Below, in pieces: positions 1 through 64,000 of a stretch of 64,000 nucleotides of DNA. Numbering within the stretch: position 1 is the first letter of the stretch; each line of letters opens with the position of its first letter. Made by a program: the position numbers and the translations under genes. Origin of the DNA: Rhodomicrobium vannielii ATCC 17100 (GTDB lineage Bacteria; Pseudomonadota; Alphaproteobacteria; Rhizobiales; Rhodomicrobiaceae); the NCBI RefSeq assembly GCF_000166055.1, contig NC_014664.1, positions 1,265,927 through 1,329,926 on the forward strand, read 5' to 3'. Under the pieces are notes generated by a model that did not search any database, had not been told where the DNA came from, and saw only the letters and a program-made list of their open reading frames with translations.

Positions 1-1868
1 ACCGGAATGTCGGAGAGGCCCGCAGCGCGCATGCGGTCCATCACGTCGCGCACGAGCGGCACGTGGCTACCCGACAGGATCGACAGGCCGACGATGTGCA
101 CGCTTTCCTCAAGCGCGGCGTTGACGATTTGCGCGGGCGTCAGGCGGATGCCCTCATAGACGACTTCCATGCCGCTATCGCGCGCGCGCACGGCGATCTG
201 CTCGGCGCCGTTGGAATGACCGTCGAGGCCGGGCTTGCCAACGAGAAGCTTGAGCCTGCGTCCGAGCTTGGCCGAGAGGCGTGCCACATCGGCGCGGATG
301 GTGGTCAGGTCGGCGCGAGCGCCCTGTGCCGCCGCGCGCGAAACGCCCGTCGGCGCGCGATATTCACCGAACACCTGGCGCAGCGTGTCGCCCCATTCGC
401 CCGTCGTGACGCCCGCCTTCGCGCAGGCAATCGACGGCTCCATGATGTTGCGGCCTTCCTGCGCCGCCTCGCGAAGCGCGGTGAGCGTGGCGTCGACTGC
501 CTTTGCGTCGCGGGCCGCGCGCCATGCCTTCAGCGCCTCGACCTGCTCGCGCTCGACCCCTTCGGGTACGGTCATGATCGAACCGCCCACACCGCCCGAC
601 AGCGGCGACGGCTCGGTTTCGGTCCAGCGGTTCACGCCGACGACGACCTGCTCGCCCGACTCGATCTTCTGGAGCCGCGCCGCATTCGCCTCGACGAGCC
701 GCTGCTTCATGTAGCTCGAATCGACCGCCGCAATCGCGCCGCCCATGGCCTCGATCCGCGTCAGTTCCTCGCGCGCCTCTGCCTTCAGCGCCTCGACCTT
801 CGCATCGATCTCGCGGCTGCCGTCGAAGATGTCGCCATATTCCAGAAGGTCGGTCTCGTAGGCCACGATCTGCTGCATGCGCAGCGACCATTGCTGATCC
901 CACGGACGCGGCAGGCCAAGCGCCTCGTTCCACGCCGGAAGCTGGACCGCACGGGCGCGCGCCTTCTTCGACATCACCACGGCCAGCATCTCGACGAGAA
1001 TGCGGTAGACGTTGTTTTCCGGCTGCGGCTCGGTGAGGCCGAGCGAGTTCACCTGCACGCCGTAGCGGAAGCGGCGAAGTTTCGGGTCGGTGACGCCGTA
1101 GCGCTTCTCGGCGATCTCGTCCCACAGTTCGACGAACGCGCGCATCTTGCACATCTCGGTAACGAAGCGCATCCCTGCGTTCACGAAGAACGAGACGCGC
1201 GCCAGCGCCTGGCCGAACTCCTCTTCGGGAATTTCGCCGCTGTCCCTCACCGTATCGAGCACGGCCTGAGCGGTGGCGAGCGCATAGGCGAGTTCCTGCA
1301 CCGGCGTCGCACCCGCTTCCTGCAAATGATAGGAGCAGACGTTCATCGGGTTCCACCTCGGCACCTCGCGGTAACAGAAGACCGTCACATCCTTGATGAG
1401 GCGCATGGACGGCTGCGGCGGGAACACATAGGTGCCGCGCGAGAGATATTCCTTGATGATGTCGTTCTGCACCGTGCCGGTGAGCTGGTTGCGGCTGACG
1501 CCCTGCTCGTCGGCGATGGCGACATAGAGAGACAGCATCCACGCCGCTGTCGCGTTGATCGTCATCGACGTGTTCATCTTGCCGAGCGGGATGCCCGCGA
1601 GCAGCGTGCGCATGTCGCCGATATGCGCGACCGGCACGCCGACCTTGCCCACCTCGCCCTTCGCGAGCGGATGATCCGAATCGTAGCCCGTCTGCGTCGG
1701 CAGGTCGAACGCGACCGAAAGACCCGTCTGCCCCTTCGCCAGGTTCTTCAGGTAAAGCTCGTTCGAGGCCTTGGGCGTCGAATGTCCAGCGTAGGTGCGG
1801 AAGATCCAGGGCTGGTCGGGCTTGCGGGCATCGGGCTTGGCTTGGTCGGGCTTGCGTTCGTCGGACAT
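1..1868 (-). CDS. ecm: Ethylmalonyl-CoA mutase, 3' end cut by the window edge
   Basis: Adenosylcobalamin-dependent mutase converting (2R)-ethylmalonyl-CoA to methylsuccinyl-CoA in the ethylmalonyl-CoA pathway of acetyl-CoA assimilation. About 622 codons are visible. The catalytic barrel begins FRTYAGHSTPKASN, followed by GQTGLSVAFDLPTQTGYDSD and WNPMNVCSYHLQEAGATP. The C-terminal cobalamin domain carries the DxHxxG motif as DGHSNG (bases 207-224), followed by LSILSGSH. The match to remembered Rhodobacter-type Ecm is close along the whole length, better than to ordinary methylmalonyl-CoA mutase. Roughly the last 30-40 residues are missing. The start ATG (1866-1868) gives a hydrophilic N-terminus with a repeated KPDQ element just before the conserved core. 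pccB of the same pathway lies 4 kb away. Confidence 0.93.
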   Translation of the reverse strand, partial: MSDERKPDQAKPDARKPDQPWIFRTYAGHSTPKASNELYLKNLAKGQTGLSVAFDLPTQTGYDSDHPLAKGEVGKVGVPVAHIGDMRTLLAGIPLGKMNTSMTINATAAWMLSLYVAIADEQGVSRNQLTGTVQNDIIKEYLSRGTYVFPPQPSMRLIKDVTVFCYREVPRWNPMNVCSYHLQEAGATPVQELAYALATAQAVLDTVRDSGEIPEEEFGQALARVSFFVNAGMRFVTEMCKMRAFVELWDEIAEKRYGVTDPKLRRFRYGVQVNSLGLTEPQPENNVYRILVEMLAVVMSKKARARAVQLPAWNEALGLPRPWDQQWSLRMQQIVAYETDLLEYGDIFDGSREIDAKVEALKAEAREELTRIEAMGGAIAAVDSSYMKQRLVEANAARLQKIESGEQVVVGVNRWTETEPSPLSGGVGGSIMTVPEGVEREQVEALKAWRAARDAKAVDATLTALREAAQEGRNIMEPSIACAKAGVTTGEWGDTLRQVFGEYRAPTGVSRAAAQGARADLTTIRADVARLSAKLGRRLKLLVGKPGLDGHSNGAEQIAVRARDSGMEVVYEGIRLTPAQIVNAALEESVHIVGLSILSGSHVPLVRDVMDRMRAAGLSDIP

Positions 1869-1953
1869 GGGGCCGGTCTCGTTCTTTTTGATCCGTTTGC
1901 AGTGCACAATAGCACGCTGACTGCTAACGCCCCACCCTCCAAAAGACGAAAGC

Positions 1954-1977
1954 GCCCCCGCCAATGGTAGCGGGGGC
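1954..1977. other. Perfect 8-bp stem-loop upstream of ecm
   Basis: GCCCCCGC (1954-1961) and GCGGGGGC (1970-1977) form a perfect stem around an 8-nt loop. No convincing T tract follows on either strand; on the minus strand there is only a broken T-rich stretch. It lies about 85 bp upstream of the ecm start. It could be a weak second terminator behind the porin-like gene or part of the ecm leader. Together with the terminator at 2093-2131 it accounts for the notable content of the 316-bp gap 1869-2184. Confidence 0.5.
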
Positions 1978-2092
1978 AACGGTTCATGCCTCAATGGAGC
2001 GCCTCGCGGAACGCTTTTGCGTAGCGGGAAGTCGGCCATCGGTGCGCCCCTTTTTCGGGCAGCCCTCGCTGGCTTGCAGCCCCGCCCGACCC

Positions 2093-2131
2093 AAAAAACG
2101 CAAAAGCCTCCGCAGACGGATGGCGGAGGCT
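2093..2131 (-). terminator. Rho-independent terminator of the porin-like gene
   Basis: On the minus strand a 9-bp perfect stem (2123-2131 with 2105-2113, 9-nt loop) is followed by TTTTGCG and then six T (2098-2093). It lies about 55 bp beyond the stop codon of the minus-strand outer-membrane protein gene. Confidence 0.85.
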
Positions 2132-2184
2132 CGCGGTTCGAGGCGCGCCGGCTGGCGAACGCGCGTGTTTTGGCGAAGGTGCGG

Positions 2185-3120
2185 CTATTTCAGGCCGACA
2201 TATTCGCCGCCGCCGACATGGTAATTCAGGCCGACCGTGACAGCATCGGCTGTGAAGTCGACCTTCGTCTTACCGTCGAGGGTGGAGTGATAGTGCCCAC
2301 CACTGTAGTCAACGTTGTTTGCAGGGATCTTATAGGAATCGTTATAGCTGTAAGATATACTACCGAAATTGAAATGCTGATATTCTGCTTTGAGCGACCA
2401 CGATGGTGTCAACTTATATTCGACGCCTACTCCGATCGTCCAGCCGACAAGCGTCTCACTGTGACTATAGTCGAATTTGGATAAAGCGTTTCCTAGGCAG
2501 TGGCTATCACTGCCTAACGATGCGCAGTTCTGGCCAAGATATTTGGCATCAAACTCTCCGTTCAGAAACGCGACGCCGCCCTTTGCATAGAAAAGCGTGC
2601 GATCAAATGCGTAGCCGAGACGCCCGGTGATGTCCCCGTACAAGTCGCCGGAAGCAGAGTATTTAGTGTCCACCGCACACATTTTCGGGTCATAGTTGAC
2701 CGTGTAGGGCGCGGACGTATAGGTGCCGACACAACTCGTTGGACGGAAAGCCACGTCTTTGCTCGCGTCCACCTTGAGGTAGCCGATGTCGCCCTCAACG
2801 CCGAAGACGAAGTTTCCGCGCTGGAAGTTATAGCCGAGCTGTCCACCGCCCGTGAGGCTGGTGGTGTTCAGGTCGCCTTTGTACGTCGGATCGCCCACGT
2901 AAATGAAGGTGTCGTCGACGTCGGCCTTGCTCCACGCTGCGCCGACATGGCCGCCGAGATAAAAGCCCTGCCAAAGAGCGGGCGCTTCGTAAAAAGGTCC
3001 ATCCTTTAGCCCGCCGCCACGGCCGTAAAGATCGGCTGCAAGCGCTGAATTTCCAGCGACCATTAATCCACAGAAAGCAACGCCACACGCGAAGCGTGTA
3101 GACCTGAAAACAGTATTCAT
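2185..3120 (-). CDS. Porin-like outer-membrane beta-barrel protein
   Basis: Protein of 311 residues with a signal peptide (cleavage likely after ...GNSALA). A mature start ADLYGRGGG is followed by WQGFYLGGHVGAAW, the hallmark of the Rhizobiales Omp25/Omp31-like 8-stranded barrels. Repeated aromatic/glycine strands follow, including YGDITGRLGYAFDRTLFYAKGG and LVGWTIGVGVEYKLTPSWSLKAEYQHF. It sits in the outer membrane; the substrate is unknown. A paralogue lies at 56194-57078. The 3' half of the gene is clearly AT-richer than its neighbours (2341-2400 is below 40% GC by eye). The start ATG follows a GGGTGGGA ribosome site, and the gene ends at a strong terminator. A 29-bp palindrome lies 27 bp upstream. 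Confidence 0.85.
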   Translation of the reverse strand: MNTVFRSTRFACGVAFCGLMVAGNSALAADLYGRGGGLKDGPFYEAPALWQGFYLGGHVGAAWSKADVDDTFIYVGDPTYKGDLNTTSLTGGGQLGYNFQRGNFVFGVEGDIGYLKVDASKDVAFRPTSCVGTYTSAPYTVNYDPKMCAVDTKYSASGDLYGDITGRLGYAFDRTLFYAKGGVAFLNGEFDAKYLGQNCASLGSDSHCLGNALSKFDYSHSETLVGWTIGVGVEYKLTPSWSLKAEYQHFNFGSISYSYNDSYKIPANNVDYSGGHYHSTLDGKTKVDFTADAVTVGLNYHVGGGEYVGLK

Positions 3121-3146
3121 GTTCCCACCCCAATCTACTCACATAC

Positions 3147-3175
3147 CCGGTTCGAATTGCCCAATTCAGAACCGG
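3147..3175. promoter_or_regulatory. Near-perfect 13-bp-arm palindrome upstream of the porin-like gene
   Basis: CCGGTTC (3147-3153) joins GAATTG (3154-3159), a 2-nt centre CC, CAATTC (3162-3167), one bulged A, and GAACCGG (3169-3175). The arms are complementary over 13 positions apart from the single extra base. It lies 27-55 bp upstream of the ATG at 3120, so it may be an operator overlapping the promoter or a stem-loop in the mRNA leader. Confidence 0.6.
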
Positions 3176-3436
3176 TGAGCCAGTCGATCCGCGACCGTCT
3201 TTCTATTCATTAACGGCACGCGGATTTTTGGGCTAGGGCAACTGCTTGTGATCGAGCGTTTGGCTTGTGGAATTGTGATTATTTTATCACGAGAGTCGCG
3301 ATATGCTAAATATTTGGAGAATAACCTTCATTTGAATGGAATGAATACTGCGACGAACAGTCCTTCACGGGGAAATCGCGCACCAACCGGCGACCCAGCC
3401 GGTCGATGCTCGCGCGCCATCAAACCTGCATACAGT
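3176..3436. other. AT-rich intergenic stretch between porin-like gene and glsB-like gene
   Basis: No convincing gene is seen here. The stretch 3200-3350 is AT-rich and probably holds the promoter of the minus-strand porin-like gene, although no clear -35/-10 pair stands out. A small hairpin (ACCGGC 3386-3391 with GCCGGT 3398-3403) lies downstream of the glsB-like stop codon but has no T tract. Confidence 0.4.
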
Positions 3437-3691
3437 TCATCGGCGGACAAAGCGGAGAAGTACGAGCAGCAAAATTGCGCCAACCGTCGCGGTTATGATC
3501 GAGGCAACGGTGGGATTGGTAGTCACGTGCGCGCCCAGCGCCGGGAAAAGATAGAAGCCGATCGCCGCGCCGATAATGCCGACTACGATTGCGCCGAGAA
3601 GGTCGAGGCCGGTCGGCACGACGAGGCTTGCAAGCACGCCCGCTGCGAGACCGATCAGAACGATATAAAGAATTGAATTTGCGTCGGCCAT
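3437..3691 (-). CDS. GlsB/YeaQ/YmgE family stress-response membrane protein
   Basis: An 84-residue very hydrophobic protein with three membrane segments separated by glycine-rich turns (ILYIVLIGLAAGVLASLVV, then LLGAIVVGIIGAAIGFYLF, then a C-terminal segment ending VLLRFVRR). This is the transglycosylase-associated/GlsB family, inner-membrane proteins induced by stress whose molecular activity is unclear. The start is set by a good GGAGGA site 5 nt before the ATG. An EcfG-type promoter (3759-3784) reads towards it, which supports a general-stress role. Confidence 0.88.
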   Translation of the reverse strand: MADANSILYIVLIGLAAGVLASLVVPTGLDLLGAIVVGIIGAAIGFYLFPALGAHVTTNPTVASIITATVGAILLLVLLRFVRR

Positions 3692-3758
3692 GGTGTCCTC
3701 CGTTGATGAGCCGAAACCCGCGCTTCGCGGGTAGACGGAGCAATTCCGCCATCCCGTT

Positions 3759-3784
3759 AACGACGCGCTTCACAAAATCGTTCC
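3759..3784 (-). promoter_or_regulatory. EcfG-type general-stress promoter of the glsB-like gene
   Basis: On the minus strand GGAAC (3784-3780), a 17-nt spacer and CGTT (3762-3759) match exactly the GGAAC-N16/17-CGTT consensus of alphaproteobacterial ECF15 (EcfG/SigT) sigma factors. Transcription would start near 3750 and give a leader of roughly 60 nt before the ATG at 3691. Confidence 0.8.
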
Positions 3785-3869
3785 GCTCCGCATAAAAGTG
3801 ATTTTATTAAAATGACGACGCATCTCCGTCGCGAGTTAAGCGCGCGCGTGTGCCAACAAAGGCCAGATC

Positions 3870-4220
3870 ATGAAGCTGCTGCAGTCGCTTTTGCTTTTTA
3901 CGTTCACGATGATCGCGTCGCTGATCGCGTTTACCTATACAGCGATCCACTTCCCGACGACGATGCGCGAACTTCTTTCCGGCGCGCAGCACGTCCGCGA
4001 CCAGATGCAATCTCTTTATCTGCCCGATAACTTCATGGTGTGGGTCGATATCTTTTTGCAGCCCAACCAGATCGTGCTCGTGGGCATCTCGATTGCCATG
4101 AGGTTGGTGATCGGGATCATTGGAAGCTTCGTGTCGCGCAACCGCACGCCCACGCCAACGGCGCGGAGCGGCCCAGCGCCGAGCGCCTCGGCCAATTCAC
4201 CGTTCAGCCGGTGGGGCTGA
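3870..4220 (+). CDS. Small two-pass membrane protein of unknown function
   Basis: A 116-residue protein with an N-terminal membrane segment (about residues 4-25), a soluble middle of about 40 residues, a second membrane segment (about 66-88, VLVGISIAMRLVIGIIGSFV) and a Pro/Ser/Thr-rich tail. The family is not recognised. It stands alone between the divergent glsB-like gene and the convergent ahpD. Coding is supported by the consistent hydrophobic pattern and by the absence of a better frame on either strand. A moderate AAAGGCC site precedes the ATG. Confidence 0.6.
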   Translation: MKLLQSLLLFTFTMIASLIAFTYTAIHFPTTMRELLSGAQHVRDQMQSLYLPDNFMVWVDIFLQPNQIVLVGISIAMRLVIGIIGSFVSRNRTPTPTARSGPAPSASANSPFSRWG

Positions 4221-4299
4221 GGCCCGTCGCATCACATCGTACGGGCGACGTTGAGGGAACGAACGCGCGCCCCGCCGCGAACGCGGCGAGGCACAGGCG

Positions 4300-4364
4300 T
4301 CAGGCTTGCCGGGTCAGGCTTGCCGCGTCAGGCTTGCCGCGTCAGGCTTGCCGGATCAGGCTTG
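4300..4364. repeat. 14-bp tandem repeat at the 3' end of ahpD
   Basis: The unit TCAGGCTTGCCGSG is repeated head to tail at 4300, 4314, 4328 and 4342, with a partial fifth copy at 4356. The fifth copy contains the ahpD stop codon, so the array appears to have grown from the gene's own last codons into the downstream gap. Units differ only at the last two or three bases. Confidence 0.9.
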
Positions 4365-4889
4365 GGCCGGCGTGCTCGCTTCGAGCGCCACGGCCACGGA
4401 CTGCACGATTGCCGCGAAACGCACCGCCGTCTGGATCGTCTCCGACGTCACGCCGCCCTCGCGCAGGACCTTCTCATGCGCGTCGATGCACATGCCGCAG
4501 CCGTTGATCGCCGACACAGCGAGCGACCACAACTCGAAGTCGTTCTTGTCCACGCCCGGATTGGCGATGACGTTCATGCGAAGCCGCGCGGGCTTCGTGC
4601 CGTATTCCTTGTTCGATGCGAGATGCACGAAGCGATAATAGACGTTGTTCATCGCCATGATGGACGCAGCGGCCTTGGCGGCTTCAAAGGCGGCGGGCGA
4701 CAGGTGCTTCGCGGCCTCTGCCTCGAACGCGGCGGCAACGTGCGCGTTGCGCGTGGAGATCGCGGAGGCGAGCAGAAGCCCGTATTTCGTCTGCTCCGAA
4801 AGCGTCTGGTCGTTGAGCGTGGATGAGAGATTGAGCTTCACGTCCTTGGCGAAGTTGCCGAGGCGGTCTTTGATGGCATCGATCGACAT
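4356..4889 (-). CDS. ahpD: Alkyl hydroperoxide reductase AhpD (carboxymuconolactone decarboxylase fold)
   Basis: A 177-residue thiol protein that in characterised systems reduces AhpC through a CxxC pair. The active site is visible as [13 protein letters not shown]: Cys131, Cys134 and His138, with Glu119 upstream, matching the AhpD proton relay E-x11-C-x2-C-x3-H. The chosen start (ATG 4887-4889) has a CAGGA site; an in-frame ATG further upstream at 4958 would add an unrelated tail overlapping repeat DNA. It lies 125 bp behind ahpC on the same strand. The C-terminus and stop codon overlap a 14-bp tandem repeat, and another short repeat tract lies just upstream of the gene. Confidence 0.92.
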
Positions 4890-4899
4890 CGCGTGGTCC

Positions 4900-4951
4900 T
4901 GTAGGAAGAGTTGGAACTGTAGGGAAGTTGGAAAACTGTCGGAAAGTTGAC
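4900..4951. repeat. Three imperfect 15-19-bp direct repeats between ahpC and ahpD
   Basis: Similar units begin at 4900 (TGTAGGAAGAGTTGGAAC), 4918 (TGTAGGGAAGTTGGAAAAC) and 4937 (TGTCGGAAAGTTGAC). They fill most of the gap between the two peroxidase genes. They may be a slippage product, or sites for a regulator or mRNA-binding factor. They are unrelated to the 14-bp array at the other end of ahpD. Confidence 0.6.
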
Positions 4952-5014
4952 ATGGCAAAGCCCGGACTGTCGCAATCGCGACACCCGGGCCGTGAGTTCA
5001 GAAAGCGGTCGCTG

Positions 5015-5569
5015 TTACGCGGCCTTGAGCGTGTCCCCGCCAACGGCGCGATTGCACGGGCAAAGCTCGTCGGTCTGAAGCGCATCGAGAACGCGCAGCG
5101 TATCGGACGGATTGCGGCCGACATTCAGGTTGTTGGCGTAAACGTGCTGGATGACGTTCTCGGGATCGACGACAAACGTGTACCGATACGCGACGCCGGC
5201 ATCCGAGCGCACGCCAAGGCCGTCGATCAGCGAGCCGGTCGTGTCGGCGAACTGCCAAAGGTTGAGGTTATGCAAGTCCTTATGGTCGCGGCGCCATGCG
5301 AGCTTGCAGAACTCGTTGTCGCTCGATCCGCCGAGCACGATGGCATCGCGGTCGGCGAACTCGCTGGAGAGGCGCGCGAATTCGGCGATCTCTGTCGGGC
5401 AAACGAACGTGAAATCCTTCGGATAGAAGAAGATGACTTTCCACTTGCCCGGGAAGCTGGTTTCCGTCAGCGCCTCGAACGCGCTCACACCGTTCTCTTC
5501 GTGATAGTTGAAGCCCGGCTTCACACCCGTGACCTCGAAAGACGGCAGCTTGTCGCCGATTCCCAACAT
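5015..5569 (-). CDS. ahpC: AhpC-type peroxiredoxin
   Basis: A 184-residue 2-Cys peroxiredoxin that reduces hydrogen peroxide and organic peroxides. The peroxidatic cysteine is Cys57 in FFYPKDFTFVCPTE. The C-terminus has the CPC pair (Cys170, Cys172) followed by NR, as in the AhpC subgroup that is reduced by AhpD rather than AhpF. The length is normal for that subgroup. ahpD follows in the same direction and probably shares the transcript. No oxyR gene is next to the pair in this window. About 280 bp upstream of the gene hold nothing recognisable apart from the tRNA beyond it. Confidence 0.95.
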   Translation of the reverse strand: MLGIGDKLPSFEVTGVKPGFNYHEENGVSAFEALTETSFPGKWKVIFFYPKDFTFVCPTEIAEFARLSSEFADRDAIVLGGSSDNEFCKLAWRRDHKDLHNLNLWQFADTTGSLIDGLGVRSDAGVAYRYTFVVDPENVIQHVYANNLNVGRNPSDTLRVLDALQTDELCPCNRAVGGDTLKAA

Positions 5570-5849
5570 AGCGAATTTCCCTTCCGGTTTTTGAACTCTC
5601 GGATTTGATTTAACGCAAACCGCGTGCCACTGGCATCACGTTGCGGTGCAACATGGCTGCTATGACTTAACCGCAAGTCGGTGTGTCTACCAGCACTTTT
5701 CGCGCTTCGCTCATGCGAAAGAAGACCGAGTCGCCGCGTCACGCGCGACCGCGCGCAAATCCGCTCCGTGCGCAGATGGGCAGCGTGTTTGTGGCAAACG
5801 ACCGAATTATCTGGTGGCTTGGTGCGCCTCCCGGCGGGGGAAGCGAAAA

Positions 5850-5933
5850 TGGTGCGGTCGAGAAGACTCGAACTTCCACGGGTTGCCCCACTAGCACCTC
5901 AAGCTAGCGCGTCTACCGTTCCGCCACGACCGC
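5850..5933 (-). tRNA. tRNA-Leu (anticodon GAG)
   Basis: A class II tRNA with a 7-bp acceptor stem (GCGGTCG 5933-5927 with CGACCGC), encoded CCA (5852-5850), anticodon stem CTAGC/GCTAG, loop TTGAGGT with anticodon GAG (5900-5898), a long variable arm and a TTCGAGT T-loop. It decodes CUC and CUU leucine codons. Confidence 0.95.
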
Positions 5934-6096
5934 AGCGCCCCGTGATGTAATCGCCGGGGAGCCGCTTGTCTAACAAAAGATTCTCCCGGGCACAAGCCGC
6001 GACATGACATTCCAATTACGAATTTGCGGCAACCGGCCTTCAGCGCTAGTGTGCGCCATTCTCAAGCATGCTCCTAGCCCGCATACCGGAAAAACC

Positions 6097-7629
<1,533 letters not shown>

Positions 7630-7634
7630 GGAAT

Positions 7635-7668
7635 AAAAAAACGGCCGGGTTTTCCCGGCCGTTTTTTT
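7635..7668. terminator. Bidirectional rho-independent terminator after pccB
   Basis: A GC-rich stem (CGGCCGGG with CCCGGCCG, TTTT loop 7650-7653) is flanked by seven A on the left and seven T on the right. It would work for pccB and also for the ccm operon reading from the other side. Confidence 0.95.
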
Positions 7669-7800
7669 ATTGAGATTACGGATGAAAGTCTGACGCCGCT
7701 TTGCCGAGGTGGTCAGACGCGCCTCTGATGGCATCAAAAGCGCATATGCTCTGTTCTGTCGCGCGTTTCAGGAAAACCGCTTCACACTTCCGCACGCACT

Positions 7801-8397
7801 TCAAGACTGCGGCGGAGCCTTGGCGGCCTTCTCCATCGCGGGCTTGATCTTCTGCGCGATGACTTCCTCGGTGAGCTGCCCGGCGTGGCGGTATGCGATG
7901 CGGCCCGCGCCGTCGATCACGAACGTCTCGGGCACGCCGTACACGCCGAAATCGATGGCCACGCGGCCGGTGTCGTCCACGCCGACGGCTTTATACGGGT
8001 TGCCAAGGCGGGACAGAAACCGCTTCGCGCCCTCAGGCGTATCGCCCTTGTAGTTGATGCCGTAGACCGGAATGCCCTGTCTCGCGAGGTCCGTGATAAG
8101 CGGGTGCTCGACCTGACATGGCGCGCACCACGACGCCCACACATTGATGAGCGAAACGCGGCCCTTCTTCAACTCGTCGGACGAGAAGCCGGGCACGGGC
8201 AAACCCGTGGGGCTCGGCGCGCCGGGAAGCGCGGCAAGCTGGAAGTCGGGGACCGGCTTGCCGATCAGCACGGACGGCAGGCTCTGCGGGTCTCCGGTGC
8301 GAAGCTGGTAATAAAGCAGCGACAACACCGCTACGACGATGACGACGGGCAGCACCAGACGGCGCGGCTTGGTCTGTTTTTCGGGTGTATCGGTCAT
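7801..8397 (-). CDS. ccmG: Thiol:disulfide interchange protein CcmG/DsbE
   Basis: A 198-residue membrane-anchored periplasmic thioredoxin that keeps apocytochrome c CXXCH cysteines reduced for haem ligation. It has one N-terminal membrane anchor (about 14-30) and a thioredoxin fold with the WCAPC active site (Cys91, Cys94). The cis-proline loop appears as YGVPETFVID. The start codon overlaps the ccmD stop by ATGA, so it is the last gene of the ccmABCDG operon and is probably translationally coupled. Confidence 0.94.
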   Translation of the reverse strand: MTDTPEKQTKPRRLVLPVVIVVAVLSLLYYQLRTGDPQSLPSVLIGKPVPDFQLAALPGAPSPTGLPVPGFSSDELKKGRVSLINVWASWCAPCQVEHPLITDLARQGIPVYGINYKGDTPEGAKRFLSRLGNPYKAVGVDDTGRVAIDFGVYGVPETFVIDGAGRIAYRHAGQLTEEVIAQKIKPAMEKAAKAPPQS

Positions 8398-8573
8398 GAA
8401 TTTCCCTGTCCCTGGCCGGAGCGCCGCTTGAGCCCGCGCCGTTCGAGATCGGCGAGGCGCTTCGCCTGACCGCGCTCATCGCCCCATGCCCACAATGCAA
8501 GAGCAACGATGCAAAACGCCGCCGCGCCGTAGGATATCCAGATGAAGGCCGCGTGAGGTCCGAGATCAAGCAT
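8394..8573 (-). CDS. ccmD: Haem exporter protein CcmD
   Basis: A 59-residue single-span membrane protein that helps release holo-CcmE from CcmABC. It begins MLDLGPHAAFIWISYGAAAF, which is typical of CcmD, and has one membrane helix followed by a basic cytoplasmic tail rich in Arg and Lys. The start ATG lies inside the 3' end of ccmC (8-nt overlap) and the stop overlaps the ccmG start. Longer in-frame starts would overlap ccmC further and lack the CcmD N-terminus. Confidence 0.9.
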   Translation of the reverse strand: MLDLGPHAAFIWISYGAAAFCIVALALWAWGDERGQAKRLADLERRGLKRRSGQGQGNS

Positions 8574-9363
8574 TGGCCGCTTCCTCCGTGCCAGCGCGCG
8601 CCGCATCGCCGCGCACATGCCGCGCGATCAGCGCATCGCAGCGCCTCCGCAGAATTTCGGCGCGCATCGCCTTGAAATGCAGCACCACGAAAAGGAGTGT
8701 GAACGCAATCGCCATCACGAGCAGCGGCCATAGCAGCGACGAGTGGATCGTCGGGCCATCGGCGCGGATCACGCTCGCGGGCTGGTGCAGCGTATTCCAC
8801 CAGTTGACCGAATATTTGATGATCGGGATGTTGACAGCGCCGATCAGCGCAAGAATAGCGGCGGCGCGCCCTGCCCGGCCCGGCTCGTCGACCGCCTGCC
8901 GAAGCGCGATGAGGCCGAGATAGAGGAAGAACAGGATCAGCACGCTCGTGAGCCGCGCGTCCCACACCCAGTAGGCGCCCCACATGGGCTTGCCCCAGAG
9001 GGAGCCGGTGACGAGCGCGAGCAGCGTGAACGTCGCGCCGATGGGTGCCGCCGCCTTCGCCGACACGTCAGCCAGCGGGTGCCGCCAGATGAGGTAGCCC
9101 GCCGACGAGATGGCGATGATCGTGTAGCACATCATGGCCAGCCACGCGGACGGCACATGGATGAACATGATGCGAACCGTCTCGCCCTGCTGGTAGTCCG
9201 GCGGAGCGAGGAATGCGCCCGTGAGGCCGACGGCGAACAGCAGAAGCGTCGCGACCGTAAGCCATGGCAGCACCTTTCCCGACAGCCGCATGAAGGTTGT
9301 CGGATTGGCGAGCGTGGAAAACCACCCCGGCCGTATCGTTTCGGTGTTCGTCAGGTCTGCCAT
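8566..9363 (-). CDS. ccmC: Haem exporter protein CcmC
   Basis: A 265-residue, six-span inner-membrane protein that presents haem to CcmE. The tryptophan-rich haem-handling signature is seen in WGAYWVWDARLTS, with flanking histidines in FIHVPSAW and VNWWNTLHQPAS. The length is normal. A 34-bp gap separates it from ccmB upstream; ccmD overlaps its end. Confidence 0.95.
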   Translation of the reverse strand: MADLTNTETIRPGWFSTLANPTTFMRLSGKVLPWLTVATLLLFAVGLTGAFLAPPDYQQGETVRIMFIHVPSAWLAMMCYTIIAISSAGYLIWRHPLADVSAKAAAPIGATFTLLALVTGSLWGKPMWGAYWVWDARLTSVLILFFLYLGLIALRQAVDEPGRAGRAAAILALIGAVNIPIIKYSVNWWNTLHQPASVIRADGPTIHSSLLWPLLVMAIAFTLLFVVLHFKAMRAEILRRRCDALIARHVRGDAARAGTEEAANA

Positions 9364-9397
9364 AAGCGTCTCGTCCCCACTTTGTGTCTTATATAAC

Positions 9398-10057
9398 TCA
9401 CTCCAAACTCAGGCGAAGGGCAAGGGCAGCGGCAAATGGCATCGCCGCAACCGAAAACAGCGAAAGCGCCGCAAGCAGGAGGATGCTCTGCGAAAATGCC
9501 CCGGCCGCGCCGGACAAGGCACCGACGCCGAAGATGAGGAAAGGAGCGAAAAGCGGCAGGATCAAGAGCGGCAGCAGCAACGCGCCGCGCCGAAGCCCCA
9601 GCGTCAGCGCCGCGCCCGCTCCCGCGACGAAACTGATGCCGAGCGTGCCGACCGCCAGCGTGGCGAGCAGCTTCGGCACCGCGTCGAGTTCCATGTTGAG
9701 GAGCAGCCCGGCGAGCGGCGTCACCACGATCAGCGGCACGCAGGTGGTCAGCCAATGCGCGAGGCTTTTCGACGTGGCGATGAGTTCGGCCGGCAGCGGG
9801 CCGATGGCGAGCGCGTCGAGCGAGCCGTCGTCGCGGTCCTCCTGGAACAGCGCATCCACCGAAAGCACGGCCGAAAGCAGGAACGAAATCCAGAGGATAC
9901 CCGGCGCGATGCGCGACAGAAGCGCGAGGTCCGGGCCGAGTCCGAGCGGAATGATCGACACCGCGATGAGATAGAAGCCGAGCGCGGTCCCGATGGCCGA
10001 GCCTTGTCGCAGCGCGAGCGTCAGGTCGCGGGTGAGGAGCGCGAGGAAGGCATTCAT
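9398..10057 (-). CDS. ccmB: Haem exporter protein CcmB
   Basis: A 219-residue ABC permease subunit of the CcmABCDE haem-handling complex, with six membrane segments. The cytoplasmic loop SVDALFQEDRDDGSLDALAIGPLP is characteristic of CcmB. The start ATG overlaps the ccmA stop by four bases (ATGA), indicating coupled translation. Confidence 0.94.
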   Translation of the reverse strand: MNAFLALLTRDLTLALRQGSAIGTALGFYLIAVSIIPLGLGPDLALLSRIAPGILWISFLLSAVLSVDALFQEDRDDGSLDALAIGPLPAELIATSKSLAHWLTTCVPLIVVTPLAGLLLNMELDAVPKLLATLAVGTLGISFVAGAGAALTLGLRRGALLLPLLILPLFAPFLIFGVGALSGAAGAFSQSILLLAALSLFSVAAMPFAAALALRLSLE

Positions 10058-10737
10058 GCTGCAAACGCCCGCCCAGGCTTGAGTTCGAGAACGGTCGCGG
10101 CGTCGCCGAGCGCAAGGTCGAGATGCGTCGAGACGAGCGCGATGCCGCCTTGCGCGAGATGGTCCCGGATGGCCGTTTCGAGCCGCCGCGTGGAGGCCGT
10201 ATCGAGCGAGACGGACGGCTCGTCAAGGAGCCAGACCGCGCGCTTCGCCGCCAGCAGCCGCGCGAGGCCGAGGCGACGCGCCTGCCCTTGGCTGAGATGG
10301 CCCGCGCGATACTCCGCGAGGTCGAGGAGGTCGAACGCTTCGAGCGCGTTCTCGGCCGCCTCCGCGTCTTGCGCGCCGGAATAGAAACTTTGCCAGAAGC
10401 TCACATTCTCAACGACGGTGAGGCGCGGCTTGATGCCGTTCGTATGGCCTATGTAGTGGAATTGCCCTTCGCCTGTGCCCTCCCCCTTGTCGTCCGACAC
10501 CGCGACGCGGCCGGACTCCGCCGGCAGATAGCCCGCGATGGTGCGAAGGAGCGTCGTCTTGCCCGCCCCGTTCGGCCCGCGGAGGATCAGCGCGCACCCG
10601 GCCTCGACCTTGAACGAAAGCGCGGGCACCACAATGCGCCCGCCGCGCTGACAGGCAAGCCCCACCACCGCGAGGCTCAAAACCGGCATCGCGCGAGCAG
10701 AAGCGGAACCAGAACGGGTGAGCGGGGTAATACTCAC
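10054..10737 (-). CDS. ccmA: Cytochrome c biogenesis ATP-binding protein CcmA
   Basis: A 227-residue ABC ATPase; hydrolysis drives release of haem-loaded CcmE. The Walker A motif is GPNGAGKT (54-61), the signature LSQGQ (148-152), Walker B VWLLDEPS (168-175), and the switch histidine lies in STHLD. It is the first gene of ccmABCDG. It is divergent from acnA with only 96 bp between the two start codons, an arrangement familiar from rhizobia. The N-terminus is about 17 residues longer than the conserved core; a start at the internal ATG before PVLSLAVVG is possible. Confidence 0.94.
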   Translation of the reverse strand: MSITPLTRSGSASARAMPVLSLAVVGLACQRGGRIVVPALSFKVEAGCALILRGPNGAGKTTLLRTIAGYLPAESGRVAVSDDKGEGTGEGQFHYIGHTNGIKPRLTVVENVSFWQSFYSGAQDAEAAENALEAFDLLDLAEYRAGHLSQGQARRLGLARLLAAKRAVWLLDEPSVSLDTASTRRLETAIRDHLAQGGIALVSTHLDLALGDAATVLELKPGRAFAA

Positions 10738-10833
10738 AGATGAAATTCTCGTGTCGAAGGGAGGCCGAACCTCTCTTTATGGTACTCTGCCGCATGCCCA
10801 CAAGAAGCATTTTCGCACAGATGGAGAATCGCT

Positions 10834-13584
<2,751 letters not shown>

Positions 13585-13609
13585 CCGATTCGCATCACGT
13601 TTTCGCGAC

Positions 13610-13635
13610 AAGCCTCGCGCGTTGCGGGGCTTTTT
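13610..13635 (+). terminator. Rho-independent terminator of acnA
   Basis: A 9-bp stem with one G-T pair (13610-13618 with 13624-13632) and a 5-nt loop, running into a T tract (13631-13635). Confidence 0.85.
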
Positions 13636-13912
13636 CATGCAATCGCGGCGAGATTGTGCGCAACGATCCGCACACGGCGCGGAAAACGCATCCGACTGCG
13701 ACAAAAAAGCCAAGTGTTTCGAGTGCGTTACCAAAGTCGTGGGGAGCGACAAAGAAACGCTTGCGACTCCGAAATCGGCCTGCAACACTTGTCATATATC
13801 AAATAGATACAGGCTGGCCGGCGCTCGCAGCTTCAAGAATTCGCGGGTGCAGGCGAAGCATTTTTAAGAAAAAAACCGCCGCCAAGAAACGGATGAACCG
13901 GGAGTGAGCGCC
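13636..13912. other. Gap between acnA terminator and the zinc-ribbon gene
   Basis: Nothing convincing is seen here. Composition is mixed, and the last 60 bases are A-rich (runs of A at 13868-13875) and probably contain the promoter of the following small gene. Confidence 0.35.
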
Positions 13913-14167
13913 ATGGCGCAGAACACGAAAGCCCCCTTCAATCAATGGGTTGAGACAGCGAATAGCCTCGGCCGCCAATCCGCCTCAAGCGTCGCCTGCC
14001 CCTGCTGCGGCTCAACCTCGCTCAGCGTGCGCGATGTCGAATACGGCTTCGGCCATGATCGCGGCGTGCAGCGCTACATTTCCTGCGGTCATTGCGGCGC
14101 GTTTACAGGCGTCGCCGTGCGCCATGCTGGCGAGGTCGAAAGCCCCACCCTTCGCGCGGCGGAATAA
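13913..14167 (+). CDS. Small zinc-ribbon protein of unknown function
   Basis: An 84-residue soluble protein with two cysteine pairs, CPCCG (about 31-35) and CGHCG (about 59-63), that should form one zinc ribbon. Nothing else is recognised. The start ATG is chosen for its GGGAG site; an in-frame GTG lies 9 bases upstream. It has its own strong terminator and stands alone between acnA and the convergent ccrM. It could bind nucleic acid or act as a small adaptor; there is no direct evidence for either. Confidence 0.7.
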   Translation: MAQNTKAPFNQWVETANSLGRQSASSVACPCCGSTSLSVRDVEYGFGHDRGVQRYISCGHCGAFTGVAVRHAGEVESPTLRAAE

Positions 14168-14192
14168 GCGCCGAAATCAATTTCGGGCGACT

Positions 14193-14219
14193 TGGCCGGG
14201 CATGACCCCGGCCATTTTT
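14193..14219 (+). terminator. Rho-independent terminator of the zinc-ribbon gene
   Basis: Perfect 8-bp stem TGGCCGGG/CCCGGCCA (14193-14200 with 14207-14214) and a 6-nt loop, followed by five T. Confidence 0.9.
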
Positions 14220-14234
14220 GTCTATGCGCCGCGC

Positions 14235-15405
<1,171 letters not shown>

Positions 15406-15527
15406 CGACGCAAAAAGGGTTAACGGATTGGGAAAGAGAGGCAAGACCCGGTGCGCAGGGCTAGCAATATGGAGCGAGGAGCTTACCGTCCAAAGGGGGA
15501 CAGCTTTCCGAAGTTGAAGGATCAGCT

Positions 15528-16202
15528 ATGACCAAACAATTTGTGAATGATCGCATCATCAAACGCTTCGATGAACTCATTTCTGAGGGGTACGACCGCT
15601 GGGAAGTTTTCAAAAATGACCGGACGGGCATAGTTAAAGATATCGTTGGCTTCACACAATGGTCCACAAGTTGCCTCAACCTGCTTGATAAGCTCTCGAT
15701 CTCAACCAATCGTTTTGTCTCTCAATTCGAAGTGTGGGCAATTGGTGGTCCTGGCAGACAGGTGAACATCGGAGCGGCGCTCGGCGTCCTCAAGTCTGCG
15801 AGGCACGAGTATTCTTGCGGTCTCGCCATTGAATACCAGCTTTCTATATCTGCGACAGTCTTCAGTGGATTACTTGATGAAGCCGCGTACCTCCTTCAAA
15901 AGGGGTATATCCGAGCGGCAGCCGTGCTTCTTGGAGCCGCGCTCGAAGAAGGGCTGAAAGCCCGCGCCCGTGCCGTGCCAATTGTCTTATCGCCTCGAGA
16001 TACGTTATCACCAGTCATCGTTAAGCTTAAATCTCCGGAGGTAGGCCTGCTCACTGAGTTTGAGGCCAAGCGCCTCGAAGCCATTGCTCGCCTGAGGAAC
16101 GATGCCGCGCACGGGGGTGAGTTTACGTACCAAAAAGAAGTCGTTGAGACTGCGATACAGGAAGTCGAGGCGACACTCGGAAGGTTACTATCCGCCGCCT
16201 AA
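15528..16202 (+). CDS. HEPN-like (DUF4145-type) protein of unknown function
   Basis: A 224-residue soluble, mostly helical protein. The C-terminal part looks like a HEPN/DUF4145 fold: a helix with AAAVLLGAALEEGLKARA (about 130-147), then RLRNDAAHGG with the R-x4-H motif (Arg190-His195) that is catalytic in HEPN ribonucleases, and a final helix. The N-terminal 110 residues are not recognised. Composition is noticeably lower in GC than in the neighbours (15541-15600 is about 47% by count), suggesting transfer. The start has an AAGGA site. No antitoxin or partner gene is adjacent. It may be a lone RNase-type toxin, a defence gene or a non-catalytic HEPN. Confidence 0.6.
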   Translation: MTKQFVNDRIIKRFDELISEGYDRWEVFKNDRTGIVKDIVGFTQWSTSCLNLLDKLSISTNRFVSQFEVWAIGGPGRQVNIGAALGVLKSARHEYSCGLAIEYQLSISATVFSGLLDEAAYLLQKGYIRAAAVLLGAALEEGLKARARAVPIVLSPRDTLSPVIVKLKSPEVGLLTEFEAKRLEAIARLRNDAAHGGEFTYQKEVVETAIQEVEATLGRLLSAA

Positions 16203-16263
16203 CAGGGCAGCCCTGAAGGTTAGCCGCTCGCCCCGGACTTCCTACCAACCCAACACCCGCCCG

Positions 16264-17646
16264 CTAAGCCGCCTTCCTCATCCGCGGCCGCGTGCCGAAG
16301 CTCCTCTGCTCGATATAGTCGAGGACGAGGCCCGCGACATCCACGCCGGTTGTGCGTTCTACGCCTTCGAGCCCCGGCGAGGAATTCACCTCCAGCAGCA
16401 GCGGCCCCTTCGACGAGCGCAGGATGTCCACGCCCGCGAATTTCAGCCCGAGCCGATGCGCGGCCTTGATCGCGAGCTTGCGCTCCTCGGCGGTGAGCTT
16501 CGCCTCGAAGGCAAGGCCGCCCTTGTGAAGGTTCGCGCGAAATTCGTCGCCCGCCGCGCGCCGCACCATGGCCGCGATCACCTTGCCGTCGAGCACGATG
16601 CAGCGCAGATCCTGCCCCGCCGCCTCGGAGATGAATTGCTGCACGAGGAAACTCGTCTCGGTGCTTTGGAGCGCGTCGATGAGCGACACGGCCGACTTGC
16701 GGTTCTCGGCGAGCACCACGCCCTTGCCTTGCGACGATTGCAACAGCTTGATCACGAGCGGCGCGCCGCCGACCATCTTGATGAGGTCGTCGGTGTCGTG
16801 ATGCGAGCTGGCGAACGCCGTGTCGGGCATCGGCAGCTTGTGCATTGCGAGAAGCTGATGCGCGAAAAGCTTGTCGCGGCTCTGCACGATGGATTGCGCG
16901 GAATTGAGCACGCACGCGCCCGTCATCTCGAACTGCCGCACGACGGCGGTGCCGTAGGCGGTGATCGACGCGCCGATACGCGGGATGACGAAATCGTAAT
17001 CGGGGAGCGCCTTGCCTTCGTAATGAACCGCGCTCGCGATGGACTTGATGTTCATGTAGCAGCGCAGCGTGTTGATTGGCTCGATCACATGATCGCGCTT
17101 CTCGGTTTCCTCGATGAGACGGCGGTTCGAGAAATTGCCGGGCTCCATGGTGAGGAGCGCGATGCGCAGCGAGCGCTTCTTCGGCTTGCCGGCCTGCTCG
17201 CCATACACGTCGTAGGAAAGCTGCGCCTGACGATATTCCGACCATGGCAGGATGGTGGCCGACGCGCCTTCGAGCGCCGTGCGCCCGAGAAGCATGCGAT
17301 GCGCCATGGTGTAGCGGTTCGAGAGCGAAATCTCGATCGGCCATTCCCGGTCGCCGATCTTGATCGGCGTTTCGATGATGAAGCGGTTCTCGGCCTGACC
17401 GTTGGAGCTTCGCACCATGCGCCGGTCGACGATCTTTGCCGTGCACCAGATCTCGATGTCGTCGCTGTAATCGGCGGGATGGACGCCGAAGCGGACGCGG
17501 GGCGCATCGATCGGACCGAAGGTTTCGATCGAAAAGGCGTGTAACGCGGAGGTGCGCGCGCCCGTGTCGATCTTGGCCTTCACCGCAGGCAGCCCCAGTT
17601 CGGGAAGCGCGACCCATTCGCGCCAGCCTAAAACGAACGGCTCCAT
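16264..17646 (-). CDS. RimB-like protease fused to RimK-type glutamate ligase
   Basis: A 460-residue two-domain protein. Residues 1-145 are the retropepsin-like 'ATP-dependent zinc protease' domain (RimB/DUF785), with KIDTGARTSALHA carrying the catalytic-type DTGA at 27-30. Residues about 160-450 are an ATP-grasp RimK ligase, with PLVIKLLQSSQGKGVV (about 296-311), QDLRCIVLDGKVIAAM, and metal/ATP-binding EVNSSPGLEG (419-428). RimK adds glutamates to ribosomal protein S6; RimB removes them in Pseudomonas. Here both would act in one chain. The start has an excellent GGAGAAGG site. An EcfG-type promoter lies about 105 bp upstream. Confidence 0.88.
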   Translation of the reverse strand: MEPFVLGWREWVALPELGLPAVKAKIDTGARTSALHAFSIETFGPIDAPRVRFGVHPADYSDDIEIWCTAKIVDRRMVRSSNGQAENRFIIETPIKIGDREWPIEISLSNRYTMAHRMLLGRTALEGASATILPWSEYRQAQLSYDVYGEQAGKPKKRSLRIALLTMEPGNFSNRRLIEETEKRDHVIEPINTLRCYMNIKSIASAVHYEGKALPDYDFVIPRIGASITAYGTAVVRQFEMTGACVLNSAQSIVQSRDKLFAHQLLAMHKLPMPDTAFASSHHDTDDLIKMVGGAPLVIKLLQSSQGKGVVLAENRKSAVSLIDALQSTETSFLVQQFISEAAGQDLRCIVLDGKVIAAMVRRAAGDEFRANLHKGGLAFEAKLTAEERKLAIKAAHRLGLKFAGVDILRSSKGPLLLEVNSSPGLEGVERTTGVDVAGLVLDYIEQRSFGTRPRMRKAA

Positions 17647-17750
17647 CGAAACCTTCTCCGGTTATGAGAAATGGTTGCTGTCTGTATTTATATCAACGAC
17701 ATGCGCCTGGCGCTGCACGGTCTTTCGACCGGGAGGAGAGCGCTCGGACT

Positions 17751-17776
17751 AACGCTGCGTGCTTGTCACTTGTTCC
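17751..17776 (-). promoter_or_regulatory. EcfG-type general-stress promoter of the RimB-RimK fusion gene
   Basis: Minus strand: GGAAC (17776-17772), a 17-nt spacer and CGTT (17754-17751), an exact match to the alphaproteobacterial EcfG consensus. Transcription would start near 17742, giving a leader of about 95 nt before the rimBK ATG at 17646. Confidence 0.75.
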
Positions 17777-18134
17777 GCGAATCGTCTCTGCTTGGAATGT
17801 TAAGTAAGGCAGGCTGCGGTTTTATGACAAAAAGGAAAAGGCTTGCTTCCATTGCCGGGATCCTCTCCCTTCCTTATCAACATCGCGGAACCCGACCGCG
17901 TTTCTCTCGCACCCTGGAAACCACGACCCTCACCATGAAAAACTGTGTCGCGATTTGGCGGAATCGTCCAGTGGCGCGCTTTTTTACGGCAAAGACCAGC
18001 GGCATCGTGTCTTTTGCGCAACTTTGACAAATTCCGGTCGGACAAAAGGCGCAGCCAAATCGCGCGACACCGGCCCGGCGCGTGACAGCGACTTCGCTCG
18101 CGGGCGCTTGCATTCACGCCAGAGGGAGAAGCCA
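17777..18134. other. Long divergent intergenic region before the response-regulator gene
   Basis: With the rimBK promoter region, 488 bp separate the two divergent genes. No convincing gene is seen; the only open frames lack conserved features. AT-rich patches around 17810-17880 and 17930-18030 probably hold the promoter of the two-component genes. A GAGGGAGA site precedes the response-regulator ATG. Confidence 0.4.
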
Positions 18135-18854
18135 ATGGACACATCAACTCATATTCTCGTCGTCGACGATCACAAGGACATCCGCGACCTTCTCGCGAAA
18201 TTCCTCGTCAAGCATGGCATGCGTGTGACGGTCGCGGCCGATGCGGCGGAGGCGCGGCGTCATTTGAAGGCGGGCGCGTTCGACCTGCTCGTGCTGGATA
18301 TCATGATGCCCGGCGAGGATGGGATTTCGCTTTGCCGCGATATCCGCGACAGCAACAGCGCCCCCATCATATTCCTCACGGCCGTAGCGGAAGATACCGA
18401 CCGCATCATCGGCCTGGAACTCGGCGCCGACGACTACGTCACGAAGCCGTTCAATCCGCGCGAACTCCTCGCGCGCATCCGCGCCGTGATCCGCCGAGCG
18501 CAGAGCATGCCACCGAGCCGCGACACGCCGCCCGGTGAGCGGATCAGGTTCGGGCAATTCCTCTTCGACGCCGACCGGCGCGAACTCATCGACGGCAACC
18601 AGATGGTTACGCCCTTGTCCTACGGCGAACATCTGCTGCTCGCGGCCTTCCTGCACCGGCCCAACGTCGTGCTGACCCGCGACCAGCTCCTCGACATCAC
18701 GCGCGGGCGCGCGGCCAATCTGTTCGACCGCAGCATCGATAATCAGGTGAGCCGCCTTCGCCGCAAGATCGAGGAAGATCCGAAAGATCCGAAGATCATC
18801 CAGACGATCTGGGGTGGCGGGTACAAATTCGTCGGCACGGTCGAGCGCGTGTAA
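18135..18854 (+). CDS. OmpR-family response regulator
   Basis: A 239-residue DNA-binding response regulator. The receiver domain has acidic residues Asp11/Asp12, phospho-acceptor Asp55 in VLDIMMPG, Thr82, and Lys104 in VTKPFNPREL. A C-terminal winged helix (about 135-235) ends in RSIDNQVSRLRRKIEEDPKDP and WGGGYKFVG, typical of OmpR/PhoB. The stop TAA overlaps the start of the kinase gene (TAATG), so the two form one coupled unit. The signal is not evident. Confidence 0.93.
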   Translation: MDTSTHILVVDDHKDIRDLLAKFLVKHGMRVTVAADAAEARRHLKAGAFDLLVLDIMMPGEDGISLCRDIRDSNSAPIIFLTAVAEDTDRIIGLELGADDYVTKPFNPRELLARIRAVIRRAQSMPPSRDTPPGERIRFGQFLFDADRRELIDGNQMVTPLSYGEHLLLAAFLHRPNVVLTRDQLLDITRGRAANLFDRSIDNQVSRLRRKIEEDPKDPKIIQTIWGGGYKFVGTVERV

Positions 18855-20299
18855 TGCAAATTTTCCCGAAAAGTCTGAAGGGTCAGCTCGTCGTGCTCGC
18901 CATCGCGGGGCTTATCCTGGCGCAAGCCGTAGGGTATGTCGTCATCATCCGCGACCAACAATCCCGGATGATGAAAGACTGGCTCAGCAGCATTTTCGCG
19001 CGCGTCGAAACCGTGGCGGATATCGTCGACACCACGCCGTCGCAATATCATGACACCATCCTCAAGGCGGCAAGTTCGCCTGTCCTTCAGTTTTCAGTCG
19101 ACGATAAGCCCATTGCGAAGGAACCGGCGGACAACGCGAAGGACGAACCGGCTGGCGCGCGCGAAATATTCGGAAACCGGGCTGACAGCGTGGTCGTCGC
19201 TTATTATGATCCCTTCCGCGCAGAGTTTCGCCTCGGAACGCTGGCGCGCGGTTTCGAGCGAGCTTATGAACGCCTGCAAGGGGCGAGCGGCACGAAGACC
19301 GCATCCGAATATCCCGTTTATGCGCAAATCTCGGTCCCGCTCGAAAAGGGCGCCTGGCTGAATGTCGCCGTAAGGCCTCGCGGCGCGCCGACGCACGCGC
19401 CTACCCTTTTCGTTCAGTTTGTCATCATGGCCGCCATCGGCGCCTTCGGCATCATGTTCATCATGATCCGCGTCGTGCGCCCGCTGAAGGAACTTGCGGA
19501 CGCGGCCACAGCCCTCGGCAGGCGCGAATACACCGCGAAGATCGAGGAAAAGGGGCCGACGGAAGTCGTCGAGACGATCCGCGCCTTCAACGACATGCAG
19601 GACAAGCTCTGCACCTTCATGCAGGACCGGACGAAGATGCTGGCGGCGCTCAGCCACGACCTTCGCACGCCGATCACGAGTCTGCGGCTTCGCGCCGAGT
19701 TCATCGAAGACGACGAGATGCGCCGGAAAATCCTCCAGACGCTGGCCGAAATGTTCCAGATGACGGAAGCCGCGCTCGCCTATGCCAAGGGCGGCGAACT
19801 GGAGGAACTGGAAGAATCGCGGCTCGTGGATGTCGGCGCGCTCGTTTCGTCGGTCTGCGCGGACCTCGAGGACATGGGCGCTCCCGTCGAATGCAGCGAC
19901 ACGCCGAGCTTCAGCCTCCATTGTCGCGCCTTCGCCCTGAAACGCGCGCTTCGCAACATCGTGGTGAACGCGGTCGCCTATGGCACCCACGCGCGCGTGA
20001 CCACGCAACTCACGGGCAACGAAGCCTTGATCGTCGTCGAGGACGACGGTCCCGGCATCCCGGAAGACGACATGGAAAAGGTCTTCTCGCCGTTCGTCCG
20101 CCTCGAAAATTCCCGAAACGCCGACACGGGCGGCATGGGGCTCGGGCTTGCGATCGCGCGCGGCATCGCGCGTTTCCATGGCGGCGACGTCATCCTGAAA
20201 AACCGGCCGGAAGGGGGCCTTCGCGTCACCATCGCTCTGCCGGGCGCATCGGTCATCGGGAAGCCGTCAACAGCTCAGTTGGAGCCCGCGAAGGTTTAG
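18854..20299 (+). CDS. EnvZ-like sensor histidine kinase
   Basis: A 481-residue membrane kinase partnering the response regulator in front. The first membrane helix is about 10-32, followed by a periplasmic domain of about 150 residues (33-182), a second helix (about 184-206) and a HAMP linker (RVVRPLKELADAATALGRREYT). The phospho-acceptor is His268 in LAALSHDLRTPITSL. The ATPase boxes are NIVVNAVAYG (N box), EDDGPGIP (G1) and GGMGLGLAIA (G2). The periplasmic domain has no motif that reveals the ligand. Confidence 0.93.
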   Translation: MQIFPKSLKGQLVVLAIAGLILAQAVGYVVIIRDQQSRMMKDWLSSIFARVETVADIVDTTPSQYHDTILKAASSPVLQFSVDDKPIAKEPADNAKDEPAGAREIFGNRADSVVVAYYDPFRAEFRLGTLARGFERAYERLQGASGTKTASEYPVYAQISVPLEKGAWLNVAVRPRGAPTHAPTLFVQFVIMAAIGAFGIMFIMIRVVRPLKELADAATALGRREYTAKIEEKGPTEVVETIRAFNDMQDKLCTFMQDRTKMLAALSHDLRTPITSLRLRAEFIEDDEMRRKILQTLAEMFQMTEAALAYAKGGELEELEESRLVDVGALVSSVCADLEDMGAPVECSDTPSFSLHCRAFALKRALRNIVVNAVAYGTHARVTTQLTGNEALIVVEDDGPGIPEDDMEKVFSPFVRLENSRNADTGGMGLGLAIARGIARFHGGDVILKNRPEGGLRVTIALPGASVIGKPSTAQLEPAKV

Positions 20300-20418
20300 C
20301 TGACAAGAGGGCGCGCGGCAGCCATTCGATGGCGCTCCGCGCCTTCGCGCCTCACGCTTGGCATAAGCGTCGCGTGCGATAAGCAGCGGCGCTTGCAGTC
20401 TGCCACGAAGAGGATGTG

Positions 20419-20742
20419 ATGTACCAGTTTGCTTATTCTTTCATCTGCGAGGAGCCGACCTCGCAGGATGTTCCAACCGCGCGCAAACTGGCAAACGCCG
20501 TGGAATTGTTCGACGCCACGAACGGCGCCGCGATGCCTCAGCATCATCGTCACGAGGCCTTGTCCGAATTCCGCCGAATCTGGGTTGCCGTCGCCGACCA
20601 GCTTCCCGCTGGCGGGCCTGATGCGCGGCATGATGCGGCAGAGGTCAAGACCGCAATCCTCGAAGAGGTAGAGCGCCGCCGTTTCTCGCGCGCGCAGAAG
20701 ATGCTTGCCTCGCGTTTTTTTTCCGGGAGCGGGGTCCAATGA
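20419..20742 (+). CDS. Unknown protein, first of a coupled pair
   Basis: A 107-residue soluble protein, not recognised. The N-terminus MYQFAYSFICEEPTSQD has a weak resemblance to the start of flagellar FlaF-type proteins, but the rest does not follow and no flagellar gene is nearby. It is helical and charged, with EALSEFRRIWVAVADQL in the middle and a basic tail. The start ATG has an AAGAGGA site. Its stop overlaps the next gene's start (ATGA), so the two are very probably co-translated. It lies about 120 bp behind the histidine kinase gene. Confidence 0.6.
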   Translation: MYQFAYSFICEEPTSQDVPTARKLANAVELFDATNGAAMPQHHRHEALSEFRRIWVAVADQLPAGGPDARHDAAEVKTAILEEVERRRFSRAQKMLASRFFSGSGVQ

Positions 20743-21215
20743 CAGCGGAGGGTGCGTTTTTTGTGGAAAGCGCCCCGGATCTGGAAGTGGACTTCGCCGC
20801 CATGGAGCGGATTCTGGGCGCCGCGCTTGCCGGTTTCGCCTCGGATCTTCGCCTCGTCGACGCGCTGGATTTCGCCGCCTTTATCCGCATCGGCCAGATG
20901 GCGAACCTCCGGAGCCTCGTTCACTCTTCGGCCGAACCCTATTTCAAACCGGGAACGATCGAACTGTGTGAACTCGGACAAGCCTTGCTCTCGTGGGCGG
21001 AGCCACCGGAGATCCTCCTGCCTATGACCTTTCGCCACGCAGGGGTGCGCGTCTATTTTCGCCTGCGGCTCGCGGCTCGATCGGCTTCGGTCGAACTCGA
21101 ATCCGTCGCCATCGAGGACGACGACAGCGGCCAGCCTGAAGCCAGACTGACAAACGCCGTTGAATCCGCAGCGCTTCAACCACTGCGAACCCAGAGAACT
21201 GATGCTGCTACCTAA
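20739..21215 (+). CDS. Unknown protein, second of a coupled pair
   Basis: A 158-residue protein, not recognised, with no membrane segment or signal peptide. It has acidic helices at the N-terminus (VDFAAMERILGAALAGFASDLRLVDALDF), a middle part with FRHAGVRVYFRLRLAARSASVELESVAIE that looks like paired beta strands, and a low-complexity tail. Overlap with the preceding gene by ATGA suggests the products form a complex or act in sequence. Downstream 263 bp to the cyclase gene contain an AT-rich stretch (21240-21470), probably the cyclase promoter. Confidence 0.6.
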   Translation: MTAEGAFFVESAPDLEVDFAAMERILGAALAGFASDLRLVDALDFAAFIRIGQMANLRSLVHSSAEPYFKPGTIELCELGQALLSWAEPPEILLPMTFRHAGVRVYFRLRLAARSASVELESVAIEDDDSGQPEARLTNAVESAALQPLRTQRTDAAT

Positions 21216-21478
21216 GGTCGCATATTTGCGAGCGCGTCTTTTTCATCCATTGGCACCATTGACGCTACTACCGACAATTACAATAATTGATCTGCATTCT
21301 GAGGGTTGTCCGAGGCCTCCCCTGCTGGCGATCAGGGCGGTACAACCATCGATATCGCTAAACTTTTTATAAAGTTTTCTTGAATGACCGTTAAAGTCTT
21401 GACGGAGGTCGTCTCATTCGTTGAAAAAAGCGGCATAATCAAAAAGCGGAATAAAAGCTTCGCCCTGGTAGTCAAAAA

Positions 21479-23275
21479 ATGAATACGGTGAACAGGCGTG
21501 CTTGGCAGTTTGAACGGCGCATTGTCACGATCATGGCAACCGACGTGGCGGATTATTGCCGTCTCATGGGAGCGGACGACGAACTTACGTTGTCGCGTTT
21601 TCTGACCTATCGTCAGATCACCGAGCATGTAATCCGCTCGAACCGGGGACGCATGTTCGGCGTTGCGGGCGATTCATGGATGGCCGAATTTCCGGTCCCC
21701 CTCGACGCGGTGCGTGCCGCGATAGAGACGCAGCGCGCCATCAAGCGTCGCAATTGCCTTTTGCCCGAGGAAAACCGCATCCGCCTTCGGATCGGCCTCC
21801 ATATGGGCGACGTCATCGTCGATTCCTCTGGCCTCTTTGGCGACGAGGTGAACATCGCCGCGCGGTTGCAGCAAATCTGCGCGCCCGGTCATCTCGTTCT
21901 CTCGGAAGCGGTGGTCCGCTCCGTGGAAGGGCAGATCGATGTCGCGTTCGATCCGCTTGGGCCGCGCCAGCTGAAGAATATCCTTGCTCCGGTCTCCGCA
22001 TTCTCCGCAAATCTCGGCGCTACGGCAGCCGAGACCGGAGACGTTGCGTGCGAGGCGGCGATGCAGCCGCCGCAGGGCCACGACCGCAAGCCCGTGCTCG
22101 CAGTTCTCCCCTTCCAAATCCACCGGAACGGGCCAGTGGATGAATTCTGCGGGGAAGTCTTCGCCGACTCCCTCGTCAACGGTCTTTCGCGGTTGCGGTG
22201 GCTTCCAGTACTTTCGCAGTGGTCCAGCTTACGGTTTCAGAACGGCCAGCGGAGCCCCTGCGAGATCGGGCGAGCGCTTGGCGCGCGTTATCTGGTGACG
22301 GGTCGCCTGAAACTTTCCGGATCACAGCTTGACGTAACGGTCAATCTGATCGACTCGAGCAACTGTCACAATCTTTGGGGACGCACATTCGCGCTCGATC
22401 CCACGTCGCTTGCCGAGGCGCAGAATGACTTCACGACTGCGGCGGTCAGCGCCCTCGAACTCGAACGCGCGGAATTTGCTCGCCTGAGTGTCAAGAAGAA
22501 GGAAGACCTGAACCCTTGGGAACTGGTGCGCCGAGGCACCTGGCATCTCAAGAAACTGACCGAGGACCACCTCGCCATCGCGGCCGAATTTTTCCAAACG
22601 GCCGTCGAGGGCGATCCCGGTTCGAGTGAGGCGCTGATTCAGCTAGCTACCTGCCATTTCTCGGACATCTGGATGCACAGCAGGGATGCAGCCCTCCTTC
22701 GAGAAACCGAGGAACTCGCGCGCAAGGCCTGCCTTCTCGATCCGCAGGACGCGCGCGTCTACCTCGTCATCGGCCTCGTTAAACTGGCAACAGAAATGCC
22801 GGAGCGCGCGCGGTCCTATTTCCAGCGTTCGCTCGAACTCAATCCGAGCTTCCCTGCGGCCCATTGCTGCCTGGGAAGCAGTTACACGCTTGCGGGCGAG
22901 CCGGGGATTGCGATCGCCCATTTCCAGCGGGCAATGCGCCTCAGTCCGTGCGATCCGCTGACCTTTCACTTCCTCGGCGAAACCGCGCTTGCCTACCACC
23001 TCATCGGCGAGTGGGCGGCGGCGGCCGACCACGCCGAGCGCGCTCTCAATCTTCGGGCGCGCTATCGGCTCGCGAAAGTCGTCCAGATCGCGACCTTTGC
23101 ACGAAGCGGCGAGGTGGCGAAAGCGCGCGCCGAAATAGAGAAGTGGCCCGGCGCGTTCTTTGTGCGCGAGGTCGAACGGTTGCCATTTAACGACAGAAGC
23201 TGGAACGCCACCCTCATCGAGGGGCTCAGGCTTGCGGGGTGCGATGCTACTGATGACGGGCGGGATGAGGATTAG
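21479..23275 (+). CDS. Class III nucleotide cyclase with TolB-like and TPR domains
   Basis: A 598-residue cytoplasmic protein. The N-terminal cyclase domain (about 10-185) has metal-type aspartates Asp22 (MATDVADYCRLM) and Asp65 (VAGDSWMAEF) and the catalytic GDEVNIAARL (Asn125, Arg129). The lysine that usually reads the adenine base before the second aspartate is not seen, so the substrate is uncertain. A TolB-N-like domain follows (about 205-330, KPVLAVLPFQ ... LGARYLVTGRLKLSG), then TPR repeats (about 345-570). This is a common rhizobial architecture. A Crp-like regulator follows, suggesting a local cyclic-nucleotide circuit. Confidence 0.85.
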   Translation: MNTVNRRAWQFERRIVTIMATDVADYCRLMGADDELTLSRFLTYRQITEHVIRSNRGRMFGVAGDSWMAEFPVPLDAVRAAIETQRAIKRRNCLLPEENRIRLRIGLHMGDVIVDSSGLFGDEVNIAARLQQICAPGHLVLSEAVVRSVEGQIDVAFDPLGPRQLKNILAPVSAFSANLGATAAETGDVACEAAMQPPQGHDRKPVLAVLPFQIHRNGPVDEFCGEVFADSLVNGLSRLRWLPVLSQWSSLRFQNGQRSPCEIGRALGARYLVTGRLKLSGSQLDVTVNLIDSSNCHNLWGRTFALDPTSLAEAQNDFTTAAVSALELERAEFARLSVKKKEDLNPWELVRRGTWHLKKLTEDHLAIAAEFFQTAVEGDPGSSEALIQLATCHFSDIWMHSRDAALLRETEELARKACLLDPQDARVYLVIGLVKLATEMPERARSYFQRSLELNPSFPAAHCCLGSSYTLAGEPGIAIAHFQRAMRLSPCDPLTFHFLGETALAYHLIGEWAAAADHAERALNLRARYRLAKVVQIATFARSGEVAKARAEIEKWPGAFFVREVERLPFNDRSWNATLIEGLRLAGCDATDDGRDED

Positions 23276-23349
23276 CGGAGCGGGCTCGCTGCTTCGCATG
23301 CGCGGGGGCGCTCGTTTGCCGAAGGATCTCGGGCAAAGGAGCGCGTCCA

Positions 23350-24048
23350 TTGCCCTTTAGAATGGCCACTCTCAAGCGATGTGAGGTTCTGCGAGACCTC
23401 CCCGACACCGTCGTTCGCGACATCGCCCGCAGCTGCATCTGGAATTCCGTTGCAGCCGGCAAGCAGATCGTGATGGCCAATGAACGCACACGGGACGTCT
23501 ACTTCGTGACGAAGGGAAAACTGCGTGCTCTTCTCTATTCGGCGGCGGAGGGAAAGCCCGTTCTGTTCGCAACCATAAGCGCGGACGAAATGTTCGGCGA
23601 ACTTTCGGCTCTCGACGGCGAACCGCGCTCCGTCACCATCGAAGCCAGCAGCGACTGCATGCTCGCCATCCTGTCCAAGGATCAATTCCTGAGACTCCTT
23701 GAAACGCACCCGGAGTTTTCGCTCCTCATCATGCAAAAACTCGCGAGAAAGGTTCGCGCGCTTTCGGATCGGATTTTCGAATTCAGCACGTTGAGCGTTC
23801 AGGCGCGGGTTCATGCGGAACTTCTCCGCCTCGCGGTGCTCGCAGGAGACAAGAACGGGCAGGCGCTCATTTCTCCCGCGCCGTTGCTGGCCGATTTCGC
23901 GGCGCATATAAGCACGCACCGCGAGGCGGTTTCCCGCGTGCTGAGCCGCATTCAGGATATGGGCATCGCTCGTCGCGAAGGGCCCGATTTGCGCATTCTC
24001 GATTTGGAGAGACTGCGCGCGCTTCATCGGGACGCGCGCGGCGAGTAG
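23350..24048 (+). CDS. Crp/Fnr-family transcriptional regulator
   Basis: A 232-residue regulator. The N-terminal cyclic-nucleotide-binding beta barrel contains FGELSALDGEPRSVTIEA, with the Glu and Arg-Ser typical of cAMP-contacting phosphate-binding cassettes. A dimer helix and a winged helix (about 165-225) with LLADFAAHISTHREAVSRVLSRIQDMG follow. No Fnr-type cysteines are seen. The TTG start is preferred because an AAAGGAG site lies 8 nt upstream; the ATG four codons later has none. It is located 74 bp behind the cyclase gene in the same direction. Confidence 0.88.
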   Translation: MPFRMATLKRCEVLRDLPDTVVRDIARSCIWNSVAAGKQIVMANERTRDVYFVTKGKLRALLYSAAEGKPVLFATISADEMFGELSALDGEPRSVTIEASSDCMLAILSKDQFLRLLETHPEFSLLIMQKLARKVRALSDRIFEFSTLSVQARVHAELLRLAVLAGDKNGQALISPAPLLADFAAHISTHREAVSRVLSRIQDMGIARREGPDLRILDLERLRALHRDARGE

Positions 24049-24082
24049 CGGACCGTTATCGGCCTCAGTGCCCGTCGAATGC

Positions 24083-24376
24083 GATCAAGGCGTGGGAGCG
24101 AACGCCATGCGCGGAAAGCTTCGCAACACCGCCGAGCTCCGGGAGATCGATGACGAAGGCCGCGCCCGCGACCTCGCCGCCCACGAGCTTGATGAGCTTG
24201 ACCGCCGCTTACGCCGTGCCGCCCGTGGCGATCAAGGCGTGGGAGCGAACGCCATGCGCGGAAAGCTTCGCAACACCGCCGAGCTCCGGGAGATCGATGA
24301 CGAAGGCCGCGCCCGCGACCTCGCCGCCCACGAGCTTGATGAGCTTGACCGCCGCTTCCGCCGTGCCGCCCGTGGC
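24083..24376. repeat. 147-bp tandem duplication of the 3' end of apt
   Basis: Two head-to-tail 147-bp copies (24083-24229 and 24230-24376) differ by one base only (24211 A versus 24358 C). The 9-bp word GCGATCAAG begins at 24081, 24228 and 24375, marking the ends and junction; it is the likely microhomology used for the duplication. The unit is exactly 49 codons. The single difference turns GAA into TAA in the reading frame of apt. Confidence 0.97.
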
Positions 24377-24754
24377 GATCAAGTCGTCTACGATCAGCAC
24401 GCGCTCGCCCGGCTTCACGGCATCCTCGTGCATCTCGATGATGTCGGTGCCGTATTCGAGCTGGTAATCCTGCCCGACGGCGCGCCACGGCAGCTTGCCC
24501 TTTTTGCGGATCGGGATGAAGCCGCAGCCGAGGCGATCCGCCACGGCGCCGCCGACGATGAAGCCGCGCGCTTCGATACCCGCGACCGCGTCGATCTTCT
24601 CGCCCTCGTAAGGAGCAGCCAAGCGCCGGATCGCCGCGCGAAAGCCGTCCGCATGGCCGATCAACGTCGTGATGTCACGGAACATGATACCGGGCTTCGG
24701 ATAATCGGGGATCGTGCGAACCAGAGATTTCAGATCGAGAGTGTCGAGGCTCAT
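24209..24754 (-). CDS. apt: Adenine phosphoribosyltransferase with a duplicated, re-terminated 3' end
   Basis: A purine salvage enzyme making AMP from adenine and PRPP. The 181-residue product has the PRPP loop [20 protein letters not shown], and [21 protein letters not shown] for base binding. The start [29 protein letters not shown] is typical. An internal 147-bp tandem duplication would extend the protein in frame to 229 residues, but a G-to-T change in the distal copy creates TAA at 24209-24211. The result is almost the ancestral length (180 residues if the duplication is removed), with the last residues changed from HALIAFDGH to [10 protein letters not shown]. All catalytic parts are intact, so it is probably functional. 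Confidence 0.92.
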
Positions 24755-24940
24755 GCGAATCCCTTTTCCGCAACAGGCAAGTACCGCCGTTTTCGCAGGC
24801 GTATCCTTGGCGTTTAGCAGATGCGGCCCCATCTCTTCAATGACTTTCGGAGGATCGTTTTGACGCGCGCATGGCAAAGCGCGGAACCGGTCATCATCCG
24901 GGATGTTCCGTCTCAGTTGAGTCAGGAAAGGTGCCGAAAG

Positions 24941-25051
24941 ATGTCTCAGCAAATCATCGCCTCGTCGCTTCTCGTCCTCGCCGCTCTTGCGGCCGCTGCG
25001 GCAACGTCAGCGGCAACAAAGGCCGCCCGCGCGGAGAAGCCGAAGCGCTGA
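24941..25051 (+). CDS. Possible 36-residue single-helix peptide
   Basis: The short frame [36 protein letters not shown] has one hydrophobic helix and a basic tail, preceded by an AGGAAAGG site 9 nt from the ATG. It lies 35 bp before tspO on the same strand and could be a leader peptide or small membrane protein. An alanine-rich frame can also arise by chance in GC-rich DNA, hence the modest confidence. Confidence 0.4.
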
Positions 25052-25086
25052 AGCCCCGCGCGACGTAGAAACCGGCAAGGATCGAC

Positions 25087-25611
25087 ATGACACTCACAAT
25101 AATCGTGGTAGTGGCCATCGTTGGGGTGGTCTTCATTCTGGGCGGCATCGCGAGCCGGCCGGGCGAATGGTATCGCAATCTCAAGAAGCCGTCGTGGAAT
25201 CCGCCGAACTGGGCGTTTGGCCCGGCCTGGACCATCATTTTGTCGCTGGCGGGTGCGGCGGGGGTGTTCGCGTGGACGGCGGCGGCCGATAGTGGAGAGC
25301 AAACGCGCGTCGCGGTGCTGTTCGCGATCAACATCTTTTTTTACGTCATCTGGAGTCCGCTGTTCTTCGCGGCGAAGCGGCCGGATTGGGCGCTCGCCGA
25401 GGTGCCTTTTCTCTGGCTTTCCATCCTGGCGCTGATCGTCGGCCTATGGGACATATCCTCAACGGCGTCATGGCTCCTCGTGCCATTTCTCCTTTGGGTC
25501 ACGTTCGCCGCGTTCCTCAATTGGAGGATCGTGCGATTGAACGCGCCATTCGGCTCGAAAGCAGAAGCGTCGCACACACTCCATGGCGAGCACGCGCGCG
25601 AGCGACGTTGA
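25087..25611 (+). CDS. tspO: TspO/MBR family tryptophan-rich sensory protein
   Basis: A 174-residue five-helix membrane protein that binds porphyrins. The family signature WYRNLKKPSWNPPNWAFGPAWT is present, with later tryptophan-rich helices (FYVIWSPLFFA and LWDISSTASWLLVPFLLWVTFAAFLNW). In Rhodobacter, TspO modulates pigment genes in response to oxygen. The C-terminus is about 15 residues longer and more polar than usual. An AAGGA site precedes the ATG. Confidence 0.93.
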   Translation: MTLTIIVVVAIVGVVFILGGIASRPGEWYRNLKKPSWNPPNWAFGPAWTIILSLAGAAGVFAWTAAADSGEQTRVAVLFAINIFFYVIWSPLFFAAKRPDWALAEVPFLWLSILALIVGLWDISSTASWLLVPFLLWVTFAAFLNWRIVRLNAPFGSKAEASHTLHGEHARERR

Positions 25612-25774
25612 TGGATGCCCGGCGGGAGGCGCTTCCGCCGGCACGCTTTGCAAGTACTCGGAAAGTCGCGGTTCCCGGCTTGGACGCATTTTTTTCTTGC
25701 CGCGAACCGTGCCCACTTCGCACGAAACCGCGCTATAAACCTGTTTGCGCAAGCCTGCGAACAGGACTCCTGCA

Positions 25775-26566
25775 ATGACATCGGCTCCATCGCCATCCGC
25801 TCCCGCCATCATCCTCGTCGAGCCGCAACTCGGCGAAAACATCGGTGCTGCCGCGCGCGCGATGGCGAATTTCGGACTGCGCGAGCTTCGCCTCGTAGCG
25901 CCGCGCGACGGCTGGCCGAACGAAGCGGCGCGCGCGTCGGCGGCGCTTGCTGTGGAAATCGTAGACGGCGCGCGGCTTTATCCCGATCTCGCCACCGCTG
26001 TGGCCGATTTGCACTACATCGTGGCCACAACGGCACGCAGCCGCTTCCTCGCCAAGCCCGTGCTCGCCCCGGACACCGCTGTTACCGAAATCGCGGAGCG
26101 ACAGGCGGCCGATCTGCGCTGCGGCGTTCTCTTCGGCAAGGAGCGGACGGGGCTCGAAAACTCGGACGTCGCCATCGCCGACGCGATCATGACGGCGCCC
26201 GTCGACCCGGCTTTCGCCTCGCTCAACCTCGCGCAGTCGGTGCTGCTTTTCGCCTATGAATGGCGCAAACTCGTGAACCCGCACTCGCTCGGCCGCACGC
26301 TGCCCGACGCGCCTCTGGGCGCAGGCCACCGCTTCAAGGCGAGCCGCCCGGCAGAGCGCGGCGAACTCATCGCCTTCTACGAGCACCTCGAAGGCGAACT
26401 CGACCATTGCGGCTTTCTCTTCCCGCCCGAGAAGCGCGAAACGATGGTCAACAACATCCGCACGATGTTCGCGAGAATGGCGCCGACGGAGCAGGAGGTG
26501 CGAACGCTGCGCGGCATGGTCGCGATCCTTCGGCGCGGACCGTGGCAGGGCTCCAACAAGGCGTGA
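25775..26566 (+). CDS. trmJ: tRNA (cytidine/uridine-32-2'-O)-methyltransferase TrmJ
   Basis: A 263-residue SPOUT methyltransferase that methylates position 32 of the anticodon loop with AdoMet. The trefoil-knot motifs are EPQLGENIGAAARAMANFGL (near residues 16-35), LFGKERTGLENSDVAIAD, and APVDPAFASLNLAQSVLLFAYEW. The C-terminal extension EREELIAFYEHLE-like region and ...FARMAPTEQEVRTLRGM fits TrmJ rather than short TrmL. The start ATG has an AGGA site. It is a single gene with no close partner. Confidence 0.9.
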   Translation: MTSAPSPSAPAIILVEPQLGENIGAAARAMANFGLRELRLVAPRDGWPNEAARASAALAVEIVDGARLYPDLATAVADLHYIVATTARSRFLAKPVLAPDTAVTEIAERQAADLRCGVLFGKERTGLENSDVAIADAIMTAPVDPAFASLNLAQSVLLFAYEWRKLVNPHSLGRTLPDAPLGAGHRFKASRPAERGELIAFYEHLEGELDHCGFLFPPEKRETMVNNIRTMFARMAPTEQEVRTLRGMVAILRRGPWQGSNKA

Positions 26567-26688
26567 CCCGCCTGCACCGAGGCCATAGTGTTGCCGCGTT
26601 TTTCCCGTTGCCATGAGCCGGGGTTTGACGCGTCGAACGCCGATGGCGAGGCGCAGGTGTTCAGTCAATCAGGGGATTCGGGGCCGTC

Positions 26689-27246
26689 ATGATTTTGCGA
26701 TCGATCATCTTAGCTGCGACGTTGTTTGCCACACCGATTGCAGTCGCGCAGACGCAGACGGCAAAGGGTGAAATCAGCGACAAGACACTCAAGACGCTGA
26801 AGGCCCTCGCCTGGCAGTCGCTGCCCAACAAGATCCTCCAGCCGGACAAGTCGGTGACCGTGATCGACAAGTCCGATCCGTCGAAGATCGTCATCCCCGA
26901 CGCCGACGCGCGCGAAGTCATCCGCGCCGCCTATCTCAGCGCCCGCGCCCAGAAATGCGACCTTCAGGAGCTCGTGATCGCGAACCGCGATGCGCTGCTT
27001 CTTCGCGAGAAGAAGACCGGCAAGTGGTCGTCGAGCCAGCTTCAGTACATCAACACGCTTCACCTGTTCACCGTTCAGCTTCTTGTCGGCAAGGTGCAAG
27101 TCGTCGATCAGGAAGAGGCCGCAAAGCGCGATCCGAATACCATTCCGATGCCGCCCGCGAACACGGTCAATTGCAACGATAAAGAAAAGCAGGACATCTC
27201 GGCCGCCGTCGCGGAGAATGAAAAGCTCGTTCTCGGGAAGTCCTGA
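26689..27246 (+). CDS. Exported protein of unknown function
   Basis: A 185-residue protein with a clear signal peptide (MILRSIILAATLFATPIAVAQ) and a soluble, lysine-rich mature part. Two cysteines (in QKCDLQ and VNCNDK) could form a periplasmic disulfide. The family is not recognised; similar small secreted proteins are common in Rhizobiales. AGGGGAT lies 12 nt before the ATG. A GC-rich hairpin lies 25 bp after the stop. Confidence 0.7.
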   Translation: MILRSIILAATLFATPIAVAQTQTAKGEISDKTLKTLKALAWQSLPNKILQPDKSVTVIDKSDPSKIVIPDADAREVIRAAYLSARAQKCDLQELVIANRDALLLREKKTGKWSSSQLQYINTLHLFTVQLLVGKVQVVDQEEAAKRDPNTIPMPPANTVNCNDKEKQDISAAVAENEKLVLGKS

Positions 27247-27271
27247 TCCTGAACGCTCGAACAGCGTAAAG

Positions 27272-27292
27272 CCCGGCCGACCACCGGCCGGG
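27272..27292 (+). terminator. GC-rich hairpin after the exported-protein gene
   Basis: A perfect 8-bp stem CCCGGCCG/CGGCCGGG with a 5-nt loop, but followed only by TTCG. It could be a weak or Rho-assisted terminator. Confidence 0.5.
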
Positions 27293-27433
27293 TTCGATAA
27301 ACGTCGGGCTTGACGGTGGAATGGATCGCTGCCGCTGCGGCGGCAGGGCGCTGTTTACGGGAGAAAGCCGGGCTTGCATTTTGCCTCCGGCGCGGCTCAT
27401 AACAACGCCTCGATCATCAAGGCCAGCACCACA

Positions 27434-28471
27434 ATGAAAGAGCTCGTCTTTTCCGGCGTTCAACCGACCGGCAATCTGCATCTCGGCAACTATCTCGGCG
27501 CGATCAAGAACTTCGTCGCGTTGCAGGATCGGACCGACTGCATCTATTGCGTCGTGGATCTGCACGCGATCACGGTCGCGCAGAATCCCGCCGACCTGAA
27601 GCGCTCCACGCGCGAAGTGACGGCGGCGTTCATCGCGGCGGGCGTCGATCCCAAGCGGCATATCATCTTCAATCAGTCGCAGGTGAGCGCGCATGCCGAA
27701 CTCGCCTGGGTGCTGAATTGCGTCGCGCGGATCGGCTGGCTGAACCGCATGACGCAATTCAAGGACAAGGCCGGCAAGGATCGCGAAAACGCGAGCGTCG
27801 GGCTTTACGTCTATCCCGTGCTGATGGCGGCCGACATCCTCGCCTATCGCGCGACGCATGTGCCCGTTGGCGAGGACCAGAAGCAGCATCTGGAGCTTTC
27901 CCGCGACATCGCGCAGAAGTTCAACAAGGATTTCGCGGAGACGATTGCGGCGGAAGGCTTCAACGACGGGTTCTTCCCGCAGCCCGAGCCGATCATTTCC
28001 GGCCCCGCGACGCGCGTCATGTCCCTGCGCGACGGCACGAAGAAGATGTCGAAGTCGGACCCGTCCGACCTTTCGCGCATCAACGTCGCCGACGACGCCG
28101 ACACCATCGCGAAGAAGATCCGCAAGGCGAAGACCGATCCGGAGCCGCTGCCGACCGATCCGAAAGGCTTCGAGGGACGCCCCGAGGCGGAGAACCTCGT
28201 CGGCATCTATTCGGCCCTGTCGGGTGAGAGCGTGGAGAAGATCCTCGCAGAGTACGGCGGCTCGCAATTCTCGGCATTCAAGAACGCGCTCGCCGACCTC
28301 GCGGTCGCCAAGCTCGGCCCCATCGGCGACGAGATGAAGCGCATTTCGACCGACGCCGCCTATATCGACGCGGTGCTGGCGGATGGCGCGGATCGGGCTG
28401 ACGTGATCGCCTCCGAAACGCTGCGCCATGTGCGGAACATCGTCGGCTTCGTTACGAAGGCGCGGCGCTAG
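27434..28471 (+). CDS. trpS: Tryptophanyl-tRNA synthetase
   Basis: A 345-residue class I synthetase charging tRNA-Trp. The HIGH-type motif is HLGN (16-19) after [10 protein letters not shown]. The KMSKS motif is at 204-208. [16 protein letters not shown] is typical of the tryptophan-binding region. The start ATG (27434) is set by the conserved FSGVQPTG N-terminus; longer in-frame starts add unrelated residues. usp and nfu follow, a rhizobial order. Confidence 0.96.
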
Positions 28472-28657
28472 AAGCCGCGCGCCATCGCCTCCTCAATCCG
28501 CAGACTCCGCCGGTGCCGTGGCCAACGGCTCGGCAAATCTTGTTTGCCAAATCGCAGATCGTGATAAGCTTTGCTCCAAGTGTGGCGCGAAGGCCCGGAA
28601 ACGAGCACCGATTTCCGCAAGCCCCGATTTGCCGGCTGTCCAGCAGGGGACGCAAAC

Positions 28658-29164
28658 ATGGCGAACCGTGAGCCTCGCGATCTTTTCACCGCCGGTCACA
28701 TGCGGAAATTCCTCGTCATCGTGGACGAGTCGCCAGAGGGCGAAACCGCACTCTATTACGCCGCGCGCCGCGTGCATCGCACAGGGGGCGGGCTTTCGCT
28801 GCTTTTCGTGATCGAGCCGATGGAAATGACGCATTGGCTCGGCGTCGAGGAGACGTTTCGCGAGGAACAATATCACAAGGCGCGCGCCGTATTCCGGCTC
28901 CGAGCGCGCAAACTGAAGACGTGGGGCTTCGAGGAAATCGTGCCCGAGGAGATCATCCGCGAAGGGCACCTCGCCGAAGAGATCGTGAAACTGATCGAGG
29001 AGGATCGCCAGGTCGGCATCCTCGTCCTCGGCGCCTCCACTGATCCCAAAGGGCCGGGGCCACTCGTGTCGTCGCTCGCCGGCGCGAAGGCGGGCACCTT
29101 CCCGATTCCCATCACTATCGTGCCCGGCAATCTCACCCTCGAAGAAGTGAACGGGCTCGCCTGA
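28658..29164 (+). CDS. UspA-family universal stress protein
   Basis: A 168-residue cytoplasmic Usp-fold protein. The first strand and loop are FLVIVDESPEGETALYYAARRV. The C-terminal part VGILVLGASTDPKGPGP ... FPIPITIVPG keeps the G-x2-G-x9-G(S/T) layout only loosely, so ATP binding is uncertain. The start ATG has an AGGGGA site. It lies between trpS and nfu, an arrangement seen in many rhizobia, which suggests a conserved but unexplained link. Confidence 0.85.
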   Translation: MANREPRDLFTAGHMRKFLVIVDESPEGETALYYAARRVHRTGGGLSLLFVIEPMEMTHWLGVEETFREEQYHKARAVFRLRARKLKTWGFEEIVPEEIIREGHLAEEIVKLIEEDRQVGILVLGASTDPKGPGPLVSSLAGAKAGTFPIPITIVPGNLTLEEVNGLA

Positions 29165-29284
29165 GGCAGAGGCAGTTTCCGACTTCGCCGGTCGGCTTTT
29201 CACTTGAAAGGCGGCGGCAACCCTGCCTTATTAATCGGCGGTTGGGTGATGGCGCCGGGGGAAAGGGCGCAAAAGAGGAAAAAC

Positions 29285-29839
29285 ATGTTCATTCAGACAG
29301 AGATGACGCCGAATCCGGCGACGCTCAAATTTCTACCGGGCCGCACGGTGCTCGAAGAGGGCACGCGCGAGTTTCTCACGAGCGACGACGCCGAGGGGGT
29401 CTCGCCGCTGGCGGCACGGCTGTTCGAGGTCGAAGGCGTCACGGCCGTGTTCCTCGGTTCGGACTTCGTGTCCGTGACAAAGGATCGCGGCGACTGGGAG
29501 AGCCTCAAGCCTCCGGTCCTTGGCGTCATCATGGAACACTTCATGTCAGGGCAACCGGTGCTTTCGGACGAGAGGCACGTTGCGGAAGACGAAGATTTCG
29601 ACGATGCCGACAAGGAAGTTGTTACGACAATCAAGGAGTTGATCGAAACGCGCGTGCGCCCGGCCGTGGCGAACGATGGCGGCGACATCACCTTCAAGGG
29701 GTTCCGCGATGGCGTCGTCTACCTCAAGATGCAGGGCGCATGCTCTGGCTGTCCGTCCGCGACCGCAACGCTTCGCCATGGCATCGAAAACCTGTTGAAA
29801 CACTTCGTTCCCGAGGTTCAGGAAGTCCAGCCCGTCTAG
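29285..29839 (+). CDS. NifU-like iron-sulfur scaffold/carrier protein (Nfu)
   Basis: A 184-residue protein with an N-terminal Nfu_N domain (MFIQTEMTPNPATLKFLPGR; about 1-90) and a C-terminal NifU domain holding the cluster-binding CSGC (Cys153, Cys156) in MQGACSGCPSATATL. It carries [4Fe-4S] clusters to client enzymes such as aconitase and MiaB, both in this window. The length is normal. An AGAGGA site precedes the ATG. Confidence 0.93.
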   Translation: MFIQTEMTPNPATLKFLPGRTVLEEGTREFLTSDDAEGVSPLAARLFEVEGVTAVFLGSDFVSVTKDRGDWESLKPPVLGVIMEHFMSGQPVLSDERHVAEDEDFDDADKEVVTTIKELIETRVRPAVANDGGDITFKGFRDGVVYLKMQGACSGCPSATATLRHGIENLLKHFVPEVQEVQPV

Positions 29840-29906
29840 TGCTCCGAGTCGCGATCCTCTATATGTTGTGCTGCCCTTGGTCGGGGCACACAATAAGAGG
29901 TAATAC

Positions 29907-30500
29907 ATGGGGCGCCCCATCGTCGCGGAATGCCTTGACCAGATTTTTCTGAAGGCCCGCACACACACCAAATGGCAGGACAGACCCGTCGCGGACGATC
30001 TTCTGCGACGGATCATCGATCTCACGGTTCTCGGGCCGACGAGCGCCAATCAATCGCCCGCGCGCTTCGTGTTCGTGAAATCGCCCGAAGCCAAGCTCCG
30101 CCTCATCCCGCTTTTGTCGGAAGGTAACCGCGCGAAGACGCTCGCCGCGCCCGTCTGCGCGATCATCGGTTACGACATGAAATTCTACGACCATCTCCCG
30201 CGACTTTTTCCGCACGAGAACGCGAAAGCATGGTTCGAAGGCAAGGGCGCCTCGGTGCTGGAGACGACCGCGCTTCGCAACGGAACGCTTCAGGGCGCCT
30301 ACTTCATCATCGCCGCACGCGCGCTCGGCCTCGACACCGGCCCAATGTCGGGCTTCGACCAGGCTGGCGTGGACCTCGAATTTTTCGGCGGAACGCCCGT
30401 CAAATCGAACTTCCTGTGCAATTTGGGCTATGGCGACCCGGCCGCGCTACGCCCGCGTTTACCTCGCTTCGTCTTCGATGAGATTTCAGCAATCGTATAA
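29907..30500 (+). CDS. Nitroreductase-family protein, RutE/malonic semialdehyde reductase-like
   Basis: A 197-residue FMN-binding oxidoreductase of the RutE/HadB branch. Recognisable parts are FLKARTHTKWQDRPV, PTSANQSPARFVFV (FMN phosphate loop), and LGLDTGPMSGFD with FLCNLGYGDP near the end. RutE-type enzymes reduce malonic semialdehyde to 3-hydroxypropionate in pyrimidine breakdown, but other rut genes are not seen here, so the physiological substrate is open. The start has an AGAGGT site. Confidence 0.85.
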   Translation: MGRPIVAECLDQIFLKARTHTKWQDRPVADDLLRRIIDLTVLGPTSANQSPARFVFVKSPEAKLRLIPLLSEGNRAKTLAAPVCAIIGYDMKFYDHLPRLFPHENAKAWFEGKGASVLETTALRNGTLQGAYFIIAARALGLDTGPMSGFDQAGVDLEFFGGTPVKSNFLCNLGYGDPAALRPRLPRFVFDEISAIV

Positions 30501-30571
30501 TCGTATTCTATCCCTCCATCGATAGGCTCCCTTATCGTTCCCGCCAGTAACAAGAGTTGTGTCCATAAGTC

Positions 30572-31255
30572 GTGAGAGTTCTAGCAATCGAAACAAGCAT
30601 GGGCCGCACCTCGGTCGCCGTGACATCCGCGCGGCAAGGTGAGGCTGCGCGCGTCAAAAGGCTTGAGAGCGTGCGCGGGCAAGCCGAGCAGCTCATTCCG
30701 CTCATCGGGTCGCTCATGGCCGAAGCAGGTCTGGCCTTCGCGGGCCTCGACCGCATCGCGGTGTCGGTCGGACCCGGCGGCTTCTCCGGCATCCGAACGG
30801 GCGTCGCTGCGGCGCGCGCTTTCGGGCTTGCCGCAAAGCTTCCCGTCGTGGGCGCGACGAGCTTTACGATCATGGCCGAGGCGTTCGAGCAAGGCAGCCA
30901 TGCGAAGGGTGCCTACGGCCTTGCCGCGCCTGCGGGCGTTAACGCGGTCTTTTGTCAAATTCTGAAGCCGGGCCGAGAAGCCGTGACCGAAATCGTGGCC
31001 CTGCCGCAAGCTGATTGCGCGGCCTTCTTCAACGGCAAAGCCGATGTCCTTTCCGGTCCCGCCGCCACTGCGCTGATAAACGGCGGCTTCGTTGCCCTTC
31101 CCATCGCCGCGCCGGATCTTTTCCCGGATGCGCTCACTCTCGCCGAGCTTGCGCCAGCGCTTGACCCCGCGCGCGACCTCCCCACACCGTTCTACGTCCG
31201 TCCGCCCGACGCCAAGCCCCAGACGCGCAATATCATCGCCCGCAAAGATGAGTAA
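30572..31255 (+). CDS. tsaB: tRNA threonylcarbamoyladenosine biosynthesis protein TsaB
   Basis: A 227-residue partner of TsaD/TsaE in making t6A37 on ANN-decoding tRNAs. It has an ASKHA fold with VLAIETSMGRTSVAV at the start and VGPGGFSGIRTGVAAARAFG (about 70-89), the TsaB signature. The start is GTG; no strong ribosome site is seen. It overlaps rimI by 8 bases. The middle has several alanine-rich loops, but the length is normal. Confidence 0.92.
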   Translation: MRVLAIETSMGRTSVAVTSARQGEAARVKRLESVRGQAEQLIPLIGSLMAEAGLAFAGLDRIAVSVGPGGFSGIRTGVAAARAFGLAAKLPVVGATSFTIMAEAFEQGSHAKGAYGLAAPAGVNAVFCQILKPGREAVTEIVALPQADCAAFFNGKADVLSGPAATALINGGFVALPIAAPDLFPDALTLAELAPALDPARDLPTPFYVRPPDAKPQTRNIIARKDE

Positions 31256-31745
31256 GCGATCTGATTTCCTGATCGGCCGCGCATCGCCCGAGGACGCAGC
31301 CACCATCGCGGCGCTCCACGCGGAAGCCCTGCCGCCCGGATGGCCCGAATCCGACTTCGCCGAATCCGCCCTCGACGCGAATCGCGCCCTTCTGAAAGCC
31401 ACGGATCGCGACCGTCCTTGCGGTTTCACGCTGTTCCAGTTCGCCGCCGACGAGGCCGAAGTCCTCGCCATCGCAGTCGCGCTGGACGCGCAAGGTCGCG
31501 GCCATGCAACGCGGCTGATGCAAGCCGCTTTCGAGCTGTGCCGCGAGCGATTCATCGCTTGCATTTATCTGGAAGTGGCGGAAAGTAATGGCAAAGCGCG
31601 CGGCCTTTACGAAAAACTCGGTTTCCGCGTCGTCGCGCGGCGTGACAACTATTATCGGCACGAAAGCTCTGCGTCGGAAACAGCCCTCGTGATGAGGCTG
31701 GATACAGTGCGTTCGGCCGTTGACCCGGAGATAAGCAGCCCGTAA
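31248..31745 (+). CDS. rimI: Ribosomal protein S18-alanine N-acetyltransferase RimI
   Basis: A 165-residue GNAT acetyltransferase. The acetyl-CoA loop is VALDAQGRGHATRLMQAAFE; EVAESNGKARGLYEKLGFRVVARRDNYY is the usual RimI-like C-terminal half. It overlaps tsaB at its start and the plsC start at its stop (TAATG), in the conserved tsaB-rimI pair. A long basic/acidic C-terminal tail follows the fold. Confidence 0.9.
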   Translation: MSKRSDFLIGRASPEDAATIAALHAEALPPGWPESDFAESALDANRALLKATDRDRPCGFTLFQFAADEAEVLAIAVALDAQGRGHATRLMQAAFELCRERFIACIYLEVAESNGKARGLYEKLGFRVVARRDNYYRHESSASETALVMRLDTVRSAVDPEISSP

Positions 31746-32626
31746 TGAAGCGATCGTTGAACGCGCTCGGAAGTGAAGGCGGCATGGATACTCTCGTTTT
31801 TCACGGCTTTATGATGCGACTGCTCGGTTCGATCAGGGCGACGGTTCTGCTTGCCGCGTTCATCGCCGTGACGTTGCCGCTCATGCTCTTGCAATGGTTG
31901 TTCCTGAAGCTTGGGCTCAAGCAGGCGAAGACGCTGCCGAACAGCTATCACAAGCTTGTCTGCCGCATCCTCGGCATCCGGGTGCATGTCGAGGGCAAGC
32001 TCGCCAGCGATCGCCCGGTGCTGCTCGTCTCGAACCATATTTCGTGGCTCGATATTCCCGCTCTGTCGACCGTTGCGCCGCTGAGTTTCGTCGCCAAGGC
32101 CGAAGTGGGCGTGTGGCCCTTCGTCAGCCTGCTCGCTAAGCTTCAGCGCACGGTGTTCGTGGACCGCACGCGGCGCACGCTCGTGAAAGACAAGGCGGGC
32201 GAGATCGCCGAACGCCTCGCCACCGGCGACACCATCGTGCTCTTCGCGGAAGGCACCAGCAGCGACGGCAACCGCATCCTGCCGTTCCGAAGCTCGCTTT
32301 TCTCCGCCGCCTCGCTCGCGCCGAATGCCGCCAACGACAACGGCCCGGAACCCGTGGTGCAGACTGTTTCCATCGCCTACACACACCTTCACGGCCTGCC
32401 GATCCTTCGCCATGAGCGCCCTTTCATCGCGTGGTACGGCGACATGGACATGATGAGCCACGCGTGGAACGTGCTGAAAAGCGGCCCCATCGACGTGACC
32501 GTTCGCATCGGCGAACCGGTGCGGCTTGCATCGTTGCGCGACCGGAAGGCTCTCGCCGCGTTCTCCGAAGCGGAGGTTCGCCAGTCCTATGTCGAACAGG
32601 TGACGGCGCGTCCGCGCGCGGCTTGA
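31745..32626 (+). CDS. plsC: 1-acyl-sn-glycerol-3-phosphate acyltransferase
   Basis: A 293-residue membrane enzyme making phosphatidic acid. One or two hydrophobic segments lie near residues 25-60. The catalytic HX4D is NHISWLD (His98, Asp103), and the glycerophosphate-binding motif FAEGTSS is at 167-173. The start overlaps the rimI stop. miaB begins 3 bp after its stop, so the run tsaB to miaB is one transcription unit. Confidence 0.93.
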   Translation: MKRSLNALGSEGGMDTLVFHGFMMRLLGSIRATVLLAAFIAVTLPLMLLQWLFLKLGLKQAKTLPNSYHKLVCRILGIRVHVEGKLASDRPVLLVSNHISWLDIPALSTVAPLSFVAKAEVGVWPFVSLLAKLQRTVFVDRTRRTLVKDKAGEIAERLATGDTIVLFAEGTSSDGNRILPFRSSLFSAASLAPNAANDNGPEPVVQTVSIAYTHLHGLPILRHERPFIAWYGDMDMMSHAWNVLKSGPIDVTVRIGEPVRLASLRDRKALAAFSEAEVRQSYVEQVTARPRAA

Positions 32627-32629
32627 GAT

Positions 32630-34039
32630 ATGCAGGACGCTTGCGCCCCCGGGATTGAACAAGACGCGCGGCCCACCGCTAACGCGCCCGAAAAGCGCGT
32701 CTTCATCAAGACGTTCGGCTGCCAGATGAATGTCTACGACAGCGAGCGCATGGCAGACGCGCTGGGCGCGGCCGGTTTCGTCGAGACGGGCGCGCCGGAA
32801 GACGCCGACCTCGTCATCCTCAACACGTGCCATATCCGCGAGAAGGCCGCCGAAAAGGTATTCTCGGAACTCGGCCGCCTGCGCGTGCTCCGCGAGGCTC
32901 GCCGCCAGGACGGCGGCGGCAACCTCATGATCGCGGTCGCGGGTTGCGTTGCGCAGGCCGAGGGCGAGGAAATCGCAAGGCGCGCGGCGGTTGACATCAT
33001 CGTCGGCCCGCAGAGCTATCATCGTCTGCCCGAACTGATCGAGCGGCGGGCTAGCACGCGCGGACCGGTCATCGAGACCGAATTTCCCGCCGCCGAAAAA
33101 TTCGCAAGCCTGCCCGCGCCGAAGCTTCGCGCCGCGCCCTCAGCCTTCCTCACCGTGCAGGAAGGCTGCGACAAATTCTGCACTTTCTGCGTGGTGCCCT
33201 ATACGCGCGGCGCGGAATATTCGCGGCCCGTGGCGCAGATCATCGAGGAAGCGAAGCGCCTCGCCGAGCGCGGCGTCCGCGAGATCACCCTTCTCGGGCA
33301 GAATGTGAATGCGTGGGCCGGGGAAGGCCCGTCGGGGAAGACATGGACGCTGCCGGACTTGCTGGCCGCGCTGTCCGAGGTCAACGGCATCGCGCGCCTC
33401 CGCTTCACGACAAGCCACCCGAACGACATGAGCGACGCGCTCATCGCCGCGCATCGCGACCTGCCGAAGCTGATGCCTTATCTGCATCTGCCGTTCCAGT
33501 CCGGCTCGGATCGCATCCTGAAGGCGATGAACCGCAAGCACCGCATGGAGGATTACCTCCGCATCGTGCACCGGCTGCGTGACGCGCGCCCCGACCTCGC
33601 GCTGTCGACCGACATCATCGTCGGGTTTCCCGGCGAGACGGACGCGGATTTCGAGGAAACCATGCGCATGGTGGAACGCGTTCACTTCGCGCAGGCTTAT
33701 TCATTCAAGTACAGCCCGCGCCCCGGAACACCCGCCGCCGACCGCGCCGCGCAGGTGCCGGAAGACGTGAAGTCCGAGCGTCTCGCGCGGCTTCAGGCGC
33801 TGCTTTTCGCGCAGCAGACCGCCTTCAATGCCGCGATGGTGGGACGGACGCTTTCGGTGCTGTGGGAATCGCGCGGGCGCAATGAAGGACAGGTCGTCGG
33901 CCGCTCGCCCTACCTTCAGCCGGTGTACGCGGAGGGCGACCCGGCGCTGATCGGACACATCGCCGATGTGGAAATCGTGGCTGCAAGCCAAAATAGTCTT
34001 CGGGCTGTCATAAAAAATCTGGACGTTGACGCTACATAA
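32630..34039 (+). CDS. miaB: tRNA-2-methylthio-N6-dimethylallyladenosine synthase MiaB
   Basis: A 469-residue radical-SAM methylthiotransferase acting on i6A37 of UNN-decoding tRNAs. The N-terminal cluster cysteines are Cys31 ([11 protein letters not shown]), Cys67 (NTCHIREKA) and Cys106 (GCVAQ). The radical-SAM triad Cys180, Cys184 and Cys187 is in [10 protein letters not shown]. The C-terminal TRAM domain is at about 395-465. It is in the conserved order before phoH and ybeY. Confidence 0.96.
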
Positions 34040-34090
34040 AGGGACAATAGTGAGAGAGCGCTCGGCAAGCAGAATGCGGAGAAATACTTT

Positions 34091-35149
34091 TTGCCAGGTG
34101 TCGACATACCGCCACGGCGATCGATGAGCGCAACCTCGCGTCAGGCTTGGCGTGCCGGCTCGAAGCCGTCGCAATCGTCTCAATCCCTTTACCGGATTGA
34201 AATCACGTTCGACGATAACCGAAAGCTCGCCGATGTGTTGGGCGAGTTCGATGTCAATCTCGCCCTCATCGAAAACAGGCTCGGCCTTCGCGCTGTGGTA
34301 CACGGCAATGTTGTCGTGCTCGACGGCGAAAAGGATACGTGTCTTCAGGGGAAAACGGTGTTGGAAACGCTGTATGGCCGCGCCAAGGGCGATGGCACCC
34401 TGTCGCAGGGCGACGTCGACGGTGCGATTCGCCACCTGACCGGCGGGCCCGGTTCAGGCGGCTCTGGGCTTGCGGTGGCGCAACCTGTGCCGAATGTCGG
34501 CGAACTTAAGACACGCAAGCGCACCATCGTCGCGCGAACGCCCGCGCAATCAAGCTATATCAAGGCTCTTCAGTCCCGCGAAATGGTCTTCGGCACCGGC
34601 CCGGCGGGCACCGGCAAGACGTACCTCGCGGTCGCCCACGCGGCGGGTTGCCTCGAACGTGGCGAGGTCGACCGGCTGGTGCTTTCGCGCCCCGCAGTGG
34701 AAGCCGGTGAACGCCTCGGCTTCCTGCCCGGCGACATGAAAGAGAAGGTCGACCCGTATCTTCGTCCGCTCTACGACGCGCTTTATGACGTGCTCCCCGC
34801 CGAAAAGGTGGAACGCGGGCTTGAGACGAAGTCGATCGAAATCGCACCGCTCGCCTTCATGCGCGGCCGCACGCTCGCGCATTCCATCGTCATTCTCGAC
34901 GAGGCGCAGAATTGCACCGTCATGCAGATGAAGATGTTCCTGACGCGCCTCGGCGAGGGCAGCCGCATGATCATCACCGGCGATCCTTCGCAGGTCGACC
35001 TGCCCGCTGGCCAGCATTCAGGCCTCGCCGATGCACTCGGCGTGCTCGACGGCGTGGAAGGCATTGCGCATATTGCTTTCACGCGTGCGGACGTGATTCG
35101 TCACCCGCTTGTCGGGAGAATTATTGAAGCATACGAAACAAAGCGCTAA
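34091..35149 (+). CDS. PhoH-like ATPase
   Basis: A 352-residue PhoH-family P-loop protein, likely cytoplasmic and linked to RNA metabolism through its constant pairing with ybeY. Walker A is GPAGTGKT (170-177 from the TTG start), Walker B VILDEAQN, and a GDPSQVDLP sensor follows. The TTG start is preferred because GGAGA lies 8 nt upstream; an ATG 11 codons later has a poor site and remains possible. It is located 12 bp before ybeY. Confidence 0.92.
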   Translation: MPGVDIPPRRSMSATSRQAWRAGSKPSQSSQSLYRIEITFDDNRKLADVLGEFDVNLALIENRLGLRAVVHGNVVVLDGEKDTCLQGKTVLETLYGRAKGDGTLSQGDVDGAIRHLTGGPGSGGSGLAVAQPVPNVGELKTRKRTIVARTPAQSSYIKALQSREMVFGTGPAGTGKTYLAVAHAAGCLERGEVDRLVLSRPAVEAGERLGFLPGDMKEKVDPYLRPLYDALYDVLPAEKVERGLETKSIEIAPLAFMRGRTLAHSIVILDEAQNCTVMQMKMFLTRLGEGSRMIITGDPSQVDLPAGQHSGLADALGVLDGVEGIAHIAFTRADVIRHPLVGRIIEAYETKR

Positions 35150-35161
35150 ATCAAGAAGACC

Positions 35162-35743
35162 ATGACACCGCATATGACAGTTTCCGAAACGAATACCTCC
35201 TCGGACCCCGATCCGAGCGGGGAAGGCGAGCCCTACCGAATAGGCACGGATATCTCGATTGAAGACGATCGCTGGGTATCCGTTGATGGGTTGGAAGACC
35301 TCATCCCCAAGCTCGTAGCCGAAACCTTGCGCGAGGCCGGTCTGACGCCGGAGGACGCCTGCGTCAGCGTGGCCCTCATGTCCGGCGAGCAGGTTCGTTC
35401 GCTGAACAAGGTGTTCCGCAGCAAGGACGCCGACACCAACGTGCTGTCGTTCCCGTCGCCCGAAGCTGCACGCTCTGCCGTTCTCGAAGATGAACCCGCG
35501 TTCCTCGGCGATGTTGCGCTGTCTTACGACGCGGTCGTGGGCGAGGCGCAAGCACAGGCGAAGACGCCTCTCCAGCATACCGCTCATCTCGTGGCGCACG
35601 GCGTTCTGCATCTGGTCGGCTTCGACCATGAAGCCGATGCCGACGCCGACGCAATGGAAGCCGCCGAGCGCGTCATCCTTGCCCGCTTCGGCATTCCCGA
35701 TCCTTATCGGGATGATACGAGCAACTCCGCTCAGACACTTTGA
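35162..35743 (+). CDS. ybeY: Endoribonuclease YbeY
   Basis: A 193-residue zinc-dependent endoribonuclease needed for 16S rRNA 3'-end maturation and ribosome quality control. The metal site H-x3-H-x5-H is HGVLHLVGFDH (His146, His150, His156). DTNVLSFPSP and LGDVALSYD are typical family blocks. The N-terminal 25 residues are variable and acidic. It overlaps the following corC-like frame. Confidence 0.94.
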   Translation: MTPHMTVSETNTSSDPDPSGEGEPYRIGTDISIEDDRWVSVDGLEDLIPKLVAETLREAGLTPEDACVSVALMSGEQVRSLNKVFRSKDADTNVLSFPSPEAARSAVLEDEPAFLGDVALSYDAVVGEAQAQAKTPLQHTAHLVAHGVLHLVGFDHEADADADAMEAAERVILARFGIPDPYRDDTSNSAQTL

Positions 35744-36798
35744 CCTCCATAACAGGGCTCACACACCTCAAAGCCATGCCTCCACAAATATTGCTCGACA
35801 CGGGGAAATCGAAGCCTTCCGCTGGATGGTTGCAGCGGATGGCGGCCAATCTCGGGTTCGCCAGCAACGAGACGTTGCGCGACACGCTTGAAAGCGCCAT
35901 CGCCGAAAGCGTAGGCGAAGACGACAAGTCAATGTCGCAGCAGGAGCGCATGATGCTCCTCAACGTGCTGGGATTCGGCGAATCCAAGGTTTCCGAGATC
36001 ATGCTCCCGCGCGCGGACGTGGTGGCGGCTGAGGAACAGCAAACGGTCGGCGACCTGCTCGCGCTTTTCGCGCAGGAAGGCCACGCACGTATCCCCGTCT
36101 ATCGCGAGAGCCTCGACGACGCCATCGGCATGGTCCACATCAAGGACGCCATGGTGTGGGTGATGAAGCACGGCGCCAAAGAGGGCCAAGTGGACCTCAG
36201 CCAGGACGTGCTGAAGACGACCATCGCGGATTCGAAGCTGGTCCGGGAGGTTCTGTTCGTGCCCGCTTCCATGTCGGCGCTGGCTCTCCTTGCGAAGATG
36301 AAGGCGAAGACGACGCATCTCGCCATCGTGGTGGACGAGTTCGGCGGCACCGACGGTCTTGTCACCTTGCAGGATCTGGTGGATTCCATCGTGGGCGACA
36401 TCGCCGACGAGCATGACGATGCCCATCAGTTCTCCATCGCGGTCAAGGACGAAACCTTCGTCGCGAGCGCCCGCGCACCGATCGAGGATGTGGAGCAGGT
36501 GCTCGGCCTGTCCCTTGCCACGCCCGGCGTGACCGACGATGTCGATACGCTCGGCGGCCTGATCCTCGCAATGGTTGGAAGTTTCCCGAAACGCGGGCAG
36601 CTCATTCACCATCACTCGGGGGTCACGTTCGAGATCATGGAAGCCGGGCCGCGCCGCCTGCATACCGTGCGCATCTTCAAGCAGCGGGTGCTCAACGGAC
36701 CGGAAAAGCCGCTTCTGCTGCCCGCACCCGACGGCGATGTCAGCCATGGCGGTGAGACTGCCACCCGCACGGAGCTTCGCGACGCAAGAGCCGCTTAG
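35740..36798 (+). CDS. CBS-domain CorC/hemolysin-like protein
   Basis: A 352-residue soluble protein with two CBS domains (about 85-205; VSEIMLPRADVVA ... GHARIPVYRESLDDAIGMVHIKD, then VLFVPASMSALALLAKM ... VDEFGGTDGLVTLQDLVDSIVGDI) and a C-terminal CorC_HlyC transporter-associated domain (about 240-325). It may modulate ion transport. The TTG start overlaps the ybeY stop (TTGA) but has no clear ribosome site; an ATG at 35776 is the alternative. In relatives lnt usually follows; here it does not. Confidence 0.88.
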   Translation: MTSITGLTHLKAMPPQILLDTGKSKPSAGWLQRMAANLGFASNETLRDTLESAIAESVGEDDKSMSQQERMMLLNVLGFGESKVSEIMLPRADVVAAEEQQTVGDLLALFAQEGHARIPVYRESLDDAIGMVHIKDAMVWVMKHGAKEGQVDLSQDVLKTTIADSKLVREVLFVPASMSALALLAKMKAKTTHLAIVVDEFGGTDGLVTLQDLVDSIVGDIADEHDDAHQFSIAVKDETFVASARAPIEDVEQVLGLSLATPGVTDDVDTLGGLILAMVGSFPKRGQLIHHHSGVTFEIMEAGPRRLHTVRIFKQRVLNGPEKPLLLPAPDGDVSHGGETATRTELRDARAA

Positions 36799-36836
36799 AG
36801 CGTGAGCCGCAGGTTGGCGCGAATTGCCCTAAGAAC

Positions 36837-36876
36837 AAGCTTGGAGCGCGCTTTTGGGAAGCCGCTCCTTGAGCTT
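36837..36876. terminator. Imperfect hairpin between convergent corC-like and glycosyltransferase genes
   Basis: GGAGCG (36843-36848) pairs with CGCTCC (36863-36868); AAGCT (36837-36841) and AGCTT (36872-36876) extend the stem across a small internal loop. No T tract follows. Its position between two convergent stops makes a terminator role plausible. Confidence 0.35.
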
Positions 36877-36902
36877 TATCGGCTGACTATCCGCAGCGTG
36901 AT

Positions 36903-38006
36903 CTAGCGCGGCGTAGCGAGCCGCTCGAACAGCGCTTCCCACTCACCCGTGCGTGCATCCCAGGTCGCGAGCGCGCTGTCCGCGAGGCAAGCGCGGTGCA
37001 TCCTTGTCCACAGCGCGTCATCGGCGAGAAGCGCTGCGCTGCGTGCGATGAACTCGTCCCTGTCCTTCGCGATAAACCCCGTTTCGCCGTCGCGCACGCG
37101 TTCGCTCAGCGAGCCTTCACCGAGCGTCACCACCGGTACCCCCGATGCAATCGCTTCGGCTGCGGCGAGGCAATAAGTCTCGTCGCGATGTCCGGGGATG
37201 AGCTGAACGCGCGCGCTCGCCAGTTCCTGCACAAGCGCACCGCGTGCGACGCTGCCCCGGAACAGGACGCCCTCCAGCGCAGCCTTGGCGGCGTTGGCGT
37301 TCGCCTGATGTGCCTTCGGTGCAAAAACGTCGAACCGCGCACCCGGCACCCTGGCCCGCACCTCCGGCCACAGACCGAGAAGCCAGTCGAGGCCGCGATA
37401 GGGCTGCGAGGTGAAGATCGCGCGCGGCTGAGGCGCTGCGTCGGTGGTGCCTTCCCGGTGAAACTCGTCGGCGATACCGTGATGGATGATGCTTCGACCG
37501 CTCGACGGTAGCCAGCGCGGGACGTTGCGCGAATGATAATCGCCGAGAAGCACGAAATGCGGCCGCGCCTTCAGCATCGGCAGCACGGTGCCACGGCGAA
37601 CCTGCCGAAATCCCTTCAGCGGATTGTGCAACCACAGGATGGAGACGCGGAACGAGGTCGTCCAGAAAGCCCTGGGGGCTGCAACCGAAATCCCCACGTC
37701 GCCCCGCGTTTGCCCGCGGGCATCCTCGATCGGCAGGTATTCGACGCCGAATGTGCGCTGTCGGCTCGCGACGCCATTGAACACGCGCACGTCGTGCCCG
37801 CGCTCCGCGAGCGCCTCCGCAAGATGCACGACTGAGCTTTGCGTGCCGCCCATCGAGCCGGTCCTGAGCGTTTCGCCGGTGTAGGCGCTGCCTGGATGCA
37901 GGAAATCGATGCCAGAGGCTGCGCGGCCGACGCGCTCCCATAACGGAAATTGCTGGGCCGGCGCGGGACGCGCCCGCGCGTCGGAGAGCCTTAGAGTGAT
38001 CACCAT
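36903..38006 (-). CDS. Glycosyltransferase family 4-like protein
   Basis: A 367-residue GT-B-fold transferase, predicted cytoplasmic. The N-half has MGGTQSSVVHLAEALAERGHDVRVF, the usual acceptor-side start. The C-half has AIFTSQPYRGLDWLLGLWPEVRARVPGARFDVF and the donor-binding ETYCLAAAEAIASGVPVVTLGEGSLSERVRDGETGFI, with the E-x7-E-like pattern. The donor and acceptor sugars are unknown; it probably acts in surface polysaccharide or LPS. The start is supported only by a weak site. It is divergent from a GT25 gene with 107 bp between the starts. Confidence 0.85.
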   Translation of the reverse strand: MVITLRLSDARARPAPAQQFPLWERVGRAASGIDFLHPGSAYTGETLRTGSMGGTQSSVVHLAEALAERGHDVRVFNGVASRQRTFGVEYLPIEDARGQTRGDVGISVAAPRAFWTTSFRVSILWLHNPLKGFRQVRRGTVLPMLKARPHFVLLGDYHSRNVPRWLPSSGRSIIHHGIADEFHREGTTDAAPQPRAIFTSQPYRGLDWLLGLWPEVRARVPGARFDVFAPKAHQANANAAKAALEGVLFRGSVARGALVQELASARVQLIPGHRDETYCLAAAEAIASGVPVVTLGEGSLSERVRDGETGFIAKDRDEFIARSAALLADDALWTRMHRACLADSALATWDARTGEWEALFERLATPR

Positions 38007-38113
38007 GTCCGATGGATACCAACCAACGCATTACCGAAGCTTGCGACATGGCTATTGTGCTACTTTTAGTTGAATGTTAATAACCGCACATTTCACGGAG
38101 GGATCGCAGCCTG

Positions 38114-38935
38114 ATGCCGCAGTTGCCGGTTTTCCTGCTTAACCTTGACAGCGCTCCGCACCGCCTTGCCGCGATGAAGGAGCAACTCGACGCGCTCGGC
38201 CTCGCGTTTGAGCGCTTTCCCGCCGTCGCCGGCAAATTGTTGAGCGCGGACGAGCTTGAAGCCGTCGCACCGTCGCACCTCTGGGAAGGACGGCGGCGCC
38301 GCAATCCGGGCGAGATCGGCTGCTTCCTGAGCCACCGTGCGATTCTCGAAACCATCGTCGCGCGGAACCTGCCCCTCGCTTGCATCCTCGAAGACGACGT
38401 GCACCTGTCGCCCGATTTCGCGACCATCCTCGACGCCGCACGGCATCTGCCCCCGCAGGTCGATGTGCTGAAGCTGGAAATCGCGCTGCCCCGTGCGAAA
38501 ATACCTTTCATCGAGGTATCGGCTTTCGCTGGTCGCGATCTTGTGTTTCTGCCGTCAGGCGGCTGGCCGGGAGCCGCCGCCTATATCGTGACACAGCGTG
38601 GAGCGAAGGCGCTGATAGCTCGCATGCCGGTGATGATCGCCTCGAACGACCGCCAGGCGTTCGACCCGCCCGCAAAGGATCTCGCGATTTTTCATCTGTT
38701 CCCGCTCCCTGCGGTGCAGGAGGGAGAAAGCGAGATGGGCCGCGCACCGAATCCACCGAAAGCGCCAAAGCCGCACCGCCCACCCGCTCGCATGCTGCGT
38801 GATGCCCTTGGAAAGGGCGTGCGCTCGGTCAACAAACGCGCCGCGCAACTGCGCTTCCAGATGAGCCTCCTCGGTGCGAGGAAAGCGCTGCTCGGTCGCC
38901 GCACCCGCAAGCGCGCCGACCTCGTGCGTATCTGA
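38114..38935 (+). CDS. Glycosyltransferase family 25 protein (LPS-type)
   Basis: A 273-residue GT25 (LOS/LPS beta-galactosyltransferase-like) protein. The opening LPVFLLNLDSAPHRLAAM, the block NPGEIGCFLSHRAILETI (about 69-86) and the acidic ACILEDDVHLSPDF (metal/nucleotide-sugar DxD-like) are typical. The tail is basic and proline-rich. The start has a GGAGGGA site about 12 nt upstream. With the divergent GT4 gene it forms a small envelope-sugar pair. Confidence 0.87.
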   Translation: MPQLPVFLLNLDSAPHRLAAMKEQLDALGLAFERFPAVAGKLLSADELEAVAPSHLWEGRRRRNPGEIGCFLSHRAILETIVARNLPLACILEDDVHLSPDFATILDAARHLPPQVDVLKLEIALPRAKIPFIEVSAFAGRDLVFLPSGGWPGAAAYIVTQRGAKALIARMPVMIASNDRQAFDPPAKDLAIFHLFPLPAVQEGESEMGRAPNPPKAPKPHRPPARMLRDALGKGVRSVNKRAAQLRFQMSLLGARKALLGRRTRKRADLVRI

Positions 38936-38988
38936 GGCACATCCCGCGAACGGCCGTCCGGCAAAAGCTGCGTTGGCGCGCAGCCGCT

Positions 38989-40098
38989 CTACGAAATCTT
39001 CCGCCGGAATAGCCACCCCGCCGCAGTCAGCGTGAACACCGCGATGAACAGCATCGGCCAGATGCGCTCGGCGACGAGCGCCATCGGCATGTCGCGCAAA
39101 AAGACGCCGCGCACGATCACCAGAAAATGCGTCAGCGGGTTCATGAGCGCGACGGGCTGGAGCCAATCCGGCATGTTCTGCACCGGGCTTGTGAAGCCCG
39201 AGAGCATCATTGCTGGCATCATGTAGACCATGGCGCCCAGCATCGCCTGTTGCTGCGTCGAGACGAGCGAGGATATGAACAGGCCCACGCCGATGATGGC
39301 GAGCAGGAACACGAACAGCCCCGCATAGAGCACCAGCGGCGAGCCGAGCATCGGGATGTGGAAAAACTGCGTCACGATGAGCATGATCGCGGTCGCCAGC
39401 ACGAAGCCGACGATGAGGCCCGGCATCGCCTTGCCGATGAGGATTTCATGCGGCTGAAGCGGCGACACGAGAAGCTGCTCGAAGGTGCCGAGTTCGCGCT
39501 CCCGCGCCACCGACATCACCATGATCATGAGCACGGTGGTCATGGTGAGCGTCGCGACGAGGCTCGGCACCATGGTCGTGGCGTAGTCACGGTTCGGGTT
39601 ATACCAGGAGCGCTCCACCACGGTGCTGATGTCGGGCGGATCGGTGCCCCCCATGGCCTGATCGATCGCGAACTGGGTCACGATGCTGCCGATATAGCCG
39701 TTCAGGATCTGCGCGGTGTTCGACCTCCGCCCGTCGAGGATCACCTGCACGGTCGCCGGTTCGCGCGCTGCCACCAGTCGCGAAAAGTCCTGCCCTATGC
39801 GGACGACGGCCACAACGCGTTGGCTGTCGATGACGGGCACGATCTCGCGATCGCTCTTGAGCCAGAGGATCGGCGCGAAGGCGGACGAACGCTCGAAGCG
39901 GGTCACAAGCTGACGCGAGGTTTCGCCCCAGTCCTCGTTCAAGACCGCGATGGAAGCGTGCTTCACCTCAAGCGTCGCGGCGTAGGCATAAAGAAACACC
40001 TGCATCAGCGGCGGAATGATGAATGCAATGCGCGCCTTCGGGTCGCGAAACGCAGCGAGCAGTTCCTTGACGATGAGTGCGAACAACCTCGGCGGCAT
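38989..40098 (-). CDS. ybhR: ABC-2 type permease, YbhR-like
   Basis: A 369-residue inner-membrane permease with one N-terminal helix, a large periplasmic domain (about 45-170) and five to six C-terminal helices. VARERELGTFEQLLVSPLQPHEILIGKAMPGL is the coupling-helix region typical of YbhR/YhhJ. It is the last gene of the five-gene efflux operon, 1 bp behind the second permease. In E. coli YbhFSR with YbhG exports cations and some drugs; the substrate here is not known. Confidence 0.88.
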   Translation of the reverse strand: MPPRLFALIVKELLAAFRDPKARIAFIIPPLMQVFLYAYAATLEVKHASIAVLNEDWGETSRQLVTRFERSSAFAPILWLKSDREIVPVIDSQRVVAVVRIGQDFSRLVAAREPATVQVILDGRRSNTAQILNGYIGSIVTQFAIDQAMGGTDPPDISTVVERSWYNPNRDYATTMVPSLVATLTMTTVLMIMVMSVARERELGTFEQLLVSPLQPHEILIGKAMPGLIVGFVLATAIMLIVTQFFHIPMLGSPLVLYAGLFVFLLAIIGVGLFISSLVSTQQQAMLGAMVYMMPAMMLSGFTSPVQNMPDWLQPVALMNPLTHFLVIVRGVFLRDMPMALVAERIWPMLFIAVFTLTAAGWLFRRKIS

Positions 40099-40099
40099 C

Positions 40100-41302
40100 T
40101 CAGTCGAGCCTCATTTTCGAAAAACGCGCAGTCAGAAGCATCAATACCAGGCTCATGAAGGCGAGGATCAGGATCGAAGGCACGAGCACTGCGGCGACGT
40201 CGCCCGCGAGGAAAATCGTCTGGAGGCTCCGCACATAATACTTCGCGGGGATGATGGCCGAGAACGCTTGTAACGGGGTGGGCATGCTCGAAATCTCGAA
40301 GATGAAACCCGAGAAGAACAGCGCGGGAAGGAAAGCCGTGATCATCGCGATCTGGCTCGCGAGGAACTGCGAACGCGCGAGCGAGGATATGAGAAGCCCT
40401 GAACTCAGGGCCACGAGCAGGAAGGCCGTCGAGGCTGCGAGCAGCGCCCACATCGAGCCGCGCATCGGCACGTCGAACACGAAGATCGCGAACAGCACCG
40501 AGACCGCCATCGCGCATAGCCCAAGCACGAAGTTCGGCACGACCTTGCCGACGAGAAACTCCGTCACGCTGGCAGGCGTAGCAAGCAGCGCCTCGATAGT
40601 GCCGCGCTCCCATTCCCGCGCCACGACGAGCGCCGTGAGCAGAGAGCCGATCATCATCAGGATCAGCGCGATGGAGCCGGGCACGAGAAAGCGGCGGCTC
40701 TCAAGCTCCGGGTTGAACCAGAAACGCGGGTCGGTGGAGATGGGCGCCGCGCCTTCCTTGCCGCCCGATAGCGCGGATTGCAGGAGCCAGCTTTGCCACG
40801 CGCCCTGCGCATAGCCGTTGACGAGCGAGGCGGTGTTCGGGTCCGTGCCGTCGGTGATGATCTGCACGGCGGCGGAATCGCCCCGGCCGAGCCGCTCGGA
40901 GAAGTCGCCCGGCAGCACGATCACGCCTTCGAGGCGCGAGGCGGTGAGATCGTCGAGAAACGCGCGCCGGTCATGCGCGACTTGCACCCTGAACCACGGC
41001 GTATTGCTGAGTGAAGCCTCGAACCGCGCCGTTTCAGGGGTCGGCTCCTCGATGACGAGGCCGATGCGCATCTTCGTCACGTCGAACGACACGCCGAAGC
41101 CGAACAGGAACAGGAGGAGGATCGGCAGAACCACCGCAATCACGAGGCTGCTCGGGTCGCGCACGATTTGCAGCGTCTCCTTGCGGATGAGCGCCTTCAT
41201 GCGGCGGAAGCGGCCGCTGCGGTCGCGCAGCGCTGCATCGGGTTCGGCTGGTGCGGCTGCCAAGGGGGCCGCGTCTATTGGTGTGCGTTCGAGCGTCGTC
41301 AT
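40100..41302 (-). CDS. ybhS: ABC-2 type permease, YbhS-like
   Basis: A 400-residue homologous permease forming the presumed heterodimer with YbhR. An N-terminal cytoplasmic stretch RMKALIRKETLQIVRDPSSLVIAVVLP leads into the first helix; the periplasmic domain is at about 65-195, then helices with AREWERGTIEALLATPASVTEFLVGKVVPN. It overlaps the ATPase gene's stop by four bases. Confidence 0.88.
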   Translation of the reverse strand: MTTLERTPIDAAPLAAAPAEPDAALRDRSGRFRRMKALIRKETLQIVRDPSSLVIAVVLPILLLFLFGFGVSFDVTKMRIGLVIEEPTPETARFEASLSNTPWFRVQVAHDRRAFLDDLTASRLEGVIVLPGDFSERLGRGDSAAVQIITDGTDPNTASLVNGYAQGAWQSWLLQSALSGGKEGAAPISTDPRFWFNPELESRRFLVPGSIALILMMIGSLLTALVVAREWERGTIEALLATPASVTEFLVGKVVPNFVLGLCAMAVSVLFAIFVFDVPMRGSMWALLAASTAFLLVALSSGLLISSLARSQFLASQIAMITAFLPALFFSGFIFEISSMPTPLQAFSAIIPAKYYVRSLQTIFLAGDVAAVLVPSILILAFMSLVLMLLTARFSKMRLD

Positions 41303-43095
41303 GCCGCCGTCCCGAGGCGCGCTCCCGCGCCTTCCGCCTGCCGTTGGCTATCCTGCTCTTCGACAAGCGCGATGAATGCATCCTCGAGCGTCGGGTTAGG
41401 AAGCTCGGGCGTTTTCACCCGCGCCTGCAATGCATCCGGCGTATCGAGCGCGATGCAGCGGCCGCGATAGATCAGCGCCACGCGGTCGCAATATTCGGCT
41501 TCGTCCATGAAATGCGTCGTCACCATCACGGTCACGCCGCCGGACACCATGGCGTTGATCGTGCCCCAGAACTCGCGCCGCGTAATTGGATCGACGCCGG
41601 AGGTCGGCTCGTCGAGGAACAGCACGGGGGGGTTGTGCAGGATCGCGGCGGCCAGCGCGAGGCGCTGCTTGAAGCCGAGCGGCAGTTGCCCTGCATTGCT
41701 GGAAAGGTGCGGGCCGAGGTCGAACGCGGCGATGGCGCGCTCGATGGCTTCGCTTTTTGCGCGTCCCATGAGTCCGTACGCGCCGCCGAAGAAGTCGAGG
41801 TTCTGGCGCACGGTCAAATCGCCGTAGAGCGAGAATTTCTGCGCCATGTAGCCAAGGCGGGACCGCGCGGCCGCAGGCGCGCTGTAGAGGTCGTAGCCGT
41901 CGACGCGGGCGGTGCCGGACGTTGGGCGCAGGAGCCCGCACATCATCTTGAATGTGGTGGACTTGCCCGCGCCATTGGGGCCGAGCAGTCCGAAGATCTC
42001 GCCGCGCCGGATCGAGAAGGAAATGTTGTCCGCGGCGGTGAAGTTGCCGAACCGCCGCGTGAGGTTCAGCGCCTCTACAGCGGGGCCTTCGCGGTGCTCG
42101 ATCTGCTCGGCGGACTTCATCTCGCGTGTGCGCTTCGGCTGGCCGCCGAGCATGACGACGAATGCATCCTCAAAGCGCGGTTTCGCGGGCCTGATGGTGA
42201 TCGGCTGCGCCGTCTCGATGTCCTCGGGCGTCGGCGGCAGCGCTCCTTCCTTCGTCACGAGGCGCACGGCCGCGCCTTGCAACACGCCGTCGATGATGTC
42301 GGCCCTGGCCAGCGCGCGTTCCAGCACGACACGCCGCTCCGCCCCCGCGCCTTCGAGCAGGAAAGCACGGTCGCCGATGCGCGCCGTCATTGCCTTCGGC
42401 TCGCCCTGATAGAGCAGCTTGCCCTCGTTCAGCACGATGACCTCGGCGCAATTCTCCGCTTCGTCGAGATAGGCCGTGGTCCAGACGACGGCGACGCCCT
42501 CGCCCGTCAGTTCGTGCACCATCTGCCAAAGCTCGCGCCGCGAAATCGGATCGACACCCACGCCCGGCTCGTCGAGAAGCAGGATGCGCGGCGCCTTCAG
42601 CATGGCGCAGGCAAGCCCGAGCTTCTGCTTCATGCCGCCCGACAGCGCGCCCGCGAGGCGGTCGGTGAAGCGCGCAAGATCCGTGAAGGCGAGGAGGCGC
42701 TTGAAAGTGTCGTCGCGCTCCTTGCCGACGACGCCGCGAAGGTCCGCGTAGAGCGTGAGATTTTCGAGAACGGTCAGGTCCTCGTAGAGGCCGAAGCGCT
42801 GCGGCATGTAGCCGATGGACTGATGCAGCGCGATACTGTCGCGGATCGTGTCGAAGCCGCAGACGGTGAGCGAGCCTGAGGTGGGCGTCAAAAGCCCCGC
42901 CATCAGCCGCATGAGCGTGGTCTTGCCTGCGCCATCCGGCCCCGCGACGCCTGTCACCTGCCCCGGCTTGATGGCGAAGGAGAGCGTATCGAGCGCTGGC
43001 GGCCCGTCCGGCGTGAAGCGCTTCACGAGGTCGCGCGCAATCGCCATCGGAGCCGCGCCCGGCGCTTTCGCCTCGATGGCGGAATCGCCCGTCAT
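41299..43095 (-). CDS. ybhF: Tandem ABC ATPase, YbhF-like
   Basis: A 598-residue protein with two fused nucleotide-binding domains. The first half has Walker A GPDGAGKT, signature LSGGMKQ and Walker B ILLLDEPGVGVDP. The second half has GPNGAGKST, a degenerate signature LPLGFKQ, and VLFLDEPTSGVDP. Two intact Walker A/B sets with one weak signature fit YbhF. It overlaps both neighbours by ATGA-type junctions, so the subunits are made in a coupled way. Confidence 0.92.
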   Translation of the reverse strand: MTGDSAIEAKAPGAAPMAIARDLVKRFTPDGPPALDTLSFAIKPGQVTGVAGPDGAGKTTLMRLMAGLLTPTSGSLTVCGFDTIRDSIALHQSIGYMPQRFGLYEDLTVLENLTLYADLRGVVGKERDDTFKRLLAFTDLARFTDRLAGALSGGMKQKLGLACAMLKAPRILLLDEPGVGVDPISRRELWQMVHELTGEGVAVVWTTAYLDEAENCAEVIVLNEGKLLYQGEPKAMTARIGDRAFLLEGAGAERRVVLERALARADIIDGVLQGAAVRLVTKEGALPPTPEDIETAQPITIRPAKPRFEDAFVVMLGGQPKRTREMKSAEQIEHREGPAVEALNLTRRFGNFTAADNISFSIRRGEIFGLLGPNGAGKSTTFKMMCGLLRPTSGTARVDGYDLYSAPAAARSRLGYMAQKFSLYGDLTVRQNLDFFGGAYGLMGRAKSEAIERAIAAFDLGPHLSSNAGQLPLGFKQRLALAAAILHNPPVLFLDEPTSGVDPITRREFWGTINAMVSGGVTVMVTTHFMDEAEYCDRVALIYRGRCIALDTPDALQARVKTPELPNPTLEDAFIALVEEQDSQRQAEGAGARLGTAA

Positions 43096-44102
43096 GGCGC
43101 GCGGCTCGCAACCGGCGTGCCCTCGGAGGCAGGCGCAAGTTCCACCGTCACCGGCATGCCCTGCCGAAGTTCTTCATCGTTCCCGTCGACCACGACGCGC
43201 AAGCGATAGACGAGTGAGGTGCGAAGTTCGTCGGTTTGCACGGTCTTCGGCGTGAACTCGGCCGCCGTCGAGATGAAGCCGACCTTGCCACGATAGACCT
43301 TGCCGCCCGGCGTGTCGGTGTGAACCGTCACCGGCATGCCCGGCCTGATGCGGCCGAGGTCTGGCTCCGTCACGTACGTGCGCACCCACACGGGACTCGT
43401 GAGGCTCACGACGAAAACCGTTTCGCCCGGCTGCACGATCGCGCCGACCTCGCGAACGCGCGAGAGCACAGTTCCATCGCCGGGTGCGATGAGGTCCGCA
43501 TCGGCAAGCTGCCGCTCGATGGTGGCAGTGACCGCCTTGCGCTCGTCGAGTTGCGCCTTGGCGTAGGCGATATCTTCCTTGCGGTAGCCCGCTTCCTGAA
43601 GCCTCAGCGCCTCACGCGCGGAATTGAGCAGCGCCTCGGCCTGCCGCTCCGCCGCCTGCGTGTCGTCGAACACTTTCTGTGATCCGGCGGGGGTCTTCAG
43701 CAGCGACTCGGCGCGCTTGCGTGTGATGGTGGCGTTCGCAAGCGTGGCCTCGCGCTCGGCGACCGCAGCGCGTGCCTGCGCGATTTCCTCAACGCGGTAG
43801 CCCGCCTTGAGCTTCGCGTAATTCGCCGCCGCCTGATCCGCCTGCGCGCGCATCTGCGCCAGCGATTCGCGGAAGTAGATCTTTTCGAGCGAGGCGAGCG
43901 TCTGGCCGGTATGGACCCTGTCCCCCTCGTCAACCGCGAGCGTCTCGATGCGCCCCGCCACCTTGAAGCCGAGGTTCACCTGCCGCACCTCGACATTGCC
44001 ATGGAGGCGCAATTCGCCCGTGGTCTCGTGGCTTACCCTGTACCACCAGTAGCCGCCGCCTGCCGCGACAATGGCAAGAGCGATGAGAAGGATGCGTTTC
44101 AT
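43092..44102 (-). CDS. ybhG: HlyD-family periplasmic adaptor, YbhG-like
   Basis: A 336-residue membrane fusion protein. There is one N-terminal anchor (about 4-22), a biotinyl-lipoyl half (GNVEVRQVNLGFKVAGRIETLAVDEGDRVHTGQ), a long alpha-helical coiled-coil hairpin (about 80-215, rich in Ala, Arg, Glu, Gln), the second lipoyl half (LIAPGDGTVLSRVREVGAIVQPGETVF) and a beta-barrel part. It bridges the permeases to an outer-membrane channel that is not in this window. The start overlaps the tetR stop by ATGA. Confidence 0.9.
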   Translation of the reverse strand: MKRILLIALAIVAAGGGYWWYRVSHETTGELRLHGNVEVRQVNLGFKVAGRIETLAVDEGDRVHTGQTLASLEKIYFRESLAQMRAQADQAAANYAKLKAGYRVEEIAQARAAVAEREATLANATITRKRAESLLKTPAGSQKVFDDTQAAERQAEALLNSAREALRLQEAGYRKEDIAYAKAQLDERKAVTATIERQLADADLIAPGDGTVLSRVREVGAIVQPGETVFVVSLTSPVWVRTYVTEPDLGRIRPGMPVTVHTDTPGGKVYRGKVGFISTAAEFTPKTVQTDELRTSLVYRLRVVVDGNDEELRQGMPVTVELAPASEGTPVASRAP

Positions 44103-44773
44103 TCCGGCTTCTCCTTCGTGACGAGGCCGAGCAGATCCCGGTGGGCGTTGACAGCGGTCGCGACGTCGAGCGGGTCGAAACGTCCGAACAGCGACCGCCA
44201 GATGACAACGCCCAGCAGCGGCCAGAAAAACAGCTGCGGGCATTTTACCAGTGCGTCGCTGCGAAGTTCGCCCCGCTCGAAGCCGCGCTTGGCCACCGCG
44301 CGAATTGCCGAAAGCCCCCGCGAAACCACTTCGCGGTGATGAAACTCGGCGATGCGCGGGAAGCGCGGACCTTCCGAGATGAGAAGCTGAAGCATCTTCT
44401 CGCGCTCCGTCCCGAGGATTTCGGTCTGAAACAGCGCGATGATGCGCTCCAGAATCACCGGCGCGGGCACATCGGGCAGGACCGCGATGGCATTGATGCG
44501 AGAGAGCAGCGGGTTGGCGAAGCTTAGCAGAAGCTCTTCGAACAGCGCTTCCTTGTCCGGGAAATAGAGATAGAGCGTGCCCTTCGCGACGCCAGCCTTG
44601 CGGGCCACGTCTTCGAGACGCGCGGCGGCGAAGCCATGATCGGCGAAGACCTCGAAGGCGGCGGCGAGGATTGCCGCGCGGCGCTCGTCCTGCGAGGGAC
44701 GTTTGCGCTCCGTCGCGGCCGTGTCCGCCTCGCTCCGGGAGGCTACGTTTTCGGGGCGATCATCTTGCGTCAT
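44099..44773 (-). CDS. cecR: TetR-family regulator, CecR-like
   Basis: A 224-residue repressor. The N-terminal HTH (about 30-75) contains ILAAAFEVFADHGFAAARLEDVARKAGVAKGTLYLYFPDKEALF; the C-terminal ligand domain is helical. It is the first gene of tetR-ybhG-ybhF-ybhS-ybhR, the order seen in E. coli where CecR controls ybhGFSR. It is expected to repress its own operon. No strong operator could be picked out in the 153 bp shared with divergent putA. Confidence 0.88.
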   Translation of the reverse strand: MTQDDRPENVASRSEADTAATERKRPSQDERRAAILAAAFEVFADHGFAAARLEDVARKAGVAKGTLYLYFPDKEALFEELLLSFANPLLSRINAIAVLPDVPAPVILERIIALFQTEILGTEREKMLQLLISEGPRFPRIAEFHHREVVSRGLSAIRAVAKRGFERGELRSDALVKCPQLFFWPLLGVVIWRSLFGRFDPLDVATAVNAHRDLLGLVTKEKPE

Positions 44774-44926
44774 TGCTAAGCTATTTGATGTTTTGTCGCA
44801 GGCAACAAGAGCGGCGAAGCGAGAAAGGCGTTGCGAGCGGGCAGAATGAGTATAAAGTGACTCCAAGGTAGTGCTTCGGTCAGGTGCGGGTTCGCGGGCG
44901 AGCTGCGCGCGTTGCGGAGGGTCGAA

Positions 44927-47900
44927 ATGAACATCATGGATCGGGTTTTCGAAGCCGGCGGAAGCGCTGCCCTTCGCGCGGAAATCCGCAAAGCCACCCG
45001 CGCGCCGGAATCCGACATTCTTCCGCCACTTGTCGCCCGCGCGCGCCTTGACTCCGAAACAGCCGCGAAAGTTGCCGCCCTCGCGCGCCGCCTCGTGATC
45101 GAGCTTCGCGCGGAGAAGAAGGGCGGCTTCGGCGTCGAGGCGCTGATGAAGCAATTCGCGCTGTCGAGCCGCGAGGGCGTCGCGCTGATGTGCCTTGCCG
45201 AGTCGCTGCTTCGCATCCCGGACGCGAAGACGCGCGACCACATCATCCGCGACAAGCTCGCGAAAGGCGACTGGGGCGCGCATGCCGGCAAAAGCTCGTC
45301 CTTCTTCGTGAACGCGTCGGCCTGGGGGTTGCTTGTGTCCGGGCGGCTCGTTTCCGCGCAGGAGGCGGAGGGTTTCGGCGCGGCGCTGACGCGTGCTGTT
45401 GGGAGGGGTGGCGAACCGGTCATCCGCAAGGCGCTGGATCTCGCGATGCGGCTCGTCGGTCGCCAGTTCGTCACCGGGCAGACGATCGAGGAAGCGCTCG
45501 ACCACGCGGCGCCGTTCGAAGCCCAAGGCTTCAGCTATTCCTTCGACATGCTGGGCGAGGCGGCCATGACCGACGCCGACGCGCTGGCCTATCTCGCATC
45601 GTACGAGCATGCCATCCGCGCCATCGGCGGGAAGCGGCAGGGCCGGAGCATATACGAAGCGCCGGGAATCTCGGTGAAGCTCTCTGCGCTGCATCCGCGC
45701 TATACTTACGCGCAGATGGACCGCGTCGGGGCTGAGCTTTACCCGCGCCTCTTGCGGCTTGCGACGATGGCGACGGAGCGCGACATCGGCTTCAACATCG
45801 ACGCGGAAGAAGCCGACCGGCTGGAACCGTCGCTCGACCTTATGGAGCGGCTCGCCTTCGACCCGGCGCTCGGCGAATGGCACGGTCTCGGCTTCGTCGT
45901 GCAGGCATATCAGAAGCGCGCCGCGCCCGTGATCGACTGGATCGTAGACCTCGCGGAGCGCTCGGGCCGCCGCATCATGGTGCGGCTCGTGAAGGGCGCG
46001 TACTGGGACAGCGAGATCAAGCGCGCGCAGGTGGATGGCCTGCCGGGCTTCCCGGTCTTCACGCGCAAGCCTTATACCGACGTGAGTTATCTCGCCTGCG
46101 CGAAGCGTATGCTGGCGGCGCGCGACCGCGTGTTCCCGCAATTCGCCACGCACAACGCGCATACGCTGTCGGCGATCTACCACCTCGCGGGGTCGGATTT
46201 CCGCGTTGGCGACTATGAATTTCAATGCCTGCACGGCATGGGCGAGGCGCTTTACAGCCGCGTCGTCGGCGGGGACGCGCTCGACCGCCCCTGCCGCATT
46301 TACGCGCCCGTCGGGACGCATGAAACGCTGCTCGCCTATCTCGTGCGGCGGCTTCTCGAAAACGGCGCGAACTCCTCCTTCGTGCATCAGCTCGTCGACG
46401 AGAGCGTGACCATCGACGACCTCATCGCCGATCCGGTGGAGGACTCCGCCCGGCTCGGCGGCGCGCCGCATCCCGAGATCGCCGCCCCTGCCGAGCTGTT
46501 CGCGCCGCGCCGGAATTCGCGCGGGCTCGATTTTGCCGACGCGGGGGAACGAGACGCCTTTGCGCGCGCCATCGAGGCAAGCCGGGCGATAGCGTTCGGT
46601 GCCGCACCCGCTCCGGCGAGCGAGGCGAAGGACGCAGACGCGCCCCGCGCCATCGTCAATCCCGCAGACCCCGCCGACATCGTGGGTCATGCCGCCGACG
46701 CAACCGCCGCCGACATAGAGGCCGCGCTCGCCAAAGCCACCGATGCGGCTGAACGCTGGGCCGCGACGCCCGCCGCAGAACGCGCTTCCATGCTGGAACG
46801 CGCCGCCGACCTGATCGAAGACGCACGCCCGCACCTCGGCGCGCTCATCGTGCGCGAGGCGGGCCGCACCATGCCGAACGCGGTGTCGGAAATCCGCGAG
46901 GCTGCGGATTTCTGCCGGTATTACGCCGCCGAAGCCAGAAGGCTCGCCGCCGCGCCGCTCGGCCCCGTTGCCTGCATCAGCCCGTGGAATTTCCCGCTCG
47001 CCATCTTTACCGGCCAGATCGCGGCGGCGCTCGCAGCAGGCAACATCGTGCTCGCCAAGCCCGCCGAACAAACGCCGCTCGTCGCCGCCGAAGCGGTGCG
47101 CATCCTCCATGAAGCGGGCATACCGCAAGATGTGCTGCACCTCCTGCCAGGCGCGGGCGATGTCGGCGCGGCGCTCGTGTCGGACGCACGCGTGAAAGGC
47201 GTCGTCTTCACCGGCTCAACCTCGGTCGCGAAATCCATCGAGCGCACGCTTGCCGAGCGCGGGCCGGTGCCGCTCATCGCCGAGACAGGCGGCCAGAACG
47301 CGATGATCGTCGACTCGTCGGCGCTGCCCGAACAGGTGGTGGCTGACGTGCTCGCCTCCGCCTTCGACTCAGCCGGCCAGCGCTGCTCGGCGCTCCGCGT
47401 GCTGTGCCTTCAGGACGACATCGCCGACGATATGCTCGCCATGCTGCAAGGCGCGATGGCCGAGCTTCGCGTCGGCGACCCGGCCCGAATCGAGACGGAT
47501 GTTGGCCCGGTGATAGACGCGGAGGCGCGCGACGCACTGGCGGCTTATATCGACCACAAGCGCGACCGCGTGCTCTGTCAGACGCCGCTTCCCGAGACGG
47601 CAAGCGGCACCTTCATAGCGCCGACACTCCTCCGCATCGACCGCATCGCCGACCTCAAGCGCGAGGTGTTCGGCCCCGTGCTTCACGTGCTGCGCTTCCG
47701 CCGCGAGGATACCAGCGCGGTGCTCGACGCCATCAACGCGACCGGCTACGGCCTCACGCTTGGCGTTCATTCGCGCATCGACGAGACGCAAGCCGCCATC
47801 GCGGCGCGCGCCCTCGCTGGCAATATCTATGTGAACCGCAACATGATCGGCGCGGTGGTCGGCTCGCAACCATTCGGCGGCGAGGGGCTGTCCGGCACCG

Positions 47901-48544
47901 GGCCGAAGGCGGGCGGGCCGCTTTATCTGCGCAGGCTGGTGAAGGACGCTGCCCCGCCCCGGCTTGATGGCCCACGCAACGAGGAAAAGTTCGCGGCGTT
48001 CGACGCACTGGCCGCGTGGGTGCGCTCAGGCGCGGGCGGCCTTCTCGGCACAGCGGATCGCGCGCTTCTCTCCGGCGTGCTGCACGCCTATCGTGAAGCA
48101 ACGCCGTTCGGGCGCGAAGTCGCCCTCCCCGGCCCTGTCGGCGAAGACAACCGGCTTGGCTTCCATCCGCGCGGGCGCGTTCTAGGCGTGGCCGAGACGG
48201 TTATGGATTTGCTTCACCAGTTCGGCGCCGCCCTCGTTACCGGCAATGATTTCTCATCCCTCGACATCAAGGCGGCTCATGCGCTCTGCGATAAAATTCC
48301 GGGCGAGCTAGCGGCGCATTGTACGATGGCGCGCTCGATCCGGGGGATCGATATCGCGGCGGTGCTCGCCATCGACGCGAGGGCGGCAGAAGCGGCGCGT
48401 GCGGCTTCGGAGCGTGAAGGGGCGATTGTGCCCGTGTTGGCCGGTCCGCCCTACCCTCTCGCGATGCTCGTGCGTGAAAAGACCGTATCGACCAATACGG
48501 CGGCGGCGGGCGGCAATGCGAGCCTGATGGCGCTCGGCAAATGA
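44927..48544 (+). CDS. putA: Bifunctional proline dehydrogenase / glutamate-semialdehyde dehydrogenase PutA
   Basis: A 1205-residue enzyme oxidising proline to glutamate. The N-terminal part is helical without a ribbon-helix-helix DNA-binding domain. The FAD proline dehydrogenase barrel (about 150-480) contains EAPGISVKLSALHPRY and MVRLVKGAYWDSEIKRAQ. The P5C dehydrogenase (about 540-980) has SPWNFPLAIFTGQIAAAL, catalytic Cys in DSAGQRCSALRV, Glu in AETGGQNAMIVD, and QPFGGEGLSGTGPKAGGP. The last about 200 residues are the ALDH-like C-terminal domain of long PutAs. The start ATG has a GGAGGG site. Confidence 0.95.
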   Translation: MNIMDRVFEAGGSAALRAEIRKATRAPESDILPPLVARARLDSETAAKVAALARRLVIELRAEKKGGFGVEALMKQFALSSREGVALMCLAESLLRIPDAKTRDHIIRDKLAKGDWGAHAGKSSSFFVNASAWGLLVSGRLVSAQEAEGFGAALTRAVGRGGEPVIRKALDLAMRLVGRQFVTGQTIEEALDHAAPFEAQGFSYSFDMLGEAAMTDADALAYLASYEHAIRAIGGKRQGRSIYEAPGISVKLSALHPRYTYAQMDRVGAELYPRLLRLATMATERDIGFNIDAEEADRLEPSLDLMERLAFDPALGEWHGLGFVVQAYQKRAAPVIDWIVDLAERSGRRIMVRLVKGAYWDSEIKRAQVDGLPGFPVFTRKPYTDVSYLACAKRMLAARDRVFPQFATHNAHTLSAIYHLAGSDFRVGDYEFQCLHGMGEALYSRVVGGDALDRPCRIYAPVGTHETLLAYLVRRLLENGANSSFVHQLVDESVTIDDLIADPVEDSARLGGAPHPEIAAPAELFAPRRNSRGLDFADAGERDAFARAIEASRAIAFGAAPAPASEAKDADAPRAIVNPADPADIVGHAADATAADIEAALAKATDAAERWAATPAAERASMLERAADLIEDARPHLGALIVREAGRTMPNAVSEIREAADFCRYYAAEARRLAAAPLGPVACISPWNFPLAIFTGQIAAALAAGNIVLAKPAEQTPLVAAEAVRILHEAGIPQDVLHLLPGAGDVGAALVSDARVKGVVFTGSTSVAKSIERTLAERGPVPLIAETGGQNAMIVDSSALPEQVVADVLASAFDSAGQRCSALRVLCLQDDIADDMLAMLQGAMAELRVGDPARIETDVGPVIDAEARDALAAYIDHKRDRVLCQTPLPETASGTFIAPTLLRIDRIADLKREVFGPVLHVLRFRREDTSAVLDAINATGYGLTLGVHSRIDETQAAIAARALAGNIYVNRNMIGAVVGSQPFGGEGLSGTGPKAGGPLYLRRLVKDAAPPRLDGPRNEEKFAAFDALAAWVRSGAGGLLGTADRALLSGVLHAYREATPFGREVALPGPVGEDNRLGFHPRGRVLGVAETVMDLLHQFGAALVTGNDFSSLDIKAAHALCDKIPGELAAHCTMARSIRGIDIAAVLAIDARAAEAARAASEREGAIVPVLAGPPYPLAMLVREKTVSTNTAAAGGNASLMALGK

Positions 48545-48584
48545 ACTGTCGAATCTTACTAAAAGCGCAGCACCGGCACAGGCG

Positions 48585-48613
48585 GGAGCGTTAAAGCCTC
48601 CGCCTTACGCTCC
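48585..48613. other. Inverted repeat between putA and the Ntn-hydrolase gene
   Basis: GGAGCGT (48585-48591) and ACGCTCC (48607-48613) are perfect 7-bp arms around a 15-nt loop. No T tract follows. It lies 27 bp before the next start codon, so it could be a leader hairpin or an operator. Confidence 0.4.
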
Positions 48614-48639
48614 ACATTCCGCAGAAAACGGAGTGTCCC

Positions 48640-49815
48640 ATGAAGCCTCGCGCCCTTGCCCTGCTCGCCGCCGCGTTCGCGCTGACATCGGCGGGAACGG
48701 CGAGTCCCTGCACACGCATCCTGTTCACCGGCGAAGACAAAACCGTGCTCACTGGCCGCACGCTCGACTGGATGGAGGACATGGCCTCCGACCTGTGGGC
48801 GTTCCCGGCGGGCCTTGAGCGCGACGGCGCGGCCGGACCGCGTTCGCTGAAATGGACCTCGAAATATGGCAGCGTCGTCACCGCGAGCTACAACGCGGGC
48901 AGCGGCGACGGCCTGAACGAGAAGGGTCTCGTCGCGAATTTGCTCTATCTCGCGGAGGCGGATTACGGATCGACGGACAGTCAGAAGCCGCTTCTTTCCA
49001 ACGTCGCCTGGGCGCAATACGCGCTCGATAATTTCGCCACCGTCGCCGAAGCCGTCGAGGCGCTCCGCAAGGAGCCGTTTGCCCTTCTCGCGCCGACCTT
49101 CCCGAACGGCTCGGCCTCCACGCTGCATCTGTCGCTTTCCGACGCCTCGGGCGATTCCGCGATCTTCGAATATGTCGGCGGCAAGCTCCTCATCCATCAC
49201 GGCAAGCAATACACCGTAATGACGAACTCGCCGACCTACGACAAGCAACTCGCGATCAACGGCTATTGGGAGGATGTAGGCGGCTATGCGTTCCTGCCGG
49301 GCACAAGCCGCGCTTCCGACCGTTTCGCGCGTGCATCCTTCTTCCTGAACCGCCTGCCGAAGAAGATCGACCCGAACTACATCAAGAGCGTGCCGGACCA
49401 TAGCTTCGAAAATCAGGCGGCCGCGAGCGTGCTGAGCACGGTGCGCAGCGTGAGCGTGCCGCTCGGCCTCGCCGCGAGCAAAGACGAGCCGAACATCGCC
49501 TCCACAATCTGGCGCACCGTCGCCGATCAGAAGGACCGCGCCTATTATTTCGACTCCGCCACGCGCCCGAACACCTTCTGGGTTTCGCTCGACAAGCTCG
49601 ATTTGAAGCGCGGCGCGCCGGTTAAGAAGCTCGCGCTTGCGAATGGCGAGGTTTATGCGGGCGAGACTGCGGAGAAGTTCAAGGACGCCGCGCCGTTCAA
49701 GTTTCTCGAAGCGACGGCCACGGCCCGCGCCGATACGGGTGAAAAACGCAGCGACACCGCGAAGCGGCGGGATGATCGCAGCGACGAACGCCGCCCCGTC
49801 GAGCGCGTGCGGTAG
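48640..49815 (+). CDS. Choloylglycine hydrolase / linear amide C-N hydrolase family protein
   Basis: A 391-residue secreted Ntn-hydrolase of the penicillin V acylase/bile-salt hydrolase family. The signal peptide spans about 1-21, with the nucleophile Cys24 exposed after processing (ASPCTRILF). Downstream TGRTLDWM holds the catalytic Asp43, and VMTNSPTYDKQ the conserved Asn. In Gram-negative relatives these enzymes cleave acyl-homoserine lactones or penicillin V rather than bile salts. The last about 30 residues are a charged Arg/Asp-rich tail not usual in the family. The start has a GGAG site. Confidence 0.88.
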   Translation: MKPRALALLAAAFALTSAGTASPCTRILFTGEDKTVLTGRTLDWMEDMASDLWAFPAGLERDGAAGPRSLKWTSKYGSVVTASYNAGSGDGLNEKGLVANLLYLAEADYGSTDSQKPLLSNVAWAQYALDNFATVAEAVEALRKEPFALLAPTFPNGSASTLHLSLSDASGDSAIFEYVGGKLLIHHGKQYTVMTNSPTYDKQLAINGYWEDVGGYAFLPGTSRASDRFARASFFLNRLPKKIDPNYIKSVPDHSFENQAAASVLSTVRSVSVPLGLAASKDEPNIASTIWRTVADQKDRAYYFDSATRPNTFWVSLDKLDLKRGAPVKKLALANGEVYAGETAEKFKDAAPFKFLEATATARADTGEKRSDTAKRRDDRSDERRPVERVR

Positions 49816-49862
49816 TCCCGACACCTAAGGCGCGGGCGGAGCGGCGTCGCTCACCGCCCCGC

Positions 49863-50516
49863 TCAATCGTCCTTCGAGAACGTATGCCAGACGCCATCTG
49901 GGCTGATCTCGACGCGATACCAGCCGTATTTTCCGGCTGCCGCCATTTCCTTCACGCGCGCGGGCGAAACAAAGCGGTAGATCTCCACCTCCTGGCTCGG
50001 CGTCAGCTTGTCGAGCGAAAGCGCGGCGTGATAGGGCCACACGATCATCTCGTCTTTCGTGCCCTGGTTCTTGATCGCGTAGCCGGTCGTCAGAAGGCTG
50101 TACAACACGGCCAGCATTTCGCGGCCGTTGCCGTCGGCCGAAGTCCCCTTCAGATATGCGATCCGGTCCGGCGTGCGTTCCTTGGCGAACACGGGCGGCA
50201 GTTCGTTCATCTCGATGGGAAGGCGCAGCGCCTCGATGTCGCCGCTCGTTACTGCCTGAAGGATCGCCTGCCGCATGCGTTGGACCGGCTGAGGCAGCTT
50301 CGTCGCGTCACGTCCAAGCTGAACCTCGGCAGCAGGTTGAGCGGGCTTCGCCCCGGCGAGCGCGCCAGCGTCTTGCGAAAGCGCAGGCGGAGCGGCAAAT
50401 GGCATCAGCACAAGCGCGAGCGCCGCCGCGAATGCCGCTGAACGCGGGAGTAACCGGCCTCTCATCCTAAAGAAAATTGTTTCCGGCGATGCTTTCACGT
50501 TCGTCTCCTGTTGCAT
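49863..50516 (-). CDS. Exported protein of unknown function
   Basis: A protein of 217 residues from the ATG at 50516. A hydrophobic segment SAAFAAALALVLMPFAAPPALSQD indicates a signal peptide or anchor, preceded by about 25 polar residues; a shorter start at 50465 would give a conventional signal peptide but lacks a ribosome site. The mature part includes LPQPVQRMRQAILQAVTSGDIEAL and ends YGWYRVEISPDGVWHTFSKDD. The family is not recognised beyond general similarity to conserved Rhizobiales periplasmic proteins. Confidence 0.7.
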   Translation of the reverse strand: MQQETNVKASPETIFFRMRGRLLPRSAAFAAALALVLMPFAAPPALSQDAGALAGAKPAQPAAEVQLGRDATKLPQPVQRMRQAILQAVTSGDIEALRLPIEMNELPPVFAKERTPDRIAYLKGTSADGNGREMLAVLYSLLTTGYAIKNQGTKDEMIVWPYHAALSLDKLTPSQEVEIYRFVSPARVKEMAAAGKYGWYRVEISPDGVWHTFSKDD

Positions 50517-50656
50517 GACGTCCCCGTTTCGCGGCATGCATGTGTGCTTGCGGGCGCTGCGAATCCGGTGTGACCTCGCGAGCGTTTTTGGGCGCGAGAA
50601 TGGCGGAAGCGCTCCTTCTCGTGACACGGGACTTATCGAGGGCTAGAAGCGGGCCT

Positions 50657-51451
50657 ATGTGGGCAGAGTCGATCATCGATCCGACGCGATTTGCCATCAT
50701 CGGCCTTGTCATCGGCGTGCTGATCGCAGCCCCCGTTGGGCCGGTGAACATCGTGTGCATCCAGCGCACGCTTGAGCGCGGCTTCTGGGGCGGTTTCGCC
50801 GCCGGGCTCGGGGCTGTGCTGGCGGACGGGCTCATCGCATCGGTGGCGGCCTATGGCGCGACGGCGATCTCCGGCTTCATGCGCGCGCATCAGCTCAAGA
50901 TCGAGCTTGTCGGCGGCATCATTCTCGTCGCCTTCGGCTTCAGCATCTACCGTTCGCAGCCGAAGATCGTGGCGACCGCGACGACCAATATCGCGCGGCT
51001 GCGGCGGCTGTCGAACACGATCCCACCGTTTTTCAGACCCGCGCTGCGCTTTCGCATCTGGCGAATCGTGCCGCATCTCAACATCGTGCCGCAGACGTTT
51101 TTCCTCACCATCACCAACCCCGGCGCGATCCTCGGCCTGTTCGCTCTATTTGGCGGGGCGACGTCGATCATGGGCGGCATCGACACCTGGATTCAGGCCG
51201 TAACGGCTGTCACCTCGATCATGACGGGAAGCCTGTTGTGGTGGATGGGGCTGTCGCGGCTCATCAGCCGTGTGCGCCACAAGCTGACCGAGAGCCGCCT
51301 GAAGCGCATCAATCAGGCGTCGGGCGTGGTGCTTGTCATCTTCGGGCTGGCGCTGTTCGCGCAGTTCGCCTACGGCCTCGCGGGGCATCGCTTCGGCGAG
51401 TCCGAGGCCGGCGCGGCGCCTCCCGTCACGGCGTTCAGCATCCTGCGATAG
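50657..51451 (+). CDS. LysE/RhtB-family exporter
   Basis: A 264-residue, six-helix membrane protein. The family signature APVGPVNIVCIQRTLERGFWGGFAAGLGAVLADGL lies near the N-terminus; the second half contains FFLTITNPGAILGLFALFGG. LysE/RhtB proteins export amino acids or related small molecules; the substrate cannot be told. The loop between halves (about 105-150) is longer and more basic than usual. An in-frame extension upstream to 50540 is possible but lacks family features. Confidence 0.85.
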   Translation: MWAESIIDPTRFAIIGLVIGVLIAAPVGPVNIVCIQRTLERGFWGGFAAGLGAVLADGLIASVAAYGATAISGFMRAHQLKIELVGGIILVAFGFSIYRSQPKIVATATTNIARLRRLSNTIPPFFRPALRFRIWRIVPHLNIVPQTFFLTITNPGAILGLFALFGGATSIMGGIDTWIQAVTAVTSIMTGSLLWWMGLSRLISRVRHKLTESRLKRINQASGVVLVIFGLALFAQFAYGLAGHRFGESEAGAAPPVTAFSILR

Positions 51452-51606
51452 GCGCGCGTGTCGCGGCAGGGGACAACCTCCGAAAAAGATCCGCAAATGC
51501 CTCGAATCAGGTTTAGCTTCGGAGATGTTAACTTTGGCAGGCGTGTTGCTGCCCGCCGGTTACAAACAGGCCTTGCTTGCGCAGGGACGGATCGCCTAAA
51601 AAGTTA

Positions 51607-53355
51607 ATGATGCCACCTCAGATTTCAGATCAGGCGCGACTTGCAGCGCTCGCCGTGAACAGGGCGGGCCGGTCGGCGCTCAGGCTTGCGCTGAAATCGC
51701 CGTTCTCGCGCTGGATGTCCGGCATTCCCGCCGCCTATCACCTTCTCATCCTGCCGCACGACTTGCGCACCGGTGACCCGAGCTTCGCGGTCGAGCTTTA
51801 CGACGGGTATATCGGGCTGGCCGGAGCGACTGCGCCCGTCGGCTCCGAATCGCCGTTCCTCGTGATGCCGCCGACGGTTCCCTGGCAAAAGGAGCTTTAC
51901 GGCTTCGGCTGGCTGCGGCACCTGCACGCCGCCGAGGACCAGATCGCCCGCGAGAAGGCGCGCAAGCTCACGCTCGACTGGATCGCCTTCGCAAGCAGCG
52001 CGCCGCCGCTCGGCCGCGACCGCGACATCACCGCGCGGCGTGTGATCGCGCTGCTCTCGCATGCGGCCTTCCTGCTCGACGGCGCGGAGCCGGACTTCTA
52101 CGACGCCGTAATGCGCATGCTCTCGCGCGACCTGCACGACCTCACCGTCGTCTATGGCGACGGGTCGGGCGTGCCGAAGCTCAGGGCGCTGACGGCGATC
52201 CTGCTCGCCGGGCTTTGCATCGCCGAACACGAGACCTATCTGACGTCCTATCTACCCACGTTCTCGGCTGAACTGGACCGGCAGATCCTTGAAGACGGTG
52301 GCCACGTCTCCCGCGATCCGGGCGAACTCATCGAACTCCTGCTCGAACTTCTGCCGCTTAAGCAGTGCTTCGTCGCGCGCCAGCTCGAACCGCCGGAAAA
52401 GCTTTACTCCGCCCTGAAGCGTATGCAGGCCATGGTGCGCTTCCTGCGCCTCGGCGACGGCAGCCTCGCGCGGTTCAACGGCATGGGGCCGACCTTCCTC
52501 GATCAGGTTTCGGCCGTTCTCGCCTATGACGATCTTGGCGCCACCTTCCCCGACCTCCACGCGCCGAATTCGGGTTATGCCCGGCTCGCGGCGGGCGAGG
52601 TCGTCATCATCGCGGATGCGGGCGCGCCGCCGCCGCTGCATCTCTCGGCGCGGGCGCATGCCGGTTGCGGCGCGTTTGAAATGAGCGTCGGGACGGAGCC
52701 GCTGATCGCCAATTGCGGCGCGCCTCAGGACGAGACGGGCGACTGGTACGTCGTTTCGCGGTCCACGGCGGCGCATTCGACGCTCAGCATCGACGATCTG
52801 TCGTCGTCGCGGCTCATCAAGGCGCAGGAAAGCTTCGTCGCGGGGCGGGAACTGTTCTGGCTGTCCGGGCCACGCAGCGTCCATCACGAGATCATCGAAA
52901 ACGACGCGTCCATCGGCGTGCGCATCGGCCATGACGGCTACCGCGAGCGCTTCGGCATGAACCATCGCAGGCAGATCGCGCTCCACAAATCGGGCAATGA
53001 ATTCGCGGGCCACGACCAGCTCATGCCCGCCAACCAGACCGGCATCGAGGCGAACGCGCACTTTGCCATCCGCTTTCATCTGCATCCGCGCGTCGCGGCG
53101 CAGCTTTCGCGCAATACGAACGCCGTCACGCTCACCTTGCCCTCGGGCGCAACGTGGCGCATGGTGGCGGAAGGTGCGGACCTCGACATTGAGGAGAGCA
53201 TTTTCTTCGCAGATCCGATCTGCCTTAGACGCTCACTTCAGATCGTCCTCAAGGGACCGTGCTCGGCGGCAACGTCCGTCCATTGGAAATTCGAGAAGGT
53301 GGCGCAGCAGCAGAAGCCCGTAATTCAGGGCGCCTACCCTCGCCGTCTCGTCTGA
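51607..53355 (+). CDS. Heparinase II/III-like protein
   Basis: A 582-residue protein with an N-terminal alpha/alpha toroid (about 1-310; YDGYIGLAGATAPVG and GDGSGVPKLRALTAILLAGL are family-typical) and a C-terminal beta-sandwich heparinase II/III domain (about 330-575; HAGCGAFEMSVGTEPLIANCG, ...STAAHSTLSIDD). The family eliminates or hydrolyses acidic polysaccharides; this rhizobial form sits next to purH in many genomes and its substrate is unknown. No signal peptide is visible. The start is chosen at the first ATG of a pair. Confidence 0.87.
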   Translation: MMPPQISDQARLAALAVNRAGRSALRLALKSPFSRWMSGIPAAYHLLILPHDLRTGDPSFAVELYDGYIGLAGATAPVGSESPFLVMPPTVPWQKELYGFGWLRHLHAAEDQIAREKARKLTLDWIAFASSAPPLGRDRDITARRVIALLSHAAFLLDGAEPDFYDAVMRMLSRDLHDLTVVYGDGSGVPKLRALTAILLAGLCIAEHETYLTSYLPTFSAELDRQILEDGGHVSRDPGELIELLLELLPLKQCFVARQLEPPEKLYSALKRMQAMVRFLRLGDGSLARFNGMGPTFLDQVSAVLAYDDLGATFPDLHAPNSGYARLAAGEVVIIADAGAPPPLHLSARAHAGCGAFEMSVGTEPLIANCGAPQDETGDWYVVSRSTAAHSTLSIDDLSSSRLIKAQESFVAGRELFWLSGPRSVHHEIIENDASIGVRIGHDGYRERFGMNHRRQIALHKSGNEFAGHDQLMPANQTGIEANAHFAIRFHLHPRVAAQLSRNTNAVTLTLPSGATWRMVAEGADLDIEESIFFADPICLRRSLQIVLKGPCSAATSVHWKFEKVAQQQKPVIQGAYPRRLV

Positions 53356-53391
53356 TCTTGATCTTATCTCGCAGCATCACACTTACGAGCC

Positions 53392-54999
53392 ATGTCCGCA
53401 CAATCCACGAAACCGCAAGTTTTTCCGGTGCGCCGCGCACTGATTTCCGTTTCCGACAAGTCGAATCTTGCGGAATTCGCCAGGAAACTCGACGCGCTCG
53501 GCATCGAGATCGTCTCCACGGGCGGGACCGCCGCCTTCCTGCGCGACAATGGCATCGCCGTCGTGTCGGTCTCCGATGTGACGAAGTTCCCGGAGATCCT
53601 CGAAGGCCGGGTGAAGACCCTGCATCCCGCCATCCACGGCGGCATCCTCGCCAATCTCGAACAGTCGAGCGCGCGCGAGGCGCTGGCGCAGCACAACATC
53701 GCGCCCATCGGCCTTGTGGTCATCAACCTCTATCCGTTCGAAGAGACGCTTAAAAAGCACGCGGCCCATTTCGACACGATGATCGAGAATATCGACGTCG
53801 GCGGCCCGGCCATGCTGCGCGCGGCGGCGAAGAACCATAATTGCGTGACGGTCGTCACCGACCCGGACGATTACGACGCGGTCGCAGCCGAACTCGCGGG
53901 CGAGGCACGCGCGACGAGCGACGCAACGCGCCGCAGTCTCGCGGCCAAGGCATTCGCGCGCACCGCCGCTTACGACACCGCGATTGCGACGTGGTTCGCG
54001 GGGCAGACAGGTGCCGCGCCGTCGTCCTGCACCATCACGGGCACGCTGAAGCAGAGCCTGCGCTACGGCGAAAACCCGCACCAGAAGGCCGCGCTTTACG
54101 AATCGGCCGACCGGAGCGGGCCGGGTATCGTCGGCGCCGAGCAGGTGCAGGGCAAGGAACTCTCCTACAACAATCTCACCGACGCCGACGCCGCCTTCGA
54201 GCTGATCTCGGAATTTCCGGGCGCCGAGCCTGCGGTGGCGATCGTCAAGCATGCCAATCCGTGCGGCGTGGCGCTCGGTTCGTCGCTCGTCGAGGCCTAC
54301 AGCAAGGCGCTCGCCTGCGATCCGGTCAGCGCGTTCGGCGGCATCGTCGCCTTGAACGGGCGTCTCGAAGAGGAGGCGGCCCGCGAAATCCTCAAGATCT
54401 TTACAGAAGTCGTGATCGTGCCGGACGCATCCGATGCAGCGCGCGCTGCGTTCGCGGCAAAGCCGAACGTGCGGCTTCTGGTGACGGGCGGCCTGTTGCC
54501 GGTCGCGCGGCAGCCCTATTTCCGATCCGTCGCGGGCGGTTTCCTCGTGCAGGATGCGGATGTCGGCGGCTTCGAGGGCAAGACGTTGCGCACGGTTACG
54601 AAGCGTGAGCCGTCCGAGGCCGAGCGCGCCAACATGGTCTTCGCCATGCGCGTCACGAAGCATGTGAAATCGAACGCCATCGTGTTCGCGAAAGACGGCG
54701 CGACGCTGGGCATCGGCGCGGGCCAGATGAGCCGCGTTGACAGCGTGCGTCTCGCCGTGTGGAAGGCTCGCGAGGCGGCCGAGCACGCCGGGAAAAACCC
54801 CGACGAAGCGCTGAAGGATACCGCCGTCGCATCGGACGCGTTCTTCCCCTTCGCGGACGGGCTTCTCGCCGCAGCCGACGCGGGCGCGACTTCGATCATC
54901 CAGCCGGGCGGCTCGATGCGCGACGAGGAAGTGATCCGCGCGGCCGATGAACGCGGCCTCGCCATGGTGTTCACCGGCGTGCGACACTTCCGGCACTGA
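53392..54999 (+). CDS. purH: Bifunctional AICAR transformylase / IMP cyclohydrolase PurH
   Basis: A 535-residue enzyme for the last two steps of IMP synthesis. The N-terminal IMP cyclohydrolase (about 1-200) has [20 protein letters not shown] and [20 protein letters not shown]-type sequence. The C-terminal transformylase has [13 protein letters not shown] and the catalytic KHANPCGVA, ending [32 protein letters not shown]. The length is normal. It lies 36 bp behind the heparinase-like gene and is followed by a terminator. Confidence 0.97.
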
Positions 55000-55053
55000 T
55001 CGGGCGCGTCGGCCAATTCAACGCTGACGCACCTTTTAGTCGCGATCCATTCC

Positions 55054-55088
55054 CTGCCTTGTAAGCTTAGGCGTGCAAGGCAGTTTTT
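55054..55088 (+). terminator. Rho-independent terminator of purH
   Basis: Perfect 8-bp stem CTGCCTTG/CAAGGCAG (55054-55061 with 55076-55083), 14-nt loop, then five T and further AT-rich sequence. Confidence 0.88.
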
Positions 55089-55289
55089 ATTTATTATCCG
55101 AAATTGCAATTATCTTGGCAAATATTGCGCCTCAGAGCGTCATGCGCCAATGCAATATCCACATGCGCCGGGTTTGGAATTTCGAGTTGCGCGTGTGCGG
55201 CTTTTGCTTTTTCATCTCTAGGGGATGATGAATTGTCTCGTGCCAACTTGCAACTTGTCTCCAGACCAGTTGTACCTGATTGTTTTTGA

Positions 55290-55940
55290 ATGCACGCTTC
55301 AGCACAACCAATGTTTAGTCCATTGATCGATATCCGTCTTGATTCCCTTTTGGGGCTCGCTCTCGACCAGTTCCTCGCAGGATTTGCCGTTTCGCTCGCC
55401 GATGGCGAACTGGTGCACGCAAACAGTGCCGCGCGCGCGATGGCGGAAGCCGGCTGGCCGATACAGATCGCGGACGGTCGCTTGCGCGCGCAAAGTGCCG
55501 AGCACTCGGCGCTCCTGCTGAGAGGGATTTTCGAGGCGGCGCAGGCGGCATCCCTGGCGCGGGATAAGCCGTTCGAACGCGAGTTGCCTCTCTCGGCGAT
55601 GCCGCATCACGGCTCCCTGGCCATTGCAATGATCGCTCCACTCGATGCGGCGCTCGACGGGCGCGCCTTGGTGGCAATCCACATCGCCACTTTCCCCTCG
55701 CTGAACGATTGCGAACTGCCGGTCGTGACGAAATGCTTCGGGTTGACCAAGGCCGAGGCGCGGACGCTCGATCATCTCGCGAAAGGCCTATCGGTGGCGG
55801 CAGCAGCGACGGCGCTGTCGCTTTCCGTAAATACCGTGAAGACGCATCTGCAAAACATCTTCGCGAAGACCGGCACCGCGCGCCAGAAAGACCTGATGAA
55901 GCTTGTTGACGACCTCCGGTCGCCGCTCGCTCATATCTAA
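55290..55940 (+). CDS. LuxR-family (GerE-type HTH) transcriptional regulator
   Basis: A 216-residue regulator. The N-terminal 140 residues may be a degenerate PAS-like sensor (GFAVSLADGELVHANSAARAMAEAGWPI). The C-terminal LuxR HTH (about 150-210) reads FGLTKAEARTLDHLAKGLS ... LSVNTVKTHLQNIFAKTGTARQKDLMKL. No autoinducer or receiver domain is seen. The region before it (55089-55289) is AT-rich with no clear ribosome site at the ATG; an ATG seven codons later is possible. It faces the porin-like gene 253 bp downstream in the same direction. Confidence 0.85.
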   Translation: MHASAQPMFSPLIDIRLDSLLGLALDQFLAGFAVSLADGELVHANSAARAMAEAGWPIQIADGRLRAQSAEHSALLLRGIFEAAQAASLARDKPFERELPLSAMPHHGSLAIAMIAPLDAALDGRALVAIHIATFPSLNDCELPVVTKCFGLTKAEARTLDHLAKGLSVAAAATALSLSVNTVKTHLQNIFAKTGTARQKDLMKLVDDLRSPLAHI

Positions 55941-55988
55941 CGCCTCCGAAGCAACCTGACTGACTTTCTGCGTGTACTACGCAGCTAC

Positions 55989-56063
55989 TGTTGCCGGAAA
56001 TCAACAACACAGCTCATGTGATCGCAGCAAATCATTGTTGCAAAAGTGCTCTTTCTTGCAACA
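55989..56063. promoter_or_regulatory. Two TGTTG/CAACA palindromes upstream of the second porin-like gene
   Basis: Site 1 is TGTTG (55989-55993) with CAACA (56002-56006), 8-nt spacer. Site 2 is TGTTGCAA (56036-56043) with TTGCAACA (56056-56063), 12-nt spacer. Both lie 130-205 bp upstream of the ATG at 56194, in an AT-rich region that otherwise shows no gene. They look like repeated operator sites; the preceding LuxR-type regulator is one candidate ligand. Confidence 0.5.
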
Positions 56064-56193
56064 CCAGCACTGTCACTCTCGCAAAACGACAATTCACCAA
56101 AAATACAACTTTAAGTTTAGTATTTTTGCGAGTATCGCAAGACTAGGCGTTCGGCGTTGATTCTACTGGCAACTCAAGCGAGAGAAGAGAGAG

Positions 56194-57078
56194 ATGGCTC
56201 TCAAGCACACGATTCTGGCAGGCGCCGCCGCAATCGGCGCAGCGGCAATCGCTGCGATCCCGGCTCATGCAGACGGCATTCCCGCCAGCTACAAGGATAT
56301 TGCGCCTCCGCCGCCGCTTTGGACGGGCTTCTACGTCGGCGCGCATCTGGGCGGCGGCTGGACCGACTTCGACCTGGGCCGCAACAGCTATTATTATTGG
56401 CCAACCTCAACGACGTACGACCGGTACGACTACAATGGCGGCCTGAGCGGAACGGGCATCTTCGGCGGCCTCACCATCGGCTATAATTGGCAGTTCGGCC
56501 AATGCTGCAACTACGTCTACGGTATCGAACTCGACATCGGCGGCTGGCGGGACGACGCGAGCAAGACGATCTACATCGATGACGACCGGCGCGGCCTCGA
56601 TCCCGACGCTTCCACGCGCATCCGCTTCACCAACAAGGGCGGCTTTTACGGCGACATCACGGGTCGCATCGGCTACGCGGCGGGCAACACGCTGATTTAC
56701 GCCAAGGGCGGCTTCGCGTGGCTGAACAACTCCTTCCGCGTCGGCGTGCTTCGCGAGAACGGCGCCACAGGGTACAACTACGATTGGAGTTCCACGACCG
56801 ACAACGGCAACACTCTTGCCGGCTGGACTGTGGGCGGCGGGCTCGAATACAAGTGGAACTACAATTGGTCCGTGAAGGCCGAATATCTGTACTTCAATTT
56901 CGGCGAGCCAAATGTCGGCGGAAACTGCTGCTATGACTATAGAAACGGCATCTCGGCAGATGCGCAGACCGAGCGACGCTACAGCGCCGATTTCAAAAAC
57001 CTCAGCGATCTGACAGCCAACTCGGTGAAACTCGGCGTGAACTATGCCATTTTCACGCCTCCGGCTCCGCTGAAGTAG
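56194..57078 (+). CDS. Porin-like outer-membrane beta-barrel protein
   Basis: A 294-residue paralogue of the gene at 2185-3120. The signal peptide ends near AAIPAHA; the mature part starts DGIPASYKDIAPPPPLWTGFYVGAHLGGGW and continues with YGDITGRIGYAAGNTLIYAKGGFAWLN and the penultimate-strand WTVGGGLEYKWNYNWSVKAEYLYFNFG. Two CC pairs (QCCNY, NCCYD) are unusual and may form disulfides in surface loops. The start has a purine-rich AGAGAAGAGAGAG leader. GC content is nearer the window average than in the other copy. Confidence 0.87.
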   Translation: MALKHTILAGAAAIGAAAIAAIPAHADGIPASYKDIAPPPPLWTGFYVGAHLGGGWTDFDLGRNSYYYWPTSTTYDRYDYNGGLSGTGIFGGLTIGYNWQFGQCCNYVYGIELDIGGWRDDASKTIYIDDDRRGLDPDASTRIRFTNKGGFYGDITGRIGYAAGNTLIYAKGGFAWLNNSFRVGVLRENGATGYNYDWSSTTDNGNTLAGWTVGGGLEYKWNYNWSVKAEYLYFNFGEPNVGGNCCYDYRNGISADAQTERRYSADFKNLSDLTANSVKLGVNYAIFTPPAPLK

Positions 57079-57221
57079 CGGTCCGGCTACACTCGCTGCC
57101 AGTATAGGGCGCCGTGCGTTTCAGTCGCGCGGCGCTTTTCCGTGGCTGAAGCTGCCCAAGCCGAGCGAGACGCAGTTCGCATGAAGAACGCGCGCCAACC
57201 GGGGGGCGGCTTGCGGATCGA

Positions 57222-57545
57222 TCAATCGCCGACGATTTCGGGCGGCGGTGACCGATAGCCCGCGAGAAAGAGCAGCGTGCCCGCAACGCCGAAAAGCAGG
57301 AAAATTGGCAGCACGAGCAGCGGTTCGACAATACCGTTCCACAGATAAGACGGCGCGTTGTCCAGAAAGAACCGCTGGAGCGCATCGTGAGCATCGGGCG
57401 CTCGATCGAGTTGCGCCGAGAGCGACGTGAGCGGCAGGCCCCGCCCCGGACTGCCGACCAGCCGAATGCCGTCATAGACGAGCGCCGCGAAAGCGCCGAA
57501 CAAGAGCGTCAATCCTGAGACACGCAGAAATAGCATCGCTTCCAT
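57222..57545 (-). CDS. Two-pass membrane protein of unknown function
   Basis: A 107-residue protein with helices at about 4-24 (LFLRVSGLTLLFGAFAALVYDGI) and about 74-98 (EPLLVLPIFLLFGVAGTLLFLAGY). The soluble part between them contains GLPLTSLSAQLDRAPDAHDALQRFFLD. Similar small proteins occur widely in Rhizobiales without assigned role. The start ATG at 57545 has an AAGG site; longer in-frame starts are less supported. Confidence 0.65.
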   Translation of the reverse strand: MEAMLFLRVSGLTLLFGAFAALVYDGIRLVGSPGRGLPLTSLSAQLDRAPDAHDALQRFFLDNAPSYLWNGIVEPLLVLPIFLLFGVAGTLLFLAGYRSPPPEIVGD

Positions 57546-57687
57546 CCGAGCCTTCGCCGTGGATTTAATACCGACGCCCATAAGACGCAAGCGGTCTGGG
57601 CTGGCGTTGAGTTGCGGAAGCAGCTGGCGGCGACGACCGGCGGCCTTTGAAGTGCGGACTCTTTGCCAAAGCCGCGTTCAGCGATTG

Positions 57688-57763
57688 TGGTGGGCGCGGC
57701 AGGACTCGAACCTGCAACCAAGCGGTTATGAGCCGCTAGCTCTGACCATTGAGCTACACGCCC
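57688..57763 (-). tRNA. tRNA with anticodon CAU, probably tRNA-Ile2 (otherwise elongator tRNA-Met)
   Basis: A 76-nt cloverleaf with acceptor GGGCGTG/CGCGCCC (one U-G pair), encoded CCA (57690-57688), anticodon stem AGCGG/CCGCT and loop CTCATAA. It is not an initiator: the first acceptor pair is G-C and the three-GC anticodon stem is absent. The CTTGGT variable region resembles E. coli ileX, so lysidine-modified Ile2 is favoured, but Met cannot be excluded by eye. Confidence 0.9.
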
Positions 57764-57897
57764 GTTATGCGAGACATCGCTTTCGTCCGGCCGGTCTCGG
57801 AGAAGCCTACTGAAACTTAATGGGCGGCATAGCTAACGCTGCCCGACGCAAAGTCTCATATGCAGTGCCGGTTATGATTCTTAGCGAAGAAAGCACC

Positions 57898-58626
57898 ATG
57901 AGAAAAGCATTCCTTGTTCCTGTTGCGGCCTTTGCAGTCGCCTTTTCGACAGCAGTATCGGCAGAGCCGCAGGAATTGAGCCTCCCCGCGCAGAAGATGC
58001 CGACGATCGAGGTCTCGGGCACGGGCGGCGTGCAGGTCAAACCCGACATCGCGGTGATCCGCATCGGCGTTGCGACCGAGGACGCCAACGCCGCAACGGC
58101 CGTCGCGAAGAACAGCGCGGCCACGGCGAAGGTGCTGTCCGAAATCGCAGCCGCTGGGATCGAACAGAAGGACTTGCAGACCTCGCAGTTTTCTCTCTAT
58201 CCGCAGACGGCGACGGCCAGTTACGCGAGCAAGGGAGCGTCCGGCACGTTCACGTTCCGCGCCTCGAACACTGTGAGCGTGACCGTGCGCAAACTCGACC
58301 GGCTGGGGGAAATCCTCGGCGCGTCAGTGGCGGCCGGGTCGAACCAGATTTCCGGGCCGGACTTCGCCGTGTCGGAGCCCGAGAAATATCTCGGCGACGC
58401 TCGCCGCAAAGCGGTAGAGCACGCGCTTGCGAAGGCGAAAACCTACGCGGAAGCGGCCGGGCTGAAGCTGGGCGCCGTGCTTTCCATCGTGGAAGAGGGC
58501 GCCGGAGGGCCTGCGCCGGTTTTTCGCGGGGCCGCATACGCGAAGGCACAGTCCGTGCCGGTCGAAGTCGGTGAGGAGACGCTCTCGGCGCAGGTGCGCA
58601 TCGTGATCGAACTCGTCAAGCCGTAG
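57898..58626 (+). CDS. SIMPL-domain (DUF541) periplasmic protein
   Basis: A 242-residue exported protein. The signal peptide MRKAFLVPVAAFAVAFSTAVSA is followed by the SIMPL opening PTIEVSGTGGVQVKPDIAVIRIGVATED and the closing SVPVEVGEETLSAQVRIVIELV. E. coli YggE of this family lowers oxidative stress; the mechanism is not settled. The start is chosen to give the signal peptide. No partner gene. Confidence 0.9.
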   Translation: MRKAFLVPVAAFAVAFSTAVSAEPQELSLPAQKMPTIEVSGTGGVQVKPDIAVIRIGVATEDANAATAVAKNSAATAKVLSEIAAAGIEQKDLQTSQFSLYPQTATASYASKGASGTFTFRASNTVSVTVRKLDRLGEILGASVAAGSNQISGPDFAVSEPEKYLGDARRKAVEHALAKAKTYAEAAGLKLGAVLSIVEEGAGGPAPVFRGAAYAKAQSVPVEVGEETLSAQVRIVIELVKP

Positions 58627-58655
58627 CGACGGGAGGCGGAATTAGGCCGCATCGC

Positions 58656-59378
58656 CTATCCCCCGAAGATCAGATGCCACGCGGCGGGGATCAGCAGCGC
58701 CGACGCGAGCGCGTTCAGCCCCATCGCAAGCCCCGCGAACGCGCCCGCGACCTCGTTCACCTGAAGCGCGCGCGCCGTGCCGATGCCGTGCGACGCCGTA
58801 CCCATGGCGAGACCGCGCGCGGCCCAGTCCTTGATGCCGAGCGCATTCAGGAGCGGCGCGCCGAGCATCGCGCCCGTGATGCCGGTGAGGATGACGAACA
58901 TCGCCGTCAGCGTCGGCAGGCCGCCGATCTGCTCGGTTATGCCCATGGCGACCGGCGTCGTCACCGATTTGGGCGCCATCGACACGAAAGAATCGCGCGT
59001 GCCGCCGAGCACCCACGTGATGAACACCGCACTTGCCGCCGCCGTGATCGAGCCAACGAAGAGGCTCACCGTCACCGCGAGCGCCGACTTCCTAACCCGC
59101 GCGACCTGACGATATAGCGGGATCGCGAGCGCCACCGTCGCCGGGCCGAGCAGGAAATGCACGAACTGCGCGCCCTGGAAATAGGTCTGGTAGCTGGTAT
59201 GCGTCACGAGCAGGATCGTCACCAGAATGATGATCGCGATCAGCACCGGGTTGAAAATGGGATTGAACTTCCGCCACCGATAGACCGCGTAACCCGCCTG
59301 ATACGCCACGAGCGTTAGCGCGAGATGCAGGAGCGGACTCGCGGAGAGGTAAACCCAGATGTCGGCGATGCTGGTCAT
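58656..59378 (-). CDS. lrgB: LrgB-family membrane protein
   Basis: A 240-residue multi-span protein of the LrgB/CidB family. Typical blocks are NPIFNPVLIAIIILVTILL, FLLGPATVALAIPLYRQ, APKSVTTPVAMGITEQIGGLP and GLAMGTASHGIGTARALQ. LrgAB proteins act in control of cell lysis, or in pyruvate or glycolate transport in some organisms. The start overlaps the lrgA stop by ATGA. Confidence 0.92.
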   Translation of the reverse strand: MTSIADIWVYLSASPLLHLALTLVAYQAGYAVYRWRKFNPIFNPVLIAIIILVTILLVTHTSYQTYFQGAQFVHFLLGPATVALAIPLYRQVARVRKSALAVTVSLFVGSITAAASAVFITWVLGGTRDSFVSMAPKSVTTPVAMGITEQIGGLPTLTAMFVILTGITGAMLGAPLLNALGIKDWAARGLAMGTASHGIGTARALQVNEVAGAFAGLAMGLNALASALLIPAAWHLIFGG

Positions 59379-59767
59379 GAGCGCGCCTCGGGCTCCGGCG
59401 CGGCTGGCTTCGGCTCCGGTGCATTCCCGGATGCCTTGCGCGACAGCCACGCCATCAGCGCCGCCGTGACCGCGATGGTGAGAAGCGTACTCAGGATGAG
59501 CGACGCGCCGATAGGCAGCAAGTCGTGTTCCAGCACGCCGAAATGCAACATGACGCCCGCGCCCGCTGGCACGAACAGCAGCGACAGGTTGGTCAGCAGG
59601 CCTTCGGCCGTTTTCGCCAGGCCGTCGGGCACGCGTCGGTAGATGACCAGCGCGAGAAACAAGAGCACCATTCCGCACACAGGGCCCGGCACGGGCAGCT
59701 TCGTCGCCGCCGACAGGACTTCCCCCGCGAGCTGGAAAACAACGAGGACGGTGAACCATTCGACCAT
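59375..59767 (-). CDS. lrgA: LrgA/CidA-family holin-like protein
   Basis: A 130-residue protein with four membrane helices. FQLAGEVLSAATKLPVPGPVCGMVLLFLAL and NLSLLFVPAGAGVM are the LrgA/CidA signature. A proline/glutamate-rich tail (PEPKPAAPEPEARS) ends the protein. AGGAG lies 6 nt before the ATG at 59767; an upstream in-frame start would add an unrelated polar leader. Coupled with lrgB. Confidence 0.92.
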   Translation of the reverse strand: MVEWFTVLVVFQLAGEVLSAATKLPVPGPVCGMVLLFLALVIYRRVPDGLAKTAEGLLTNLSLLFVPAGAGVMLHFGVLEHDLLPIGASLILSTLLTIAVTAALMAWLSRKASGNAPEPKPAAPEPEARS

Positions 59768-59955
59768 GGCAAGGCTCCTGTTGGCGGGAAATTCGGCGAG
59801 AAGGGTAAGCACAACTGCAAGGCGCGGTTCAAAGACTAATTTCCGGGGGAATACCTCACGCCCGCCCAATTCATGATGGAAAGGCTGTTCAAGGATCATC
59901 TCGGTATAATTTTGTTCGGGAAGTCGCCGCGGCGGGCGATGGGGCTTGGGACGGC

Positions 59956-61857
59956 ATGAATGGGCAGGAGACGCGGGCGCTGTTCGACATGGGCCGCGCG
60001 GCGTGGAACGACTGGGCTTCGCAGGTCCTGAAATCGAAGGCGAATTTCGAGGAGGCGGGGACGCTTTCGCTGAACTGGTTCGGCGAGGGCGACAACGACG
60101 AAACGCGCCTCTGGCTCAAGGTGGCGAAGGCGGACTTCGCGAATGAGCGTTTCGAGGACGCCGTCGATTTCGAGGGCTTCATATTCCCCGGCCCGGTGAA
60201 CCTGACCGGCGCGGTGTTCGAGCGCCCGGTTTCGTTCGCGGGCGCCGAGTTCGGGCTTTCCGCCACTTTTGCGCGCGTGCATTTTCAGGCCGACGCGACC
60301 TTCAAGGCTGCGAAGTTTTCGGGGCAAGCGGTTTTCGACGACGCGCTTTTCGACGGTGTGGCCGATTTCGAGCGCGCGGAGTTCCTGAAGGAGAAGAACG
60401 GCCCGCTGAGCCACGGCGTGAAATTCCAGCGGACGCGCTTCACGGGCAAGGCCGATTTCCGCTCCAGCCTGATTTCCGGCAGCGCCGACTTCTCCAAAGC
60501 GCAGTTTGCCGCCGCCGCGCGGTTCGATGAGGCGCGCTTCCTGTCCGATACGATGTTCGAAGGTGCGGTGTTTTCCGGCTCGGCCGGTTTCAACGCCGCG
60601 CAATTTCTTGGCAATGCCGGGTTCGCGGAGGCGCAGTTCACGGGCGAAGCGCGGTTCGCTGAAGCCGCCTTCAAGGGCGAGGTGCGGTTCGATCGCGGCC
60701 AGTTCTGGAACGACGTTTCGTTTCGCGACGCGCGGTTCGATAAGCCCGCGTCCTTCGTGGACATGCGCGCGGAAGGCAAGGCGCGCTTTCCCGGTACGAA
60801 GTTCGCGCTCGACGCAACCTTTACCGACGCGCGCTTTTCGGGCGAGGCCGATTTTTCGGCCGCCGAGTTCGGCGCACCCGCGATTTTCCGCCAGTCCGGG
60901 TTCACGGGCGGCGTGACCTTCGCAGGCGCGCGCTTTCTCAGTCAGGCGGATTTCGCGAGCTTCAGCCTCGGCAAGACATCCACCTTCGCCGAAAGCCGGT
61001 TCGAGGGCGAGGCGGTCTTCCGCGAGGCGCGATTCGAAGCGCCGGTTTCGTTCGCCTCGGCCGCCTTCCTCGCAAAGGCCGACTTCAGCGCCGCGCAGAG
61101 CCGCGTCGCGTTCGTTCTCGCAGGAGCGAATTTCAAAGCCGTGCCGGATTTCCTGGAGGCGAACTTCCACGAACCGCCTCGCCTCGACAACATGACGGTG
61201 GCCGATCCGCTGAAGCGCTTTCACTCGTGGAAAAAGGCGGGCATTTCCGATCCGCGCGGGCCGTTCTTCAAGGCCGCGAAGGTGTGCAAGGACCCGGACG
61301 CCTCCGCCAAGTTCCGCCGCCTGAAGAAGCTGGCGTCGGAGGCGCAGGATCTACCCCGCGAGCAGGAATTTTTCGCGCAGGAGTTCCGCTGCCGGAGGTT
61401 TTGGAGCGACAAGCCGTTCGGCTCCGGCATCGGTCGCTTCTGGCTCGGCTACATTTACGGCGGCGTTGCGAATTTCGGCCGCTCGCTGCTGAGACCGGCG
61501 GCGCTGTGGCTGCTGTCCGTTGTGGTGTTCGCGTGCTTCTATCTCGCCGCGCGCGGGAGCGCCGCATCGTTCCTGAAATGGCCGCCCGCCGCAATCGGTT
61601 CGCCCTGCGCCTCGGGCACCTCGAACCCGATCCTCGAAGCCATCTATCTCTCGCTTAGAAGCGCGTTCCTGCAAATCGACTGGCACGATTCCATTAACGC
61701 CCGCCGCGTGTTCGGCTGCCTCTATGGCGTCGAGCCGGGCGGAACGCCCATCATGCCGCTCGTCGTATCCTCGCTGGCGCTCTTTCAGGCGATCCTGAGC
61801 GCGGCGCTGATCTTTCTTTTCCTGCTCGCGCTGAGAAATCTGCTCAAGGTTCGCTGA
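59956..61857 (+). CDS. Long phenylalanine-repeat beta-solenoid protein with C-terminal membrane domain
   Basis: A 633-residue protein of the Pentapeptide_3 type. From about residue 68 to 400 phenylalanines alternate at spacings of 5 and 6 (for example FSGSAGFNAAQFLGNAGF), giving some 25-30 eleven-residue repeats that should form a right-handed beta solenoid. A linker (about 405-485) is basic and helical. The C-terminal 145 residues have two or three membrane helices (ALWLLSVVVFACFYLAA; PLVVSSLALFQAILSAALIFLFLLALRNLL) around a loop with CASGTSNPILEAIYLSL and VFGCLYGVEPGG, resembling ion-channel-like ends seen on similar proteins. Function is unknown. The frame is strongly supported by the repeat itself. 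Confidence 0.85.
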   Translation: MNGQETRALFDMGRAAWNDWASQVLKSKANFEEAGTLSLNWFGEGDNDETRLWLKVAKADFANERFEDAVDFEGFIFPGPVNLTGAVFERPVSFAGAEFGLSATFARVHFQADATFKAAKFSGQAVFDDALFDGVADFERAEFLKEKNGPLSHGVKFQRTRFTGKADFRSSLISGSADFSKAQFAAAARFDEARFLSDTMFEGAVFSGSAGFNAAQFLGNAGFAEAQFTGEARFAEAAFKGEVRFDRGQFWNDVSFRDARFDKPASFVDMRAEGKARFPGTKFALDATFTDARFSGEADFSAAEFGAPAIFRQSGFTGGVTFAGARFLSQADFASFSLGKTSTFAESRFEGEAVFREARFEAPVSFASAAFLAKADFSAAQSRVAFVLAGANFKAVPDFLEANFHEPPRLDNMTVADPLKRFHSWKKAGISDPRGPFFKAAKVCKDPDASAKFRRLKKLASEAQDLPREQEFFAQEFRCRRFWSDKPFGSGIGRFWLGYIYGGVANFGRSLLRPAALWLLSVVVFACFYLAARGSAASFLKWPPAAIGSPCASGTSNPILEAIYLSLRSAFLQIDWHDSINARRVFGCLYGVEPGGTPIMPLVVSSLALFQAILSAALIFLFLLALRNLLKVR

Positions 61858-61877
61858 CCGGGCGGCGCAGCGGCAGC

Positions 61878-61904
61878 AAAAAAGGGCGGCTCGTGGCCGC
61901 CCTT
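61878..61904 (-). terminator. Rho-independent terminator of the minus-strand gene at 61933
   Basis: On the minus strand a 9-bp stem (61896-61904 with 61882-61890, 5-nt loop) is followed by six T (61883-61878). Confidence 0.85.
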
Positions 61905-61932
61905 GCGAGATTCGCTATCGGTGCGTGGCTAT

Positions 61933-62631
61933 TTAATGCCGCCGCCAGCGCAGATATTCATCGAGGCGCACGATGTTGGCTTCGAGCGACATCGGCGTTT
62001 CCATCATCGGAGACGACGCCACGGCGCGCGCGAGTGCGGGCTCCCTTACCGGCGCGAAGGCCATGCGCGGCAGCGGCACCGATGCGCGCCACAGCGCCGA
62101 GAAGCTCGCAATGGCTTCGGCGAGCACAACCGGCGTGCAATCTTCCACGCGGTCGATCGCGCTGCGCGTATCCTCGGAGCGGCGCATGGAATCGCCCGTC
62201 CAGCACAGCGTGCGGCCCAGCGTCAGGCGCTCATGCGCATCCAGAAGCGCGCGATTTTTGGCCCAGCGGACGATGATTTCGGGGGCTTCTCCGCAGGCGT
62301 TGGCGAGCGAGCGCACGAAGGACTCAAGCTCGTCGGCGGGCGCGATCTGCGAGAAGATGACGTTGACTTCGACGGAGCGCGGCTGGAAGCGGGCGAGGTT
62401 CAATGCCAGCGCCTTCGCACACGGGGAAACAGGGGAGCGCGCTATCAGAGTGACGGTTCGCTGCACCTCGTCGGCCTCTTGCTTGAGGCTCAGGCCGTAA
62501 ACGTCGAAATAGGCGTCGAAGCGGCTGGCCGCTCCGAGCAGGCCCTCGGGAGTAGCGTCGTAATCTGACATAAAGCTCATGGTTTTATCCACTGATGCGG
62601 CATGGGACGGGCTAAATCGGTCTGGCATCAT
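61933..62631 (-). CDS. Conserved-looking protein of unknown function
   Basis: A protein of about 232 residues from the ATG at 62631, without signal peptide or clear membrane segment. Recognisable features are GLLGAASRFDAYFDVYGLSLKQEADEVQRTVTLI and the C-terminal SLEANIVRLDEYLRWRRH. The family is not recognised. Several in-frame starts exist (62658 GTG, 62631 and 62628 ATG, and two later ATGs), none with a strong ribosome site, so the N-terminus is uncertain. It has its own terminator and lies downstream of glmM on the same strand after a 150-bp gap. Confidence 0.65.
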   Translation of the reverse strand: MMPDRFSPSHAASVDKTMSFMSDYDATPEGLLGAASRFDAYFDVYGLSLKQEADEVQRTVTLIARSPVSPCAKALALNLARFQPRSVEVNVIFSQIAPADELESFVRSLANACGEAPEIIVRWAKNRALLDAHERLTLGRTLCWTGDSMRRSEDTRSAIDRVEDCTPVVLAEAIASFSALWRASVPLPRMAFAPVREPALARAVASSPMMETPMSLEANIVRLDEYLRWRRH

Positions 62632-62783
62632 TGGTAAACCGGTAAGGTTAAATATCACTTTCGGGACGGCCCTTTTTACTGGAAAACGCCATCACTAATT
62701 TTAATGGTTACTGAAGGATGAAGTAATCGTAAGTATTTCGTGAAGGCGCGGCGGGGGCCGGAGACTGCCCCGCCGAGGCCGTT

Positions 62784-64000
62784 TTACGACGCCGAAACAA
62801 CGCCCTCGCCCTGCCCGGCCGCCTGCACGGCGGCGACGATCTCCGCCACGACGCCGCTGATGAGCGTCTGGTCCTCGCCCTGCGCCATGACGCGAATTAA
62901 CGGCTCGGTGCCGGATTTGCGGATCAGGAGCCGCCCGGCCCTTCCGAGGCGCACTTCCTGCGCGGCGATGACGCTTTTGACCGCCTCGCTTTCGAGCGGG
63001 CTCGGGCCTGAGAAGCGAAGGTTCTTCAAAAGTTGCGGCACCGGCTCGAAGCGGCGGCAGACCTCGCTGACGGGCTTGTCGCTCTGGATCACGACGCTCA
63101 GCACCTGAAGCGCGGTCACGAGGCCGTCGCCCGTCGTGGTGAAGTCCGACAGCACGACGTGGCCGGATTGCTCGCCACCGACATTGTAATCGCCGCGCCG
63201 CATTGCCTCGACCACGTAACGGTCGCCAACCTTGGTGCGGATCAGCGACAGGTCGAGCTTCTCGAAATGGCGCTCCAGGCCGAGATTGGACATCACCGTC
63301 GCGACGACGCCGCCTCCGCGAAGGCGTCCCGTGTTGCGGAAGTTTTCTCCGATGACGGCGAGGATCTGGTCGCCATCGACGATCTGGCCGTTTTCGTCGG
63401 AGATGATGACGCGATCGGCGTCGCCGTCGAGCGCGATCCCGATATGTGCGCCTGTCTCGAGAACCTTGCGGCAGATGTGATCGGGCACGGTGGAACCGCA
63501 TTCGCGGTTGATGTTGCGGCCGTCCGGCGCGACGCCTAGCGCCACCACCTCGGCGCCGAGTTCCCACAGCGCGGCGGGCGCGACGCGATAGGCCGCGCCG
63601 TTCGCGCAGTCGATGACGATCTTGAGGCCGGAGAGGCTGATCGTGCGGTCGAGCGTGCGTTTGGCGAATTCGATGTAGCGGTCCACGATGCCGTCGATGC
63701 GCCGCGACTTGCCGATGTGGTCGGGCTCGGCGAGCAGCCTGTCGATGTCGCCGAACACTTCGGCTTCGATCTCGGTCTCCACCTCGTCCGAGAGCTTGTA
63801 GCCATCGGGGCCGAAAAGCTTGATGCCGTTATCCTGATAGGCGTTGTGCGATGCGGAGATCATCACGCCGAGGTCCGCGCGCAGCGACCGCACGAGCATG
63901 GCAACAGCGGGCGTCGGGATCGGGCCGAGTTGCACCACGTCCATGCCGACCGACGTAAAGCCGGAAACGAGCGCGTTCTCGATGGTGTAGCCGGATAGCC
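62784..64000 (-). CDS. glmM: Phosphoglucosamine mutase GlmM, 5' end cut by the window edge
   Basis: Enzyme converting glucosamine-6-phosphate to glucosamine-1-phosphate for peptidoglycan and LPS precursors. The visible part starts at [21 protein letters not shown], continues with the phosphoserine loop [24 protein letters not shown], the metal loop [16 protein letters not shown], the sugar loop [10 protein letters not shown] and the phosphate loop [15 protein letters not shown]. About 405 codons are present; roughly the first 45 residues lie outside the window. Confidence 0.96.

Follow-up and report, generated by a model that had tools for sequence, protein, structure and literature searches.

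Repeat-mediated tandem duplications in bacteria are recognised by a short direct repeat at the unit ends and at the junction, together with close relatives that carry a single copy, and they consist of exact head-to-tail copies with no insert. Each of these features was found at a locus in a photosynthetic freshwater bacterium, where the 3' end of apt, a purine-recycling enzyme gene, is duplicated head to tail. The apt array resembles the described cases in its exact head-to-tail arrangement, its short bordering repeat and the lack of inserted sequence, and differs from them in having a very short unit of 147 bp that lies within a gene, keeps the reading frame and carries one substitution. A similar comparison can be made for the protein. 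Like other bacterial adenine phosphoribosyltransferases (families NF002634 and TIGR01090), the encoded enzyme has an intact catalytic core and PRPP loop and scores above the curated cut-offs; unlike them, it ends in TGGTA and lacks the C-terminal aromatic-x-Gly-x, which is conserved in the family though not defining for it. The change to apt belongs to a known, ordinary kind of event. A literature search found no papers on Rhodomicrobium and apt, and the titles and abstract openings returned for microhomology duplication, repeat deletion and partial duplication with a stop did not mention this case.

Results

The window analysed here is a stretch of 64,000 nucleotides of the Rhodomicrobium vannielii ATCC 17100 genome, which is itself a single contig of 4,014,469 bases. 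On its minus strand lies an open reading frame of 181 codons plus a TAA stop (24209–24754), assigned to apt (adenine phosphoribosyltransferase) by NCBIfam and Pfam profiles. A repeat finder and TRF agreed on a 147-bp tandem array at 24081–24387, comprising 2.1 copies and overlapping the 3' end of this gene. The proximal copy (24228–24374, minus strand) is translated and codes from the TGGTA of the PRPP loop through HALIA, and the distal copy (24081–24227, minus strand) is translated in its first codons alone, the remainder being 3' DNA. An earlier note, made from the letters of this DNA, had described two head-to-tail copies one base apart, the leftover one untranslated. Both statements hold: the copies abut with nothing inserted between them and are identical at 146 of 147 bases. 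Their sole difference is C24358 against A24211 on the plus strand. In the gene's orientation this is a proximal GAA codon against a distal TAA, the latter forming the stop of the present gene (24209–24211, minus strand). Past this TAA the frame stays open to HALIAFDGH, so that the old C-terminal codons FDGH and the old TGA stop (24066–24080 on the minus strand, with TGA at 24066–24068) lie in frame beyond the new end. A chance repeat is ruled out by the 146/147 match, and a mobile element by copies that abut and contain apt sequence alone.

The array is bordered by a 9-bp word, CTTGATCGC (GCGATCAAG on the plus strand), which occurs three times on the minus strand at a spacing of 147. The first instance (24375–24383) codes the LIA of DDLIATGG, the second (24228–24236) sits at the novel junction where HALIA is joined to TGGTA, and the third (24081–24089) lies at the far border, where HALIA precedes the old FDGH tail. 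All three boundaries thus carry the word, as had been claimed. Because it overlaps the borders, the register of the array can slide by 9 bases, and the span of 24083–24376 given in the earlier note is an equivalent phase of 24081–24374. The note had also put the TAA directly after the junction; it sits 16 nt into the distal copy, though it does occupy the first site there at which a single substitution makes a stop. Altogether TRF returned five rows in the window, those other than the 147-bp array having periods of 14–19, among them a 14-bp unit at 4297–4364 (4.9 copies, 92% matches). Antisense and overlapping open reading frames, such as one of 249 codons on the plus strand (24068–24817) and one of 154 codons on the minus strand (24024–24488), are presumed to be mechanical products of high GC content, and a search for a terminator or promoter near apt gave no consensus match.

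The apt protein passed the curated equivalog cut-off of NF002634 (250.9 bits against 170, residues 6–176) and the cut-off of TIGR01090 (214.1 bits against 185.85), and matched Pfam PF00156 at 63.1 bits. Against NF002632 it scored 220.9, below the cut-off of 243, as did the proteins of two other members of the genus, G003 and G004. The PRPP-binding loop DDLIATGGT is present, and D123, D124, L125, A127, T128, G129, G130 and T131 are invariant across 36 aligned sequences, the window's included. The present protein has 181 residues, would have 229 if the TAA were read as GAA, and compares with 180 in G003 and G004; frame translation and the two genus mates thus bear out the three lengths given previously. 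At the C-terminus, the match to NF002634 extends to the end of the profile in the two mates (254.8 and 252.3 bits) and falls four positions short in the window protein.

We compared this end across a set of 109 related loci, of which 29 came from whole genomes and 80 from a genome-contig collection, some contigs being in both sets; the closest of the 80 loci kept was 76% identical, and the collection may omit records near the window. A first tail motif missed four of the 80 loci, and a relaxed motif matched 109/109. Counting from the PRPP loop to the C-terminus gives 55 residues in 108 of the 109 loci and 56 in one, the window protein having 56. Position −4 is aromatic in every locus (Phe in 106, Tyr in 3) and position −2 is always Gly. 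In the window TGGTA replaces FDGH, placing Thr in the aromatic column and Gly in the Gly column. The earlier statement that the mutation restores the protein is thus right for length, to within one residue, and wrong for sequence, since the aromatic is gone. A tail of this kind may impair the enzyme, although the 181-residue form probably remains functional.

To establish the ancestral state, the 294-bp array was compared with five genomes of the genus. Both copies were found in the window's own genome only; G002, G003 and G004 each had one matching stretch, and G001 had none. In G003 and G004 apt is single-copy, has GAA at the site of the stop and encodes 180 residues ending in HALIAFDGH, as the earlier note had expected of relatives. 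Since these two genus mates are single-copy with that ending, the duplication is derived rather than ancestral. Among the 41 related genomes listed, a second partial apt match, repeating the C-terminal part with an internal TAA, was likewise confined to the window's genome, and a second copy was not apparent in the best 20 of 38 plasmid records matching at 60–80% identity. The surroundings of the gene are shared: a Crp/Fnr-type regulator convergent to apt (23350–24048, plus strand), which is separated from the old apt stop by 17 bp, is kept beside apt in G003 (89% identity) and G004 (88%). In G001, rated 99% complete, matches to the Crp-like regulator reach only 23–26%, and the apt–regulator locus seems to be absent. 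Directly before the regulator, at 21479–23275 in the window, lies a gene in which an adenylate/guanylate cyclase domain is fused to TPR repeats.

The age of the array and the constraint on the gene were estimated from substitutions. Between the two copies there are no synonymous differences over 40 synonymous sites, giving a 95% upper bound of 0.075, as against a dS of 0.38–0.49 between apt and its counterparts in G003 and G004 (176 codons). This agrees with the view that the duplication is fresh, although gene conversion between the copies could be another reason for their likeness. Because dN over the same comparison is 0.021 (dN/dS about 0.05), apt has been under strong purifying selection between species.

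Whether the stop was itself selected can be approached by counting. Of the 882 single substitutions possible in the 294 bp, 14 create a stop, seven in each copy, and none of these 14 is a transition. The first ten distal codons offer one possible single-substitution stop, the TAA observed. Depending on the mutational spectrum (transition and GC-to-AT biases), a random change would yield a distal stop with a probability of 0.34–0.79% and the observed stop with one of 0.06–0.18%. The proposal that selection acted against the long form gains from the rarity of distal stops (7/882) and from the observed one being the first, but it concerns a single event chosen post hoc; selection against the 229-residue form is plausible, and sequencing error or an origin of the base together with the duplication could account for the TAA instead. 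When the 229-residue frame was modelled with AlphaFold2, block means were 88–99 for residues 1–170, 80 for 171–180 and 57–71 for 181–229, the added part taking the form of an extra helix-strand-helix-strand. On this model the core of the long form would fold while carrying a loosely placed half-domain, which would probably harm the enzyme. Spontaneous collapse is to be expected of a 147-bp tandem repeat, and a strongly harmful long form could thus have been removed by deletion instead. That the array persists, given this other route of removal, therefore suggests weak selection or a very recent origin.

Discussion

Taken together, these data are best accounted for by slippage at short direct repeats and a subsequent nonsense mutation, a reading to which we assign a probability of about 0.72. 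A slip in replication or repair between two CTTGATCGC words 147 bp apart in apt, both coding Leu-Ile-Ala, would have generated a second, in-frame copy of the gene's 3' third. The fold up to residue 176 would have been left unaltered and the frame extended by 48-odd residues, to 229 in total. A subsequent G to T substitution, six codons inside the duplicate, would have created the TAA stop. The gene would now yield 181 residues with TGGTA in place of FDGH, what remains of the second copy having become untranslated 3' DNA. The slippage mechanism, the order of events and the benefit of losing a dangling half-domain are what we infer in this model. The suggestion of a microhomology-driven duplication is favoured by the presence of CTTGATCGC at all borders, but 9-bp pairs are ordinary in such genes. 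Direct repeats of 9 bp form four pairs in single-copy apt, against an average of 2.3 in codon-shuffled versions, 92% of which have at least one; this led us to reject the idea that the word is special in itself. The telling point is that the ends of the duplication coincide with a 9-bp word. A pair of 9-bp words at 147-bp spacing (CTGATCGCC) is also held by G004, and G003 is without one.

A different possibility is that apt is dispensable and decaying, the stop being an unselected step in that decay or an accident. The gene is found in 369 of 397 genomes of the order and has no match at E 0.001 in the other 28 (several of which fall within one genus, g37), and G001 has no strong apt match, giving a weak paralogue match alone; apt is therefore not indispensable. 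The new tail, moreover, drops a residue kept in 109/109 loci. However, the apt frame is otherwise undamaged, the dN/dS between species is not that of a decaying gene, and a random change would produce a distal stop rarely, within the first ten codons in about 0.1% of cases. We consider neutral decay rather unlikely.

It might also be argued that the array is an artefact of assembly or sequencing, in which case the cell would lack either the second copy or the TAA. Such doubts arise from a resequencing of DSMZ-supplied ATCC 17100 DNA, which showed an ANI of 94.73% to the published genome, with 2,222,458 bp (55.37%) of the reference aligned, a mismatch the authors blame on the assembler, Newbler 2.3 (PMC8104044). 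An ANI gap near 5%, however, would point to a difference of strain or species rather than to assembler error; on the same discrepancy, the published R. vannielii ATCC 17100 reference may perhaps represent another strain. Furthermore, an assembly doubling predicts identical copies, and because the apt copies differ at one base they look like two real sequences. Tandem arrays are also scarce in this genome. With units of 30–2000 bp and 95% identity, the apt array was the sole one in the window and 20 further stretches (464 kb), and at 90% identity one more was found in the window and 40 stretches (864 kb, 21.5% of the genome), so a general tendency of the assembly to double segments was rejected; 400 kb of G003 contained no tandem arrays. 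The additional array, at G000:C1:3308589-3308958 (L159:8589-8958), is low-complexity, has about three copies of a 117-bp unit (238/253 identical, 94%) and is crossed by a Gln/Gly-rich open frame. An artefact at apt thus seems improbable.

Error-prone template switching might instead have made the base change during the duplication itself, in which case selection would never have acted against a long form. The junction is just 16 nt from the changed base and the 294 bp are otherwise unchanged, as this would predict, but a G to T at that exact codon would still be a coincidence, making a joint origin of the two changes improbable as well. That the array is a metastable purine-salvage switch, with a population mixing working, altered and null apt, is far-fetched; collapse of the repeat would restore the ancestral gene of 180 residues (about 84% of crossovers by position, all positions weighted equally) or, when the crossover falls before the TAA, leave a truncation at residue 132 without enzyme (about 16%).

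With slippage and a subsequent nonsense change as the preferred reading, the locus carries both a caution and an opportunity. The caution is that published work has cast doubt on the identity of the reference genome. If confirmed in reads, the apt array would be a snapshot of a gene between duplication and repair. The two states are readable alongside the mutation and the single-copy relatives, and a direct comparison of the ancestral protein with the present and the long one would bear on the cost of carrying a C-terminal half-domain.
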